A program made the position numbers and the translations under genes. Under the pieces are notes generated by a model. The model saw only the letters and a program-made list of their open reading frames with translations, was not told where the DNA came from and ran no database searches. 64,000 nucleotides of DNA from an uncultured Arenicella sp. (GTDB lineage: Bacteria; Pseudomonadota; Gammaproteobacteria; Arenicellales; Arenicellaceae): positions 1 to 64,000 of the forward strand of contig CALJWL010000018.1 in assembly GCA_937974565.1 (NCBI GenBank), given 5' to 3'. The stretch's first letter is position 1, and each line of letters starts with the position of its first letter. Of this stretch, positions 1 to 64,000 are shown one piece after another.

Positions 1-98
1 ATCTGCTCATATTTTCCTCTTGTAAAGTTATGCGGATAACTCAACAAAAGTGTATATACGTAGACTTAAATCTGGCAGGCAAAGCCAACCAGTAGATG

Positions 99-127
99 AC
101 CACGTCCTCAGGACGTGGTTTTCTTTT
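99..127 (+). terminator. Rho-independent terminator of an off-window plus-strand gene
   Basis: A perfect 9-bp stem (99-107 with 111-119) with a 3-base loop is followed by a T-rich run on the plus strand. It probably ends a gene lying to the left of the window and faces the metK terminator. Confidence 0.7.
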
Positions 128-132
128 ACTCA

Positions 133-169
133 ATAAAAAAGGCGACTGACCATAACGGTCAGTCGCCTT
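133..169 (-). terminator. metK terminator
   Basis: An 11-bp perfect stem (141-151 with 157-167) has six T residues on the minus strand after the stem (135-140 read in reverse). It lies about 30 bases beyond the metK stop codon. Confidence 0.85.
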
Positions 170-199
170 AAAACCTATCAAGATTTACTTTCTCTTATT

Positions 200-1366
200 T
201 TACAAACCCGCGGCGGCACGCAAGACATCGGCTTTGTCAGTCAATTCCCATTTGTATTCTGGTTCAGTACGGCCAAAATGGCCGTAGGCCGCTGTTTTCT
301 TATAAATTGGGCGCAATAGATCCAACGTCTGAATGATGGCCTTAGGTCGTAAGTCAAAATGCTCGGCTACTAACGCTTCGATTTTAGATTCCTCAACCTT
401 GGCAGTACCAAAGGTATTAACCATCAAACTGACTGGCTTGGCCACCCCAATAGCATAGGCAACTTGCACTTCGCAACGTTCAGCCAAACCCGCAGCCACA
501 ACATTTTTAGCCACATAACGGCCAGCATAGGCTGCAGAGCGATCCACCTTCGATGGGTCCTTACCGGAAAAGGCGCCACCACCATGATGCGCACGACCAC
601 CGTAAGTGTCCACAATAATTTTTCGCCCAGTAATTCCACAATCGCCCACAGGGCCTCCAATCACGAAACGACCCGTTGGATTAACGAGGTACTTTGTATC
701 CGCTGTAATCATGTCTGCGGGTAATGTAGGCTTAATAATTTCTTCGACGACGGCTTCAACCAAATCGTTTTGCTCAATACTTTCGTCATGCTGAGTCGAC
801 AACACCACCGTATCAATGGCCACCGGCTTACCTTGATCATAACGCACAGTGACTTGCGATTTGGCATCTGGGCGCAACCACCCTAACTTACCGCTCTTAC
901 GCAATTCAGATTGCTTTTTAACCAAACGATGTGAATACTCAATTGGCATTGGCATTAACACGTCGGTTTCTGTACAGGCATAGCCAAACATCAAACCTTG
1001 GTCACCCGCGCCTTGATCTAAATCGATGCCTTCACCTTCGTTTACGCCTTGTGCAATATCAGGCGACTGGCGGTCTAGGGTCATCATGATGGCACAGGAT
1101 TTAGCATCAAACCCCATGTCGGAGTCGTTATAGCCTATTTCATTAATGGTTTCACGAACTCGTTCTACGACACCGTCTAGACCTCGTTCAGAAGTAATTT
1201 CCCCGGACAACACAACCAAGCCAGTGTTAACCAGCGTTTCACACGCAACGCGTGAGTTAGGGTCTTCTTCAAGCAAATAATCAAGCACGGTGTCTGAAAT
1301 TTGGTCTGCCACTTTATCCGGGTGGCCTTCAGACACAGACTCAGATGTAAACAAAAAATCACGCAT
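200..1366 (-). CDS. metK: S-adenosylmethionine synthetase
   Basis: Makes S-adenosylmethionine from methionine and ATP in the cytoplasm, supplying methyl groups to the cell. The 388-residue protein has the usual family length. It starts with the conserved [12 protein letters not shown] segment, carries the [12 protein letters not shown] motif near residue 120, and the P-loop-like [16 protein letters not shown] segment near residue 262. The ATG at 1366 gives the normal N-terminus. It is apparently a single-gene unit with its own terminator at 133-169. I saw no SAM riboswitch upstream; the 115 bases before the neighbouring plus-strand gene look unstructured. Confidence 0.98.
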
Positions 1367-1481
1367 AGTTATACCTTTTCATGTAATCAAGGGTATTTTG
1401 ACAAAATTGTCGACGGAGTCTATCACTGACTATGCTTTAATACAGCCATCTAAACACAGTATTTTTCACAAATTCTCGGTA

Positions 1482-2090
1482 ATGATCAACCGCCTCCCAA
1501 CTTGGGTTTTTATCGCCTTATCTCTAACATTGATGGGGTTAGCGCTGCTGCCACTTCTCAGGGTTGGATTCGGCATCGACAAAACCATACAAATGCAATT
1601 TTTCACCGTGGTTATGCTACTCATCGCTGGGCTTATGTGTGGGCTCACGGGAATGCTGTTATTAACTCGTCGACAGCCAGACATCATTGCTTTCAACTTT
1701 CCTAAGCCTGACTCATCACGCCAACGTGAACTAAACAGAAAAGCCGCCTATATGCACGCAACGGGCTTATTGTTATTCACCGGCCTCCCTTTGGCGAATT
1801 TCCTAGCCTGTTATGCTTTATGGCTTCGCAACAGAACCATCGCGCCAGAGCTAGATGTCCACGGCCGAGAAGTCATTTGTCATCAAATCACCCTCTATCT
1901 CTATTTGTTGATGTGTTTATTTATGTCATTGCTGCTGATCGGAATATTCGGCTTGTTGTTGTTGCTCGCATTTCACCTAAGCGTTACTGTGATAGGCATG
2001 TATCAAGCATGGAATAACCAAGTATTCAGATACCCAGCCAATATAGCGATTATTAATAGAAAACTTAGCAACGAAACGTCGAGCGATTAA
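1482..2090 (+). CDS. DUF4870-like integral membrane protein
   Basis: About 202 residues from the ATG at 1482. An upstream in-frame start at 1290 lies inside metK antisense and is unlikely. The protein has four or five hydrophobic segments: two near residues 8-55, one near 100-120, and a long one near 140-185. The second half has a HGREVICHQIT segment, then a long hydrophobic stretch, then a YQAWNNQVFRYP end, which resembles the DUF4870/Tic20-like family pattern of a conserved 'gkea.nFq.t' motif and a '.a...G...rYP' end. Function is unknown. It is divergent from metK and has no operon partner. The family call is by eye and moderate. Confidence 0.6.
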   Translation: MINRLPTWVFIALSLTLMGLALLPLLRVGFGIDKTIQMQFFTVVMLLIAGLMCGLTGMLLLTRRQPDIIAFNFPKPDSSRQRELNRKAAYMHATGLLLFTGLPLANFLACYALWLRNRTIAPELDVHGREVICHQITLYLYLLMCLFMSLLLIGIFGLLLLLAFHLSVTVIGMYQAWNNQVFRYPANIAIINRKLSNETSSD

Positions 2091-2136
2091 AACACCCATT
2101 GAAGCCCAACAAGATCAAACTGAATACGGTCGGCCA

Positions 2137-3411
2137 TTAAAGGGTCGCCATCACCTCAGCGGCTTTATCAATTGTATCCGCAATATCGTTTTCACTGTGA
2201 GCACAAGAGATGAACCCAGCTTCAAAACTAGACGGTGCCAAATAAACTCCCTGCTTTAACATGCCATGAAAAAACTTAACAAACCTTTGTGAATCGCAAG
2301 CCATCGAGTCTTCAAAACTAGTAACCTGATTGGCCTCTGTAAAGAAAAAGCCAAACATGCCACCAGCACCTTGAGTGCATAAAGGAATATCGGCACTTTG
2401 CGCCACATTCTTAAGGCCTATCAACAAACTTTTCGTTTTAACCGTTAAATTTTCAAAGAAATTTGGCGCCGAAATCAGTTCTAGTGTCTTAATACCCGCG
2501 GCCATGGCCACAGGATTACCAGATAAGGTTCCAGCTTGATACACGGGCCCATTGGGCGAAATACAGTCCATAATGTCGGCTCGACCACCAAATGCACCAA
2601 CGGGCATTCCGCCCCCAATGACCTTACCAAAACAAGTTAAATCCGGTGTTACCCCATAGACCCCTTGCGCGCCTTGAAGGCCGACCCTAAAGCCCGTCAT
2701 CACTTCGTCAAATATCAATACAGAGCCATGTTGGGTGCAAAGCTTTCGCAACCCTTCTAGGTAGCCTGCTTTTGGCGGAATAAAATTCATATTTCCGGCA
2801 ATAGGCTCAATAATAACAGCCGCCACTTCTTCGCCTATTTGTTTAAACACTTCCTTAAGGCTGTCCAGGTCGTTAAACGGCAGAGTGATGGTTAATTCGG
2901 CAAGTGCGCTCGGAACCCCTGGTGACGTGGGAACCCCCAATGTTAATGCCCCAGAACCGGCCTTTACCAACAAGCTGTCAGAGTGGCCGTGATAACAGCC
3001 TTCAAACTTGATGATCTTATCTCTGCCCGTAAAGCCCCGCGCTAGGCGTAACGCCGTCATGGTTGCTTCAGTTCCTGAACTCACCATACGCACCTTATCA
3101 ATGCTCGGAATAAGCTCACAAATTTTTTGCGCCAAAGAAGTCTCTATCTCCGTTGGGGCACCAAAGCTAAGCCCATTTTCAGCCGCAGACTGAACCGCTT
3201 CAATCACACCGGCATGAGCGTGCCCTAAGATCATCGGCCCCCAAGAGCCTACGTAGTCAATATACGGCTTATCATCAGCATCCCAAATGTAAGGGCCTTT
3301 GGCTCTTTTCACAAAAACCGGTTCACCGCCAACGCTTTTGAAGGCACGAACAGGAGAATTGACCCCACCCGGAATGTACTGTTGAGCTTTAGTAAAACGA
3401 GATTCAGACAT
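2137..3411 (-). CDS. hemL: Glutamate-1-semialdehyde 2,1-aminomutase
   Basis: PLP enzyme that turns glutamate-1-semialdehyde into 5-aminolevulinate in the C5 pathway of haem synthesis. Length is 424 residues from the ATG at 3411; a second ATG at 3420 would add three residues, and neither has a clear ribosome site. Visible family features are the [12 protein letters not shown] start, the substrate-site [16 protein letters not shown] near residue 115, and the PLP-lysine segment [17 protein letters not shown] near residue 260. A distant hemH (57368-58375) serves the end of the same pathway. Confidence 0.97.
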
Positions 3412-3602
3412 AATAATCATTGTCGTTTAATCATAACGGGAACGCATGTTATCACGAGAAAACACGCATTTTATGGGAAATGAGGAGTGATTTAAATCAT
3501 CCCAGACAACAAACTCATGCTCAATATGACCAAAAAAGCCGCCAATTGGCATCTGATCTAAGGCAACTGTCCCCGTCTCTGAACTGGTTTTCTAATGGCG
3601 AA

Positions 3603-4481
3603 TTAAGATAACATCCGAGCAGCTTTAACGGTATTTTTCATCAGCATAGCCACTGTCATAGGGCCAACACCACCGGGCACAGGCGTGATTGCACCCGCAA
3701 TTGGCTCAACGTTGGCATAGTCTACATCGCCTACTAATTTATAGCCCTTAGCAACACTGGCATCATCAACCCTGTTGATACCAACGTCGATTACAGTGGC
3801 GCCAGGCTTAACCATATCTGCCTTAACAAACTCAGGCACGCCAATGGCCGCAATAAGGATATCCGCTTGTTTCGTATGATGCGCTAAATCTTTGGTGCCG
3901 CTGTGGCAACACGTTATCGTGCAATTTGCTTTTTCACCTTTTTGCACCAAAAGACTCATCATTGGCTTGCCAACAATATTGCTGCGGCCAATTACCACCG
4001 CGTGTTTACCCGAGATCTCTATGCCACTGCGCACGATCATCTCAGGAATGCCTGTGGGCGTGCAAGGGGTTAAGCAATCCATGCCAATACTAAGCTTACC
4101 TACATTAACGGGGTGAAAGCCATCAACGTCTTTAGCAGGGTCAATGCGCTCGGTTATTCTGTCCTCATTAATGTGTTTTGGCAGCGGCAATTGCACCAAA
4201 ATACCGTGTACGGATCCATCCGCGTTCAAGCGATCAATCTCGCTTATTAACGCTTCTTCAGATGTGTCGCTAGGGCGCGTGATCTTGAGCGATTTAATGC
4301 CTGTCTCCTCGCACGCTTTAACCTTGCTGCCCACATACGCTTTAGAAGCAGGGTCTTCGCCCACCAGAACAACCACCAAACAGGGTTGAGTGCCATTGGC
4401 AATTAACTCGGCGGCTTCAATTTTGGCTTCTGCTCGAATTTCTGCCGCGATTTTTTTGCCGTCTATTACGGTTGCGCTCAT
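3603..4481 (-). CDS. folD: Bifunctional methylenetetrahydrofolate dehydrogenase/cyclohydrolase
   Basis: Interconverts 5,10-methylene-, 5,10-methenyl- and 10-formyl-tetrahydrofolate in one-carbon metabolism, using NADP. The 292-residue length is typical. The N-terminal catalytic half contains VLVGEDPASKAYVGSKVKAC with the family's lysine-bearing motif, and QLPLPKHI follows. The NADP-binding half has VVIGRSNIVGKPM near residue 165, and PVPGGVGPMTVAMLM is near the end. An AGGAG ribosome site sits about 9 bases before the ATG at 4481. It is probably transcribed alone; 110 bases separate it from tatC. Confidence 0.97.
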   Translation of the reverse strand: MSATVIDGKKIAAEIRAEAKIEAAELIANGTQPCLVVVLVGEDPASKAYVGSKVKACEETGIKSLKITRPSDTSEEALISEIDRLNADGSVHGILVQLPLPKHINEDRITERIDPAKDVDGFHPVNVGKLSIGMDCLTPCTPTGIPEMIVRSGIEISGKHAVVIGRSNIVGKPMMSLLVQKGEKANCTITCCHSGTKDLAHHTKQADILIAAIGVPEFVKADMVKPGATVIDVGINRVDDASVAKGYKLVGDVDYANVEPIAGAITPVPGGVGPMTVAMLMKNTVKAARMLS

Positions 4482-4591
4482 TGCTGGCTCCTAAATTATT
4501 ATTTGTTTGAGATTGAACTGGCTATCGAGTATCACTTCAGCCTTGTTTTAATATTAAAGTGAGACAAACCGCCTCAATATGCGTACGCGCA

Positions 4592-5332
4592 CTAAGAACG
4601 TATTGGGTTATTTTCGATTCTTTTTGCAAAAAAGAGGCCCACTTCAAACAGTAAGCACACGGGCAAGGCCAGCATAACCTGCGAGAAAGGGTCCGGCGGA
4701 GTCATCAACATCGCAATAACGAAAGAGCCTAAAATAAAATAGCCTCGATTGCGTGCAATACTTGCCGCTGAAACCACTCCCATACGGGCTAATAACACCA
4801 ACGCTACAGGAACCTCAAACGCCATACCAAAAGCAAAAAAGATACTTAAAGCAAAACTCATGTACGAGGCGATATCAGGTGTGAAGGCCACCCCTTCTGG
4901 CGTCATTGACGCAAAGAATTGAAACATCAACGGAAACACCACAAAATAAGCAAACGCCACACCCAGATAAAAAAGCAAGGTACTGGAAACCACTAAAGGC
5001 AAGACCACACTTTTTTCGTTTTGATATAACCCTGGTGCAACAAATGCCCACACTTGATACAGCGTAAACGGGATGGCAATTGCGAAGGCAACCGCAAAGG
5101 CTAATTTGAAAGGGATAAAGAACGTGCCATGGGGATCAATAGCAATCATATTGCCACCATCTGGAATGGCACTCAGCAGTGGCTGAGCAAACCAGGCATA
5201 GATTTCACTGGCAAATGGTACTAAGCATAAGAACACCACCAGTACAATACCGACAGCCCACAGCAAACGGTTTCGCAACTCAATTAAGTGCGAGACAAAG
5301 GTTTCTGATTTTTGTTGTTGCTCTTGATCCAC
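4592..5332 (-). CDS. tatC: Sec-independent translocase subunit TatC
   Basis: Polytopic inner-membrane receptor for twin-arginine signal peptides; with TatA and TatB it exports folded proteins. The 246-residue protein has the N-terminal HLIELRNRLLWA segment that is conserved in TatC, six predicted membrane segments, and the FEVPVALVLLARMG region after the fourth segment. It is the last gene of the his-tat run, 27 bases after tatB. Confidence 0.97.
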   Translation of the reverse strand: MDQEQQQKSETFVSHLIELRNRLLWAVGIVLVVFLCLVPFASEIYAWFAQPLLSAIPDGGNMIAIDPHGTFFIPFKLAFAVAFAIAIPFTLYQVWAFVAPGLYQNEKSVVLPLVVSSTLLFYLGVAFAYFVVFPLMFQFFASMTPEGVAFTPDIASYMSFALSIFFAFGMAFEVPVALVLLARMGVVSAASIARNRGYFILGSFVIAMLMTPPDPFSQVMLALPVCLLFEVGLFFAKRIENNPIRS

Positions 5333-5359
5333 GAATTTATTGCTTGCTTAAAAGTAAGC

Positions 5360-5869
5360 TCACTCTGGCTTAGATTTGGACTTTTTAGGTTTAGACTTTT
5401 TCTTCGCACGGCTTTTTGAATCGGCTTTACTGTCTTCTTTCTTGGCTTTATTTCCAGCCTTCTTGTTCGTTAAACCCTCATTAGCCGCATGAGCCGGCTT
5501 CGCTTGTGGCTTACTCGCGTTTTCGTTAACCGCATTCTCAATCTCTGTTTCTGAATCAAGCGCATTCATGTTGACTTCAGCCGTCGAGCCGAGGCCCACT
5601 TTTTCTTCAGCTGAATCAGCTAAATCTCGCCCAAACTGTTTAATGTCGTTTTTAAAGTCGGCCATTTCACGTTTTGCTGCTTCAATATCAGCAAAGGGCG
5701 TGCCACTGATTTCATCTTGCATCTCGGACCGTAATCGGTAAACACCTTGACGGGCTTTACGTATAAAGAAGGCCACTTGCTTAGCCACTTCAGGCAATCG
5801 CTCTGGCCCCATGACCAACAACAGAACCACTCCAATAACCAGCAATTCCCAGAAACCAATATCAAACAT
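5360..5869 (-). CDS. tatB: Sec-independent translocase subunit TatB
   Basis: Partner of TatC in binding Tat signal peptides. The 169-residue protein begins with MFDIGFWELLVIGVVLLLVM, then MGPERLPEVAK, the signature of TatB: one N-terminal membrane helix, a short hinge and an amphipathic helix. From about residue 95 the tail is low-complexity, with alternating acidic and alanine/lysine stretches and a strongly basic end (SRAKKKSKPKKSKSKPE), likely flexible and cytoplasmic. It lies between tatA and tatC with short gaps, as in a single transcript. Confidence 0.95.
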   Translation of the reverse strand: MFDIGFWELLVIGVVLLLVMGPERLPEVAKQVAFFIRKARQGVYRLRSEMQDEISGTPFADIEAAKREMADFKNDIKQFGRDLADSAEEKVGLGSTAEVNMNALDSETEIENAVNENASKPQAKPAHAANEGLTNKKAGNKAKKEDSKADSKSRAKKKSKPKKSKSKPE

Positions 5870-5887
5870 CGTTCAAGCTCGTCTGAG

Positions 5888-6121
5888 CTACTTTGTTTTG
5901 ACTTCTTCAGAAGCGCTTTCGGCTTCTGCGGCCTTGTTGTTGAGTTCGTCGTCAAGAGCTTGATCGTTTTTGGCCTCATCGTCACTCAATGCTTTTTTGA
6001 AACCTTTAATTGCACCGCCTAAATCACCGCCCACGCCACGCAACCTTTTAGTGCCAAAAATCAGCGCAACAATGACCAAAACGATCAATAATTGCCAAAT
6101 AGAAATTCCACCTAAACCCAT
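5888..6121 (-). CDS. tatA: Sec-independent translocase subunit TatA
   Basis: Pore-forming component of the Tat system. The 77-residue protein has the classic TatA N-terminus: [20 protein letters not shown], the FGTKRLR hinge, then [15 protein letters not shown] as the amphipathic helix, and a short acidic tail. It lies 14 bases after hisE and 18 before tatB. No tatD gene follows, so this is a tatABC-only unit appended to his genes, an order also known in other gammaproteobacteria such as Pseudomonas. Confidence 0.96.
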
Positions 6122-6135
6122 AATACTTACCTCAA

Positions 6136-6459
6136 CTAATTAGTGTCTCGTGCTGCTTTTTCAGCCAGCCCGCTGGTACCCATGCGACGCGCCAACTCAT
6201 CCAGCACTTGCTGTGGCTCTAAGCCTTGCTGCGCTAACAATACCATTGTATGGAACCAAAGGTCGGCTATTTCATACACCAGTTTCTTAGCATCACCGTC
6301 TTTTGCCGCCATCACGGTTTCAGTCGCTTCTTCGCCTACTTTTTTCAAAATAGCATCCAGCCCCTTATGATACAAAGACGCGGCATACGATGACGCAGGG
6401 TCAGCTCCTATTCTAGATTGCAAAACCGCGTGTACTTCATCTAGAACATTGTCACTCAT
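6136..6459 (-). CDS. hisE: Phosphoribosyl-ATP pyrophosphatase
   Basis: Second step of histidine synthesis: hydrolyses phosphoribosyl-ATP to phosphoribosyl-AMP. The 107-residue protein is a stand-alone HisE, not fused to HisI. The family's [11 protein letters not shown] stretch, which provides metal-binding acidic residues, is near residue 42, and [13 protein letters not shown]-type helix (here [14 protein letters not shown]) follows. Its ATG at 6459 overlaps the hisI stop by four bases, indicating translational coupling. Confidence 0.97.
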
Positions 6460-6842
6460 TTTTTGTATATCTCTTTGGGGTCTTTTAACACAGGATCAAC
6501 CGTTTGCCATTCACCATCATTGTACACTTTATAAAAACAATGCTTACGCCCAGTGTGGCAAGCAATGCCACCTTTTTGCCGCACTTTCAAAAGCACAACG
6601 TCCGAATCACAATCCAAACGCATTTCACTCACCACTTGCTGATGGCCAGACTCTTCGCCTTTGCGCCAAAGTTTTTTTCTTGAGCGCGAAAAATAAACGG
6701 CACAGCCTGTCTCCGCGGTTTCTTGTAAGGCATCGCGGTTCATCCAAGCCACCATTAAATTTTCTCCAGTTGACTCCTCCTGTGCAATCACAGGCACTAA
6801 CCCAGCCTCATTCCACTTAACTTGATCTAGCCAATGCGTCAT
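6456..6842 (-). CDS. hisI: Phosphoribosyl-AMP cyclohydrolase
   Basis: Third step of histidine synthesis: opens the adenine ring of phosphoribosyl-AMP. Starting at the ATG at 6842 gives 128 residues; a longer frame back to 6923 would run into hisF and is rejected. Visible motifs are [28 protein letters not shown], and the metal-site stretches [12 protein letters not shown] and [10 protein letters not shown] with its conserved cysteine and histidine residues. The hisF stop is only four bases upstream, and the stop overlaps hisE. Confidence 0.96.
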
Positions 6843-6846
6843 AACA

Positions 6847-7638
6847 CTAATCTCTGTCCAACCTAACATCGATGCCGGCGGCTCGCATGGCTTGTTTGGC
6901 TTGTTGCACGGTGTATTCACCAAAATGAAAGATGCTGGCGGCTAAAACAGCGTCTGCGCCACCGAGTTTTACCCCGTCTACTAAGTGTTCAAGATTACCT
7001 ACACCACCGGATGCAATGACCGGGATATTGACCGCTCGAGTAATGGCCCTTGTCAGCTTTAGATCATAGCCCGCTTTTGTGCCATCGCCATCCATGCTGG
7101 TCAGCAATATTTCACCGGCACCGTAGTCGGCCATCTTTTCAGCCCATTCAATCGCATCAATACCGGTTTCTTTACGCCCGCCATGAGTAAATATTTGCCA
7201 ACAATCGGCTGCATCGCCTTTCTCAACAAAGTGCGTTTGTTTGGCGTCTATGGCCACAACAATGCATTGCGAACCAAAATGTGAGCTGGCTTGTTGAATA
7301 AACTCTGGATTAAACACCGCCGTGCTGTTGACGGATATTTTATCGGCACCAGCATTGAGCAAACGACGCACATCAGTAAGCTCACGTACACCACCGCCCA
7401 CGGTCAAGGGGATAAACACCTCGCTGGCCACTTCTTCAACCACGTGCAAAATCGTATCACGATTGTCTGACGTAGCGGTGATATCCAAAAAGGTGATTTC
7501 GTCAGCGCCTTGATCGTTGTAACGCTTAGCCACCTCAACCGGGTCACCGGCATCTCTAATACCGACAAAATTAACGCCTTTAACCACGCGACCATTGTCG
7601 ACGTCTAGGCAAGGAATAATGCGCTTTGCTAGTGGCAT
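6847..7638 (-). CDS. hisF: Imidazole glycerol phosphate synthase, cyclase subunit
   Basis: With HisH forms imidazole glycerol phosphate and AICAR from PRFAR and glutamine-derived ammonia. The 263-residue (beta/alpha)8 barrel has the family's [18 protein letters not shown] start with the catalytic aspartate, [40 protein letters not shown] with the second catalytic aspartate, and IASGGVG. It is followed directly by hisI. About 100 bases without a gene separate it from hisA, the widest gap in this his cluster. Confidence 0.98.
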
Positions 7639-7740
7639 GAAGAATCAGCTCATGAAAAGTCAGGTAGATAACACTCAATAAAGGACTAAACTACAATAAC
7701 TTGGCTTAAAGGTTTAGTCTAATAACTAAGAAATAACCGC

Positions 7741-8490
7741 TTATAGGTCTGCACCACTAAGTACGCTATCGAGATAGGCTTGCCCTTCGGCAAAATCCAG
7801 CGTGCCCTCATAAATCGCACGCCCAGTAATAACGCCTGAAATACCAGAAGCTTCAACTTTTTGCAGCGCTATCAAATCCTGCATATTCGTAACGCCACCA
7901 GATGCAATAATAGGAATAGTAACGGATTCCGCCAAAACTCTCGTCGCCTCTATGTTTACCCCTTGCATCATACCGTCGCGCGCAATGTCAGTGTAAATAA
8001 TGGCTTGTACGCCATCATTTTCGAATCGCTTTGCTAAATCAACAACGTGATGCTCGGTCAATTTGGCCCACCCATCAACGGCTACAATGCCGTCTTTTGC
8101 ATCTAAACCAATAATTAAATGCTTGCCATATTCGCTTGCTATTTCACCGATGAATTCTGGTTCATTGGCCGCGCGCGTGCCGATTATTACGTATTGCACA
8201 CCGGCGTCCAGATACGCCTGTATGGTTTGTTGATCGCGAATACCACCACCGATCTGAATGGGCACTTCAGGGTGTTTTTTGGCAATCGCATTAATCACAT
8301 CGGCATTCGCGGGCTTGCCCGCAAACGCGCCATCAAGGTCAACTAAGTGAATTCGCTTGGCGCCAAGCTCCACCCACTTATCCGCCATCGCCAATGGGCT
8401 ATCGCTAAATACGGTCGAGTCCTCCATTAAACCTTGTCGTAAACGAACGCATTTGCCTTCTTTAATATCAATAGCCGGAATCAATAACAT
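7741..8490 (-). CDS. hisA: ProFAR isomerase
   Basis: Fourth enzyme of histidine synthesis; an Amadori isomerisation of ProFAR to PRFAR. The 249-residue barrel begins [19 protein letters not shown] with the catalytic aspartate, followed by [40 protein letters not shown] and [11 protein letters not shown], all typical of HisA and parallel to HisF. The spacing to hisH is 15 bases, suggesting cotranscription. Confidence 0.98.
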
Positions 8491-8505
8491 ATCATTAAAT
8501 CGGTC

Positions 8506-9219
8506 TTAAACGTGACCGTTCCAATCGGTAAAGTTTTTTAATAATTTCAAGCCATTCTTATGGCTTTTTTCGGGATGAAACTGCACGGCAAATACGTTGT
8601 CTCGACCCACTGCCGCAATAAATTTATGCCCGTAATTAGCACAACCGTAAACCACGCCCAGATCGGAATTGGGTGCTGTGTTAGCGCAGAAACTGTGTAC
8701 AAAATAAAAATAAGCGTTGTCATCTATTCCAGACCACAGTGGATGCTCATGGATCTGAAAAACCTGATTCCAACCCATTTGAGGGATTTTTAAGCGTTCT
8801 TTCTGTGTACTGAGCCGGACACCTGACTCTGGTACACCTTTACTCATACGATCGTTGCTTGCGTGCTTATTGTTCGTGTGAAAATGACTGAAATGCTTTA
8901 CTGAGCCTTTAAACAAACCCAAACCACTTTGCCCGCCATCTTCTTCGCAATAATCGAACATAGCTTGCATGCCTACGCAAATACCCAACAACGGCTTCTC
9001 AGTCAAACACTGAGTCAGAGCATCACCCAAACCGCGCTCTTTAAGTTCATGAAACCATGTGCCTATTGCACCTTGACCAGGCAACACAATTTTATCGGCT
9101 TGCAACAGACTATTGGCATCACTGGTTAAAATGACATCGGCCTCGGGGGCCACAGTAACGACGGCCTGCTTTACTGAACGCAGGTTGCCAACACCTAAGT
9201 CTACAACGGCGATTTGCAT
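8506..9219 (-). CDS. hisH: Imidazole glycerol phosphate synthase, glutaminase subunit
   Basis: Releases ammonia from glutamine for HisF. The 237-residue class I amidotransferase shows the LPGQGAIGTW oxyanion region, the nucleophile segment PLLGICVGMQAMFDYCEE, and the catalytic His-Glu pair in FAVQFHPEKSHKNG near the end. It is about 20-25 residues longer than many HisH proteins; the extra residues seem to be the polar insert HTNNKHASNDRMSKGVPESG near residue 117-136. Confidence 0.97.
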   Translation of the reverse strand: MQIAVVDLGVGNLRSVKQAVVTVAPEADVILTSDANSLLQADKIVLPGQGAIGTWFHELKERGLGDALTQCLTEKPLLGICVGMQAMFDYCEEDGGQSGLGLFKGSVKHFSHFHTNNKHASNDRMSKGVPESGVRLSTQKERLKIPQMGWNQVFQIHEHPLWSGIDDNAYFYFVHSFCANTAPNSDLGVVYGCANYGHKFIAAVGRDNVFAVQFHPEKSHKNGLKLLKNFTDWNGHV

Positions 9220-9294
9220 GTGTTTGGAATACCTAGTTGAATCGTTAGTTGAATCTTTACTGTGAGACGGTGATTAACGTCACCGCTACACCAT

Positions 9295-9888
9295 TTAAAG
9301 ACTGCCTTTGGTCGAAGGAATCACGCCGGCACTGCGCTCATCCATCTCTAATGCCATGCGTAAGGCACGACCAAACGCCTTGAATATGGTCTCTGCGATG
9401 TGGTGCGCGTTTTTACCACGAATATTGTCAATGTGTAATGTCAATTTGGCGTGGTTTACAAAACCATGAAAAAACTCATCAAACAAATCAACGTCAAAAC
9501 CACCGATACGCGCACGACGATAATCAACCCCGTGCATACACGTTGGGCGACCAGAAAAGTCCACCACCACGCGGCTTAAGGCCTCATCCAACGGGACGTA
9601 GGCATGACCATAACGACGTATGCCTTTTTTATCGCCCACCGCTTGATCAAAAGCTTGGCCTAGAGTTATACCAATATCTTCAACGGTATGGTGATCATCA
9701 ATGTGTAAATCGCCATTACATTTGATGTCCAGATCAATCAGGCCATGACGGCCGATCTGATCCATCATATGCTCTAAAAATGGCACACCTGTGTCGAATT
9801 TAGTAATGCCTGTGCCATCCAAATTTAATTTAACTGTAATCTGGGTTTCACTGGTGTTACGAGTTATTTCTGCCGTACGATTGCTCAT
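9295..9888 (-). CDS. hisB: Imidazoleglycerol-phosphate dehydratase
   Basis: Sixth step of histidine synthesis. The 197-residue protein from the ATG at 9888 is the single-function form without an N-terminal phosphatase domain; the frame can be extended to 9954, but that adds 22 residues with no family match. Metal-binding histidine motifs are clear: [39 protein letters not shown] and [19 protein letters not shown]. First gene of the his-tat run; the 215 bases before it probably hold the operon promoter. Confidence 0.97.
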
Positions 9889-10106
9889 GCTAGGGTGTAT
9901 AAAAGCGTAAAATTTCGTTGCAATCTGTAAAAATGATCGCAAATAGTAGGACAACGGGCGCGAATTTTAGCATTGTTGGCCGCTACCACCTATAGTAATG
10001 AGTCGTTACATTGAAAAGATTTTAAGGCCACGACCTTAACGTTTGCTGGTCATGGCTTTAAAACCAACAACCAAACTCCTATTTTATAGAACACAATAAG
10101 TTAGTG

Positions 10107-10361
10107 ATGAAATCAGAGTCTCGAAAACTGTCCTTGCCTGTTGTGGGCGCCATACCACGAAAATACCGCAGCTTCATACGAGAAAAGGCGATAGATCGCG
10201 CTCGAACCCGTATCATTGTCGCCGGTAACGACCCTCGTAAAATGAGCCAGCAAGATTTGGAAGTGGTGGTTAAAGAAGAGGAGGATAAACTTAAAGGCTC
10301 GATAAAAGAAAAGGGGCTGTTGGCTGTATTAGCACTTCTTGGATTAAATTTTCTTGGTTAA
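10107..10361 (+). CDS. Small basic hypothetical protein
   Basis: 84 residues from the ATG at 10107 (a GTG three bases upstream is also possible). Not recognised. It is rich in charged residues: a basic N-terminal half (RKLSLPVVGAIPRKYRSF, DRARTRI), a charged helix-like centre (QQDLEVVVKEEEDKLKGSIKEKG), and a short hydrophobic C-terminal end LLAVLALLGLNFLG that could be a membrane tail. It lies 20 bases before the GFA-fold gene, so the two may be cotranscribed. Coding status is fairly likely but function is unknown. Confidence 0.5.
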   Translation: MKSESRKLSLPVVGAIPRKYRSFIREKAIDRARTRIIVAGNDPRKMSQQDLEVVVKEEEDKLKGSIKEKGLLAVLALLGLNFLG

Positions 10362-10381
10362 CTCTTAAATGGTGTAGAAAA

Positions 10382-10789
10382 ATGACCAGCATGCTTAAAG
10401 GAAAGTGCCTCTGTGGTTCAGTAACCTTTGCAATCAAATACGATTTCGATGCTTTCTATTTGTGTCACTGCGAACAATGCCAAAAAGTGACGGGAACGGC
10501 TTTTGCAGCAAACATACTCACTCAGGTTGACAATATCGAGTGGCGCTCGGGGGAAAAACTGATTGTGAATTACCAAGATAACGAAAGGGACTTTTCGAAG
10601 GCGTTTTGTGGGCAGTGTGGTTCAGGCGTTCCTCACATCAACAAATCAAAAACGCAATTGGTGATACCCGCAGGCTCTCTTACTGACGCATTACAGATTT
10701 CACCCTCAGCAAACTTGTTCAAAAACGAAAGCCCCCCTTGGTTAGAACACGGCCTGTCTGCGAAAAGTTTCAACGGGTTTCCCAACTAA
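10382..10789 (+). CDS. GFA-fold (CENP-V/GFA domain) zinc protein
   Basis: 135 residues with three cysteine pairs placed as in the glutathione-dependent formaldehyde-activating (GFA) fold: GKCLCGSV near residue 6, CHCEQCQ near residue 30, and FCGQCGSG near residue 79. These bind structural and catalytic zinc in the family. The actual substrate of most family members is unknown, and nothing nearby (no formaldehyde dehydrogenase) identifies one. It lies between two small genes on the same strand with short gaps. Confidence 0.85.
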   Translation: MTSMLKGKCLCGSVTFAIKYDFDAFYLCHCEQCQKVTGTAFAANILTQVDNIEWRSGEKLIVNYQDNERDFSKAFCGQCGSGVPHINKSKTQLVIPAGSLTDALQISPSANLFKNESPPWLEHGLSAKSFNGFPN

Positions 10790-10812
10790 TCACTCAATAA
10801 ACGGTAACCAGC

Positions 10813-11199
10813 ATGATTTTCAAACAGGCTTTTCGGGTGGCCTTTGTCGCCTTAATTTGGAAACAGTACAAAGCCGCCATTGTTTCCACATTATTGTTGC
10901 TTACCTATCTTTTTATTGTGAGCAGTATTCACCAAGACTACTTAGCCGCAGTCGGCCCAAATGACATTGATAAACTGAGCTTTATTTATAAGTGGGCGGC
11001 TTACATCCTTGGCTTTGTTGCCTTTTTTATCTTTCACATTGTACGAGGAAGAATCAAAAGCAGCCGTGTCAACACCAAAGACAAAATATCCGAATCCAGA
11101 GAGTTAACGCACACCGACCAAGACCCATTTTCCGACATTCGAACTCGAAAAAAGTTGAGAAGCAGAGCGGATTTTCTGATCAACGAGAAAGACGACTAA
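10813..11199 (+). CDS. Hypothetical protein with two membrane segments
   Basis: 128 residues, not recognised. Hydrophobic segments lie at about residues 20-40 and 58-78, and a polar, basic C-terminal half follows (RTRKKLRSRADFLINEKDD at the end). It starts 23 bases after the GFA-fold gene, so the three plus-strand genes from 10107 may form one unit. Its last 20 bases overlap the end of the convergent MFS gene. Confidence 0.6.
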   Translation: MIFKQAFRVAFVALIWKQYKAAIVSTLLLLTYLFIVSSIHQDYLAAVGPNDIDKLSFIYKWAAYILGFVAFFIFHIVRGRIKSSRVNTKDKISESRELTHTDQDPFSDIRTRKKLRSRADFLINEKDD

Positions 11200-12385
11200 A
11201 CCGAGACAGCGGCCCATCACCGAACCTAGTTTCCGCACCGATTGCTGGGTTATTAGGAATAAGTTGAGAAAAGCATAACGACGCGAACGCCAATACCGCA
11301 CCAAACAAAAATACCGCGGCATTACTGTAAAGCCAAAGTAAACCTAACGCCGCTGGTAACACCACAGCCGCAATGTGGTTGATGGTGAAACTGACGGCCG
11401 CGGTGGATGCAATGTCTTCTGGGTGTGCGATTTTCTGAATATACGTTTTCATTGCAATTGCAAAAGCAAAGAAAAAGTGATCAATGATGTATAAGGCGCC
11501 CGCCACTTGGGCATTATCCACAAAGGCATAGGCCACAAACACACCGATCAAACCCACGTATTCAATGGTGAGGGCTCGACGTTCACCGATCACACCAATC
11601 AGTTTCCCGAGTTTGCTGGCAAACAAAAAGTTAAACACGTAATTTGCCAAGAACAAAAGTGAAATGGCCGCGGCTGAATAATGAAATTTTTCAACCAATA
11701 AAAAGCCAGCAAACACCATGAATATCTGTCTGCGAGCCCCACTTAAAAACACCAAGGCGTAATACAGCCAATAAGAGCGTCTAAATACCAATGTTGTCGT
11801 TTGCTCAACCTGAGCCGAGTAGTTTGGAAAACTCACCCACACAAAAAACAACAATCCCAAACTGGCGCCGCCGAAAATAACGTATGCCCATTGGTAGGGC
11901 GCGTTAAAAAACTCAAACATAACCCAAGTGCTGGCGAAAACAAGAATCGACGCGGCGGCCTTCACCGCCAATGCTTTGCCCATAAAGTGCGCGGCTTGGT
12001 CTTTTTCGATCCACTGCAACGTCAGCGATTGGTTCACCGTTTCAAAATAATGAAACCCAATCGACATAATGACCGTTGTCAGATAGAGACCCAGAACGGA
12101 TGGAAAAAAACCGGTGATTAACACACCTGCCGCCAAAAGGAGCAATGACACCATGGCCAAACTCTGCTCGCGGACAAAAATCAAAAGAAACACAGCGCTA
12201 AACGCAAGAAAACCAGGCACTTCACGCAAGCTCTGCAGAATGCCAATCTCGCGACCTGTAAATTCAGCCGCTTCTTTACTGAAATTATTGATCAACGCCG
12301 CCCATGTGGAAAACGCCAAAGGCATGATAAATGCCATAAACAGCAGTAACGTGGCGGGAGTTCGCCAACCATTGAACGGCTTCAT
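11180..12385 (-). CDS. Major facilitator superfamily transporter
   Basis: 401 residues from the ATG at 12385 (the frame runs to 12445, but the extra 20 residues lack the pattern of the family). About 12 membrane segments can be counted, with a central polar stretch near residues 190-205 between two halves of six, as in MFS carriers. Segments such as REIGILQSLREVPGFLAF and LYIIDHFFFAFAIAMKTYIQK are typical. No substrate can be named. It is convergent with 10813-11199 and overlaps it by 20 bases. It stands alone. Confidence 0.8.
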   Translation of the reverse strand: MKPFNGWRTPATLLLFMAFIMPLAFSTWAALINNFSKEAAEFTGREIGILQSLREVPGFLAFSAVFLLIFVREQSLAMVSLLLLAAGVLITGFFPSVLGLYLTTVIMSIGFHYFETVNQSLTLQWIEKDQAAHFMGKALAVKAAASILVFASTWVMFEFFNAPYQWAYVIFGGASLGLLFFVWVSFPNYSAQVEQTTTLVFRRSYWLYYALVFLSGARRQIFMVFAGFLLVEKFHYSAAAISLLFLANYVFNFLFASKLGKLIGVIGERRALTIEYVGLIGVFVAYAFVDNAQVAGALYIIDHFFFAFAIAMKTYIQKIAHPEDIASTAAVSFTINHIAAVVLPAALGLLWLYSNAAVFLFGAVLAFASLCFSQLIPNNPAIGAETRFGDGPLSRFSRLSR

Positions 12386-12481
12386 TTTTGGTACTCGCTG
12401 AATTGTGAACAAGGGACTTGCTAAGTATCCGCTAAGGACGCACAATCGGCTAGGAAAATTTATTAACCTGGAGAAAAATCA

Positions 12482-12871
12482 ATGCGGGGAGCAGGCGGCA
12501 GCTCAGGTGGTCTAGGCTTATTTTTTATTGGCTTTTTTATGTTTTGTGGCGGCATCTATATGCTGCTCAATTCAATTACGTTTTACGCCAACTATGGCTT
12601 TGGCTCACGCATGTACGGAATCGGTGGCGTCAGCATTACCAGTGGAATGATCATGATTCCATTTATGTTCGGCGTAGGCATGATTTTTTACAACGCAAGA
12701 AATATGTTCGGTTGGTTATTAGCAGCAGGGTCATTAACGGCACTCATTTTCGGCGTTATTTCGTCCATCCAATTTCAGATGCGCTCAATGACGGCTTTTG
12801 ACTTGGCAGTAATACTGGTATTAACCGTCGGCGGATTAGCGTTGTTTTTACGTTCACTAAAAGCGTATTAA
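12482..12871 (+). CDS. Small glycine-rich membrane protein, function unknown
   Basis: 129 residues, with a GGAG ribosome site about 9 bases before the ATG at 12482. An N-terminal glycine/serine stretch (MRGAGGSSGG) is followed by four hydrophobic segments, near residues 11-30, 50-68, 76-95 and 104-122. Not recognised as a named family. It is divergent from the MFS gene across about 95 bases that should hold both promoters. Confidence 0.65.
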   Translation: MRGAGGSSGGLGLFFIGFFMFCGGIYMLLNSITFYANYGFGSRMYGIGGVSITSGMIMIPFMFGVGMIFYNARNMFGWLLAAGSLTALIFGVISSIQFQMRSMTAFDLAVILVLTVGGLALFLRSLKAY

Positions 12872-13099
12872 ACAACGAACCCGCTAAACGGTCGGCGCGA
12901 CACTCAAACCCACGACAACAAGGTCTGCCTTGCTAGCCTTGCTTTTAAAAACCATTAGCAGTGTACTCATTCACCGTGCCGCGCCCAAAAACACTAGACC
13001 ATTTAAGATCATGGCGAATCAAGCCAACCTGAAACATTCAATGGGCTAAACCAACCTCACAAAAAACCGACGCTCGCCAGTTAGAAATATGACCGTTGC
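12872..13099. other. Gap between convergent genes, no feature seen
   Basis: About 230 bases between the small membrane protein and pilU, whose stop codons face each other. I see no convincing ORF, terminator or repeat. Confidence 0.5.
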
Positions 13100-14266
13100 T
13101 TAATCGGCCGAAAAAACGTGCCCGATTTCTTCTGAGGACTGCTCACCTTCGTCACCCTCATCGTCTTCTTTAGGCTCTTCCATTAATTGGAACTCTGAAG
13201 TACTTGAAAACCCATCATCATGCTTCATTTTAAGACGCAAATTATTTGGTGAATCGGCATTTTTAAGCGCTTCTTCTTCGGTGATTCGCCCCTCCCGACA
13301 AAGCGCTAAAAGCGCCATATCAAAGGTCTGCATACCGTAGGCTTCAGACGCCTCCATGGCCTCTTTAATTTCGTGTACTTTGCCGTCTTTTATCATGTCT
13401 TTGATTCGCGGTGAGCCAATCAAAATTTCAATGGCCGCCGCTCGACCACCATCAATTGTAGGAACAAGACGCTGAGAAATAAGGCCTTTCATGTTCAGCG
13501 ACAAATCCAAATAAAGTTGTTTATGACGATCTTCAGGAAAGAAATTAATAATTCTGTCTAAGGCCTGATCGGCGTTGTTGGCGTGAAGCGTAGACAAACA
13601 CAAATGCCCTGTTTCAGCAAACGCCAATGCATGCTCCATGGTTTCCTTATTACGAATTTCACCAATCAGAATAACGTCTGGCGCTTGTCGCAAGGTGTTT
13701 TCCAGTGCGTCTTCATAACTGTCAGTATCAACCCCCACCTCGCGTTGATTAACAATGCTTTTCTTATGTGGATGAACAAACTCAATTGGGTCTTCAATAG
13801 TAATGATGTGGCCAGCGTGTGTTTGATTTCGAAAATCAATAAGCGCCGCTAGTGAGGTCGACTTACCAGACCCCGTTCCACCAACAAAAATGATGAGACC
13901 ACGCTTTTCCATAATCAATTTGGTTAAATTCTCAGGCAAACCAAGCTTTTTATAATTGGGCAGTTCGGTCTTAATAACACGAATAACCAACGCCATGTCG
14001 TTACGCTGACGAAAGATATTTACCCTAAAACGACCAATCTCTGGTTCATCTATCGCAAGGTTCATTTCAGGCTTAAGCTCAAATGCTCTTGCCTGTTCGG
14101 GGTTCATAATCTCAAGGCCTATTTTTTCAACATCTTCCCCCGTAAGAGCTTGCTTCCCAATTTTCAGCAACTTACCTTGCACCTTCATGGAAGGTTGAAC
14201 GCCGGATGAGAGATAAAGGTCGGAACCATCTTTATCAACGATTAATTTAAGCAGAGCTTTGAGCAT
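13100..14266 (-). CDS. pilU: PilT/PilU-family type IV pilus retraction ATPase (PilU-like)
   Basis: Hexameric cytoplasmic ATPase that powers or assists retraction of type IV pili for twitching and DNA uptake. 388 residues from the ATG at 14266; the frame extends to 14314 without family support. Walker A is GLIIFVGGTGSGKSTSLAAL near residue 122, the Asp box HIITIEDPIEFVH follows, Walker B is APDVILIGEIR, and the His box is HLCLSTLHANNADQALDRI. The FVGGTGSGKSTSLAALIDFRN wording and the extended acidic tail (EEPKEDDEGDEGEQSSEE) fit PilU better than PilT. No other pilus gene is nearby. Confidence 0.88.
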   Translation of the reverse strand: MLKALLKLIVDKDGSDLYLSSGVQPSMKVQGKLLKIGKQALTGEDVEKIGLEIMNPEQARAFELKPEMNLAIDEPEIGRFRVNIFRQRNDMALVIRVIKTELPNYKKLGLPENLTKLIMEKRGLIIFVGGTGSGKSTSLAALIDFRNQTHAGHIITIEDPIEFVHPHKKSIVNQREVGVDTDSYEDALENTLRQAPDVILIGEIRNKETMEHALAFAETGHLCLSTLHANNADQALDRIINFFPEDRHKQLYLDLSLNMKGLISQRLVPTIDGGRAAAIEILIGSPRIKDMIKDGKVHEIKEAMEASEAYGMQTFDMALLALCREGRITEEEALKNADSPNNLRLKMKHDDGFSSTSEFQLMEEPKEDDEGDEGEQSSEEIGHVFSAD

Positions 14267-14364
14267 AAGTCTTCGGTGTGTGGATGATTTATAAACTAAA
14301 TTATAGACAAACATCGCGCAAAACGGTGAGTCTAATTTGTCAAATTGACAAAACCTTTCAACAA

Positions 14365-14390
14365 AAAAGGGCCCGATTTTGGGCCCTTTT
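14365..14390 (-). terminator. Terminator of the small secreted-protein gene
   Basis: Perfect 10-bp stem (14365-14374 with 14381-14390) around a 6-base loop with T-runs on both sides. It lies 60 bases beyond the stop of 14450-14758 and upstream of pilU, so it separates the two units. Confidence 0.85.
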
Positions 14391-14449
14391 GCTGAACACG
14401 GGTTTTTGCTTACAGTCGCTAACCGCGAACTGGCTAATTAAACGTGCTT

Positions 14450-14758
14450 TTACGCTCCGGTGGCCAATTTAGTTTTATTAGCCTCGGTTGATGCGCTATT
14501 TTTAGCGCCTTGAGAGGCCTTAGATGTTTTACCACTCGGCTTTGTTCGGCAAAACGCATTCACGTTACGGCCGTCTTTACGTTGGTAAGAGTCAACCCAA
14601 CTGCAAGAGGCGTTTGCGCTACACGTATTATTGTCCAACCCTTTACAGTTTGATGCCGAAACTTGCCCCGAAAAAGAACCAATGCCGATGATCAGCATGG
14701 CAATAATGGATTTCTCGATACGATTGCTTCTTGTTTGATATGACGCTTTATATGACAT
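14450..14758 (-). CDS. Small secreted protein with a CSWV cysteine motif
   Basis: 102 residues. A basic N-terminus and a hydrophobic stretch at about 18-33 end in GQVSASNC, a likely signal-peptidase I site. The mature part has four cysteines in NCKGLDNNTCSANASCSWVD plus one in NAFCRTKP, probably disulfide-bonded in the periplasm. The tail from about residue 75 is low-complexity Ser/Ala/Lys/Thr. No named family is recognised. It stands alone with its own terminator. An inverted repeat at 14870-14885 lies about 110 bases upstream of the start and could be an operator. Confidence 0.65.
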   Translation of the reverse strand: MSYKASYQTRSNRIEKSIIAMLIIGIGSFSGQVSASNCKGLDNNTCSANASCSWVDSYQRKDGRNVNAFCRTKPSGKTSKASQGAKNSASTEANKTKLATGA

Positions 14759-14869
14759 AGTTAAATCCTCGTTTTTACTGCTTATGTTTTAATTTGAAGC
14801 ACTGATCCTTGAGTGCTGACTTACTCCTTAAGTCGATTACTAATTTAATCAAGCGCTCATGACATATCT

Positions 14870-14885
14870 TCACCCGTTTGGGTGA
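14870..14885. repeat. Interrupted inverted repeat TCACCC-N4-GGGTGA (copy C)
   Basis: Six-base arms flank a GTTT centre. In reverse orientation its 24-base surround matches the copies at 26269-26284 and 31813-31828 almost exactly (one difference from the first). It sits between cobB and the small secreted-protein gene, upstream of the latter. Confidence 0.6.
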
Positions 14886-14922
14886 TTTTCAACATTTTAG
14901 TTGTTCTTCTGTCACTATTATG

Positions 14923-15633
14923 TCACCCAGACTCACGCATTAAGAACTCATCCACCCATTTTGGTAATATTTCGCCTGCCTTTCCGTAAATTGCTTGATC
15001 AAAAGCGGTTGCGACATTCGATGCCTCAAGGTTAATTTCAATGGTTTTCGCGCCCGCATTATTAGCAACTTCCACAAAACCTGCCGCGGGGTAAACGGCA
15101 CCGGATGTGCCAATCGAGATGAAGAGATCGCAATCAATCAACGCATTGTAAATTTCATCCATGTAAAACGGCATTTCCCCAAACCAAACAATGTGTGGGC
15201 GCAAGGTGCCTTGAAGTGAGCAGCACTTACAGCGATCTTGCGCACGAATATCGCTCTTGCAATCGTACACCTGTTCGGTGTTTGTGCAACGCATCTTTAA
15301 AATCTCGCCATGCATGTGCCGCACATTTTTTGACCCTCCTTGCTCATGCAAATTGTCAATATTCTGAGTGACCAGAAAAAAGCGGCCATCGAACTCCAAT
15401 TCAAGCCTAGCCAACGCCTTATGGGCGGTATTGGCGAACACGTCTTGCTGCAAAATAGGGCGACGACGCTCATTATAAAACCGTTGCACCAGCTCTGAGT
15501 CACGTGCAAACCCCTCTGGCGTTGCAACATCTTCAATGCGATGTTCTTCCCATAACCCGTCAGAGGCCCGAAATGTTTTAATTCCAGATTCCGCCGAGAT
15601 GCCTGCGCCCGTTAATACAACAATTGATTTCAT
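14923..15633 (-). CDS. cobB: Sirtuin NAD-dependent deacylase
   Basis: Removes acyl groups from protein lysines using NAD. 236 residues from the ATG at 15633; an upstream start at 15657 would add eight residues. Motifs: [17 protein letters not shown] (NAD loop), the catalytic [12 protein letters not shown] with its His following in VRHMHGEI, a zinc ribbon made by cysteines in [12 protein letters not shown] and [16 protein letters not shown], and [14 protein letters not shown]. Arg and Tyr residues typical of desuccinylating sirtuins are not resolved here. It is a single gene. Confidence 0.94.
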
Positions 15634-15787
15634 ATCACTCTGCCTAAACCATAGCAACCATTCTGAATCGCCAAGTGGTTGATGTTGCGGTAAAGCGGCT
15701 TACATTACTTGGTTCAGCTTTGGTTAAGTTGCCTTACTTTAAAGTACCGTTATCGTAACCGCTCTTTATGAGATTTAGGAGGCCGAT

Positions 15788-16300
15788 ATGGGAATATCGT
15801 TAGTTATTAAGCAATTAATTCACAAACATGAGGGCGCTCAGTCAGCCGGCTCAGGGTCAACCCTCTGGAGCCGCGTTGCCGTTTTACTGACAACGCTAAG
15901 CGCCATTACCTTGATCGCATTACCGACCAGCGCCAGCGCTGGAGGGAGTGTTCACGTGGACATTCCCGGGCTAAGCATTGGCGTTCACGAAAATCACTAC
16001 AATAAAAAGCGCCATCGTCGGGTCTATAAAAACAGACACCGCAATAATCATTATCGCAATGATTATTACTACGATGATCACCGTGATCGCAAGCGTTACC
16101 ACAAGAAGCGCTACTACAACGGTGGTTACTATAAAAAGAGGTACTACAAGAAACGATATTACAACAACGATTATTACTACGGCGAGCGCTCAAATCGATA
16201 CAACCGACGCGCCGAGATTTGCCCTATCGCAGGCTACTCGCCGTATTACAACGACAACTTAGACTGCTACCGTCATAAAGATCACTTTCACTGCAGTTAA
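15788..16300 (+). CDS. Secreted Tyr/Arg/Lys/His-rich low-complexity protein
   Basis: 170 residues with a strong AGGAGG ribosome site at 15777-15782. A hydrophobic segment near residues 28-47 ends in PTSASAGG, a likely signal-peptide cleavage site. The mature part is striking: about 80 residues (74-155) consist mainly of Y, R, K, H, N and D, with repeated RYYKKRYY-type units. Three cysteines are near the end (ICPIAGY, LDCYRH, FHCS). The DNA in this part is repetitive. No function is assigned; a cell-envelope, metal- or polyanion-binding role is only a guess. It faces the SDR gene across a shared terminator. Confidence 0.7.
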   Translation: MGISLVIKQLIHKHEGAQSAGSGSTLWSRVAVLLTTLSAITLIALPTSASAGGSVHVDIPGLSIGVHENHYNKKRHRRVYKNRHRNNHYRNDYYYDDHRDRKRYHKKRYYNGGYYKKRYYKKRYYNNDYYYGERSNRYNRRAEICPIAGYSPYYNDNLDCYRHKDHFHCS

Positions 16301-16415
16301 AAGCACGCCTGTTCAAACGTGGGCGTTAAAAATGCCGTTATAGCAAGTTTCCTGTTGGTTGGGAAAAGGGCTGGGTAGGCCCAGGCCGAAGCGCTGGTTA
16401 CGCTAAGGCCATCTT

Positions 16416-16462
16416 GAAAACACAGCACCAGTTTCCATGTCTCATTCTGGTGTTGTGTTTTC
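16416..16462. terminator. Bidirectional terminator
   Basis: A 16-bp stem (16416-16431 with 16447-16462, one G-T pair) with a 15-base loop, flanked by A/T-rich sequence. It lies between convergent genes and touches the stop codon of the minus-strand SDR gene. Confidence 0.7.
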
Positions 16463-17327
16463 ACTCTTTTATTCCAGTCTTAAAGTCTGGATAACGCAAC
16501 TTAATACCCAATTGATCTAACATTTTTTTGTTTGAAATTTTCCTAGACTCACTTAAATAGGACAACATCTCCGAAGACAACTGTTTCTTAGCCTCTTCCA
16601 TGCTGATTTGCGGAAGCGGTTCCATCCCTAAAACATGCGCAGCCACTTGCAAATACTCAGATATCTTTCCGGGGTGGCCGTCCGTTGCATTATAGACTTG
16701 ACCGCCCGCGGCCTTTTTCATGGCGACCAAACAAACATTGGCCAAATCGTCTGCATGAATTCGGTTGGTAAAGCCACATTCTTCAGGTGCAACAACGGGA
16801 GTGCGTTTTAACAAACGCTCTCTGGGTAATCGAGAGAAGGCATAGATACCAGGCACTCGTAATACGACCACAGGTACGTGATTGGCTTTTCCCCACGCCA
16901 ACCACACTTGCTCTGAATCCAGACGGCGTTTACCACGTTCAGTCTGAGGCTGAGTCGATGAGACTTCCGTCACCCACTCGCCTTGACAATCGCCATAGAC
17001 CCCTGTGGTGCTGATCAACACCACCTTGGCAGGCCTAACCTCGCTAATGTTAAAAAATTCAGTTAGGGCTCGGCTACGCTGATCAATGACGCCCGATTTC
17101 TGAGGCGGCACCGTGTAATAGAACTCCGTGTCACCGCATATACTCAAATCTCGCTGCAGGTTATCTAAATCAACCCTCAGGGCCAGCACGCTCAGACGAG
17201 CTGCGCGCTCTGCGCTCTCAACCGAGTTCACAAATGCCTGAATGTCATTCGTTTTGATGCCTGAGTTAACCAATTGCTTCGCAATCCGACAACCGATGTC
17301 ACCACACCCAAAAATCACCGTGGACAT
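16461..17327 (-). CDS. NAD(P)-binding SDR-type protein (YeeZ-like)
   Basis: 288 residues of the extended short-chain dehydrogenase/epimerase superfamily. The Rossmann glycine motif is at the very start (VIFGCGDIGCRIAKQL), the STTGVYGD segment near residue 106 has the Thr/Tyr-type active region, LRVPGIYAFSR and NRIHADDLANVCLVAM follow, and NATDGHP is conserved in this subfamily. The reading resembles E. coli YeeZ, whose substrate is not known. It is 33 bases downstream of the CPA2 antiporter gene and may be cotranscribed with it. Confidence 0.82.
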   Translation of the reverse strand: MSTVIFGCGDIGCRIAKQLVNSGIKTNDIQAFVNSVESAERAARLSVLALRVDLDNLQRDLSICGDTEFYYTVPPQKSGVIDQRSRALTEFFNISEVRPAKVVLISTTGVYGDCQGEWVTEVSSTQPQTERGKRRLDSEQVWLAWGKANHVPVVVLRVPGIYAFSRLPRERLLKRTPVVAPEECGFTNRIHADDLANVCLVAMKKAAGGQVYNATDGHPGKISEYLQVAAHVLGMEPLPQISMEEAKKQLSSEMLSYLSESRKISNKKMLDQLGIKLRYPDFKTGIKE

Positions 17328-17359
17328 ATTATTTAACCCTCTAAACCGACTCTAACAAC

Positions 17360-18514
17360 TCAATCACGCCTTAGGCGTTCAGACACCGCAACTGGCGTTG
17401 GGTAACGCAACACCACAGAATAACTGGACCCAATGAACGTCACCAATGTGGCAAGCTGCACAAAATAAACCGTGCTTGAATCAATGAGAGCGCTATTGAG
17501 GGCAACGAACACGATAAGCAACGAAAATTCGCTCATTTGCCCTAGACGAAAGCCGGTTTCCCAACCTAATCGATTGGTCTCCGACACTTTACGTAAAGCA
17601 AATCGAAATACAATCGGTTTCATCAACAGCATCGCTAACCCCAAACCGATCGCTGGCAGCCAGATGCCGTCCAGTTCCCCTAAACGCAACCCCGCACCAA
17701 GAGCGAAGAAAAAGAGTACTAAAAAGAAATCACGCAATGGCTTTAAACTTTCGGAAATGAACACAGCGATGGGGCTGGTGGCAACGGTGATACCGGCAAT
17801 AAACGCCCCTGTTTCATGCGAAAACCCCATGGCATACGCCATTTCTGAAATGCCTAAGCACCATGCCAGCGTCAGCAAAAACACATATTCTTGAATGCGA
17901 TCGTATTTAAAAAACAACTTCATTAATACGTAGTTTTTTAACACCCACGTAATACCAATTAATACTGGAAACAACACCACCAACTTCCCCATTTCCAACA
18001 TCACACTTTGCTCGCTAGAAGCGGCTTGAAACACGATCAATACGGCAATTGCAATCAAGTCCTGAAACAACAACACGCTGATAATCACTTCGCCTGTATG
18101 TCTGTGATGTAATACCGTGGTAGGCAACAGTTTTAGACCGATGATCGTACTCGAAAACATGCACGCCACACCAATAACCACCGCGTTAGTAAAATCAAAG
18201 CCCGCCAACATACTGATGGCCCAGCCAGTCAAAGCAAAGCTGCCTGAACTTAATAGAGTAACGAATGTGGTTTGTTTTAATAACTCCAGTAGTTTGTTGG
18301 GGCTTAGATGTAAACCTAAGAGAAAAAGCAAAAATATAATGCCGATGTTAGAAATGTCTTTAATAAGTTCGGCGTCCTTTATCCACCCAAGCACATCTGG
18401 GCCAAGAACCACACCCAAAATAATATAGCCAATGATCAACGATTGACGAGCGTACAAGGCGCCAGTGGCAAAAACCGCGGCACCAACAAAAATCAAAAAC
18501 AGTGAAAAAAGCAT
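17360..18514 (-). CDS. CPA2-family cation/proton antiporter (Kef-like)
   Basis: 384 residues from the ATG at 18514; upstream codons to 18643 overlap the previous gene. Twelve or so membrane segments of the Na+/H+ exchanger fold are seen, with the family stretches IIGYIILGVVLGPDVLG, LFLLGLHLSPNKL, ACMFSSTIIGLKLL, LLFQDLIAIAVLIVF (the core aspartate region) and HETGAFIAGITVA. It lacks the cytoplasmic TrkA-N (KTN) domain of full KefB/KefC proteins, so gating would differ. Na+ or K+ preference cannot be told. It follows the DCC-family gene on the same strand. Confidence 0.88.
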   Translation of the reverse strand: MLFSLFLIFVGAAVFATGALYARQSLIIGYIILGVVLGPDVLGWIKDAELIKDISNIGIIFLLFLLGLHLSPNKLLELLKQTTFVTLLSSGSFALTGWAISMLAGFDFTNAVVIGVACMFSSTIIGLKLLPTTVLHHRHTGEVIISVLLFQDLIAIAVLIVFQAASSEQSVMLEMGKLVVLFPVLIGITWVLKNYVLMKLFFKYDRIQEYVFLLTLAWCLGISEMAYAMGFSHETGAFIAGITVATSPIAVFISESLKPLRDFFLVLFFFALGAGLRLGELDGIWLPAIGLGLAMLLMKPIVFRFALRKVSETNRLGWETGFRLGQMSEFSLLIVFVALNSALIDSSTVYFVQLATLVTFIGSSYSVVLRYPTPVAVSERLRRD

Positions 18515-18620
18515 TACTATAGTGTCTCTCTCATGTTGTACTTTATAAAACCTTATCTTACGTTCTTCGGAGTCATTAACTGGCAACGAAGTGTGACTAG
18601 AACAACGTCTAAGCAACCTC

Positions 18621-19052
18621 TCAATTAATAAAACGCCGCTCATAATCAGGGTTTGGCAATTGACATACAGCGTATTTTCCGAACCATCGATACCTATTTT
18701 TAGCTAAAATATCGTAGACTCTATTTCGCATAAATTTAGGCACCAACTTAAATAACAGAGTCGCTTTATAAGGATACCCAAGGCCACACATGATGGAGAA
18801 AAAAGCCGCGCTTTTTTGTTCAATCAAAACGCGATCTGTACCCCAATTTTGCACTAACAAAAGACTCTCATAATCACGCAACGCATCGCCAGTGTTATTA
18901 AAACCCGCTGCATGTGTTAATTTCGTACCTAAATCAGACTGCGCCGCACAAAACCAATAGATGCCTTGAGTGTCTCGCGACAAGATAAAGTTTACCGAGC
19001 CATGACAGAGCTTGCAGACACCATCGTAAACGATGATATAGCGAGGAAACAT
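18621..19052 (-). CDS. DCC family thiol-disulfide protein (DUF393)
   Basis: 143 residues from the ATG at 19052; the frame can start at a TTG at 19085 that overlaps tdh by seven bases. The DUF393/DCC signature is plain: IIVYDGVCKLCHGSVNFIL with the D-x-x-C-x-x-C motif near residue 11, CAAQSDLGTK, SAAFFSIMCGLGYPY and NRYRWFGK. Family members are thought to act in thiol redox but the partner is unknown. It sits between tdh and the antiporter gene with a 106-base gap before the latter. Confidence 0.85.
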   Translation of the reverse strand: MFPRYIIVYDGVCKLCHGSVNFILSRDTQGIYWFCAAQSDLGTKLTHAAGFNNTGDALRDYESLLLVQNWGTDRVLIEQKSAAFFSIMCGLGYPYKATLLFKLVPKFMRNRVYDILAKNRYRWFGKYAVCQLPNPDYERRFIN

Positions 19053-19078
19053 AGGATGAGTTATCAATACCTTTGAGC

Positions 19079-20101
19079 TTACCAATTCAAAATGACTTTA
19101 CCCGACTGCCCAGACGCCATAACCTGAAAACCCGTTTCGAAATCACCGATATCAAACTGATGCGTTAGCATCGGGGTTAAATCCAAGCCTGATTGAATCA
19201 AGCTGGCCATTTTGTACCACGTTTCAAACATCTCACGGCCGTAGATCCCCTTTAACTCTAAACCTTTAAAGATCACTTGATTCCAATCAATCGCCATCTC
19301 TTTAGAGGGAATACCCAACATGGCAATTTTGCCACCGTGATTCATGTTTTCTAACATGCTGGTAAAAGCACTGGGTACACCGGACATTTCCATGCCAACG
19401 TCAAAACCTTCAGTCATGCCTAACTCAGACATCACCTCTTTGATACTTTCTTTCGCCACATTGACAACACGAGTGGCGTTCATTTTTGTCGCCAATTCAA
19501 GTCGATAATCGTTTACATCCGTCACGACCACATGGCGGGCACCAACGTGTTTGGCTACGGCAGCGGCCATAATACCAATCGGCCCTGCCCCAGTGATCAA
19601 CACGTCCTCACCGGTCAAGTTAAATGATAAGGCTGTGTGTACAGCATTGCCAAAAGGGTCAAAGATGGCCGCAAGATCATCACTGATATTATCTGGAATT
19701 TTGAATGCATTGTAGGCTGGTATCACCAAGTATTCGGCAAAGGCACCTTGTCGATTTACACCCACACCAATGGTATTACGGCAAAGGTGTACTCGGCCTG
19801 CACGACAATTGCGACAATGGCCGCAGGTGATATGACCTTCGCCAGACACTCGATCGCCTTTACTGAAACCTCGAACCTCTTGGCCAATATCGACCACCTC
19901 ACCAACGTATTCATGACCTACAATCATAGGCACCGCAATGGTGTTTTGTGACCATTCATCCCAATGATAGATATGCATATCCGTACCGCATATCGCTGTT
20001 TTCCGGATTTTTATCAACAAGTCATTATGCCCAAACACTGGCTCCGGTGCATCAATCATCCAGATCCCCGGTTCAGCGTGTAATTTTGAGAGAGCTTTCA
20101 T
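19079..20101 (-). CDS. tdh: L-threonine 3-dehydrogenase
   Basis: Oxidises threonine to 2-amino-3-ketobutyrate with NAD. 340 residues from the ATG at 20101 ([15 protein letters not shown] is the normal Tdh start). The medium-chain zinc dehydrogenase motifs are present: catalytic zinc ligand in [28 protein letters not shown], four structural-zinc cysteines in [15 protein letters not shown], and the NAD fold [19 protein letters not shown] near residue 165. It forms a pathway pair with kbl 55 bases upstream: threonine to glycine plus acetyl-CoA. Confidence 0.98.
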
Positions 20102-20156
20102 ATATTTAACGGTCATTAATGTTAGGCGCGTGAATACACATTTGAAAACAAGCCAA

Positions 20157-21347
20157 TTAACTCACAAGATTGAGCTCACGCCCAACGTCCACAAAGGCCA
20201 TTACGGCTTGGTCAATTTGCTCGAGCGTGTGTGCCGCCGACATTTGGGTTCGGATACGCGCCGCCCCTTTGGGCACCACCGGGAATGAGAAACCAACCAC
20301 GTAAATTCCTTTTTCCAATAATCTGGCAGCCATCTCACCGGCCACTTTCGCATCGCCCAACATTACTGGAATAATGGCATGATCAGCTCCAGCAAGTGTG
20401 AAGCCGGCGTTATTCATCTGTTGACGAAAGTGATCACTGTTGCGCTCTAAACGTTTTCGCAAGTCTGCACCTTCAGCTAACATATCAATCACGCGTATCG
20501 ATGCCGACACAATCGCTGGCGCCAATGAATTAGAAAACAAGTAAGGCCGCGAACGTTGCCTTAACCAATCAACCACCTCTCTTTTAGCCGCTGTAAAACC
20601 GCCTGAAGCACCACCCATGGCCTTGCCCAAAGTGCCCGTAATAATGTCCACCCGGCCCATAACATTGCAATACTCATGTGTGCCGCGCCCATTCGCCCCA
20701 ATAAAGCCAACCGCATGAGAATCATCAACCATCACCATCGCGCTGTATTTATCTGCCAAATCGCAAATCGCAGGAAGGTTAGCAATGACTCCGTCCATGG
20801 AAAACACGCCGTCGGTGGCAATCAAAATAAAACGCGCGCCTTCTTCCTTTGCTGCGTTAAGCTGCGCTTCTAACTCAATCATGTCGTTATTTGCGTAGCG
20901 ATAACGTTTGGCCTTGCATAGGCGCACACCGTCGATAATACTGGCGTGATTTAAGGCATCAGAAATAACCGCATCTTCTGGACCTAGAATGGTTTCAAAC
21001 AGGCCTGCGTTAGCGTCAAAACACGATGAATACAATATTGTGTCTTCCATGCCCAAAAAGTCGCTTAATTTGTTCTCAAGCTCTTTATGAATATCTTGTG
21101 TGCCACAAATAAAGCGCACCGAAGCCATACCAAAACCGTGTGTATCTAGCCCTGCCTTCGCTGCACTGATTAAATCCGGGTGATTTGCCAAACCCAAATA
21201 GTTATTGGCACAGAAATTAAGCACAAGCCCTCCTTCGACAAGCACATTAGCCTGTTGTGATGAGCTAATAACACGCTCGGCCTTATAAAGGCCTGCATCA
21301 GTTACATCAGCTAACTGAGCCTGTAGGTGGGAAATAAAATCACTCAT
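20157..21347 (-). CDS. kbl: 2-amino-3-ketobutyrate CoA ligase (glycine C-acetyltransferase)
   Basis: Cleaves 2-amino-3-ketobutyrate with CoA to glycine and acetyl-CoA, completing threonine breakdown after Tdh. 396 residues from the ATG at 21347. PLP-enzyme motifs: [53 protein letters not shown], and the PLP lysine in [18 protein letters not shown] near residue 243. First gene of the kbl-tdh operon. Confidence 0.98.
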
Positions 21348-21377
21348 TGTAAAAACACTGGGTAAGATAAAAAGCAA

Positions 21378-21654
21378 GATTCACAGTTTACCGTGAAAGT
21401 GATCACGAATTAGACAATTGCGCAAATTCGGTATTTTGTTGTTATTTCAACGAAATATTAGTCAAGCCTGTGGTCGGCAATCAAAACTGGCGTAGATTAT
21501 TCTCGTAACGCCGCTTAAGCGACACTGATGCATGCCTATCGGCGATAAAACGAAGGCTTGCCTGCTCTAAATTTTTCATCCTCGAGCGCACATTTTTAAC
21601 ATCGATAAACGCTTTATGTTGAGGCTGTTTTTTTGAGCTATTTACAGCAACATA
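21378..21654. other. Gap upstream of kbl, no gene seen
   Basis: 277 bases between kbl and ggt. It should contain the kbl promoter; I see no clear ORF or terminator, only short T-rich runs. Confidence 0.4.
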
Positions 21655-23409
21655 TTATTCAAAATTGACACGCTCTGCGGTCCCCTCACGTCTTGGATCT
21701 ACCCCAGCGGATAAATGACCGTCTTTATTACGGTAAACCACGCTCAGTCCCGAATTTTCTCCAGCGCTTTCGTGTACATTAAAGCCGTATTGCTTTAATC
21801 CGTCGATTAATTTTCGACTGGCACGATCTTTCTCAATTCGCACTTTAGCGCCACGTGCAACCATATTAGGCAACTCAACCGCTTGCTGTGGACTGAGCCC
21901 CCAATCAAACACGCCAACAAGTGTTTTAGCCGTATAAGCAATAATTGAGTTGCCACCCGGTGAACCAGTGGCCATCAAAAAATCATTGTTTTCATCCAAG
22001 ACAATGGTTGGTGACATAGAGGAGCGTGGTCGCTTATTAGCCTCGATTCGGTTTGCAGTGAGTTGGCCTGTTTTATCTTTTTGGCGAAAGGAAAAGTCAG
22101 TGAGTTGATTATTTAAAAACATGCCACCCGCCATTCGAGTAGAACCAAAGATACTCTCTACCGAAGCGGTTAATGAAACCACATCACCTTGACCATCAAC
22201 AACAACGAAGTGCGTGGTGCCTGCCACATCATCCGTGCCATCAACACCGTATGCAACTTGTTTTTTAGATTCGTAAGCCCAAGGGTTACCTGCACTCAGT
22301 GCTTCACTTGCCAAATTAGCCCCCGCTTGGGTAACGCGGTGCTTCCAATAGGCTGGTGACAACATACCCGCGACAGGCACTTCAACAAAATCACCATCAC
22401 CCACTAATTGATCGCGGTCGGCGTAAGCCAAACGTTGCGCTTCAGCAAACGTAACCCAGTTGGCCGCCGATTCTGCGCCGTCGACATCAAAGCCTATGCC
22501 TGACTCAATCAAACCCATAATTTCGCCCACCGCTAACCATGAGGACGGCGGTGGCGGGCCACACAGCTTTCGCCCCTTATACGGCGAGCAAACCGCCACT
22601 CTTTTTTGAGGTTGATACGTGGCAATGTCAGCTACCGTTAAGGACCCAGCACGCGGCTGTTTGGATGTTTGTGCGACAATCTGTTCGGCTATCACACCGT
22701 GATAAAAAGACGCCGGGTCTTCAGCCAATAAACTTAATGTTTTGGCGTAATCTGGGTTATCACGCATAGCGCCAATGGCTAAGGGCTCACCATCTTCATC
22801 AAAGAAATAGTGATACGCATCGGTCGGGCCTTTTTGTTCTGTATCAGGAATGTATTTTCCAAATCGCTTGATCATGCCATGCAACCTAGGTGATACGGGA
22901 AAGCCCTTTTCTGCTAACTGTTTTGCCGCATCAAAATGCGGACCCCATGGCAGTAAACCGTGATCATCGTGGGCTAACTTCAGCATGGCCACCATGCCCG
23001 GCACCCCTGTTGATAAGCCACTGTTCTTGGCGTTCAAATACCCAATGGATTGACCGTCGTCATTTAAAAACTGAGTCGGGTTAATGTTGTCTGGCGCAGT
23101 CTCACGACCATCGTAAACCGACACATCTTTCGTCTGGCTGTCGTAATGCACCATAAAACCGCCACCCCCTAAACCTGAACTCTGCGGTTCAACAAGGCTC
23201 AATACCGCTTCTATAGCAATCGCCGCATCGACCGCGGAACCTCCCGCTCTTAGCACGTCGGCACCGGCTTTGCTGGCCAACGGGTTAGCGGTCACTACGA
23301 TACCTTCAGTTACTGGCACACTTGGGGTAGACAGAACCGTAGGTTTGGTGGCACTGGCGCACGCCGTAAGCAACAATCCCAAGAAAATTATCAAAAGTTT
23401 ATGTTTCAT
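21655..23409 (-). CDS. ggt: Gamma-glutamyltranspeptidase, predicted lipoprotein
   Basis: Hydrolyses or transfers the gamma-glutamyl group of glutathione in the cell envelope. 584 residues from the ATG at 23409; earlier starts to 23493 would hide the signal. The N-terminus MKHKLLIIFLGLLLTACASA has a lipobox (LLTAC), so it is likely anchored as a lipoprotein. The fold-defining motifs are seen: GGSAVDAAIAIEAVLSLVEP, GLGGGGFMVHYD, and the autocleavage site DDVAGTTHFVVVD with the nucleophilic threonine near residue 390, then GSTRMAGGMFLNNQLTDFS and GSPGGNSIIAY. It is a single gene. Confidence 0.95.
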   Translation of the reverse strand: MKHKLLIIFLGLLLTACASATKPTVLSTPSVPVTEGIVVTANPLASKAGADVLRAGGSAVDAAIAIEAVLSLVEPQSSGLGGGGFMVHYDSQTKDVSVYDGRETAPDNINPTQFLNDDGQSIGYLNAKNSGLSTGVPGMVAMLKLAHDDHGLLPWGPHFDAAKQLAEKGFPVSPRLHGMIKRFGKYIPDTEQKGPTDAYHYFFDEDGEPLAIGAMRDNPDYAKTLSLLAEDPASFYHGVIAEQIVAQTSKQPRAGSLTVADIATYQPQKRVAVCSPYKGRKLCGPPPPSSWLAVGEIMGLIESGIGFDVDGAESAANWVTFAEAQRLAYADRDQLVGDGDFVEVPVAGMLSPAYWKHRVTQAGANLASEALSAGNPWAYESKKQVAYGVDGTDDVAGTTHFVVVDGQGDVVSLTASVESIFGSTRMAGGMFLNNQLTDFSFRQKDKTGQLTANRIEANKRPRSSMSPTIVLDENNDFLMATGSPGGNSIIAYTAKTLVGVFDWGLSPQQAVELPNMVARGAKVRIEKDRASRKLIDGLKQYGFNVHESAGENSGLSVVYRNKDGHLSAGVDPRREGTAERVNFE

Positions 23410-23708
23410 TGTTTTAGGTGCGTTTATTAATTGCGTGAAAAATTTGGCTATGCCCATTGTAGACCTAAGCTCGTGATGATGGCTAGCCATCACAACATCA
23501 TCGGCCTACGTTAGCGGTATTATTCTACTCTTGCTTTGCACACTAATGATGAATAACTCACAATCAAGCGCTACACTTAAGCAACCCTTAATTGATTTTT
23601 AATGCCTTCAGATTTTGATTAAGTAATGCAATAAACCCAACCATTGTTTTGGCCAATCGCTTCAGGCCTACAGATGACTTTTCAAAACTAATCAAAGCGC
23701 CGTAGCCC

Positions 23709-25040
23709 ATGAGTAAAGATAGAGAAAAAGCCATACCCAGAACCCGACTCGGGCGTTTTGGTAGAGTCGCCAGAATGGCTGGTGGCGTAGCCGCAGGCAT
23801 GTTGAGTGAGGGGGCAAAACAGCTGGCAAAAGGCAACCGCCCCAAAGTTTCCGACATGATATTAACGCCTGGCAATGCCAAACGAGTTGCCAAGCAATTA
23901 TCAGCCATGCGCGGCGCGGCCATGAAGGTCGGTCAATTACTTTCTATGGAAAGTGCTGACTTTTTACCACCCGAATTGGCCGATATATTGTCTCAATTGC
24001 GCGATCGTGCGTTTATCATGCCACGTCAACAATTAGTGCAGTCTTTAGAAGAAGCGTATGGTGAGGGCTGGGAACAACGTTTTACCAACTTTGACTACAC
24101 CCCTTTAGCCGCAGCGTCTATTGGCCAGGTACACCGAGCAACCACCTTAGAAGGCGACGAAGTTGTTTTGAAAATACAATACCCAGGGGTTGCGCAAAGC
24201 ATTGACAGCGATGTGGATAATATCGCCAGTTTACTGCGCGTTTCTCGCCTACTGCCAAAACACGTTGACATCTCTGAACTGCTTAGCGACGCAAAAAAAC
24301 AATTGCATGAGGAAGCCGACTATCTTCAAGAAAGTAAATACCTGCAAAAATTTAGTGACGTATTTGTCGAAGATAGTCGATTTATCGTGCCTAATTTTTA
24401 CCCCAATCTAAGCACAAAAACCATTCTTGTCATGCAATTTATCGAAGGCACTCCCATTGATGGCATTGATAAGCTAGTAAACATAGCTCCGTCATCCATC
24501 GACCGATTGATGGGTGATTTATTCTCACTGATGCTGACGGAGTTATTTGAACTGCAACTTATGCAAACCGACCCCAACTTTGCTAACTATTTGTATCAAG
24601 AAAGCACCGGAAAAATTGCACTGCTCGACTTTGGTGCCACGCGCAAGTTTACCAAAAAGTTCTCCATCGACTACAAACGCCTCATTCGCGGCGTAATAGC
24701 ACAAGCTCCCGATCAAACACTTGATGCCGCTGAGCGACTGGGCTATTTATTAAATCAATCAAGCGATGAATACCAAGACTTTTTAGTACAGATATTCAAC
24801 GTAGCTCTCGAATCATTTCAAGAACAAGGTGTATACGATTTCGAAAATGCACGCCTATCGGAAAGACTCTCTCAACTTTCCGAACAAGCTTACGACTTTA
24901 AAGAATTCTGGCAAACGCCCCCCACCGACATCCTCTATCTGCACCGAAAACTGGGCGGCATGCTTATGTTAGCCACAAGACTTGGGGCTCAAGTAGACGT
25001 TAACTCAATGGTGCAACCGTATATTGCAACACTCAAATAA
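23709..25040 (+). CDS. ABC1/ADCK (UbiB-related) atypical kinase family protein
   Basis: 443 residues of the ABC1/ADCK/UbiB atypical kinase family, which supports ubiquinone or lipid metabolism through a weak ATPase activity. Hallmarks: the KxGQ motif in AAMKVGQLLSMES, the Ala-rich loop in LAAASIGQVHRA, EEADYLQE, the QTDPNFANYLY catalytic-loop variant, and LLDFGATRKF as the DFG-like metal site. The QTDPN form and overall reading resemble ADCK3/Coq8 more than E. coli UbiB, and no ubi genes are nearby. It has no C-terminal membrane segments. Confidence 0.9.
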   Translation: MSKDREKAIPRTRLGRFGRVARMAGGVAAGMLSEGAKQLAKGNRPKVSDMILTPGNAKRVAKQLSAMRGAAMKVGQLLSMESADFLPPELADILSQLRDRAFIMPRQQLVQSLEEAYGEGWEQRFTNFDYTPLAAASIGQVHRATTLEGDEVVLKIQYPGVAQSIDSDVDNIASLLRVSRLLPKHVDISELLSDAKKQLHEEADYLQESKYLQKFSDVFVEDSRFIVPNFYPNLSTKTILVMQFIEGTPIDGIDKLVNIAPSSIDRLMGDLFSLMLTELFELQLMQTDPNFANYLYQESTGKIALLDFGATRKFTKKFSIDYKRLIRGVIAQAPDQTLDAAERLGYLLNQSSDEYQDFLVQIFNVALESFQEQGVYDFENARLSERLSQLSEQAYDFKEFWQTPPTDILYLHRKLGGMLMLATRLGAQVDVNSMVQPYIATLK

Positions 25041-25180
25041 GCAACTTACAAACCCATGACTTCCTATCGTGCCATTTGTAATACTAATACTGGCGCTATT
25101 ATCTGATTGACTATGCAAGGTGCTGTTTTATAAACGCTGCCAGCTTAAAAAGGCGTAGCAGCAATGCACACCTTCTGCAT

Positions 25181-25221
25181 AAAAAAAAGCCTGTCGGGAG
25201 GGGTTGGATTCCCGACAGGCT
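25181..25221 (-). terminator. Strong minus-strand terminator hairpin
   Basis: Perfect 12-bp stem (25188-25199 with 25210-25221), 10-base loop GGGGTTGGAT on the plus strand, and eight T residues after it on the minus strand. No minus-strand gene lies upstream, so it may end a small RNA. Confidence 0.7.
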
Positions 25222-25252
25222 CTCAAATGAAGGGCTTCTGCCCCCCCAATAG

Positions 25253-25289
25253 ACTCGTTCAGGTACGGGTTGGAATTACCCGAACGAGT
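25253..25289. other. Second hairpin with the same loop motif
   Basis: A 13-bp stem with one mismatch (25253-25265 with 25277-25289) closes the loop CGGGTTGGAAT. The GGGTTGGA core is shared with the loop of the terminator hairpin 44 bases to the left. On the minus strand it precedes the terminator, as expected for two arms of one RNA. Confidence 0.6.
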
Positions 25290-26258
25290 AGAAGAAGGTC
25301 TGTTGGCAACACACAAGTGAACAACAATTGTGGTTTCGGCCAACTTTCAGTATTCGCTGGTACCGTGAAAAATAATGACAGTACAAAACGAGACCCTCTC
25401 ACTGAAATTTTCTAACTAAGACGCCACTCATCGTTTCGGTCACAGAAAGACATTCCAACGGGAAAATGTCTCTAGGTATGAATCCAGTAAAGGAAAGAGA
25501 AGAGAAGATGAAATTTGCGTTCACAATTTCATTCAATATATTACCAACAACCTTGGCGAAATAAATAACCTATGTCAGCAAGTGCGCTTACATACGCGCC
25601 CGACTCCCAGCTCCCCCAGAGCATTTTCCGTTAAATACGGTACAACAGCAATCACTCAGTATTGCCTATTACAACACCGGTATTAACACCAGTGACATTA
25701 ATGAAAAGCTTTATTAACGTTATGCAACGTTGCATACACTACACGGCTGAACAAATAAGGTCAACTATCGAAGCTGAAAAAGATAATCTTTAACTCTATA
25801 AAAGCAGTCTTTTTTCATTTTTATCTGGCTTGATTGCGCAAATCAAGAACCATATCCTCATGGCCGAGGCTAAATAATTTAACGTGATTTACGCGCACGA
25901 TAAAGGCACTAAATTACGGACTGTTGCTGAAAATCAACCGGTTCAGCGCGCTTACTTCTGTGCGATGGTAAAAACTGGCTAGCAAATTTCAAACAAACTC
26001 GACGGCGATATCCACTTCATGTTCACAACACGTTGGCGCCCTTTACAAAGCTAGTTAAGTGCAATAGCAACTTATGTTGTAGATGCTCAAAGCCGAAAAA
26101 GACCACCAAGAAAGGGTTCTCAACTCAGTACTCAATTACACTTTCATCGTTCTCATTAAACAAAGCCTTAAGATAATGCAAAAATACAGTGGCAGTGGCG
26201 ACGGGCCCTGAGCAATTCGGTTTGATAAGCGCATTAACTATCGACGCTACTTAGTCGT

Positions 26259-27410
26259 TCATGAAGAATCACCCAAACGGGTGAATTAAAGTTGGTCTGA
26301 CTGCGCTATTATTGACTCAACAACACAACATCAGGGTGATGCTTTGAACAGGAGATTCGGTATTGTTATGAGAGTCGCCTGTCGGCGACTCTTCTTTTTT
26401 CAGGACAGCTAAGCAAGCACAATAAAACCAAGCCAGCAACTTGGCTAGGTTGTAAGCGGTGGCAACCAAGATCACATTAGCTCGGTTGTCTTCCACGCCT
26501 TTAAGATAACTTCGGCTCAGTCTATGATCTGATTTGAAGTGGCCAATCACGGGCTCAATCGCAGTACGCCGTCTTCACGGCTCGACCGCAAATCTCGTTG
26601 ATCTGCTCTAGCACTCGTTTTGAGCGTATGACCGTCGTCCGGATTCCCTTACAAACTCTCAACCCCCACCACCAATTGCTCTTGGAGATCGTAACGAACG
26701 ATATTTTATTACCAAACTTATGGCGCTTATGCACCTTGCCCTTAGCGATGCACTCTACTTCCGGTGCATGTACGCTGTAGAGCTTGTTCTTGTTGTGGCG
26801 ACCTTGTACCAAAAGCCGATTGGCTTGGGGCAGTAATTCAATTAACTGCACATTTTTCTTCAATGCTTTGCGGTCAATGTCCCGCACCACTCGGCCAAGG
26901 TAGGTTCTGAATTTGCGAGTCTGTTTAGTCGCTCGTTTACCTTGTTTGGTTACAGCGTAACGACTTGCATAATCAGTGCTTTCTTCGCCACCTTGCACCT
27001 TGACATAGCTCTGGCGTAGTTTGATCTTCCTTTCTTTGGCAGTCCGGATTAACGTCTCACGCATGCGGTACAGCAACCGCGCGTCAGTCGGAAACGCGAT
27101 CGCACGCTTTGCACCGTCGCGTCGTATCCACATTCACACGATCAAACTCGCGCAACTCGTGTTGCAAGTACTCATAACCATAAAATATTGCCCGCAGGGA
27201 TTTTCAAGCCATCGTGCGATCACGCTTTCATTGAAGGTGTATTTTAGTAGTGCAAGTCCGCAAAAAGCCGCGTTGGCAGAGGTGGCTAACCCGCACCATC
27301 ACTATAAATTACGTCGATTTGGGATTCCAGTTTTTCCAATTCATCCTCTGTGACATACGCAAGTTTGCCATACGAACAAGGTAAATGCCTGATATGCATT
27401 TTAATGCAAA
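26259..27410 (-). pseudogene. Decayed IS5-family transposase
   Basis: Fragments of one DDE transposase read in order on the minus strand: LKYTFNESVIARWLENP from about 27250; AIAFPTDARLLYRMRETLIR near 27100; YSVHAPEVECIAKGKVHKR near 26770; RRTAIEPVIGHFKSDHR then SRSYLKGVEDNRANVI near 26560-26470. At least three frameshifts or stops break the frame, and an internal deletion joins EICGRAVK directly to RRTAIEPV, removing the segment with one catalytic residue. It is inactive. The left end carries the inverted repeat at 26269-26284. It resembles a second fragment at 31800-32012. Confidence 0.88.
26269..26284. repeat. Interrupted inverted repeat TCACCC-N4-GGGTGA (copy A)
   Basis: Six-base arms with AAAC centre at the left end of the IS5-type remnant; conserved with copy B at 31813-31828 and copy C at 14870-14885. 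Confidence 0.6.
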
Positions 27411-27589
27411 CCCTTATATCGAACTTTACGATATCTCCATAGATTCTCAACCGCACCGAAGCGTATTCAACCTTCGCTCAGGCTCGATTGCTGTTGCGAT
27501 TAAAGGACTTATCCGCGCAATTCAGTTTGCGAACTCGACACTGAGATAATACTAACATCGACAGTAACGCCTTCACTAAAACTAAGTAT

Positions 27590-27900
27590 GAGCAAAGAAA
27601 AAAATGCCAAACCGATTATTTAGAACTCACAACTGGTCTATCGACACGCAAGCCAACGGACTTAGTGCGACACTTGGGTAACAAGGGTGACTGCCTAATT
27701 AATGACAATGCAGTGGAAAACTGCCATCAGGCCGTTTGCGATCGCGCGCAAGAGTCAGCGCGAAGTTTCTACAACCTAGTAGAAATAGCTAAAATGAATG
27801 GAGTGAAACTATACACCTACCTAAAACCCGCATTCACTGAGTTACTGAGGCAAGCAGCTTCGATGACGTTGATCAACTGATGCCATTCTGCAAAAAGATT
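27590..27900 (+). pseudogene. C-terminal remnant of an IS66-type transposase
   Basis: The plus-strand reading has CLINDNAVENCHQAVCDRA near 27690 followed by SFYNLVEIAKMNGVKLYTYL near 27765 and KPAFTEL, which matches the end of IS66 TnpC proteins (the 'iDNN..EraIRp...GRkn' and 'ya.YL..v...l' pattern). The key IDNNA region is altered, the usual IRPFVIGRKNW is corrupted, and no upstream part is intact. Start is approximate. Confidence 0.7.
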
Positions 27901-27946
27901 AAAACGCCACTCGCACCCTCAAGATCATAAAAGTAGGGTTAAACAA

Positions 27947-27995
27947 GTGTTTTAGGTTGCATGGGTATAGTCATATTCCATGCAACCCAAAACAC
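27947..27995 (-). terminator. Terminator of the TonB-dependent receptor gene
   Basis: An 18-bp stem with one mismatch (27947-27964 with 27978-27995), 13-base loop, 17 bases beyond the receptor stop codon. The stem ends in GTGTTTT/AAAACAC, giving T residues on the minus strand. Confidence 0.7.
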
Positions 27996-28011
27996 GGGCT
28001 GTCAAAACCTT

Positions 28012-30993
28012 TTACAGGCTATATTTTGCTCCAACAAAGATATACCTACCTGCCGCATCATAAACACCAGGGAAAGTATTACCATTCGCTGTTTGAAAGA
28101 AGCTTGTTACAGGCGGATCATTATCAAAAAGGTTATTAATACCGATATTGAAAGTCGTATTATCATTGAGTCTCCATGAAGCACTTAAATCGATAAAGCT
28201 TTCACTAGAGAAGCTGTCACCCAACGAACCGTTCGGGCTATCACCAAACCTCTCAACCGAATCCAAATATCTCCAAGAAGTAATAACATCTACATTGTAG
28301 TTACTGCGCCAAGCTAACGAAGCCACATGACTGTACTCAAAGGTAGGTTGGCCTACGATATCATCACATGGGCCAGCATAAAAGCCCAAACAATCATCAG
28401 GGGCTGCTCCTTGAAAAGACTGTTGCTCAAAGTCAAACAGAAATGTAGAGCTATAATTGAACTGGAAATCACCGAAACGTTCTAAACCAAAATTGTAAGA
28501 AACACTTAGGTCTATCCCGCTTGTCTCTCTTACCGCAATGTTTTGTAGGTTAGCTTGAATAAACCCATTAATCTGGATAGTGCCTAAATTGTCTCGATTA
28601 AACAAGGAACACAAGTCTGTGTCGCCTTGAAACAAACAACCATCAATTACGGATTGCGATGGCAATGTATTGATAAAGTCCTCTACCTCAATATCGAAAT
28701 AATCAAGTGATACAGTCAGCCCACTTAATGGCTGCGTAACTAGACCAAATGTAAAGGTATTAGAATTTTCAGGTTCAAGATTGACGTTACCACCCGTCAA
28801 TTCATTCAGCTGACCAGCATCCGGTGGCACCAAGCCGAAAAGTGCTGCAGGCAATCCACTCGCCACACAAGCTTGTTGTGAAGCCGCTGGATTGGGCCCC
28901 GCACAAGGGTCATTGGCATTGAACAATTGAACACCGCTTGGGTCAAACAATTCAAAAATATTAGGCGCTCTAGTTGCTTCTTGAAATTGGGCACGAAACC
29001 TTAATGCATCAACAGGAGACCAAGATAAACCTAGCGCAAAAGTGCTGGAGTCCACACCATTACTTTGACCACCACCTGGTAAATTGTTTTGATAAGAGTA
29101 ATCAGAATATCGATATGCACCTGTGAAAGATATTTCTTTAGCAAATGTTCGATCTTCAACCAACGGGATTGCGGCTTCAATAAAAAACTCATCTACTTGA
29201 GACTCACCATCAGCGGGCGTTTCAGGCCCACCAAGACCGGTTGATCCTCCTGCTAATAAAATACTATCAGGTCTTGCTTGTAATATATCTTCCCTGGATT
29301 CAAAACCAATCAAAAGCTGAGGGCTGGAATCCGAAAAGGGGCTTGAAATACCTGCTAGTTCACCTTGAACTGACCCACCAAATACCGTTTGTTCTGCACG
29401 ACCACTAAGGATGGTTGGTGTGGAGATAGAAGCGATAGCGACTGGGTCTACAGGCGTAGTGCCAAACAGATTGAGCGGCACACAGCCAGCCCTTCCAGAA
29501 GAACAAGAAATTGTTCCATCAGCCCCTCGTACCGCCAACAACGCTTCATTCAACAAATTAATGTTGAAGTCCTCAGTATTGGCATCAGTCAAACTTGTAT
29601 CAGCAAGTTGTCCAAATAAATCATAACTCCAACTGTCATTAATCTGGCCACGGAAGCCAGCAACAATTCTGAAATTAGTAATATCAACATTTGAATTTCG
29701 ACCACCGCCTTCTACATTACGACGATTAAGCTGTATCGGCGCAAGGTCACTCCCACTCAAGCCTCTATCGGTACAGATGATTTGTGACAGCTCAGCCGAT
29801 AGAAATGGGTTATCACAGTTTATCTGAGAAACATTTCCGAAAGTTCCTGTTGGTGCTACTTGCGCATCAGTCACATTTTTTGTGACACCCAGATCAGCAT
29901 AAAATTCTAAGTGATCATTAACCTCATAATTAGCAAAAAAACCACCCTGAATTCGCTCTGTGGGTCTTTGAAAAAAGTTCAAGGGATTAAAGTTGAATGC
30001 ATTAGTAGCGCCAGTCTGTACATTCCCATTAGCATCTCTAGGGACAATACCATTTGCATCAAGAGAAACAGTTCCTTGAACTCCAGGCTGAGGGTTCAAC
30101 GGCAACCCTGTTGCTGGATCTATAATAGGGCTATTACTGAAGGTAGTCGGAAACGGACCAAAGTTCGAACCAAAACAAAACCGATCGCTTCCTACTTCTG
30201 GGCCAAAATCTCCTAATGCGCAACGACTCACATCTCGATCGCCCTGCAAAATTTCACCTTGATCTAAGTACCGAAAATAGCCAGTAACATTGCCATTACC
30301 ATCAGCGGAATTAAAACCAAATATTAAACTGAAATCGAAAGTTTCCCCGTCTGTTACAGACCCGGTAGGCACAATCCCATCAGTTGCGGTTTGGTTTAAT
30401 ATGTCTTGCGCTGTGGAACTAGAATTGCTGTCATGGTTGAACCCATAAGTGGCTGATATTTCAAAGCCTTCAAAATCCCTATCTAGAATAAAGTTAGCAA
30501 CACCACCAATTGCATCTGAACCATAAATAGCCGAAGCACCACCCGTAACAATCTCAGCACGTTTAATAAGTGCGGTTGGTATTTGGTTCAAATCCGCAAC
30601 TGATGTATCTGCACGCCCAGGGCCTAAACGTTTGCCATCAAGTAAGACCAGTGTTCTAGCAGCCCCCAAACCACGTAGATTTAGGGTAGATGTCCCTGTA
30701 GCACCATTCGATACTTCACTGGTTTGAGCAGCAACCGCACTTGGCAATGTGTTCACAAGGTCAACAACATCTACTGTGCCTCTAGCCGTGAATGACTCTG
30801 AATCGATAGATGTGATTGGACTTGATGAGGTTACATTAGGTGAACTAATACGAGACCCAGTAACCACTACCTCTTCAAGGCCTTCAATATCTTGTTCTTG
30901 CGCATTAACGCCACAAAAACTACCCGCCAGAACAGTTGCTGAAGTAACAGCAAGCGCTACAGCGTTCTTTTTAAATGTGTTATTAAAATTCAT
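28012..30993 (-). CDS. TonB-dependent outer-membrane receptor
   Basis: 993-residue outer-membrane transporter. Signal peptide about 1-31, ending CGVNAQE. A TonB-box-like EEVVVTGSRI is at about 40. The plug shows LNLRGLGAARTLVLLDGKR and ASAIYGSDAIGGVANFIL (about 105-165). The rest is the beta-barrel, with the FRAQFQEATRAPNIFELF and NNLFDNDPPVTS motifs late in the protein and the end GRYIFVGAKYSL. An AGAGGA ribosome site precedes the ATG. The 'plug followed by G-rich long loops' style is common in receptors for glycans or other large nutrients, but the substrate cannot be read. No transport or degradation genes accompany it; IS remnants lie on both sides. Confidence 0.95.
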   Translation of the reverse strand: MNFNNTFKKNAVALAVTSATVLAGSFCGVNAQEQDIEGLEEVVVTGSRISSPNVTSSSPITSIDSESFTARGTVDVVDLVNTLPSAVAAQTSEVSNGATGTSTLNLRGLGAARTLVLLDGKRLGPGRADTSVADLNQIPTALIKRAEIVTGGASAIYGSDAIGGVANFILDRDFEGFEISATYGFNHDSNSSSTAQDILNQTATDGIVPTGSVTDGETFDFSLIFGFNSADGNGNVTGYFRYLDQGEILQGDRDVSRCALGDFGPEVGSDRFCFGSNFGPFPTTFSNSPIIDPATGLPLNPQPGVQGTVSLDANGIVPRDANGNVQTGATNAFNFNPLNFFQRPTERIQGGFFANYEVNDHLEFYADLGVTKNVTDAQVAPTGTFGNVSQINCDNPFLSAELSQIICTDRGLSGSDLAPIQLNRRNVEGGGRNSNVDITNFRIVAGFRGQINDSWSYDLFGQLADTSLTDANTEDFNINLLNEALLAVRGADGTISCSSGRAGCVPLNLFGTTPVDPVAIASISTPTILSGRAEQTVFGGSVQGELAGISSPFSDSSPQLLIGFESREDILQARPDSILLAGGSTGLGGPETPADGESQVDEFFIEAAIPLVEDRTFAKEISFTGAYRYSDYSYQNNLPGGGQSNGVDSSTFALGLSWSPVDALRFRAQFQEATRAPNIFELFDPSGVQLFNANDPCAGPNPAASQQACVASGLPAALFGLVPPDAGQLNELTGGNVNLEPENSNTFTFGLVTQPLSGLTVSLDYFDIEVEDFINTLPSQSVIDGCLFQGDTDLCSLFNRDNLGTIQINGFIQANLQNIAVRETSGIDLSVSYNFGLERFGDFQFNYSSTFLFDFEQQSFQGAAPDDCLGFYAGPCDDIVGQPTFEYSHVASLAWRSNYNVDVITSWRYLDSVERFGDSPNGSLGDSFSSESFIDLSASWRLNDNTTFNIGINNLFDNDPPVTSFFQTANGNTFPGVYDAAGRYIFVGAKYSL

Positions 30994-31009
30994 ACACTCT
31001 TTCCTCTAA

Positions 31010-31799
31010 TAATTTTAGGATTTATTGTGAATAAGCAGTGGTAATTCCTACGCCATACCTGATGAATGAAAGGAACAGGAGCAGGCGTAGTGCTAAAAAA
31101 GCACATACGCCACATCGCGACTAGCATCAAAACTCAATTAGCAATGATCTCAAAGCAAAAAAGATCAGCCACCTGTTCAGACCATTAAGGTCAGGTAATA
31201 AAAACGAGACACACAAAAGGCCATCAAATGACCTCATCTGTACAATGGAATTACATAATCTTATTAAGTCAAAGTCGTGGAATTGCCTTTAGCTCAACAG
31301 ATTTATGATGAGCTTATTACAGAACCATTAACGAGACAACACGTTGAATTCTATTAAATTAAGAGGTCACAGCTTTTTATGCGGTTTTTTTTTAACATTC
31401 CGAATAATGTTCCAAATGCGTGCTTTTGATGTAAGAAAAGAGGAATGAAGCCTTTCTTTATAAAAAATTAATCGCGTCCACTTTGGTCAATTTTAGAGCG
31501 TGATCAACACTAAAAACAACACAGCCGGTATCGCTCAAGCCATCAGCACATTGAAACATCTTGGCTCTAAGCGAGTCCTCACCTTTGAGGCCCACCGGTC
31601 AGCCAGCCCGAATTGCTTTCCGCCACTGCGCTTATAAAGCCTCTTGGTCAACTTGCTAGAACTGATCTCATTGACGCTTTTATTACGGTTCGCTTTAATA
31701 AGGCCATCAAATCTAAAATTTTTGAGATGGATCTTGAAAATTTTAATAATATCAATAACTTAAAAATATCAATCTCAGTCACCGACCTTAATAGTTAGT
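31010..31799. other. Upstream region of the TonB receptor
   Basis: About 790 bases without a supported gene. The receptor promoter should lie in the part next to 31010. A 61-codon plus-strand frame at 31613-31798 shows no recognisable features. A small inverted repeat AACATT-N6-AATGTT is near 31393-31412. Confidence 0.4.
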
Positions 31800-32012
31800 C
31801 GTCCTTGAAGAATCACCCCCGAGGGTGAAGCAATCATTTGTTAATAACCCTATTATTAATTCAACAGCACATCACAGATAATGATCTGAGCAGGACGCTC
31901 GATACTGTTGCGGGAGCCGCCAGTATCGCATTGGCTTAATACCCTCAACCCTCTTCAGGTAACTACGCGCCATTCGATGGTCATGCTTGACGTGACCTAT
32001 CTTGGACTCAAA
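31800..32012 (-). pseudogene. C-terminal fragment of a second IS5-family transposase
   Basis: Minus-strand codons near 32005-31940 read KIGHVKHDHRMARSYLKRVE, the conserved end of the same transposase type as 26259-27410. DNA from about 31800 to 31900 aligns with 26250-26360, including the inverted repeat and CTATTATT.A.TCAACA. The rest of the element is missing, and gluQ begins soon after. Confidence 0.8.
31813..31828. repeat. Interrupted inverted repeat TCACCC-N4-GGGTGA (copy B)
   Basis: Arms identical to copies A and C, but the centre is CCGA instead of AAAC/GTTT, so the arms are conserved better than the loop. Confidence 0.6.
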
Positions 32013-32151
32013 TGAGGTTAACATTCTTTGGGAGTATAATCAGTCCACTACCATTATTATTAATGCCGTACCCCTACCAACCCACATTAATTAATACAAG
32101 CGAGTATCGACTGGGAAAACCACTGCCTCCCCCCAACAATGGTGTCAATGT

Positions 32152-33036
32152 TTACATGAACACATCGACAATATCCGTCAGTTCAATGCTGTTTACTAAT
32201 TCATTCGCCGTTAATGCATTGATGCCATCAATCAAATTAAGAGATCGTGCTAAGTAAGCAACCAACTCAGGAGCCGAGCGACCAGCATCGCGCCACTGTT
32301 GCGTTGAGAAAGAACCGTCACGCTTAGACATTCGATTGCCGTCATCATCTAAAACCAAGGGTACGTGATGATATCGAATTGCGTCTGAACGGCCCATAGG
32401 GTTCTGACGGTACATTAACTGCGCCAAATACCGTTGACGCAGCGTGCTGTCGGCTAAATCACTGCCGCGAACCACATCAGTGACACCTTGCTTTACGTCA
32501 TCAACCACCACCGCAAGCTGATAAGCGAACAAACCATCCGCGCGATGTAACACGAAATCACCGCAGTCGTTTTTTAAGTAGTTTGGAACACGAACACGAG
32601 TCGCTGGGGACTTTATTTTTGATAGTTCATTTATTTTGACGGCGTCTAGATTAGCGCATGTGCCGGGATACACTCCAAGCGTTGAATGCGGAGCGCTGCT
32701 GGCTTGTCTAATGTCTTTGCGAGAACAAAAACAAGGGTAGATCAGCCCTTGCTCATCTAAATCGGCAAGCACATCTTGATACATGGACAGTCGTTGAGAT
32801 TGATAGATTACCTCACCATCCCAATCCAAACCCAACCACTCTAAATCGGATAATAATCTTTTATCGCTGCCAGCAACCACACGCGCAGTATCAACGTCTT
32901 CCATACGCATCAAGAATACTCCTTTTTGCACGCGCGCATGCAACCACGCAATTAACGCGGTCCTTAAATTTCCAAGATGCAAGTCGCCGGTGGGGCTTGG
33001 GGCATAACGGCCGACCGTGTTTTGTCTTTCAGTCAT
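32152..33036 (-). CDS. gluQ: Glutamyl-Q tRNA(Asp) synthetase
   Basis: Attaches glutamate to queuosine in the anticodon of tRNA(Asp). 294 residues from the ATG at 33036. It is a short class I synthetase core: the HIGH-type motif in GRYAPSPTGDLHLGNL, a zinc-site CFCSRKD...Y..C pattern near residues 100-125 (CFCSRKD, then YPGTC), VVRGSDLADST and the KMSKS-type NRMSKRDGS near residue 240. It lacks the anticodon-binding domain of GltX, which separates it from glutamyl-tRNA synthetase. In many gammaproteobacteria gluQ follows dksA; here no dksA is next to it. Confidence 0.95.
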   Translation of the reverse strand: MTERQNTVGRYAPSPTGDLHLGNLRTALIAWLHARVQKGVFLMRMEDVDTARVVAGSDKRLLSDLEWLGLDWDGEVIYQSQRLSMYQDVLADLDEQGLIYPCFCSRKDIRQASSAPHSTLGVYPGTCANLDAVKINELSKIKSPATRVRVPNYLKNDCGDFVLHRADGLFAYQLAVVVDDVKQGVTDVVRGSDLADSTLRQRYLAQLMYRQNPMGRSDAIRYHHVPLVLDDDGNRMSKRDGSFSTQQWRDAGRSAPELVAYLARSLNLIDGINALTANELVNSIELTDIVDVFM

Positions 33037-33045
33037 TAATCGCAA

Positions 33046-33393
33046 GGATAACAGCGATGGGTTTATTACGTCAGCAGTTGATTAGTCAGACGATGACGTT
33101 TTGTTCTATCTAATGCGATAATTTAGATACCCGACAACCATTTTTTCTTACCCAACAGAGGGGCCTTCCAAGGCCTTAGCGCTCGTAAAGTAGACATCAG
33201 AATACACTGCAGAATAGGTCGGATGAAAGTCTGCTTTATCCCATGCGTTTCCCCTTGCATGCATGCAATCGCGTTATGCTGGTCATCCTGACTGTTCTGC
33301 ACCCTCGATCTTCATTCGAACCAGGGTGCAGAGTAACAAACTTATGATTTAAGATAATGGAATAAGCCGTTCCGGCATAACCAACATTACTGA
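33046..33393. other. Gap between gluQ and the DoxX gene with two dyads
   Basis: About 350 bases without a gene. It contains a perfect 14-base palindrome (TTGCATGCATGCAA, 33255-33268) and a hairpin with 9-bp arms (33297-33305 with 33323-33331) plus a TCGA inner pair. Neither has a T-run, so they are not standard terminators. Confidence 0.45.
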
Positions 33394-33837
33394 TTACTTA
33401 TCTTTAAGTAGCCAATAATCAAGAGATAGCTTATTACCACCGTACCCAATCAACATGGCAAGAACACTCATCCACAGGTAATGTTGATGATCGTCAAAGC
33501 CTGGCACAAAAAACTGAATAACAATCGTCATAATCAGCAGGCCAGCAGCACCAAATCGGGTCAACAAGCCAACAAACAAGAGTATTGGCAAGGTTAGTTC
33601 TCCAATGGTTGCCAGGTACGCTGGAATCTCTGGTGGTAATGATTCTGGCAAAAAGGAGATTACAAATTCGCCGTCTTCCGCAGGGTCGAACAGCTCTACT
33701 GTTTCTTCCATGTCGCTGAACTTAGCGGTGCCTGAACTCCAGAAAATTAGGCCGACATAAACTCGCCCAAACAGGTTAGCCAGAGGTGCAATGATTGCAG
33801 AGCAAAAGCCGCAAAATGCTAGATATAAGTTTTTCAT
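33394..33837 (-). CDS. DoxX-family membrane protein of the bufferin-type locus
   Basis: 147 residues with four membrane segments near 5-35, 75-95, 97-118 and 122-140. DoxX family features are LFGRVYVGLIFWSSGTAKF near residue 22 and IGELTLPILLFVGLLTRF near residue 77. An AGGAAA ribosome site precedes the ATG at 33837. DoxX proteins are common companions (BufD) in bufferin operons with DUF2282 and MNIO genes, where their role is not settled; a membrane redox or quinone-linked role is an inference. It follows the fused MNIO gene by about 140 bases. Confidence 0.9.
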   Translation of the reverse strand: MKNLYLAFCGFCSAIIAPLANLFGRVYVGLIFWSSGTAKFSDMEETVELFDPAEDGEFVISFLPESLPPEIPAYLATIGELTLPILLFVGLLTRFGAAGLLIMTIVIQFFVPGFDDHQHYLWMSVLAMLIGYGGNKLSLDYWLLKDK

Positions 33838-33978
33838 TTTTATTTTTCCTAGTCTAGTGGTTGGAAATAATAGGTGGTTGGAAATAGTGAGTAGTTGGAA
33901 AAATTCCGCTTAAATTTAAAAACCCTAAGGGTTGATTTAAATTAAAACGGCTTTCAAGCAAGTATTTAAGCTAACGTA

Positions 33979-35676
33979 TTAATGCAGCATAGGCTCTTCA
34001 GCTTGGTTTAGTTCCATGGTTGACGCGGGTTTTAGCAATTGTTTTTCAAACAAAAAGCCCAAACAGGCGGTTAACTCTTGTGGTTTTATAGACCCGCTTA
34101 AAGCTTCAATTGCTTGCAATAAATTTTTTGAATTTTGTACTTCTAACAACAATACACGCAAAGAATCGTTCAAGACGTGAGTCTGAACTTCATGGCCAAG
34201 TTTGCAAACCAGCAATGCATCACGGCTTTGATCTAAACTAATGGCTACTTGCCCTTCATATGTGGGCAGAGACTGTCGATAAATTTCGTATATTGGGTAT
34301 TGCGAATCAATAAGACAGGCCGATGAGTTTAATGCCACATCTAATGTTAACAGCTCCTCCTGTGGTATTAAGGTTAGATCGACAATATCACTCACTTTAC
34401 TGTAGTAGGCGTGATGTTGCGCCCACTCATAACGGATCAAATCAGATAAATACGGTAGCGCTGAAAGACCATCAAAATGCTCAACGGCAAGCCGCATGTT
34501 AGCGCCGTAGTTGTGTACATTTCCAGTAGCAGGTGGCGATATCTGAATCAACAATTGCACCATCTGCTTAAAGAATTCCGCCCCCACAACGCCTTGAGTC
34601 GCTGGGTAGACTTCAGCCAGATAGTCTTGCATCGCGCCGAAGAGATTATTCTGATAAACCGCAATACGATGCTGCTGAGAATGAACAACTGCCCTGTGTT
34701 GTGCAACCAAGCCAAACACATCATCTAGAAACTCATTTTGCATGGCGGCTAATGCACTCAAATCAGAGACCACAGGCTGACTTTTTATTTCGATTTTTTT
34801 ATTCGAACCCGCGCCGCCCAAATCACACCTTTTTGTTACGGCTGCAATCAGGTTGTCGGCTTTTTCACACTCATTCAACAACACATCAAATTCAGGAAAA
34901 TCTGAGTCCCACTCAAACAAGGTTGGCCTTGCCCCATGCTGCTTTAGGGTTGTTTCAAACAATTCCCACACGGGTTGGTAAACCGGCTGGTTGTGGGTGT
35001 CTATCAACAATATTTCAGATTTGCCGTCAGTCTTATCACTTATCTTTCGACTCACTTCGGTGTAACCTGCGAGATGGTACTGCCCTATATGCTTTGAGTC
35101 TAAGGCCTGAATATAGGCTTCAGGGTCGCGACCTACGTTAACGGCGCTCACGTAAATATTATTCACATCCACCAACAAACCACAGCCAGTGCGTTGAGCC
35201 AGTGTATTTAGAAATTCGGGTTCGGGAATTTGTAGTTGATCAAAGACTAAATAGTTAGACGGGTTTTCGATCAGTATCTGTCGCCCAAGTGTTTGCTGCA
35301 TTTGATCAATGTGTTGACACATTAATCCCAGCGCCTGTTCGGTGAGAGGCAACGGCAACAAGTCCGGTATATGGCGGTGCGAATAAGCACTCCAAGCCAA
35401 ATGTTCAGAAACAATGAATGGCTCCACATCGCTCACAAGTGATTTTAACTGTTCAAGGTGGGGCTTATCCAGATTATCAGCACGCCCTAGAGATAAACCA
35501 ACACCATGCAAACTCACTGGATAATCTTTACGCACCGCAAGCAACTGAGATCGCGCAATTGACTCACCAAAATAATTTTCCGAATGGGCTTCAAGGAACC
35601 CTAACGCAGGCTCTTCGACAAAGAAGGTGTTGAACAACTCAGGGCGAACGCCTAAACCGCACTTGATAATCGACAT
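33979..35676 (-). CDS. bufBC: MNIO (DUF692) and DUF2063 fusion, bufferin maturation enzyme
   Basis: 565 residues made of two domains that are usually separate genes. Residues about 1-285 are the MNIO/DUF692 TIM-barrel oxidase with iron-ligand candidates H57 (SLHGVG), H92 (SEHLAWS), E137/N138 (IENPSN), D170/N173 (LLVDVNNIYVSA), H201 (HLAGY), D226/H228 (IDTHNQ) and E255/D257 (FEWDSDFP). Residues about 308-545 are a DUF2063 domain, with RIAVYQNNLFGAMQDYL near 337 and YEWAQHHAY. In known bufferin systems MNIO oxidises cysteines of the precursor with help from the DUF2063 protein. The fusion would fix their ratio at 1:1. Domain calls are secure; the substrate is inferred from the neighbouring DUF2282 gene. 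Confidence 0.92.
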   Translation of the reverse strand: MSIIKCGLGVRPELFNTFFVEEPALGFLEAHSENYFGESIARSQLLAVRKDYPVSLHGVGLSLGRADNLDKPHLEQLKSLVSDVEPFIVSEHLAWSAYSHRHIPDLLPLPLTEQALGLMCQHIDQMQQTLGRQILIENPSNYLVFDQLQIPEPEFLNTLAQRTGCGLLVDVNNIYVSAVNVGRDPEAYIQALDSKHIGQYHLAGYTEVSRKISDKTDGKSEILLIDTHNQPVYQPVWELFETTLKQHGARPTLFEWDSDFPEFDVLLNECEKADNLIAAVTKRCDLGGAGSNKKIEIKSQPVVSDLSALAAMQNEFLDDVFGLVAQHRAVVHSQQHRIAVYQNNLFGAMQDYLAEVYPATQGVVGAEFFKQMVQLLIQISPPATGNVHNYGANMRLAVEHFDGLSALPYLSDLIRYEWAQHHAYYSKVSDIVDLTLIPQEELLTLDVALNSSACLIDSQYPIYEIYRQSLPTYEGQVAISLDQSRDALLVCKLGHEVQTHVLNDSLRVLLLEVQNSKNLLQAIEALSGSIKPQELTACLGFLFEKQLLKPASTMELNQAEEPMLH

Positions 35677-35783
35677 GAATGAACTCTGTTTTATAAGCGC
35701 TCTATTCCAAGAGCCTTATTCATTTAGTCCCTCAAGTGTATCTCGAACTATGTAAATCTGCAGTGACGATGAGTTTTGAAAGA

Positions 35784-35817
35784 AAAACGGCCTTGCGAGA
35801 AATCACAAGGCCGTTTT
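35784..35817 (-). terminator. Terminator between precursor and enzyme genes
   Basis: Perfect 12-bp stem (35784-35795 with 35806-35817), 10-base loop, T-rich after the stem on the minus strand. It lies about 50 bases after the bufA stop and 108 before the fused enzyme start, so it should limit read-through to the enzyme. Confidence 0.8.
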
Positions 35818-35867
35818 ATCAGTTCGAACATTAGAACAATGCGCTCTAATGTAAAAGAACACTTGTC

Positions 35868-36269
35868 TTAGATAGACTCACCATAACGATCCACCAAACG
35901 TCCACCAATAACTTCTGGGTCAGTTTGCTCAGCAATCTTGCCACACGCTTTAGTTAGTTTTTTCTCTTTTGTGCCTTCTGGCGCTTCAGCAGTACCAGCG
36001 CAAATTGCAACAATGTTGCCACAAGTGCCTGCAGGAACTTTAATCCATGCACCAACCATGTTGTCTTCTTTAGCATTACCTTGGCACGAAATACCCAATG
36101 ATTTAACCGCGCAAGTGTTCTTACCACCTTTAACAACGTCAGCACAACGCTCTGATTTAGCAGCTGAGGCTACGGGTGACACACTCATTAGAGCGGTAGC
36201 AATAACAGAAGTCGCTAATGCAGCGCCAATGCTTTTAGATGTTTTTTCAGTGGTTTTAATGTTTTTCAT
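35868..36269 (-). CDS. bufA: DUF2282-type bufferin precursor peptide
   Basis: 133 residues. A hydrophobic segment about 14-34 ends in PVASAAKS, a signal-peptidase site near residue 36-37. The mature part has six cysteines at 42, 53, 62, 83, 90 and 109, with the spacing of DUF2282 bufferins for the first four: [18 protein letters not shown], then WIKVPAGTC. The extra two cysteines and a charged tail to residue 133 make it longer than the typical 90-110 residues. Known bufferins are periplasmic copper-binding RiPPs matured by MNIO. It has its own terminator and heads the locus with the fused enzyme and DoxX downstream. Confidence 0.88.
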
Positions 36270-36291
36270 GATTTTTGGGACCTCAGTTTAA

Positions 36292-36687
36292 AAATATTTC
36301 GGTTACACTGACTAATGAGAACCGTGAGCAACGAATATGCTTTCACAAAAACAGTCAGTTTATAAGTTTTTCACAATTAATTGCTGATAACGATAGAGAC
36401 ATGCCCAACAATAATTAAGGCCGCTTTATACTGGATACAAAACAATAAATAATTTGTGCGAGTTGTTATATCCAGAAAAGGCGCGCTGAAAACAGCCTTA
36501 ACAAGACCTATTTACTTTAGTAAACCCGCTCGGCGCACACCCTTTATGGATATTAATGATATTTAATCGCATCCAATCATCGTTCGCTAATTAATATAAA
36601 TACAGCTTCTAAATTATAAGCGAAACCAGGTGAACACCCCAATGACAACATTAAAATGTATCGTCACGGACTATTAAAGACTTCGCT
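36292..36687. other. Divergent promoter region of bufA and the MBL gene
   Basis: About 390 AT-rich bases between the divergent bufA and MBL-hydrolase genes. Promoters of both are expected here. I see no clear metal-regulator operator by eye and no sigma-factor gene nearby. Confidence 0.5.
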
Positions 36688-37638
36688 ATGCATGAATTTA
36701 TTACAGGTTCACAGATTTACACTGTCGACGCCCTTTACTATCAACCAAAACTCGCTTCAATACATTTGATACGCTCCAACAATCGGCTTTGCATTGTCGA
36801 TACTGGCACTCAATATTCGGTGCCCCAATTAGAGAACGCAATAAAGCAACTGGGGCTAAGTTTTGATCACGTCGATTATATTATTCTCACTCACATTCAT
36901 TTAGACCACGCTGGTGGCGCCGGGTCGCTTATGGCACTCTGCAAGAATGCCGAGTTGGTAGTACACCCTAAAGGCGCCCGCCACATGGTGGACCCTCAAA
37001 AATTGGTGGCTGGTGCGTCAGCGGTGTATGGCGAAGATGAGTTTAAACGCTTATATGGGAAAATTTCGCCCATAGATAACGCCAGAGTAATTCAACCAAA
37101 GGATGGAGAGACCTTACATTGGGCTGACCGAGCGCTAACATTTTTAGATACGCCCGGTCACGCCAGCCACCATCACTGCATTGTCGATCATCAAACCCGT
37201 AGCGTGTTTACAGGCGACACGCTGGGCGTCGCTTATCAAGCTCTGCGCACTGAATCGCATGCCTTTGTTATGCCCACCACCACGCCAGTTCAATTTAAAC
37301 CTGATGCACTGCACGCTTCAATTGACAAAGTCATGGCACACACCCCTGACACTCTTTATCTAACGCACTACAGCGCTTTAAAGCCAAGCGCCCAAATCAT
37401 TGCAGGCTTGCACGAACAAATAGACGATTATGTGATGCTCACGCAGCAGGCTGCTGAGCTTGAAACGGGCAATTTTGAAAACTCGCTCGCTTCATCCATT
37501 AAGGAATATTTGATTCGGCGGTGTCAGAACGAGATTCCAGACATTCCACTGGAAACCATCCAAAATTGGATTGGTCTGGACGCCAGTCTTAATGCTCAAG
37601 GCTTGGCTTTTTGGTGGCAGCACAAACGCGCAGTGTAA
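36688..37638 (+). CDS. Metallo-beta-lactamase-fold hydrolase
   Basis: 316 residues. The HxHxDH metal motif is THIHLDHAGG near residue 68, a third His is in TPGHASHHH near 158, and FTGDTLGVA supplies the bridging Asp near 178; a last His is in YLTHYSA. This makes a dinuclear metal site of the MBL fold. The C-terminal half has no further recognised domain. Substrate unknown. It is divergent from bufA and 126 bases before argS; a link to the bufferin locus is not supported by the sequence. Confidence 0.88.
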   Translation: MHEFITGSQIYTVDALYYQPKLASIHLIRSNNRLCIVDTGTQYSVPQLENAIKQLGLSFDHVDYIILTHIHLDHAGGAGSLMALCKNAELVVHPKGARHMVDPQKLVAGASAVYGEDEFKRLYGKISPIDNARVIQPKDGETLHWADRALTFLDTPGHASHHHCIVDHQTRSVFTGDTLGVAYQALRTESHAFVMPTTTPVQFKPDALHASIDKVMAHTPDTLYLTHYSALKPSAQIIAGLHEQIDDYVMLTQQAAELETGNFENSLASSIKEYLIRRCQNEIPDIPLETIQNWIGLDASLNAQGLAFWWQHKRAV

Positions 37639-37764
37639 ATTTTCTTACTAAGCGCTAATCACGCTATTTTCGCGCCTAAGAAACCGTTAAAATCCGCTTT
37701 TATCGTTGGCTCGAATAACTTCGCGTCCAATTCCGACTTTTTGCCTTGTTTAAGAGAATTACCC

Positions 37765-39507
37765 TTGAAAGATCAACTACACGCCTTGTTCAGTCAGGCC
37801 ATTAACACATTAAAATCGAATCAAGTGATTCCCACAGATCACCAAGTTAATTTGGTATTCGAACGCACTCGGCAAAAAGAGCACGGCGATTTTGCCTGCA
37901 ATATTGCCATGATGTTGGCTAAACCAGCACGCAAAAATCCAAGAGAGTTAGCAGCGCTGATGGTTGAGGCATTGCCAAGCGACCCGTTAATTACGAAAGT
38001 TGATATTGCTGGTCCTGGGTTTATTAATGTGTTTCTTGCCAGCGATGCTCACACTTCCGTGCTTAAGGCTATTTTTGATAAAAGCGATCAGTATGGTTTG
38101 GGCAAGCCTAATTCTAAGCAAAAAATCATGGTTGAATTTGTCTCTGCCAACCCCACTGGGCCACTGCACGTAGGGCATGGCCGTGGCGCAGCCTATGGCG
38201 ATGCCCTAGCAAGAGTGTTGACGGCCGCGGGCAATCAAGTTGAACGCGAGTATTACGTTAATGATGCCGGCAGGCAAATGGACATCTTGGCTGTCAGTGT
38301 GTTTATCCGTTATCTGCAAGCCATGGGGTTATCGGTTGATCTACCCGACAATGGATACAAAGGGCAATACGTTATCAACATGGGGGCTTCTCTCGCCCAA
38401 CAACACGGCAACAAGTACATTGTTTCCATTGACGATATTGTTAAAGCCAGATCAAACCTCGAAGACGAAGCGGCCTTAGACGCAACGATCGCATTAACAA
38501 AAGAGCGTCTAGGCGCAAAAGGTTACAAACTATTTTTTGACCTCGCGTTGAACAGCATATTAGACGACATCAAACAAGATCTCAGCGAATTCGGCGTCGA
38601 TTACGACACTTGGTACTCAGAGCGCTCACTGTTTGACAGCGGCAAAATAGAGCGCGCTGTCGAAAAGCTCAAAGCCTCTGGCGATGTGTACGAGAAAGGC
38701 GGCGCCTGGTGGTTTCGCACCACCGATTATGGCGATGAAAAAGACCGCGTGGTGGTGCGTGATAATGGACAACCCACCTACTTTGCGTCTGACATCGCTT
38801 ATCATCAAGACAAGCTGGATCGTGGTTTCGATCTGGCCATCAATGTTTGGGGTTCAGATCATCACGGCTACATACCTCGAGTAAAAGCGGCATTACAGGC
38901 ATTAGGTCTAGACCAAAATCGATTAAACGTTTTATTGGTGCAGTTCGCGGTCCTTTACCGCGGAGGTGAAAAAGTCGGGATGTCCACTCGCAGCGGTGAG
39001 TTTGTGACACTTCGTGAGCTGCGCGAAGATATTGGTTCTGATGCGGCGCGCTTTTTCTACGCTCAACGTAAATCAGAGCAACACATGGATTTCGATTTGG
39101 ACTTAGCAAAAGCCCAAAACAACGAAAACCCAATGTATTACGTGCAATACGCGCACGCGAGAATTTGCCGATTGTTTGAAAACGCCGTGGGGCAAAGTAT
39201 CGACGTTACCAACCTGGCTGATGCCGATTTCGACCAATTAGGCAACGATCAAGAAAGCACTCTGCTGACCGCTCTGCAACGCTTTCCCGAAGTGGTTGAG
39301 AAAGCTGCACAACATTTTGAGCCTCACCAGATTACCTACTATTTAAAAGACGTGGCGACGGCGTATCACTCTTACTACAACTCAAACAAAGTATTAGACA
39401 CCGAAGAGCCTCGCCGAAAAGCGATGTTAGCGCTAAGCGCGGCAACCAAACAAGTGATTTACAACGGCTTAACCATCATTGGTGTTCGCGCACCGGAATC
39501 AATGTAG
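37765..39507 (+). CDS. argS: Arginyl-tRNA synthetase
   Basis: Charges tRNA(Arg). 580 residues from a TTG at 37765 (reading MKDQLHALFSQAI, the usual ArgS start); an upstream TTG at 37741 adds eight residues. HIGH motif in NPTGPLHVGHGRGAAYGD near residue 116; the degenerate KMSKS region reads GEKVGMSTRSGEF near residue 410; the DALR-type anticodon domain follows (HARICRLFE, then KDVATAYHSYYN). Followed 38 bases later by the SPOR-domain gene, an order conserved in gammaproteobacteria. Confidence 0.96.
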   Translation: MKDQLHALFSQAINTLKSNQVIPTDHQVNLVFERTRQKEHGDFACNIAMMLAKPARKNPRELAALMVEALPSDPLITKVDIAGPGFINVFLASDAHTSVLKAIFDKSDQYGLGKPNSKQKIMVEFVSANPTGPLHVGHGRGAAYGDALARVLTAAGNQVEREYYVNDAGRQMDILAVSVFIRYLQAMGLSVDLPDNGYKGQYVINMGASLAQQHGNKYIVSIDDIVKARSNLEDEAALDATIALTKERLGAKGYKLFFDLALNSILDDIKQDLSEFGVDYDTWYSERSLFDSGKIERAVEKLKASGDVYEKGGAWWFRTTDYGDEKDRVVVRDNGQPTYFASDIAYHQDKLDRGFDLAINVWGSDHHGYIPRVKAALQALGLDQNRLNVLLVQFAVLYRGGEKVGMSTRSGEFVTLRELREDIGSDAARFFYAQRKSEQHMDFDLDLAKAQNNENPMYYVQYAHARICRLFENAVGQSIDVTNLADADFDQLGNDQESTLLTALQRFPEVVEKAAQHFEPHQITYYLKDVATAYHSYYNSNKVLDTEEPRRKAMLALSAATKQVIYNGLTIIGVRAPESM

Positions 39508-39545
39508 CCCTTGGGGTTCACGCTTAAGGTCAACCACCCAGTATC

Positions 39546-40127
39546 ATGGCACAAGCAAAACGAATTAAGAGCAAGCCTAAGTCAAAGAAAGGGCCTGCCA
39601 ACATGCGCAACATTCCTTGGGGCTTGATGCTGGTTGTTTTGGTGACAGGCATCGTCCTCGGCAAGCTAATGCACGGCGCTCAAACGGGCAATTCTGGTTT
39701 TGGCGCCGGCTTGAAAACCCTGTTTGATAAGACCAATGCCGAGCAAGACGAAGACACTCAAGCGATTCAAGACTTGGTCGCCAAAAGCACCGAGAAAGAA
39801 TTCGATTTCTATGAAGTACTTCCAGACATTGAAAAAGTCATGCCTGATGATCTTCCAGACGATGAACCTGAACGCGCCAAACCCAATTTAGACTATTTTG
39901 TGCAAGCCGCCTCATTCCGTAAAAATGCGGATGCTGAAAAACTACGCGCTCGGCTTGCTCTAAAGGGGTTTAAATCAATCACTCAAACCCGAACCAGTGA
40001 AGAGCGTGGCACCTACTTTCGCGTGCGACTCGGCCCTTTTTCCGACAAGCGAAAAGCCAAAACAGTGAAAAACAAGCTAAAGAAGCTGGGCGTAAACCCA
40101 ATAGTGATATCAGTTAAAAAAGGATAA
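39546..40127 (+). CDS. FtsN-like SPOR-domain protein
   Basis: 193 residues. A basic cytoplasmic N-terminus (KRIKSKPKSKKG) is followed by one membrane helix near 24-42, a polar linker of about 70 residues, and a C-terminal SPOR domain from about 113 to 190 (DYFVQAASFRKNADAEKLRA, then YFRVRLGPFSDKRKAKTV). SPOR domains bind peptidoglycan stripped of stem peptides at division sites, so a septal role like FtsN is likely. It lies directly after argS and has no hslVU behind it, unlike Pseudomonas. Confidence 0.9.
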   Translation: MAQAKRIKSKPKSKKGPANMRNIPWGLMLVVLVTGIVLGKLMHGAQTGNSGFGAGLKTLFDKTNAEQDEDTQAIQDLVAKSTEKEFDFYEVLPDIEKVMPDDLPDDEPERAKPNLDYFVQAASFRKNADAEKLRARLALKGFKSITQTRTSEERGTYFRVRLGPFSDKRKAKTVKNKLKKLGVNPIVISVKKG

Positions 40128-40242
40128 ACCGGCCCCTTTTAGTTTCGTTATGAGTACAACAACCGCATTAACGCTGACAAACGACCTCGATAAATATTAC
40201 GCAATCAGGCCTGAACTTCTTACACCTGGGCCTCAATGATTT

Positions 40243-41424
40243 TTACTCATTGCTTGCGTTCGTTTGGCTGATGATATGTAAATCGCGTTTAGGAAACGGT
40301 ATTTCCAAATTGTGTTCTTTAAACGAGCGATGAATGCCCTTAAACATCGTATGCATGATTCGGCCTCGATCTTTAGGCTCATTGATCCAGCCCATTAGCT
40401 GAATGTCGATACCGCTCTCACCAAAGCCTCTAACGCGTACGCGTGGCGCCGGGAATGAGCATATCTCAGAATGGTCCTGGGCTAAGGACATCAATACTTT
40501 TTCCACTTCTTCAAGGTCGGCATCGTAAGCGCATTGCACGTTAAGGCGGATACGCATTTTTGGGTGGGTGCCACCACTTTCATTGACCACCTTACCATTG
40601 CCAATAACACCGTTTGGAATAGTCACTTCTATATCATCGCGAGTCAGAATACGCGTGCTGCGAATGCCGATATGCGTGACTCGGCCTCGTTCACCGCCGT
40701 CCAGATTCACATAATCACCTAATTTATAGGGGCGATCAGCCAAGATAAATACACCAGAGAAAAGATTGGCCAGTGTATCTTTCGCAGCAAAACCCACGGC
40801 TATACCGACGATTCCTGCTGACGCTAATAAACCGACTGGGTTAATACCCCAAATTAATAAGGTCACGTAAGCGCCTATGACCAGCAGCAATATTTTACTG
40901 ACAATGATCATTAACGGCTCCGTGCGAACATCGAATGTTTTAAAACGAGAGCCGTCATGAGACAGCGCGCTAATGACCAAACTGCTGACAGTCAGCGCGG
41001 CTTTTAATAGGCTCAACACGATCATGGTCGATGCAACCGGTGCAATAAAATGAAATACTCCATCAACAAAACCAGCCGACTTGCTGGCAACAATCAAACC
41101 AAACCATATTACCGTAGAAAAAACCGGCGGTCTTAGCGCATCAATAAGCTTATCGTCTAAGTCACTCTTAGTTTGCGTGGTCAGGCGTTGAATGAGCGTG
41201 ATGGCGTAGCGGCGAATAACATAGGCAAGGCTCCAGAAAACAAGAAAGATCACCGCCGCTTCAATAATTGGGTATTTCTGCAATAGTTGCCAGTAGGGTT
41301 GCGCTTGCTCTGGCAACAGATCAACAAAGGTAGGGACTTGATCATTAAGGTTGGCTGATGTTTCCAGCACAATGTTTTCTTTAGGTGATTCGGCTGTCGC
41401 GGCCAAGGCGGTAGGTTTACTCAT
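40243..41424 (-). CDS. Small-conductance mechanosensitive channel family protein (MscS)
   Basis: 393 residues from the ATG at 41424. Membrane segments are near residues 52-75, 95-120, 130-155 and 180-205. The pore helix region reads GLLASAGIVGIAVGFAAKDT with alternating Gly and Ala near 200, followed by LANLFSGVFILADRPYKLGD, the conserved MscS signature. The beta domain has TRILTRDDIEVTIPNGVIGN. Acts to release solutes on osmotic downshock. A longer N-terminus than E. coli MscS (about 60 extra residues) suggests an additional helix. Confidence 0.92.
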   Translation of the reverse strand: MSKPTALAATAESPKENIVLETSANLNDQVPTFVDLLPEQAQPYWQLLQKYPIIEAAVIFLVFWSLAYVIRRYAITLIQRLTTQTKSDLDDKLIDALRPPVFSTVIWFGLIVASKSAGFVDGVFHFIAPVASTMIVLSLLKAALTVSSLVISALSHDGSRFKTFDVRTEPLMIIVSKILLLVIGAYVTLLIWGINPVGLLASAGIVGIAVGFAAKDTLANLFSGVFILADRPYKLGDYVNLDGGERGRVTHIGIRSTRILTRDDIEVTIPNGVIGNGKVVNESGGTHPKMRIRLNVQCAYDADLEEVEKVLMSLAQDHSEICSFPAPRVRVRGFGESGIDIQLMGWINEPKDRGRIMHTMFKGIHRSFKEHNLEIPFPKRDLHIISQTNASNE

Positions 41425-41622
41425 ACTTACTGGTCGTTGAGGGTTAGCGCGATACTGAAAATAGTTATAGCACAACGTTTAGTTAAGAGGCTTCTGATTT
41501 GATTAATTTTGCTTTTGGCGAAGCCGTTACTATTCAAACTTGGCATGTTGCAGATCAAAGCCAATCACTCTACCTTGATGAACAGTAACGCAAATGAGTG
41601 GTCGCTTTCTTTAAGTTTGACT

Positions 41623-42318
41623 TCAAAACTCTTGCGATAGGATCCACTGACGTATCTCACGAGTGAGTTCAGTATCGGTTTTCCCTTCCACCGAAATAGC
41701 TGGCCCAAAGATGCACTGAATGCGTCCAGGCTTGATCCAGAGGCTGTCTTTAGACCAAAACTCGCCAGCATTGTGCGCCACCGGCACTATGGGCTTGTTC
41801 GCCGCAATAGCCAACTTTGCGGCCCCTTTTTTATAATTGCCTGGTTTACCCCACGGAGAGCGGGTACCTTCTGGGAAGATCAGTACATAACGATTTTCAG
41901 TGAATTTTTCTATGCCTTGCTCAATCACCTGATCCAGGGCATTTTTGGTATCATTGCGATCAATCGCTATTGGGCCTGTGGCACGCAACCCCAGTCCAAA
42001 AACAGGAATGTTAAGTAACTCTTTCTTTAGTACCCAAGCCAAGGGCGGTAAAAATGTTTGTGTGGCGATGGTTTCCCAAGTCGACGAATGCGCGCAAGCA
42101 AACACACAAGGCTCTTCAGGGATGTGTTCCATACCTGTAGTCGTGTGCGTAAGACCGCAGGTTACCCTTAACCACCAAGTCACGAACTTCGCCCAACCCG
42201 CGATGATTTTTGAACGCGTAGTGGGCTTAAATAATAAAGCAACGATTGAAATCAGGCAAAACGGGATGGTCGAGAGTGCCTCGCCTAGATAAAAAAGGAT
42301 TGATCGAAAGTAAATCAT
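41623..42318 (-). CDS. PlsC-type 1-acylglycerol-3-phosphate acyltransferase
   Basis: 231 residues. Motif I reads HSSTWET (the common form is HxxxxD or HQSxWE), motif III is FPEGTRSPWGKPGNYKKGA near residue 150, and PIVPVAHNAGEFW follows. An N-terminal hydrophobic helix at about 8-30 anchors it in the membrane. The product would be phosphatidate, an early step of phospholipid synthesis. It overlaps nothing but lies 30 bases after gmhB on the same strand, as in Pseudomonas (glyQ-glyS-gmhB-plsC-like). Confidence 0.9.
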   Translation of the reverse strand: MIYFRSILFYLGEALSTIPFCLISIVALLFKPTTRSKIIAGWAKFVTWWLRVTCGLTHTTTGMEHIPEEPCVFACAHSSTWETIATQTFLPPLAWVLKKELLNIPVFGLGLRATGPIAIDRNDTKNALDQVIEQGIEKFTENRYVLIFPEGTRSPWGKPGNYKKGAAKLAIAANKPIVPVAHNAGEFWSKDSLWIKPGRIQCIFGPAISVEGKTDTELTREIRQWILSQEF

Positions 42319-42348
42319 GCGGATTTTCTTTTGGTTGGCGAATTGCTC

Positions 42349-42912
42349 TTATATTTCTTTAGCCAAAAGAGCGTCCACAAAACCTGATAAATGATCGAAG
42401 ACTTGTGTGTTACTAAGCTCTAACTCTGGTTGTTTTTCAATTGCTCGTAACGACTTTCGGCCATTACCTGTTTTCACCAACACCGGCGTCGCGCCCGCTA
42501 TTTTGGCGGCTTGCAAATCACGAATAGAATCACCTACCGAGAACACGCCATTAAAATTGATGCCAAGACGATTGCCCAATTCGATGTACATACCAGGCTT
42601 TGGCTTACGGCATTCGCAACCATCGTCAGGGTGATGAGGACAAAAAAGAATGGTTTGTACTTGCCCACCCAATTGTCGTAGATGTTCTATCATGCGACCG
42701 TGTATCTGTCCCAACTGATCCGCCGATAGCAGCTTCCGACCAACGCCTGATTGATTGGTTAGCACCACAACTTCATAGCCAGCCTGACTAAGACGAGCCA
42801 TGGCTTCAAGGCTGCCTTTCAAGGGTTCCCACTCATCAGGAGACTTGATGAACTCATCAGAATCTCGGTTAATAACTCCATCGCGATCAAGAATGACCAG
42901 TTGCTTTGGCAT
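42349..42912 (-). CDS. gmhB: D-glycero-beta-D-manno-heptose-1,7-bisphosphate 7-phosphatase
   Basis: 187 residues of the HAD superfamily. Motif I DRDGVINRDS is at residues 8-17, motif II is VVLTNQSGVGRKL near 50, the zinc-ribbon region CPHHPDDGCECRKPKPGM near 92-109 carries the cysteine and histidine ligands typical of GmhB, and VGDSIRDLQAA is motif IV. Acts in the synthesis of ADP-heptose for lipopolysaccharide. It precedes plsC and follows glyS. Confidence 0.95.
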   Translation of the reverse strand: MPKQLVILDRDGVINRDSDEFIKSPDEWEPLKGSLEAMARLSQAGYEVVVLTNQSGVGRKLLSADQLGQIHGRMIEHLRQLGGQVQTILFCPHHPDDGCECRKPKPGMYIELGNRLGINFNGVFSVGDSIRDLQAAKIAGATPVLVKTGNGRKSLRAIEKQPELELSNTQVFDHLSGFVDALLAKEI

Positions 42913-42949
42913 GATGTATTGTGTCTCGCAGTACTGTGTTTAAGCAACG

Positions 42950-45034
42950 TTAACCGAGCAGGGCGATATCCGCAACGCGTAAAAACAAACCTTGCATGCG
43001 TTTAAGTAAAGCCAGTCGGTTCGCTTTTTCAACTTTGTTGTCTGACATTACCATTACGTGTTCAAAAAAGTTATCCACGGGAGTACGCAAGCCCGCCAAT
43101 TTAGCCAACCCTTGTTGATAGTCACCTGTTTCAAATAACGTGACGCAGTCCGCCTCGATGCTCTTAATTGCTGTAAAAAGTGCTTTCTCAGCTTCTTCAA
43201 CTAAGGCGGCAGCTTCCACTTGTAGACTCACCTCAATTTCTTGTTTTTTTAGTATGTTACTGATGCGTTTATTGGCCGCAGCCAAATCGGCGGCTTCGAC
43301 CTTACTGTTAAACGCATGTACGGCTTTCACTCGATGTTCAAAGTCTAGCGGACTATCTGGCTCGCATGCCATTACCGCATTAATAGTATTAGTAGCAATA
43401 CTTTGAGCTTGATAAAATGCAGTTAAACGCCCGCGTATAAAAGCAACAATATTACTTTGGGTCTCTGGGCTGATTTCAAAACCCTGCGTGTCGGCATACA
43501 CCTGAGCGCTTTGCGCAATGAGTTCGGGTAAAGAAAAATCATGCTCACGTTCAATCAAGATGCGCAAAATACTAAGTGCAGCGCGGCGCAGTGCGTATGG
43601 GTCTTTGTCACCCGTGGGTACTTCACCAGCCCCAAACAGACCAACAAAGCTGTCAATCTTGTCAGCCAATGCGACCGCTTGCGCTTCTCGAGATACGGGC
43701 AGTTCATCTCCTGCAAATTTAGGCCAATAATGCTGCTCAATGCACTCGCCCACCAACGCATCTTCACCTTCGCGATCAGCGTAATAATGCCCCATAATGC
43801 CTTGCAACTCGTCAAATTCACCCACCATGTTTGAGACTAAATCGGCCTTTGCTAACCGCGCACCACGTTTGCTTATGGTGTTGTCTGCTCCCATTTTTTC
43901 CGCCAATTCACCGGCCAAACGCTCTATGCGTACGGTACGGTCAAACAAGCTGCCGAGCTTTGCATGAAATAGCACATTAGCAAGTCGGTTAATGCGCGAT
44001 TCGAGTGTGTGTTTTTGATCAGTTTCCCAGAAAAATTGCGCGTCGGATAGACGTGCCCTTAATACTTTCTCATTGCCAGACTTAACTTGCGCAGGGTTTT
44101 TGCTCTCTATGTTACTGAGGGTAATAAAGTAGGGCATCAACTTTTTATTGCTGTCCACAACGTGAAAATACTTTTGATGATCACGCATTGAGGAAATAAG
44201 GCACTCTTGTGGCACGTCCAAAAAGCTTTCGTTATAACCGCCAACTATGGGGCTTGGGTACTCAACCAAACCGGTAACTTCGTCTAGCAGCGCCTGATCG
44301 TCCTCTATTTTCCCTGCGACACTGGCGGCGGCTTCGACAACCTGTTCTTTAATCAAATGTTGTCGCTTATTAAAATCGGCAATGACATGACCTTCTTTTA
44401 ATAGCTGCTCTTCGTAATGGTCAGCACTCGTGATGGTGATGTCTCCGTCGCTGTGGAAACGATGACCGCGCGACGTGTTTGACGATGATATACCTAACGC
44501 CGTTGCTGGAACAACATCGTTTCCGTGCATCACAATCAGCCATTTAACTGGGCGTACAAATTCGGCTTCGCCAGCACCCCAGCGCATACGCTTAGGAATT
44601 GGCAGACGTTTAATGGCCTGTTCTAATATGCCTTGAATCAGTTCGATTAAGGTTTTTCCGTGTTCTTCTATTGAATAACTCAGCCATTCGCCTTTGTCGG
44701 TTTTTAAACGTTGAAGATCGTGAACTTCAACGCCACAAGATTTAGCAAAACCAGTCGCGGCAGGCGTTGGTGTTGCATCGTCTTTAAACGCGGCGGTTAC
44801 CGCAGGACCGCGACGCTCTATGATTTGATTTGGCTGTGCCGCAATCACGTTAGGCACACTTAATGCCAAACGTCTTGGTGAAGCAAACGGCTTAGCTAAC
44901 GCAACGTCTGTGATCAACTCTGCTTCCATTAGGCCATTGATGAGTTCACGTGCAAACGAGTCACTTAATTTCTTCAATGCTTTGGGTGGCAGCTCTTCGG
45001 TGCCTAATTCGATCAGTAAGGTATTCTCGGTCAT
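42950..45034 (-). CDS. glyS: Glycyl-tRNA synthetase beta subunit
   Basis: 694 residues, the usual size of the beta subunit of the alpha2beta2 bacterial glycyl-tRNA synthetase. It starts LLIELGTEELPPKALKKLSDSF, a conserved opening, and contains LIERRGPAVTAAF-type wording (IIERRGPAVTAAFKDD) near residue 72, then RVLRARLSDAQFFWETD-type wording (KVLRARLSDAQFFWETDQKH) near 325 and the GEVPTGDKDPYALRRAALSI segment near 475. The C-terminal tail holds the tRNA-binding DALR region. It follows glyQ with a 21-base gap. Confidence 0.97.
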   Translation of the reverse strand: MTENTLLIELGTEELPPKALKKLSDSFARELINGLMEAELITDVALAKPFASPRRLALSVPNVIAAQPNQIIERRGPAVTAAFKDDATPTPAATGFAKSCGVEVHDLQRLKTDKGEWLSYSIEEHGKTLIELIQGILEQAIKRLPIPKRMRWGAGEAEFVRPVKWLIVMHGNDVVPATALGISSSNTSRGHRFHSDGDITITSADHYEEQLLKEGHVIADFNKRQHLIKEQVVEAAASVAGKIEDDQALLDEVTGLVEYPSPIVGGYNESFLDVPQECLISSMRDHQKYFHVVDSNKKLMPYFITLSNIESKNPAQVKSGNEKVLRARLSDAQFFWETDQKHTLESRINRLANVLFHAKLGSLFDRTVRIERLAGELAEKMGADNTISKRGARLAKADLVSNMVGEFDELQGIMGHYYADREGEDALVGECIEQHYWPKFAGDELPVSREAQAVALADKIDSFVGLFGAGEVPTGDKDPYALRRAALSILRILIEREHDFSLPELIAQSAQVYADTQGFEISPETQSNIVAFIRGRLTAFYQAQSIATNTINAVMACEPDSPLDFEHRVKAVHAFNSKVEAADLAAANKRISNILKKQEIEVSLQVEAAALVEEAEKALFTAIKSIEADCVTLFETGDYQQGLAKLAGLRTPVDNFFEHVMVMSDNKVEKANRLALLKRMQGLFLRVADIALLG

Positions 45035-45055
45035 GCTGTACTCCTTAATGGCTTC

Positions 45056-45961
45056 TTAGGCTGATGTAACGCTAGCTGTCAAATCTTTGCCGCGAGGAAA
45101 CCCCAGCGCTTCTCGGGTTTCGTAATACGACACGGCAACGCCTTTGGCCAACGCACGTATTCGACCAATATAGCGGGCTCGTTCGGTCACACTGATCGCA
45201 TGACGAGCGTCCAGCATATTAAAACTGTGAGATGCCTTTAGCATTTTTTCGTAGGCGGGCAGAGGCAAGTTTTGTTCTAAGCAGTATTGCGCTTCCGACT
45301 CACAGGCGTTGAAAAAGTGAAACAACTCTTCAACATTCGCATGTTCGAAATTATAGGCGGATTGCTCTACCTCATTTTGATGATAAATATCACCGTAGGT
45401 AAAACCATCCGTCCACTCAAGATCGTAGATACTATCTTTGCCTTGCAGATACAACGCTATCCTCTCTAAGCCATACGTGATCTCTCCGGTGACCGGTCGA
45501 CAATCCAAACCGCCAACTTGCTGAAAGTAAGTAAACTGTGTGACCTCCATTCCATTGAGCCAGACTTCCCAACCAAGACCCCAAGCACCAATAGTGGGTG
45601 ACTCCCAATTGTCTTCTACAAAGCGAACATCATCGCTTAGCATATCAATACCCAGTGTCTTCATAGACTCTAAGTAAAGTTCTTGAATGTTATCTGGCGA
45701 AGGTTTTAACACTACTTGGTACTGAAAATAGTGTTGCAGCCTATTAGGGTTCTCTCCATAGCGGCCGTCCGTTGGGCGCCGTGACGGTTGCACATAAGCC
45801 GCATTCAACGGTTCTGGCCCAATGGCACCTAAAAACGTAGGTGTATGGAAAGTGCCTGCGCCCACTTCAGTATCCATAGGCTGCATAATCACGCAGCCAT
45901 TGTCGGCCCAAAATTGTTGCAAACGCAGAATAATGTCTTGAAAGCTAAGTGTATCGCTCAT
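45056..45961 (-). CDS. glyQ: Glycyl-tRNA synthetase alpha subunit
   Basis: 301 residues, the catalytic alpha subunit of the heterotetrameric glycyl-tRNA synthetase. Start [20 protein letters not shown] matches the family; the class II core shows [38 protein letters not shown] and [14 protein letters not shown]. First gene of glyQ-glyS(-gmhB-plsC). A weak minus-strand terminator-like hairpin lies about 97 bases before its start. Confidence 0.98.
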
Positions 45962-46495
45962 GATAAATTCACTTGGGTAGCTTGGCAGAGAAATAAGGTG
46001 AACGTGTTTACTGTTTTACCGCTTTCAGATCAGTCCAACCGAAGAAACGCAACCAATAAAAAAGCGGGCCAAGCCCACTGCTAAATTAGAGCCTTATTAT
46101 AGCGCTAATGTTTGAATTTGCGAGTCATTCATCCGCGTTTCTGTGGCCCTTATAAACAGTAGAAACGGTAGCATCGTGGGCACTTCTCATTAACACTAAT
46201 TGACATTTTGCCAAGAAAATAACTCAAAGTAATACCAATTCTAACAAAAAGTTATAAAACGATAGACACCGCCATCAGAATCCAGTAAGTTTCGCCCTGA
46301 CTGAGGTCAAGCCCAAGTCGCCTAGGAGTGAGGAAAGTGCAAAAATAGCACTATTAAAGAAAATGAAAGGGCTCGTCAACCAATAATAAAAGCAGACGAG
46401 TCTTTTTATTTTCGAAAAGTTTACTACGGCATTCGCCCTAATTTTCAGCCCTTCTTTTATAAAGCCATTCCACTTATGAATAATCTTAACGAGCT
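45962..46495. other. Gap between glyQ and ald with two terminator-like hairpins
   Basis: About 530 bases without a protein gene. At 46058-46079 a short GC-rich stem (one mismatch) is followed by six T residues on the minus strand and could be the ald terminator or a glyQ leader signal. At 46371-46408 a 7-bp stem with T-run (46371-46377 with 46395-46401) would act on the plus strand. The intervening DNA carries TACCAATTCTAAC, a common short intergenic motif of marine gammaproteobacteria. Confidence 0.4.
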
Positions 46496-47608
46496 TTAGA
46501 TCAAGCTTGCTGGATCAGTGAATTTTAAACTTTGTGCTTGAGCCACAGCTTTATAAGTCAGTTTGCCATCATGCACATTTAAACCGTTTAATAAATGTTC
46601 GTCACGCCGCATCGCTTCCCGCCACCCATTATTAGCTAAGCTTATAGCGAATGGCAGTGTGGCATTATTCAATGCGTAAGTTGATGTTTGCGGAACAGCG
46701 CCTGGCATATTCGCAACGCAGTAATGAACAATGCCGTCAACCACAAACGTTGGGTCTTGATGAGTGGTTGCTTTCGAAGTCTCAAAGCAACCGCCTTGGT
46801 CAATGGCCACATCAACCACCACCGAGCCAAGTTTCATACGTTTAATGATCTCACGAGTGACTAATTTGGGGGCGTTAGCGCCTGGAATCAGCACTGCGCC
46901 AATCAGCAAGTCCGTTTCCAAGGCGTGTCGCTCTAATGCTTCAGCCGTTGAGTATACGCATTTAGCTCTGCCTTGAAACATCATGTCTAATTCACGCAGT
47001 TTTGAAACGGAGCGATCTAAGATTGTTACTTGAGCGCCCATCCCAACAGCTATATAAGCAGCGTTCTGACCAACAACGCCGCCGCCAACAACCAGCACCT
47101 TGGCGGGCTCAGTGCCTGGTACGCCGCCCATCAAAACGCCGGCACCACCTTGTGCGCGCTCCAAACAGTGTGCCCCTGCTTGCGCGGCCAAACGTCCAGC
47201 CACTTCACTCATAGGGGCCAACAATGGCAATGAACGGTTAGGCCCAGTCACTGTTTCATAAGCCACCGCGGTCACACCAGACTCCAAAAGTAACTCGGTT
47301 TGTACGCGATCTGGTGCGAGATGTAGATACGTGAACAACAACTGCCCTTGGCTTAACTGTTTGCATTCATTCGGTTGCGGCTCTTTTACTTTAATTATCA
47401 TTTCGCTTTCTGCGAAGATCGCCTCGTTAGAAGCCGCAATGTTGACGCCCACCGCGGTATAGGCCTCATCGGTGAGACCTATACCGTCCGCTGCCCCAGC
47501 CGCCACTGTGACCTCATGACCGTTCTTAATTAGCTCCATGGCACTGGCTGGGCTAAGCCCCACTCGATATTCGTGGTTTTTAATTTCTTTTGCTACACCA
47601 ATCTTCAT
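46496..47608 (-). CDS. ald: Alanine dehydrogenase
   Basis: 370 residues. NAD-dependent oxidative deamination of alanine to pyruvate and ammonia. Start KIGVAKEIKNHEYRVGLSP is the usual one; the catalytic lysine region MIIKVKEPQPNE near residue 70, LFTYLHLAPD near 88 and the Rossmann motif VLVVGGGVVGQNAAYIAVGMG near 170 are clear. GAGGG precedes the ATG at 47608. It is divergent from an Lrp-family regulator across about 260 bases, the common arrangement where Lrp-type proteins control amino-acid catabolic genes. Confidence 0.97.
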   Translation of the reverse strand: MKIGVAKEIKNHEYRVGLSPASAMELIKNGHEVTVAAGAADGIGLTDEAYTAVGVNIAASNEAIFAESEMIIKVKEPQPNECKQLSQGQLLFTYLHLAPDRVQTELLLESGVTAVAYETVTGPNRSLPLLAPMSEVAGRLAAQAGAHCLERAQGGAGVLMGGVPGTEPAKVLVVGGGVVGQNAAYIAVGMGAQVTILDRSVSKLRELDMMFQGRAKCVYSTAEALERHALETDLLIGAVLIPGANAPKLVTREIIKRMKLGSVVVDVAIDQGGCFETSKATTHQDPTFVVDGIVHYCVANMPGAVPQTSTYALNNATLPFAISLANNGWREAMRRDEHLLNGLNVHDGKLTYKAVAQAQSLKFTDPASLI

Positions 47609-47867
47609 GATTACCCTCTTTTATGGTAGGCGCTCACTCAATCTCAGTAAGTGGTTGCGCCGTATCAACACTGTTAACTTTGCATGGCCGTGACCATGTT
47701 GTTGGTACAAAGAATGATATCGCTAGAACCTCATATGGTTAAGTTGATTTTTCTTTTAATCTTTTACATCAGCGCTTAAATTTAATTTAATTAAATGCAT
47801 GTATAGTGATAAATTCTGTTTAAACACTTTTGGATGGTGAGTTAATCTAAGACTCACCCAATTTAAT
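47609..47867. promoter_or_regulatory. Divergent ald/Lrp-regulator promoter region
   Basis: 259 bases between two divergent starts. An AT-rich dyad TTTAATTTAATTAAA is near 47779-47793 and an imperfect palindrome around CATGGCCGTGACCATG lies near 47680-47695. Lrp proteins favour AT-rich dyads, so control of ald from here is likely but not shown. Confidence 0.4.
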
Positions 47868-48353
47868 ATGACTGAAACAGACCCTCTTGAACAACCTAAG
47901 CTGGACAAATACGATCGACACATACTTACTGTATTGCAAGACGAGGGACGCATCTCCTTCACGGATCTTGGCAAGCGAGTAGGTTTAACCACCACACCGT
48001 GCATTGAACGGGTGCGTAAACTTGAAAGAGCGGGTTATATAAAGGGTTATGCCGCGCGTTTAAGCGCTAAGCAGTTGGATGCGGGTTTGGTGGTGTTTGT
48101 GCAAATCAGACTCGATCGCACAAGCAAGAAAAGCTTTCATGAATTCAAAGAGGCTATCCAGCAACTCGAACCGGTCCAAGAATGTTATCTGGTTACAGGC
48201 AGTTTTGATTTTTTAGTAAAAGCCAGAGTTAAAGATATGCGGGCCTATCGCGATTTTTTAGAGGAAGAGTTGTTGGCCGTACCTGGTGTTAATGGGTCAA
48301 CCAGCATAGCGGCCATGGAAACGGTAAAAGAAACGCTGGCAATCAGCGTGTAA
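47868..48353 (+). CDS. Lrp/AsnC-family transcriptional regulator
   Basis: 161 residues. The N-terminal winged helix-turn-helix is LDKYDRHILTVLQDEGRIS followed by LGKRVGLTTTPCIERVRKLE near residues 12-52, then the linker and the C-terminal RAM effector domain (VVFVQIRL, ECYLVTGSFDFLVKARVKDM near residue 115). Feast/famine regulators sense amino acids and often control adjacent catabolic genes. Its position divergent from ald makes alanine or leucine response plausible. No separate ribosome site is evident. Confidence 0.93.
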   Translation: MTETDPLEQPKLDKYDRHILTVLQDEGRISFTDLGKRVGLTTTPCIERVRKLERAGYIKGYAARLSAKQLDAGLVVFVQIRLDRTSKKSFHEFKEAIQQLEPVQECYLVTGSFDFLVKARVKDMRAYRDFLEEELLAVPGVNGSTSIAAMETVKETLAISV

Positions 48354-48392
48354 ATGCAAATACGCACCAAATTAGAGCGGTTTATTTTTGTT

Positions 48393-48409
48393 TGCACTGT
48401 TATGGTTCA
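48393..48409 (+). promoter_or_regulatory. NtrC-like binding site upstream of glnA
   Basis: TGCACTGTTATGGTTCA has the 17-base layout and 13 of 17 positions of the E. coli-type NtrC site TGCACCAACATGGTGCA. It is about 145 bases upstream of the predicted sigma-54 start, a normal enhancer distance. Confidence 0.65.
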
Positions 48410-48511
48410 AAAATTAATGTAAAGTTAGTTCGCATCTAAACAATGGCTATTTCAACCCTGATTGCACGCGGCTTATTTCGTAAGGCCATGCACCCAGTGG
48501 CTTTTGCGAAG

Positions 48512-48528
48512 TTGGCACAATGCTTGCT
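48512..48528 (+). promoter_or_regulatory. Sigma-54 promoter of glnA
   Basis: TTGGCACAATGCTTGCT matches the -24/-12 consensus: GG and GC are exactly ten bases apart and both flanks agree. Transcription would start near 48540, giving a leader of about 260 bases before glnA. Confidence 0.85.
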
Positions 48529-48799
48529 TTTATTTCTTTACTCGACATCAGTGCACAGATTGTCGGGTGCGTTGCTGGCCTTACGCTGATCGCAACAAAT
48601 TTAATACGGCACAGATGTTAAAACGTTAAGCATTTGTGCCCGCTTAAAGCGCCAATTTATGGTCCAAGTTTGTTCACGCCAAAACGAACAGCTTTGATGA
48701 TAAATAGGCACGGGCGGTAAACACTGCCATCAAACATAGGCGCGGCGTCTCTGACGCTCACCTAATTATTAGATAAACCATTGATATTGAGGTATGAGA

Positions 48800-50209
48800 A
48801 TGTCAGTTCAAGACGTTTTAAAGCAAATTAAAGACGAAGATATAAAATACGTTGACTTTCGTTTCACCGACACAAAAGGTAAAGAGCAACACGTAACGGT
48901 TCCAACCACGGTTGTTGACGAAGATACTTTTAAAGAAGGCAAGATGTTTGACGGCTCATCCGTCGCTGGCTGGAAAGGCATTAACGAATCAGACATGATT
49001 TTGATGCCTGAACCTGATTCAGCGGTAGTAGACCCGTTCTTTCAAGACAAAACGATGAACATTCGTTGCGACATTATCGAACCTTCAAACATGGAAGGTT
49101 ACGAACGTGACCCTCGTTCAATTGCCAAACGCGCTGAAGCTTATTTGAAAGAAACAGGCATTGGTGACACGGCGTATTTTGGCCCAGAGAACGAATTCTT
49201 CGTGTTCGATGACGTGCGTTTTGCTAACGAGCCACGTGGCTCTTTCTACGAAGTGGACTCTAAAGAAGCTTATTGGAATTCTGAGAAGCCATACGAAGAA
49301 GGCAACATGGGGCACCGACCAGGTCAAAAAGGCGGTTACTTCCCAGTACCGCCGGTTGATTCATTGCACGATTTGCGTGCGGCTATGTGCCAATCTTCTG
49401 AAGCAATGGGCGTTGATACAGAAGTGCATCACCACGAAGTTGCAACGGGCGGTCAGTGCGAAATTGGCACGCTATTCAATACATTAGTGCGCAAAGCCGA
49501 CGAAGTACAAATCTTCAAATACGCGGTTCACAACACGGCTCACATGTATGGCAAAACAGCTACGTTCATGCCAAAGCCAATCGTTGGCGACAACGGTTCA
49601 GGTATGCACGTTCACCAATCTATTTTCAAAGACGGCAACAACATGTTCGCTGGCGACGGTTATGGTGGCTTGAGCGAAACCGCGTTGTACTACATTGGTG
49701 GCATCTTCAAGCACGCCAAAGCAATTAATGCGTTCGCAAACGCCTCAACTAACTCATACAAACGTCTTGTGCCTGGCTTTGAAGCGCCCATTCTTTTGGC
49801 TTACTCAGCACGTAACCGCTCTGCTTCTTGTCGTATTCCTTACGTTATGAATCCGAAAGGCCGCCGTATTGAGATTCGTTTCCCAGACTCAACAGCCAAC
49901 CCATACTTAGCGTTTACCGCCATGTTAATGGCCGGTCTTGACGGAATCCAGAACAAAATTCACCCAGGTGACGCGGCTGACGAAGATTTGTATGAATTGC
50001 CAGCGGCTGAACAAGCCAAAATTCCGCAAGTAGCAGCGGGCCTTGACTACGCACTTGATGCGCTCGATAAAGATCGTGAATTTTTGCTTGCCGGTGGTGT
50101 GTTCACCAACAGCGCGATTGACGGTTACCTAGAGTTAAAACAAGAGGAAGTCGATGCATTGCGTATTAACACGCATCCAATCGAGTTCCAATACTCTTAC
50201 AGCTGCTAA
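48800..50209 (+). CDS. glnA: Glutamine synthetase type I
   Basis: 469 residues. ATP-dependent synthesis of glutamine from glutamate and ammonia. The ATG at 48800 is chosen over one at 48794 because a GAGG ribosome site fits it. Motifs: [13 protein letters not shown] near residue 50, [11 protein letters not shown] near 130, [15 protein letters not shown] near 265, [20 protein letters not shown] near 355. [12 protein letters not shown] near residue 395 carries the tyrosine that GlnE adenylylates in GSI-beta enzymes, so post-translational control is likely. Transcribed from a sigma-54 promoter under NtrC control and followed by a terminator before glnL. Confidence 0.98.
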
Positions 50210-50273
50210 GCTGAATATTTATATAACAGGCTTAACATACAATTGAATATTGCATTAAGTCGTTTATAGAATT

Positions 50274-50309
50274 AAGTGCCTCGCTTGCTTTGGTCTGCGA
50301 GGCACTTTT
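50274..50309 (+). terminator. Terminator after glnA
   Basis: Perfect 11-bp stem (50274-50284 with 50297-50307), 12-base loop, four T residues. It separates glnA from glnL-glnG; E. coli has a terminator at the same place. Confidence 0.85.
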
Positions 50310-50405
50310 CAGCCACACAGCCTTAATGGAGTAACGGCGTGAAGTTGGCACAGATGCCTCAGTAAAACCATTTCCCCCACCCAATCAATAACGGGAGAAT
50401 TGGGT

Positions 50406-50429
50406 TATGATTTGCACCAATTTGGTGCA
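50406..50429 (+). promoter_or_regulatory. glnL promoter with perfect NtrC operator
   Basis: A TATGAT -10-like hexamer (50406-50411) is directly followed by the perfect 17-base palindrome TGCACCAATTTGGTGCA (50413-50429). The operator would cover the start site, so NtrC-phosphate should repress here, the known arrangement at E. coli glnL. The -35 is poor. Confidence 0.7.
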
Positions 50430-50459
50430 TGCTTGATATTAATCGACGTAACGTCCGGT

Positions 50460-51575
50460 GTGAATTCAGTTTTGAACAGTGAATTAGTACTTGAAAGCTT
50501 GGAAAGTGCGGTGATCGTGATTGATCAGAGTAATCACGTTAAGCTGGTGAACATTGCGGCTGAGACTCTATTTTGTCAAAGCCGGCGTTATTTGATCGGC
50601 AAACACATAAATGAGTTACTCGATGATACGGTTGTGCGCAAATCACTGCAGGAGTGCCGTGATTACGGGGCCAAATTTACTTTAAGAGAAGTGCAGCTAG
50701 GGCTGCTTGGTCAAAACTTACTCGTGGATGTGACCTTATCCATGGTTACCACTCAGTACGGCATGGAACCATCTATTTTGATTGAAATTAATTCAATCAA
50801 TCGCATTTCGCGCTTTATGAAAGAGAAAAATCAGATGGAACGTCAACAATCTTTCAAGTTGATGATGCGTGGTTTAGCTCATGAAATTAAGAACCCTTTG
50901 GGTGGCATTCGCGGTGCAGCGCAATTACTTGATCGAGAAATAGAAGACCCATCAAGAAAAGAGCTGACCGACATACTGATAAAAGAAGCCGATCGTTTAA
51001 CCCGTTTGGTGGATCGCGTTATGGGGTCACGCGCGCAACTAAAGCCAACGCGGCTAAACATTCATGAAGTGTTGGAACACGTAGTCCACCTTATCAGTGT
51101 AAAAGGTGCATCCCAACTGATTGTGAAGCGTTTTTATGATCCGGCCTTACCTGAAATCAAAGTGGATAAAGAACAGGTAATTCAAGCAATTTTAAATATC
51201 GTGGGCAATGCGGTTGAAGCGCAAGAAGGCTGCGAAACGATCACAATAGGATTAGTGACTAAATTTGAGCGCTTCGTCACTATAAATCAGGTAATGCATC
51301 GCCAAGCATTGAAAATTCAAATTTGGGATGAAGGGCCTGGCGTGCCCGATGACATGAGAGACGTTATTTTTGACCCTCTAGTAACTGGCCGCCCAGAAGG
51401 CACTGGGCTAGGTTTGTCCATAACGCAAGAAATTGTCCAACGCCACCACGGCGCCGTTATACTAGAGCATTACCATGGAAAAACGTGCTTCTCCATCTCG
51501 CTACCTTACAATCCCAAAGAACCTTTAGCTGGCAGCAACAAGGAACCCTTAGCCGGAGATAATAACAATGCATAA
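50460..51575 (+). CDS. glnL: Nitrogen regulation sensor kinase NtrB
   Basis: About 371 residues from the GTG at 50460; an open frame reaches back to 50400, but that would place the NtrC operator inside the gene, so the shorter start is preferred (a TTG at 50472 is also possible). PAS domain at the N-terminus (LESAVIVIDQSNHVKLVNIA). The histidine box GLAHEIKNPLGGIRGAAQLL near residue 140 and the kinase motifs NIVGNAVEAQEG, DEGPGVPDD and GTGLGLSITQEIVQRH are clear. The end has a 24-base tandem duplication (KEPLAGSN KEPLAGDN) that also provides the glnG ribosome site. Cytoplasmic; senses nitrogen through PII and phosphorylates GlnG. Confidence 0.95.
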   Translation: MNSVLNSELVLESLESAVIVIDQSNHVKLVNIAAETLFCQSRRYLIGKHINELLDDTVVRKSLQECRDYGAKFTLREVQLGLLGQNLLVDVTLSMVTTQYGMEPSILIEINSINRISRFMKEKNQMERQQSFKLMMRGLAHEIKNPLGGIRGAAQLLDREIEDPSRKELTDILIKEADRLTRLVDRVMGSRAQLKPTRLNIHEVLEHVVHLISVKGASQLIVKRFYDPALPEIKVDKEQVIQAILNIVGNAVEAQEGCETITIGLVTKFERFVTINQVMHRQALKIQIWDEGPGVPDDMRDVIFDPLVTGRPEGTGLGLSITQEIVQRHHGAVILEHYHGKTCFSISLPYNPKEPLAGSNKEPLAGDNNNA

Positions 51576-52947
51576 AGTTTGGATAGTTGATGACGATTCG
51601 TCTATTCGTTGGGTGCTTGCGCGCGCGTTGCGTGCCGATGAATTTGATGTGCGCGACTTTGAAGACGCTGAACAAGCTCTTTCTGCTATGGAAACAGAAC
51701 AGCCCGACGTGTTGATGACGGATATTCGTATGCCGGGCATGAGTGGTCTTGAACTAGCGAAAATTTTGCACCAAGAGCAGCCAGACATTCCCGTGATTAT
51801 CATGACCGCGCATACCGACCTAGACAGCGCCTTGGCATCGTATGAAAGCGGGGCATTTGAATACTTACCTAAACCGTTTGATTTAGACGAGGCTGTTCGT
51901 TTAGTGCAACGAGCCGTAGAGCCCAAAAACGGCGCTGATTCACCAGAAGAAGAAACGGCTGAAGTCACCATTATTGGTGAAGCACCAGCAATGCAAGAGG
52001 TGTTTAGAGCCATAGGTCGCTTGGCCAAATCTAATATCAATGTCATGGTATGCGGTCAATCTGGCACTGGTAAAGAGCTGGTGGCTAATGCCCTGCACCG
52101 CCACAGCCCCAGAGCGACAAAACCGTTTGTGGCAATTAATATCGCGGCTATTCCAGCTGAGTTACTTGAGTCTGAATTGTTTGGGCACGAAAAAGGCGCA
52201 TTTACAGGCGCGCAAGCGCAACGTAAAGGGCGCTTTGAACAAGCCGATGGCGGCACACTGTTCCTAGATGAAATAGGCGAAATGAACGCAGAACTGCAAA
52301 CACGATTACTGCGGGTACTATCGGATAAACGTTTTTATCGCGTTGGTGGGCGAGATTTGGTGTCGGTTGATGTGCGCGTTCTGGCCGCCACCAACCGTGA
52401 TTTAGAAGAGCAGGTCGCTCAAGGTCGTTTCCGAGAAGACTTGTATCATCGTTTGAACGTCATCCGCATCGATATTCCGTCCTTACGCGAGCGTGTAGAA
52501 GACATACCTCTACTTGCAAAGCGCTTTTTACGCATGAGCGCCGATGACTTAGAAGTGGAAATGAAGCTCTTAAGCGACGAAGCCTTATCGAAAATGAGCG
52601 GCTATCATTGGCCTGGCAATGTGCGCCAACTGGAAAACATATGCCGCTGGTTAACAGTGATGGCACCGGCCAAATTGGTGGGTGTGGAAGATTTACCTAA
52701 AGAATTATTAGCCGAGTCGGAACTTGAACAAGTTGACAATTGGGAGGCCGCATTAGCTCAGGTCGTTCGTCGTAAACTGAACATGGGGCAGCAAGACATA
52801 TTAAATGAGTTGGCTAAAAGTTTTGAGGGGACGCTATTAAAAGTGGCCTTGGATCACACCGGCGGGCATCGACAGCAGTCAGCCAAATTACTGGGTTGGG
52901 GGCGTAACACGTTAACTCGTAAACTGAAAGAACTTGAACTAGATTAA
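51568..52947 (+). CDS. glnG: Nitrogen regulation response regulator NtrC
   Basis: 459 residues, overlapping glnL by eight bases. Receiver domain with the phospho-aspartate in VLMTDIRMPGMSG near residue 52. AAA+ sigma-54 activator domain: Walker A VCGQSGTGKELVANALH near 165, GAFTGA in EKGAFTGAQAQRKG near 212, Walker B GTLFLDEIGEM, and the arginine-bearing RLNVIRIDIPSLRERVEDI. The C-terminal Fis-type helix-turn-helix ends HTGGHRQQSAKLLGWGRNTL. It activates glnA from enhancer sites, matching the sites at 48393 and 50413. Confidence 0.97.
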   Translation: MHKVWIVDDDSSIRWVLARALRADEFDVRDFEDAEQALSAMETEQPDVLMTDIRMPGMSGLELAKILHQEQPDIPVIIMTAHTDLDSALASYESGAFEYLPKPFDLDEAVRLVQRAVEPKNGADSPEEETAEVTIIGEAPAMQEVFRAIGRLAKSNINVMVCGQSGTGKELVANALHRHSPRATKPFVAINIAAIPAELLESELFGHEKGAFTGAQAQRKGRFEQADGGTLFLDEIGEMNAELQTRLLRVLSDKRFYRVGGRDLVSVDVRVLAATNRDLEEQVAQGRFREDLYHRLNVIRIDIPSLRERVEDIPLLAKRFLRMSADDLEVEMKLLSDEALSKMSGYHWPGNVRQLENICRWLTVMAPAKLVGVEDLPKELLAESELEQVDNWEAALAQVVRRKLNMGQQDILNELAKSFEGTLLKVALDHTGGHRQQSAKLLGWGRNTLTRKLKELELD

Positions 52948-53042
52948 CAATTAGTGAGCAGATACCCACAGGTACTTATTGTTAGGCATAATGCGCGTTA
53001 TACTCCGCCGATCGAAGCGTAGACCTAACGTTACCCGCCATT

Positions 53043-53714
53043 ATGAAATACTTTTTTTTAAGCCTGATATTTATTGTCGCTGTTATGCAAAGCAGCCAAT
53101 CATACCCACAAACGCGATACGTAACCGACAGCATCGACGTTATGATGCGCTCTGGCCCTACTAATAAAAATAAGATCATCAAAGTATTAAAAAGTGGCGA
53201 GCGTATGCAAGTTGTAAATCTAAATGCGGGTAACGGCCACAGCGAAGTACGCAATGCGGCTGGCGACACTGGCTTTGTGTTGACTCGATATTTAAGTGAT
53301 ATTCCATCAGCGCGTGACCGAGTGGCGCGCCTTGAAGCTCAGTTACAACAATTGAGTGCTGAGCCGGGTGAATTGCAAACCTTATTAGCCACCGCGCAAG
53401 AAGACAACCAAGCACTGATTAAACAGAATACCGATTTGACCGCTAAACTCGTTGAAACGACCAGCGAACTTGAAAACATCAAACGAGTTTCTTCAGATGC
53501 GGTCAACATTGCGAGCCGCAACACCAAACTCGAAGGTGAAGTGCAAGAGTTGTTATTAGAAATCGACACCATTCGCCTTAGAAATAACTCATTGAAAGAC
53601 CAAGAAGAGCAGCGATGGTTTATGCTTGGTATTGGCACCATTGTGTTTGGCCTATTTTTAGGTTGGTTATTAGCAATTTCCAAAAGCCCACGCCGACAGT
53701 CTTGGGGAGCATAA
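53043..53714 (+). CDS. SH3-domain membrane protein (YgiM/TIGR04211-like)
   Basis: 223 residues. Signal peptide 1-21 (MKYFFLSLIFIVAVMQSSQS), bacterial SH3 domain about 25-85 (TRYVTDSIDVMMRSGPTN, VLKSGERMQVV, TGFVLTRYLSD), a long coiled coil about 90-190 (RLEAQLQQL, ENQALIKQNTDLTAKL) and one C-terminal membrane helix near 196-214. This layout is that of YgiM-type proteins of unknown function, with a periplasmic side facing the cell wall. It stands alone, 95 bases after glnG. Confidence 0.88.
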   Translation: MKYFFLSLIFIVAVMQSSQSYPQTRYVTDSIDVMMRSGPTNKNKIIKVLKSGERMQVVNLNAGNGHSEVRNAAGDTGFVLTRYLSDIPSARDRVARLEAQLQQLSAEPGELQTLLATAQEDNQALIKQNTDLTAKLVETTSELENIKRVSSDAVNIASRNTKLEGEVQELLLEIDTIRLRNNSLKDQEEQRWFMLGIGTIVFGLFLGWLLAISKSPRRQSWGA

Positions 53715-53751
53715 GCGTCTAACAGTCAGATCCAATCTGAACTTCTACAAA

Positions 53752-54621
53752 TCAGTTAAGCTGTTCAACCTTGTAGCCGGCTTTTTCAATCTCTGACAGT
53801 ACACTGTCTTTGCCGGCCAAATGCAGTACGCCAACTAAAATAAACTCAACCTCAGGTGTTCCTAGCCACCTCTTAATTGCAGGCACCCACTGTTTATTTC
53901 GATCCACCAACATAAACTGATAAAGTTCAGGCGCCTCTTTAATCATTTGAGTTAGGCCCAGATTTTCCAAGCTTTGCATATCTCCTGTCTTCCAAGCTGA
54001 CAATAATTTTGGCCATTGATGTTCCAGTTGGCCTATATCGCGCAACGTGGAAGCGATTATCAGATTGGGGTCTAAGGCATTCATGCGATCAATAAATTTA
54101 ATCTGCTCATCTAAACTTTCCAACCAAGCAACACTCTTTTCGCTTTTTTTAGCTCTATTGCTAAAGTAAATATCAACGCCACTTTGTGCATTAATTCCTA
54201 GACGCTGAAGTTCCAATACTAACAATGTCAGATTAAATCCAGCGGGTTTAAATCGCTCGAACATGGCCAAAGGCAAATTCCGCTTCGTTAAAAATGCAGT
54301 TAGATCGCGATAGACTTGTGGCTCTAATACCGACTCAACCGTTTGACCGTCTTGGTACATCAGCGCGGGCATAAACTTTGTTTGTGCACCTATGGAGTTA
54401 GCGCCATCTATATCGGTTTCGAAAATCAGTTTCGATGACTGTGAAAATGCCTGTTCAAAAGCATCTGGTAAAGGGTAATCCCCTGCTGACAGCAAGTGTA
54501 TTGTACCGCCGATAAATAACTCGCGTTCGCCATCGCTTACTTTCCACACGGGCGACTTTGCGAACGCACAATTAACAAGGAAAAATGAGATTAAACCAGT
54601 CGAAATTCTCTTCAGTGTCAT
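53752..54621 (-). CDS. TraB/GumN family protein
   Basis: 289 residues with a signal peptide (MTLKRISTGLISFFLVNCAFA, cut near 21). Family motifs GGTIHLL near residue 38, FETDIDG near 68, and the final GVLHLAGKDSVL near 263 identify the TraB/PrgY/GumN fold, thought to be metal-dependent peptidase-like. No catalytic function is established for most members. It is convergent with the SH3 gene and divergent from the AraC gene. Confidence 0.85.
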   Translation of the reverse strand: MTLKRISTGLISFFLVNCAFAKSPVWKVSDGERELFIGGTIHLLSAGDYPLPDAFEQAFSQSSKLIFETDIDGANSIGAQTKFMPALMYQDGQTVESVLEPQVYRDLTAFLTKRNLPLAMFERFKPAGFNLTLLVLELQRLGINAQSGVDIYFSNRAKKSEKSVAWLESLDEQIKFIDRMNALDPNLIIASTLRDIGQLEHQWPKLLSAWKTGDMQSLENLGLTQMIKEAPELYQFMLVDRNKQWVPAIKRWLGTPEVEFILVGVLHLAGKDSVLSEIEKAGYKVEQLN

Positions 54622-54792
54622 TTTACTTTCCAGTGCTATTCCAAAGGCGACTCACTATAAAATGTCGCTCTAACCTAATTATATGGCAATCATCACTAAT
54701 AACATAAACGGATTAACGTTACAGCTTATAATAGACCCTCGCATCTTGATATCAGCTTTGCAAGCCTAAGGCACCCATGGCAAACTAACCCT

Positions 54793-55866
54793 ATGGAATA
54801 CGTAAACATCACATTCAGGCTTCTGGCAATCTCACAAACACTGTTATTTTTGTTGTTTGTTGCGTTCTCGGATAACCCATTGCGAGTAAAGTCAGTCGGT
54901 ATGGCCTTTATTATCGGGGTAATGGCGTACATTGCCATTCCTTTGATCGAAGATTACACACCCCATATTGAACGGGTAAAGGTATTTTGGCTGATTGCGA
55001 ATATTGTTCCCAGTTTACTTTTACTGTTCGTGTTCTTTATATTTGAAGAAAGTTGCGAAATCCCTAAGTGGCTTATTGCATTGGTCTCATTGTCGGTACT
55101 GTCCTCAGTGTGGTTTCAGTTTTCAATTGGAAATCATTTCAATTTGCCCATATGGCTACAGACACCCAAAACAGACGTAACATTAACCGTTGTTTGCTCG
55201 CCATTGTGGCTACAAATACTCAAAGCGGGGATAACTTTAACCGCTATTTGCATTATATGGAACGGCCGCGAAAGTGATTTGGTCGAGTTGCGCACTAAAT
55301 TACGCACCATATTTGTTCTTGTAGTGGCAGTGCAAACTCTCATGGTGATCTTTCTTGAAATGATGACGCATTTTGACCCACCATTAATACTCGATACGGT
55401 TATGCAATTTCTTATTTTAATATTTTGCGTGGCCGTAAACTATTTCTTTATCAAATTAAACCCGCAAGGTACGCTAATGGCAACGGTGGCACCAGTAACC
55501 ATGGCGAACACTGAAAAAGTTGTTGACCCACATATTGCTGAATTGCTTGACCGCATGCGAAGTGAACGCCTTTACGCGGATCATGACCTGCGAGTCAACT
55601 CCTTAGCGCAAATGATTAATTTACCCGAATACAAGTTGCGTAAAAAAATTAATCAAGAACTGGGGTATCGTAACTTTAACCACTTTGTGAATCATTACCG
55701 AATCGAAGAAGCAGGAATAAAGTTACGTGAAGACACTAGAATACCGGTGCTGACCATCGCGTTGGACGTCGGGTTTCGTTCGATTTCATCTTTTAACAGT
55801 GCCTTTCAAGCGCATTTTGGGCTGAGTCCGACAAAATACAGGGCAGAAAGCCTACCGAATATTTAA
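54793..55866 (+). CDS. Membrane-anchored AraC-family transcriptional regulator
   Basis: 357 residues. The first about 225 residues form six or seven hydrophobic segments; the C-terminal 100 are an AraC DNA-binding domain with two helix-turn-helices (DLRVNSLAQMINLPEYKL near 270, RIPVLTIALDVGFRSISSF near 315) and the closing LSPTKYRAESL. Such proteins probably sense a membrane-side signal and act on DNA directly. Residues 119-154 hold an 18-residue tandem repeat (WLQTPKTDVTLT then WLQILKAGITLT), seen as a 54-base DNA repeat at 55148-55255. Followed by a perfect terminator. Confidence 0.85.
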   Translation: MEYVNITFRLLAISQTLLFLLFVAFSDNPLRVKSVGMAFIIGVMAYIAIPLIEDYTPHIERVKVFWLIANIVPSLLLLFVFFIFEESCEIPKWLIALVSLSVLSSVWFQFSIGNHFNLPIWLQTPKTDVTLTVVCSPLWLQILKAGITLTAICIIWNGRESDLVELRTKLRTIFVLVVAVQTLMVIFLEMMTHFDPPLILDTVMQFLILIFCVAVNYFFIKLNPQGTLMATVAPVTMANTEKVVDPHIAELLDRMRSERLYADHDLRVNSLAQMINLPEYKLRKKINQELGYRNFNHFVNHYRIEEAGIKLREDTRIPVLTIALDVGFRSISSFNSAFQAHFGLSPTKYRAESLPNI

Positions 55867-55900
55867 AAAACAGACCGAATTTTAAAATTCGGTCTGTTTT
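55867..55900 (+). terminator. Terminator of the AraC-family gene
   Basis: 14-bp stem (55867-55880 with 55887-55900) centred on TTTAAA, starting right at the stop codon and ending in TTTT. Confidence 0.85.
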
Positions 55901-56002
55901 AGCGGCTTTTCGGCAGAGGAAATGGAACAAAAGAAGTGAAATACGCTCAAGCCAAGGCATTTGAGCCAGTGGCGAATAAAAACTTTTTCCTGGAGCGTAC
56001 TC

Positions 56003-56314
56003 ATGAACAACTTAATCAAAACAGTATTAATCACCACTGGTCTTTCTCTTTCTTTGGGCGCAACAGCCGGATCAAAGACCGATTCAAACTACCTAGCTGA
56101 ATGCAAATCGCAGATCAAAGCACAGTATGGATCTGTCAATAAAATCGACATTGCTAGTATCAGTTCAAAACGTAACCTTTTCAAAGCCAAGCTGCGTGTT
56201 AAGGCTGATGGGGAACGCTCGTTGGTTTCGTGTGTGATTCGCGGTGAACAGCCCATCGCCTTAAATTGCTTAAAAGGCAACGTCTGCGATACAAGTTCAG
56301 TTGCGTCAAACTAA
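56003..56314 (+). CDS. Small periplasmic hypothetical protein
   Basis: 103 residues from the ATG at 56003, chosen because a GGAG ribosome site precedes it; an earlier in-frame ATG at 55961 would add 14 residues. Signal peptide 1-22 (MNNLIKTVLITTGLSLSLGA, cut after TAG). Four cysteines (LAECKSQ, LVSCVIRGE, LNCLKGNVC) suggest disulfides. No family recognised. It follows the AraC gene on the same strand but after a terminator, so it has its own promoter; the adjacent regulator is a candidate controller. Confidence 0.6.
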   Translation: MNNLIKTVLITTGLSLSLGATAGSKTDSNYLAECKSQIKAQYGSVNKIDIASISSKRNLFKAKLRVKADGERSLVSCVIRGEQPIALNCLKGNVCDTSSVASN

Positions 56315-56516
56315 TAACCTGACAAAAAATCACCTATAAACCCATTGTTTGAGTTTTGATGAAGTACACAACGTTACGTGCGAGTATTCCGGTAATTTAC
56401 ATACTTGCACAACCTATTAACGCGGCATAAACCGTTGATAAATTGATGATTCAACGTGCTTCAGAAACAGCTGAGCTTGAACCTTTTACTACTCGGTGCG
56501 TTTTTGCACTCACTTT
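56315..56516 (+). other. Non-coding stretch before a strong terminator
   Basis: About 200 bases without a protein frame between the small periplasmic gene and the terminator at 56517. It may be the 3' region of that gene or a small RNA; a TTGCAC...CATAAA promoter-like pair is near 56404-56433. Confidence 0.3.
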
Positions 56517-56546
56517 AGCCAGAGTATTCAACTCTGGCTTTTTTTT
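56517..56546 (+). terminator. Plus-strand terminator
   Basis: 9-bp perfect stem (56517-56525 with 56531-56539), 5-base loop, eight T residues. Either ends the 56003 gene or a small RNA. Confidence 0.85.
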
Positions 56547-56894
56547 CTTTAAACACTGAGTTACTGTATCTTCGCAAACACCCCATGGATCTTTCATCTC
56601 GGATAATCGTTATGCCATGTAAAACAACACTTGAAGGCCGTAATGAATAAAGATAAATAACCGACGCAAGGCCATTCAATGCATGGCCTTTACTGAAGCC
56701 GGGCTACGCGCTTTATTCAGCTTAAAATCAAGTTTCAATACACTCATACGACCACATGACGATCACTATCAAGCTCGTTGAGAGGATTGTTATGCGCGGT
56801 TGACAGCAACCCAAATACCGTACCTTCCTTTGTGGGTGTTGGCGGGCATTTCCACTTGTTGCCTGCGGCAATGACTGTTGTTAACTTAATCGTC
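56547..56894. other. Gap before the PqiA-like gene with a small hairpin
   Basis: About 350 bases without a gene. An 8-bp hairpin (56668-56675 with 56683-56690) has no T-run. No other feature is seen. Confidence 0.4.
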
Positions 56895-57371
56895 TTACGA
56901 CTTGTTAGTTTGCAAGCTGTAACCAGACAACAAACGATAAGTCAATAACATGGAAAGCAACACGTAACCAGCAAAGAAGAATAGGCCAACATGTACCTGT
57001 ACGGTAGCTAATCCGCCCAATTTTATTGTGGCAGCCAAGATAGAGATGATAAACACATCAGCCATTGACCATTTACATATTTTGGACAGATTGCGAACCG
57101 CAAACAAGCGGTTCGACTCTGACGCATGCTCTTTGCTTAATACCACCCACGAGAAAGTAAATTTTAGAACCGGAGTAAGCACGCTAAAACTAAAAATAAC
57201 AGCGGCCAGAAAAAATTCCTTAATGCTAAACAGCTCATGAACACCGCCTAATAGCGAAAATGTGTCGTTCATCACAAAAAATTTTTGTAATGTGAACATT
57301 GGCATAGAAATACCTAGGCCAAAGAATACTATCGACACACCTAAAAATACGCGATCAAACATGTTGCTCAA
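56895..57371 (-). CDS. PqiA-domain membrane protein
   Basis: 158 residues with four membrane segments near 8-28, 47-72, 103-123 and 128-148. Paraquat-inducible protein A family motifs: a PMFTLQKF segment early, SFSVLTPVLKF near residue 60, and SKICKWSMADVFIISILAAT near 95-115. PqiA/YebS proteins work with MCE-domain partners in lipid transport, but only a single PqiA domain and no MCE gene are here. The ATG overlaps the hemH stop by four bases, so it is translationally coupled to hemH. Confidence 0.88.
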   Translation of the reverse strand: MSNMFDRVFLGVSIVFFGLGISMPMFTLQKFFVMNDTFSLLGGVHELFSIKEFFLAAVIFSFSVLTPVLKFTFSWVVLSKEHASESNRLFAVRNLSKICKWSMADVFIISILAATIKLGGLATVQVHVGLFFFAGYVLLSMLLTYRLLSGYSLQTNKS

Positions 57372-58375
57372 GCGTGATTGATTCTATTTTTAACAATCGC
57401 AGACATAAGGCTAGCATGATCGTCTGAGTCATTGAGACAAGGGATGTAACTGTATTCTTCACCGCCAGCATCTAGAAAATATTGTTTATTTTCACCTTCA
57501 ATTTCTTCCAAGGTTTCCAAACAATCGGCGCTGAACCCCGGACAAATAATGTCTACTGACTTTACTCCTTCACTAGGTAAAGCTTGCAAGGTTTTATCAC
57601 AGTAAGGTTGCAACCATTCCTCGGCACCCAAGCGCGATTGAAAGACCAACACCCATTCATTGTCATTCAATTGTAGATAGTCGGCAATGCGCTTTGCCGT
57701 CTCTTTGCATTGCCACTCATAAGGGTCGCCACGTTGAGTGAATTTTTTAGGCACACCATGGAATGACATTACTAACTTTTGCTTCTTTGTGTGTGTTTTC
57801 CAGTGGGCCTTTATTGAATCACCGATGGCTTGAACATAACCGTCATGTTGATAGTAATCACTTATAAAGTCTAAATTCGGCACCCATCTTTGTTTGCTAA
57901 ACGCCTTACTCAGCGCATCAAAAGTCGAACCGTTTGTGCTGCCTGAATACTGAGGGTACATAGGAATAGCCACTATTTTACGCACGCCTTCTTCGTGCAG
58001 CGCTTTCACTTTGCTCTCAATGCTTGGCTTACCATAACGCATGGCCACTTCCACTTGAAATTGATCTCCGAGCTTCAAAGCCACCTTCTCACCCAAGCGT
58101 TGGCTGTTTAGCAGCAACGGTGAGCCCTCTTCGGTCCAAATTTCCCGATACGTTGCGGCGCTTTTATGAGAGCGAAAATTAACGATAATGCCTCTAACTA
58201 AGATAGCACGAAGTAATTTAGGTAATTCAATGACACGTGGGTCCATCAAAAATTCAGCGAGGTATTTCCGTAAACCTGGGCAAACTGGTCGTTCAGGAGT
58301 ACCAAGGTTGCAAAGCAATACCCCTATGCGTTCATTGCTATTAGAAAAATCGGATTCCTGACCAAAGTATTTCAT
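57368..58375 (-). CDS. hemH: Ferrochelatase
   Basis: Inserts iron into protoporphyrin IX, the last haem step. 335 residues. Motifs: VLLCNLGTPERPVCPGLRKY at the start, AIPMYPQYSGSTNGSTFDAL near 140, the active-site VMSFHGVPKKFTQRGDPYE near 193, and VFQSRLGAEEWLQPY near 242, then DIICPGFSADCLETLEEIE. It is typical in length. It is coupled to the PqiA-like gene downstream. The other haem gene in the window, hemL, is far away. Confidence 0.97.
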   Translation of the reverse strand: MKYFGQESDFSNSNERIGVLLCNLGTPERPVCPGLRKYLAEFLMDPRVIELPKLLRAILVRGIIVNFRSHKSAATYREIWTEEGSPLLLNSQRLGEKVALKLGDQFQVEVAMRYGKPSIESKVKALHEEGVRKIVAIPMYPQYSGSTNGSTFDALSKAFSKQRWVPNLDFISDYYQHDGYVQAIGDSIKAHWKTHTKKQKLVMSFHGVPKKFTQRGDPYEWQCKETAKRIADYLQLNDNEWVLVFQSRLGAEEWLQPYCDKTLQALPSEGVKSVDIICPGFSADCLETLEEIEGENKQYFLDAGGEEYSYIPCLNDSDDHASLMSAIVKNRINHA

Positions 58376-58470
58376 GGATGTATTTTTACGGTTATTTTGC
58401 GGCCAAAACGTACCGAAATGCTTGTCAAGTAGAATCAGGTGACCGCTTTATTTTCGTTCAACGCCTAAGT

Positions 58471-59562
58471 TTATGCATTTCCTGTGACTTTCATGCCAGG
58501 ACGGATATGTTCATTGGCGAAATCAACCATGCGTTTTAATGAGCGCTCGGCCTTGGACCTTACACCTTCGTCGATGAGTATTTCGTTGTCGCCCGTTTTC
58601 AACACTTTGGCTAAACGCTGAAGGTCGTTCATTTTCATCCAAGGACACTGTGCGCAACTTTTGCACGTAGCCCCATTGCCGGCTGTGGGTGCCGCAATGA
58701 ACTCCTTATCTGGGGAATACTGCTTCATTTTGTGAAAAATACCGTCTTCCGTAGCGACAATAAATTTCTTATTTGGCAATTCTCGAGTGGCATTTAAAAT
58801 TTTACTGGTTGAACCCACCACATCGGCTAAGTCTACCACGCTCATAGGGGACTCTGGGTGTACTAACACGGCGGCATCAGGATGCTCTTGCTTCATGGTA
58901 AGCAGTTGTTCGGCTTTGAACTCCTCATGCACAATGCAAGAGCCTTGCCACATAATCATGTCTGCGCCAGTTTCTTTGCGAATGTAACCGCCCAGAAAAC
59001 GATCCGGCCCCCAAATAATTTTCTCGCCTTTGTTCCTCAAATGAGTGCAAATCTCTAACGCAATCGAAGATGTAACCACCCAATCCGCACGCGCCTTTAC
59101 CTCGGCGCTGGTATTAGCGTAAACAACGACTGTGCGATCAGGATGCTCATCACAAAATGCAGAAAATTCATCAATCGGGCAACCGATATCCAACGAACAC
59201 TCGGCGTCTTGATCAAGCAATAGAACGCGTTTTTCCGGACTGAGAATTTTAGATGTCTCCGCCATGAACTTAACTCCTGCCACAACAATTGTGCTGGCGT
59301 CATGTTCGTAAGCATAGCGAGCCATCTCTAATGAATCGGCTACTTTACCACCACTTTCTTCGGCTAGATCTTGCAAGTCATCGTCTACATAGTAATGAGA
59401 GACCAAAATTGCGTCTTGCGCCTTTAGCTGCGCCAGAATATCTTGTTTTAAATTCTTTTCAGCAACATCACCGAGAGCGCTGTGCGTGATCGAGCGCGCT
59501 TGAGCCGCTGTTACGTCGATTTCATTCTCTAATTTTTTGGGTACGTCTAAGGCTTTGGACAT
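58471..59562 (-). CDS. nadA: Quinolinate synthase
   Basis: Condenses iminoaspartate with dihydroxyacetone phosphate to quinolinate in NAD synthesis. 363 residues from the ATG at 59562, which has an AGGAGAAA ribosome site; an open frame to 59637 is rejected. Motifs: [29 protein letters not shown], a first [4Fe-4S] cysteine in [23 protein letters not shown] and the C-terminal [13 protein letters not shown]. It stands alone; nadB is not in the window. Confidence 0.97.
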
Positions 59563-59639
59563 GGTTTCTCCTAACAGGCCTAATGATAAAAAAGGGTATA
59601 AAAAGGCCTCAATCAATGCGGCCAATATCACCGGCACAG

Positions 59640-60139
59640 TTACAGTCTAAAATGTTGGTCCAATCCTACCATAGCTCAAGCGAAAACGTAGTTTCGCAAA
59701 CTTGTAAGATTGCAAAATATTAGTAAGTTAACAACCTTAATTACGCGTTACTATAAAGCGTGCGTTGACGAAAAAAATACACTTTATGCTAAACGCTCCA
59801 TTAAATTGTTGCAGACGACACTTATTTTTTTAACTAACAGAAAATCCTTTTCCGTACAGAGAAATATAGTAACGCTCTTTCTGCCATGGTTACTGCCCGA
59901 AATACAATGACAACTAGAGAAGACAAACAAATTATCTCAATACGCGGCCTTCGTTTCGCGCATGTTTTGCGGCTTCTGATTGCTAAGATTTGTTGTAAAT
60001 ACATTAACCATAAAACTCATCCACACTTTTAAAGTGTATTTTTTTATGTCACGACATTAAAGCACTATGCCCAATTACAAAATAGTTCAAAGGTGTTATG
60101 TTCCCTTAACGTAATAGAAACTGTGCGACAGCAATCGAC
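59640..60139. other. Intergenic region before the glycan-type cluster
   Basis: About 500 bases, AT-rich, without a convincing gene; a 66-codon plus-strand frame at 59710-59910 has no features. A short palindromic hairpin with a T-run lies at 60023-60045 on the plus strand. Confidence 0.4.
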
Positions 60140-61153
60140 ATGTATCATCGGGTAAATTTTCTCCGCTTCTATTTTGCGGTTAGTGTTGCGATATACCACG
60201 TTTACGCTTCTTGGGTGCCTCAGGCTGGAACACTGGCTGTGTTAGGCTTTTTTTTTGTAAGCGGCTTTTTAATCTCCAAATTGTTAACCGAGACTTATCG
60301 TAATAGACCCAAGCAATTCTTAGTCAATCGATTCCTAAGAATTTACCCCGCTTATTTAGCCAGTGTGGCAATTGGAAGCGTTGTAATCATACTGCTCCCA
60401 GAATCAACCCTACAAGGCACAAATCCTGGCTTAAGGTTGCCTGGCGATATTAAAGAAGTATTAGAGAATATTGTCATTTTTGGTTTGCAAGGAAATCTCT
60501 CGAGAATAGTACCCCCAGCATGGTCTTTAGACATTGAACTGAGTTGGTACATCATCTTTTTTCTATTGAGTTTTTTCAGTGTAAAACTAAGAAAATGGAC
60601 TTTATTGCTTTTCGCAAGCCTTGTCTTATTGTACATCTTTCCCGAGAAACACAAGTTTTATGGAGATACAATAGGCTCAGGCTATGCTTTCTGTGCCGGT
60701 GCGTTGCATTACTATATAAGGCCACGATTCAACCAGTTACTATGCTCAATTGTCGCTTTTTCACTGGTGCCAGCCATGTATGTGTTACCACATATTTTAG
60801 GCACAAAAAGCGGCATGAACGATCAATCTTTAAATTGGCTGGTTTTAATTGGTTTTGTTGTATTACTATTTATCTCATTCCAATTTTTTCTCTACGAAGA
60901 AGGTAAAGAGAGAGCGGATTCACGCTCACCTTATCAACTCGTATCTCAGTTTTTAGGTAATTTAAGTTATCCCTTCTTTCTAACTCACTGGCACGCAAGC
61001 GCAATTTTTTTCTTTTTCTTTGATTATAGAAAAGACACCATACAAAACACGATTGGCACCCTTTTATTAACGCTAGCGATTTCAGTTTTTGTAGTATATT
61101 TCGTTGAAAAGCCAGTACAAACACTAAGAAAAAGAGTCAGGGAAACACAATAG
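60140..61153 (+). CDS. Acyltransferase-3 family membrane protein
   Basis: 337 residues with about ten membrane segments. Family 3 acyltransferase marks: NFLRFYFAVSVAIYHVYASW at the start (the conserved His), FFFVSGFLISKLL near 37, RFLRIYPAYLASV near 64, and WSLDIELSWYIIFFLLSF near 128. Such enzymes O-acylate glycans or other exported molecules at the inner membrane. It is the first of a plus-strand group; 40 bases separate it from the 2OG oxygenase gene. Substrate not known. Confidence 0.9.
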   Translation: MYHRVNFLRFYFAVSVAIYHVYASWVPQAGTLAVLGFFFVSGFLISKLLTETYRNRPKQFLVNRFLRIYPAYLASVAIGSVVIILLPESTLQGTNPGLRLPGDIKEVLENIVIFGLQGNLSRIVPPAWSLDIELSWYIIFFLLSFFSVKLRKWTLLLFASLVLLYIFPEKHKFYGDTIGSGYAFCAGALHYYIRPRFNQLLCSIVAFSLVPAMYVLPHILGTKSGMNDQSLNWLVLIGFVVLLFISFQFFLYEEGKERADSRSPYQLVSQFLGNLSYPFFLTHWHASAIFFFFFDYRKDTIQNTIGTLLLTLAISVFVVYFVEKPVQTLRKRVRETQ

Positions 61154-61193
61154 CAGAACCCGTTCTCTACTTTAAGAAGAATAAAATCACAAA

Positions 61194-61946
61194 ATGAAAA
61201 AAGAAACAGGAAATAACCTATTCACATTTTCAACGCCTGAACTCGAAGTGCTTGCTCAAGAAAAAAGGCCACACTATTTGAGTGCTTCCCCTTGGCCACA
61301 CGCCGTATTTGATGACTTTTTGCCTGAGACAGTTGCGCAAAATATTTTGGAAGAATTTCCATCACCGGATTACCCTATGTGGTTAGATTGGAAAGTCAGA
61401 GACCCTGAGAATCAACCAAAAAAACAAGGCATTGGGCACGCCTCAAACCTTGAACTAGCCTCACCCATCATCCACAACATCATTTTTGCTTTTAATTCGT
61501 TTCCGTTTTTAAACTTTTTAGAAAACCTAACCGCAATAGAGCAGTTGCTTCCAGACCCGTACTTAAATGGCGGAGGCATACAGCAAGTTTTAAACGGCGG
61601 CAAACTGTCGGTGCATACAGACTTTAACCGTATTGAATCACTAGGATTGTATCGACGTATCAATATACTGCTGTATTTAAATAAAGATTGGCAGCCAGAA
61701 TATAACGGCGAACTCGAATTATGGACGCCTGATTTAGACCAATGCGCTAAAAGCATTAGCCCGAACTTCAATCGCCTGGTTGTTTTTGAAACCAACAAAA
61801 AAACATTTCACGGTCACCCAAAGCCCTTGAACTTACCCCCTAACGTTACTAGAAAAGCGGTAACTTTGTATTATTACACCAGCCATGCCGCTGATAATAA
61901 AAAATACGATCAAATTACAGATTGGCAAAACCCAGTTCGCCTATGA
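61194..61946 (+). CDS. 2OG-Fe(II) oxygenase superfamily protein
   Basis: 250 residues. The facial triad of the family is seen in SVHTDFNRIESL near residue 140 (His-x-Asp) and FHGHPKPL near 202 (distal His), with VTRKAVTLYYYTS near 222 giving the 2-oxoglutarate-binding Arg. The N-terminal half resembles prolyl-hydroxylase-like proteins that often sit in glycan or peptide-modifying clusters. Its stop overlaps the start of the following sulfotransferase (ATGATGA). The substrate is unknown; by context, an exported glycan or a lipid-linked sugar. Confidence 0.82.
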   Translation: MKKETGNNLFTFSTPELEVLAQEKRPHYLSASPWPHAVFDDFLPETVAQNILEEFPSPDYPMWLDWKVRDPENQPKKQGIGHASNLELASPIIHNIIFAFNSFPFLNFLENLTAIEQLLPDPYLNGGGIQQVLNGGKLSVHTDFNRIESLGLYRRINILLYLNKDWQPEYNGELELWTPDLDQCAKSISPNFNRLVVFETNKKTFHGHPKPLNLPPNVTRKAVTLYYYTSHAADNKKYDQITDWQNPVRL

Positions 61947-62770
61947 TGACCAGAGTTTTACCACCGTTAATGCTAAACAGCTTACCAAAGGCTGGGACTC
62001 ACTTATTAAGTAGGCTTTTCGAATATTTGCCTCTTTACACCCACTCTGGGGTGGTATTGTCCAACGAGACCGCTAAGGGCCATGAGGACGACAGAAGCGA
62101 TATTAAACTTGGCGTGACTTCTCCAAAAAGGATAAACCCGAGCGCGTTTACAGAAGTGATGCGTGAATTGAATTACAGCCAATACCATTATGGACACCTA
62201 CCTTACTCTAAAGAAACCGACGAAATACTGACGCAGCTTGGCGTCAAAATGGTGGTTCTTCTAAGAGATCCGAGAGCCGTGGTTTGCTCAAACGTGCATT
62301 TTATTCTTAAGAATAAACATCACGAACTTCATGACACTTTCACCGCTCTACCCAATTTCAACGCGCAACTGAAAACAGCAATAGTTGGCTTTGATCGAAC
62401 TCAAAATGCTAGAAAAGAACTGCTCTCAATCAATCAATGCTATGCATCCATCGCCAAGTGGGGAACAGATGCCAATAAAAAGCTTATCTTTTTTGAAGAC
62501 CTTATTGGCGCACGCGGAGATGGAGATGAGCTATCTCAAAGGAAAACCGTGTCTGAGATTCTATCTTACGTGGGCTACCCCTATACTAACGACGATTTAA
62601 CTAAGCTTTGCGACCAAATTTTCTCGGAATCAAGCCCGACTTTTTCCAGGGGTAGAGTAGAAGGTTGGCGGATGGATTTCACACCGGAATTAGAGCAGTA
62701 TTTTAACGACAACGCCGGAGACAGTTTTAAAATGCATCAACAGTTAAGGCAAAAACACACCGCAGATTAA
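61943..62770 (+). CDS. Sulfotransferase-domain protein
   Basis: 275 residues from the ATG at 61943; an in-frame start at 61922 would overlap the oxygenase gene by 25 bases. The 5'-PAPS loop is LNSLPKAGTHLLSRLFEYLP near residue 10, and the 3'-phosphate site is VVLLRDPRAVVCS near residue 100; a later SSPTFSRGRVEGWRMDF segment is common in these proteins. It would move sulfate from PAPS to a hydroxyl of an unknown acceptor. Coupled to the oxygenase gene, and it shares its last four bases with the convergent sulfotransferase. Confidence 0.88.
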   Translation: MMTRVLPPLMLNSLPKAGTHLLSRLFEYLPLYTHSGVVLSNETAKGHEDDRSDIKLGVTSPKRINPSAFTEVMRELNYSQYHYGHLPYSKETDEILTQLGVKMVVLLRDPRAVVCSNVHFILKNKHHELHDTFTALPNFNAQLKTAIVGFDRTQNARKELLSINQCYASIAKWGTDANKKLIFFEDLIGARGDGDELSQRKTVSEILSYVGYPYTNDDLTKLCDQIFSESSPTFSRGRVEGWRMDFTPELEQYFNDNAGDSFKMHQQLRQKHTAD

Positions 62771-63534
62771 GCCGTAAGCCAATCGCCCACATTAATGCCA
62801 GTTAGAGCTTGAACTTTTTTTAAATCCTTTCGAAACACGCCTCTCAGCAGACGAGCAATCACGGAGTTCATAGGGTGATCGTACTGCCCTTGGTGGATTG
62901 CAAGCCTCTCAGGGATATACGTTGAATCAACCCCCAGAAACGTAAACACTCTCTTAAGAGTCTCTTCGTGGTCTTTTTTAAGGTCCTCATTTCGAATAAA
63001 AAGACACTGATCCTTACTAAAATATTTAAAAAGGTTTTCAATTTGACGACTGTAAAAACCTCTATGAATGTATGAGTAAACAGGGTGTTGATCAAAAAAC
63101 CCTCTGCGCAATGGCTCACTCAACATTGCTAGAAAAAACTGTCTATTTTCATTGCCTCTGTTGTACTCCATATTCCAATGTGAATACGCGCGATCAACGG
63201 GGTTCCTCAGTAAAACAACAACCTTCATATCAGGGTTATAAACCTTGATTCTTTCAATGCATGGTCGCCAATAGGTGTAGATGGGTGTGATATCGCCAGT
63301 AACTTTAGATAAACTCTCATCTGTGAACCAATCATGATACGTTTGGTAATTCGGACACCCAGATTTAAAAAAGTCATCTATATCAAAAAAGTGAGGAGCT
63401 ATTTTAGGCGGGCTCACTATGCCGATTTCAGGGTGCTGAGATAAAAAATGATTTAGTGCCTGCGTGCCTCCTTTCTGCATTCCGGCAACCACAAAATTTA
63501 CTTTTGGTTCAACTGTCACGTTTTCTAATAACAC
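62767..63534 (-). CDS. Sulfotransferase-domain protein
   Basis: 255 residues. The 5'-PAPS loop is FVVAGMQKGGTQALNHFLSQ near residue 14, and the 3'-phosphate site is KVVVLLRNPVDRAYSHWNME near residue 104. The KGGT loop and RAYSHW wording resemble the heparan-sulfate-type (NDST-like) and bacterial carbohydrate sulfotransferases. It is of a different lineage from the neighbouring sulfotransferase. Its stop overlaps that gene's stop (TTAA). Precedes, on the same strand, nothing else; its upstream neighbour ends with a terminator. Confidence 0.88.
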   Translation of the reverse strand: MLLENVTVEPKVNFVVAGMQKGGTQALNHFLSQHPEIGIVSPPKIAPHFFDIDDFFKSGCPNYQTYHDWFTDESLSKVTGDITPIYTYWRPCIERIKVYNPDMKVVVLLRNPVDRAYSHWNMEYNRGNENRQFFLAMLSEPLRRGFFDQHPVYSYIHRGFYSRQIENLFKYFSKDQCLFIRNEDLKKDHEETLKRVFTFLGVDSTYIPERLAIHQGQYDHPMNSVIARLLRGVFRKDLKKVQALTGINVGDWLTA

Positions 63535-63569
63535 AGATCAATAGAATCAACTTCTTGCAAATAAACAAA

Positions 63570-63603
63570 AACCGCCGAACACTTTAAACAGTGTTCGGCG
63601 GTT
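63570..63603 (-). terminator. Terminator of the right-edge gene
   Basis: Perfect 14-bp stem (63570-63583 with 63590-63603), 6-base loop TTAAAC, and TTTTG-type T-run on the minus strand. It ends the minus-strand gene that enters from the right. Confidence 0.9.
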
Positions 63604-63625
63604 CAGAGTAGAAAATGATAACGAA

Positions 63626-64000
63626 CTAATCTTTTTCTAAATCAGCAAAGCGCTCTTCCATCGCTTTTAAACGTTCATGCAACTGCTCAATGTATATATG
63701 AGCGACCTCAAGTTCATGCAAAATTCCCGTGGTTTTCTGTGTGATATTAATAGGTTGATCTGGTTTGGTTGGCCCCACAGCTCCTAAAAATTTATTGTTC
63801 CACATCTCTTTCGCATGCTCTTCAATTGGCTTAACGGTAAAGACGCTCGGATCAAAAACTCTGTCACACGGTATAGCAGCAGTGCAGTTTCCGGCTGTGC
63901 CTGTAATCAAACCGCCTTCAAGTGTGAGCGTTCCGGTATCCGATAATGCGAACTCAAAGTTTGAATCACCGGTCGCATTTATAACGAATTGACCCACAGT
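63626..64000 (-). CDS. C-terminal part of a probable surface protein (truncated by the window edge)
   Basis: About 124 codons are visible and the gene runs off the right edge. The visible start is not a true one: it is a GTG inside an open frame three bases from the edge. The first 50 residues read like the end of a beta-rich secreted or phage-tail-type domain (TLTLEGGLITGTAGN), followed by FTVKPIEEHAKEMWNNKFLG and a coiled-coil-like C-terminus HIYIEQLHERLKAMEERFAD. The same end is found on large surface or tail-fibre-like proteins of marine bacteria, from memory. Function unknown. Confidence 0.6.
   Translation of the reverse strand, partial: TVGQFVINATGDSNFEFALSDTGTLTLEGGLITGTAGNCTAAIPCDRVFDPSVFTVKPIEEHAKEMWNNKFLGAVGPTKPDQPINITQKTTGILHELEVAHIYIEQLHERLKAMEERFADLEKD

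Follow-up and report, generated by a model that had tools for sequence, protein, structure and literature searches.

Three open reading frames on the minus strand occupy positions 33394-36269 of the window (the whole 64,000-nucleotide stretch analysed here, from an uncultured Arenicella sp.), encoding a DUF2282 precursor, a fusion of an MNIO enzyme with its DUF2063 partner, and a DoxX membrane protein. Our open reading frame check agrees with the initial annotation on the three genes, their coordinates and their strand, and Pfam profile searches with all three proteins bear out the DUF2282, MNIO (DUF692), DUF2063 and DoxX identities that it had proposed. We also ran the search on which it had staked its precursor call, and the DUF2282 model PF10048 matches at 45.6 bits against a cut-off of 22.4. 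Its description of a compact operon is too simple, given gaps of 191 bp (precursor to enzyme) and 141 bp (enzyme to DoxX) and a strong terminator after the precursor gene. That annotation overlooked three things: an extended six-cysteine precursor limited to the genus, a missing four-cysteine precursor, and the promoter-like element and terminator that belong to the precursor gene itself. The features are as follows.

33394..33837, minus strand: DoxX-family membrane protein (PF07681, 66.5 bits)
33979..35676, minus strand: fused bufferin maturase of 565 aa, an MNIO with a DUF2063, putatively RRE-type partner (BufB-BufC in one chain; PF05114, PF09836, NF050167)
34027..34494, minus strand: C-terminal region at the RRE-domain position of type 1 partners, residues ~395-550 (sub-cut-off HvfC match)
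34495..34740, minus strand: DUF2063 domain of the fused partner, residues 313-394 (PF09836)
34849..35661, minus strand: MNIO catalytic domain, residues 6-276 (PF05114; aligns to PDB 3bww)
35785..35816, minus strand: intrinsic terminator after the precursor gene, a 14-bp stem followed by a T-rich tail
35868..36269, minus strand: DUF2282 (Buf1-like) precursor of 133 aa with six cysteines (PF10048), the sole DUF2282 gene found in the genome
35871..36005, minus strand: C-terminal extension of the precursor with extra Cys 90 and 109, unmatched outside the genus
36006..36152, minus strand: DUF2282 core with the four canonical Cys 42, 53, 62 and 83 (Pfam match, residues 40-88)
36159..36269, minus strand: probable Sec signal peptide, residues 1-37, including the h-region (read from an alignment of 15 congeners)
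36318..36345, minus strand: ECF-type promoter-like element TGAAAG-N17-GTTCT upstream of the precursor gene, conserved in 15 loci

The enzyme passes the cut-off of the NCBIfam MNIO_BufB equivalog (NF050167; 335.5 bits, cut-off 310), which together with the DUF2282 match makes the earlier bufferin-type assignment right. Its MNIO half scores 314 bits against PF05114 and aligns with PDB 3bww (E 7e-52). Residues H57, H92, E137, D170, N173, H201, D226, H228 and E255 are invariant in 17 aligned enzymes, and from general knowledge of the MNIO family and their positions in the 3bww alignment we take them to be the candidate metal site. The partner half matches the DUF2063 model at 50.3 bits (cut-off 27.2), and the NCBIfam HvfC model for RRE partners covers residues 327-537 at a score below its cut-off. 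A PDB sequence search with the partner half returned no relative, 3dee included, and an AlphaFold two-sequence model of the fusion was unusable (pLDDT 32). The DoxX protein clears its Pfam cut-off of 23.6 and scores 52 bits against the HvfX model of NCBIfam, below the cut-off of 80. In one congener, the DoxX frame (L032:8467-8910) carries a stop codon near its start, reflecting a pseudogene, a later start or an error in the metagenome-assembled genome.

Across the genus, represented by 18 genomes with the window's own (G000) included, the fusion forms one continuous frame in 17, that is, in every genome that has the locus. Relatives outside the genus carry separate MNIO and DUF2063 genes, many of which overlap or abut, so that a small error, such as a missed stop or a faulty assembly, could in principle join them. 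We give practically no credence to an artefact of this kind here, because the frame is open in 17 congeneric genomes whose linkers vary and whose 16 other fusions are 49-63% identical to the window's enzyme. Among several hundred MNIO-bearing genomes, we examined 17 loci in which frames were long or joined and found two further true fusions (in G199 and G748), a rarity that is approximate because fusions with a too-diverged partner half would escape alignment. Candidates in G345, G428, G427, G365, G320, G793, G805, G711, G485, G732 and G701 were rejected, as each encodes MNIO and partner in different frames. The two additional cases belong to other families of the same class, and their precursors are without the six-cysteine extension. 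The G199 fusion (L064:1220-2926), confirmed with Pfam, accompanies a BufA2-type precursor (L064:3004-3261) with an ECF sigma factor gene just downstream, whereas the 627-aa G748 fusion (L100:808-2691) has a long Ala/Thr/Gly-rich linker and sits beside a DUF2282 precursor; both apparently arose independently. Partners are described as separate proteins in the main texts of PMC12452194, PMC13097082, PMC12710340 and PMC12538549, which describe no MNIO-DUF2063 fusion. The claim of a new gene arrangement thus stands insofar as the fusion is undescribed in these texts but has to be tempered by its recurrence in at least two other lineages.

The precursor departs from the standard form in a different way. 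An alignment of 15 long precursors, out of the 16 genus genomes that have one, displays signal peptide features recognised by inspection alone (a basic start, a hydrophobic stretch and an AxA-type site), and six cysteines are invariant in all 15. The core cysteines are the counterparts of the canonical Buf1 precursor cysteines and retain Buf1 spacing; the other two lie in an extension of ~45 residues that ends in the motif GGRLV(D)xxGES(I). Outside the genus, profile and protein searches covering relatives and 369 genomes of the class returned essentially core-only matches and no extension. Four conserved cysteines are the described state of Buf1 precursors (PMC12452194), so the six-cysteine form appears to be a departure from it, limited to the genus as far as we searched. 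Mean pairwise identity is 85% for the core and 72% for the extension, compared with 66% for the MNIO half, 48% for the partner half and 60% for gluQRS. The six cysteines also prompted us to consider a Buf2 identity, which we dropped because the DUF2282 model matches while the BufA2 model (NF050166) does not, and six cysteines alone are insufficient for Buf2. No NCBIfam model matches the precursor, or that of the L032 congener, at E 0.001; a PDB sequence search found nothing, viral contigs held no relatives, a plasmid search gave distant DUF2282 matches only, and a single-sequence AlphaFold model was unusable (pLDDT 38).

Most genomes of the genus carry a second precursor. A standard four-cysteine DUF2282 gene with the pattern EKCQG...NDC...HxCAG...GTC lies immediately before the enzyme in 11 genomes, and three others (G001, G008 and G011) have it elsewhere in the genome. 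In these three, it is a solitary gene distant from the single MNIO locus (L074, L076 and L075, respectively). We found no four-cysteine precursor in G000 (a 98%-complete draft, in which a second precursor could be hidden), G003 or G016 (81% complete), and G004 keeps the enzyme and the four-cysteine precursor without the six-cysteine form. Long and short precursors have the h-region pattern A[AT]S[VI]LAxAL in common. In the enzyme tree, the nearest relative of the window's enzyme is that of G013 (89/98 support), which has both precursors, making loss of the four-cysteine gene in the window's lineage the simplest reading of the sequences; how often it was lost independently is uncertain because the tree is poorly resolved at deeper nodes. 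A genome search recovered one MNIO gene and one DUF2282 gene in G000, and with both precursors present in its sister, the enzyme seems to have been kept with the six-cysteine form as its only visible substrate.

The long precursor gene also has control elements of its own. A motif agreeing with TGTAAG-N17-GTTCT at 10-11 of 11 positions precedes it in all 15 loci examined, with a spacing of exactly 17 bp each time, and we found no good copy between precursor and enzyme. Across the window's genome, the motif has seven matches against nine for a reversed control; with no enrichment, the case for the element rests on its positional conservation at the locus. One other gene, which encodes a methyltransferase-like secreted protein, has the same motif 34 bp upstream (L078, G000:C15:66826-66853), where it may reflect a shared regulator or chance. 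Many order-level relatives (L021-L031), read by eye, have a GAAACTTTT...GTC element before the bufferin precursor, unlike the genus. Downstream, the window's terminator folds at -25.5 kcal/mol (35775-35830; z -6.2), and most of the 15 loci have a hairpin trailed by T-rich sequence after the long precursor; G005 and G015 are without it, and in G011 it is weak. Between the four-cysteine precursor and the enzyme, most loci have no hairpin of this kind. From this arrangement we infer that the long precursor is produced in excess over its enzyme.

Wherever contigs extend far enough, the locus is flanked throughout the genus by a divergent metallo-hydrolase gene and gluQRS. The exception to its presence is G014, a 99%-complete congener with neither an MNIO nor a DUF2282 gene, in which the metallo-hydrolase gene and gluQRS adjoin with ~110 bp between them; this interval (L096, G014:C6) is an apparent empty site. 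Because the whole locus is missing together there, the bufferin genes seem to come and go jointly. We scanned the neighbouring genes for a metal gene able to decide which metal is involved and found none.

Among characterised systems, the closest comparison is the Buf1 system of Caulobacter vibrioides (CC3254-CC3257), whose gene order (precursor, MNIO, partner, DoxX) is the same as here. Common to both are a DUF2282 precursor in which four core cysteines follow a signal peptide (a probable one here), a DUF2063 partner, whose C-terminal region may here be RRE-type, and, to judge from the promoter-like element, ECF-type control. Here, in contrast, a single chain unites MNIO and partner, the precursor gains two cysteines through its C-terminal extension and is followed by its own terminator, the promoter elements are different and no sigma factor gene is adjacent. 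Judged as a Buf1 cluster, the locus has the DUF2282 match, the spacing of the four core cysteines, the signal peptide (by inspection), an adjacent BufB-type MNIO and a DoxX gene, the last being frequent in Buf1 clusters and not obligatory. Of the type 1 partner, the DUF2063 domain is recognised as part of the MNIO chain, and the region expected to be RRE-type matches HvfC below its cut-off. The gigPABT operon of Cupriavidus metallidurans and the GIG operon of Legionella have the same four functions in the same order, and GigP has four cysteines; GigA and GigB are separate, unlike the fused enzyme here, and the C. metallidurans operon adjoins the ECF gene rpoQ and a putative anti-sigma gene. 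The captophorins (fontiphorin, gonophorin and oxazolin) rely on the same MNIO-PME1 pair, an MNIO and a type 1 partner, which together install 5-thiooxazole on a cysteine-rich peptide, but their precursors have EGKCG repeats, as opposed to the DUF2282 precursor and fused enzyme parts found here.

Taken together, we consider it quite probable that the locus is a variant form of the bufferin (Buf1/captophorin) system that works as follows. The precursor would be synthesised in the cytoplasm from an ECF-type, stress-responsive promoter, with transcription mostly ending after its gene, which would leave more peptide than enzyme. Binding by the fused MNIO-partner chain would follow, probably partly through the signal peptide, for which there is preliminary evidence in Buf1 recognition (PMC12452194), and the enzyme would oxidise core cysteines to thiooxazoles, by analogy the second and third. 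Sec would then export the modified peptide to the periplasm, where it would buffer excess copper. The first and fourth cysteines would form the known disulphide, the two added cysteines most likely a second one holding the extension, and DoxX may serve as a membrane or redox part. Most likely, the product is a thiooxazole peptide that binds copper in the periplasm; we infer both the modification and the metal from the characterised relatives. The profile matches, the invariant candidate metal-site residues, the syntenic locus and its joint absence in G014 all point to a bufferin, as do the stronger conservation of the precursor core and extension relative to the enzyme halves and the h-region pattern shared by both precursors. 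The lack of an NCBIfam match for the precursor speaks against it, and a precursor gene with a promoter-like element and a terminator to itself would also fit an unmodified stand-alone paralogue.

That paralogue is the main rival. The six-cysteine DUF2282 protein might bind metal or act in redox chemistry in the periplasm through plain thiols or disulphides, with the enzyme a relic of a lost four-cysteine precursor. It is the four-cysteine gene that sits directly before the enzyme, while a separate promoter-like element and, in most loci, a separate terminator accompany the long precursor; G004, with no six-cysteine form, keeps enzyme and four-cysteine precursor together, and PMC12452194 allows that some precursors may be unmodified. 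Retention of the enzyme where the long form stands alone argues against this: it is intact in the window's genome, G003 and G016, which fall on separate branches of the poorly resolved enzyme tree, and the six-cysteine precursor retains the core cysteine spacing and shares the signal peptide pattern. We therefore regard an unmodified paralogue as unlikely. Quite unlikely, in our view, is a modified peptide directed at some metal or stress other than copper, for example gold, cadmium, chromate or oxidative stress. In Caulobacter, bufferin-type operons belong to the sigma-F regulon, a regulon responsive to chromate and cadmium (PMC3511200), and the promoter-like element here looks ECF-type. However, the elements here are unlike the sigma-F consensus GTAACC-N16-CGAA (PMC3511200), and characterised Buf1 and related thiooxazole peptides bind copper (PMC12452194, PMC13097082). 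A further, rather unlikely reading would extend the variant-bufferin model, with the fused enzyme also modifying Cys 90, Cys 109 or both in the extension, or with the extension forming a second metal site. The mature peptide would then differ in metal stoichiometry and count as a new kind of Buf1, and its single-chain maturase would have co-evolved to accommodate the longer substrate.

The known part of this locus is the bufferin system; the departures are the fusion of MNIO and partner and the genus-specific six-cysteine precursor. PMC12710340 reports no recognition motif for DUF2063-type RREs, and for work on how an MNIO and its partner recognise secreted cysteine precursors, a natural single-chain enzyme spares the reconstitution of two subunits. 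With one enzyme facing two alternative precursors, and some genomes holding only one of them, the genus offers natural substrate comparisons. The six-cysteine form, finally, widens the rule of four conserved cysteines in Buf1 precursors.
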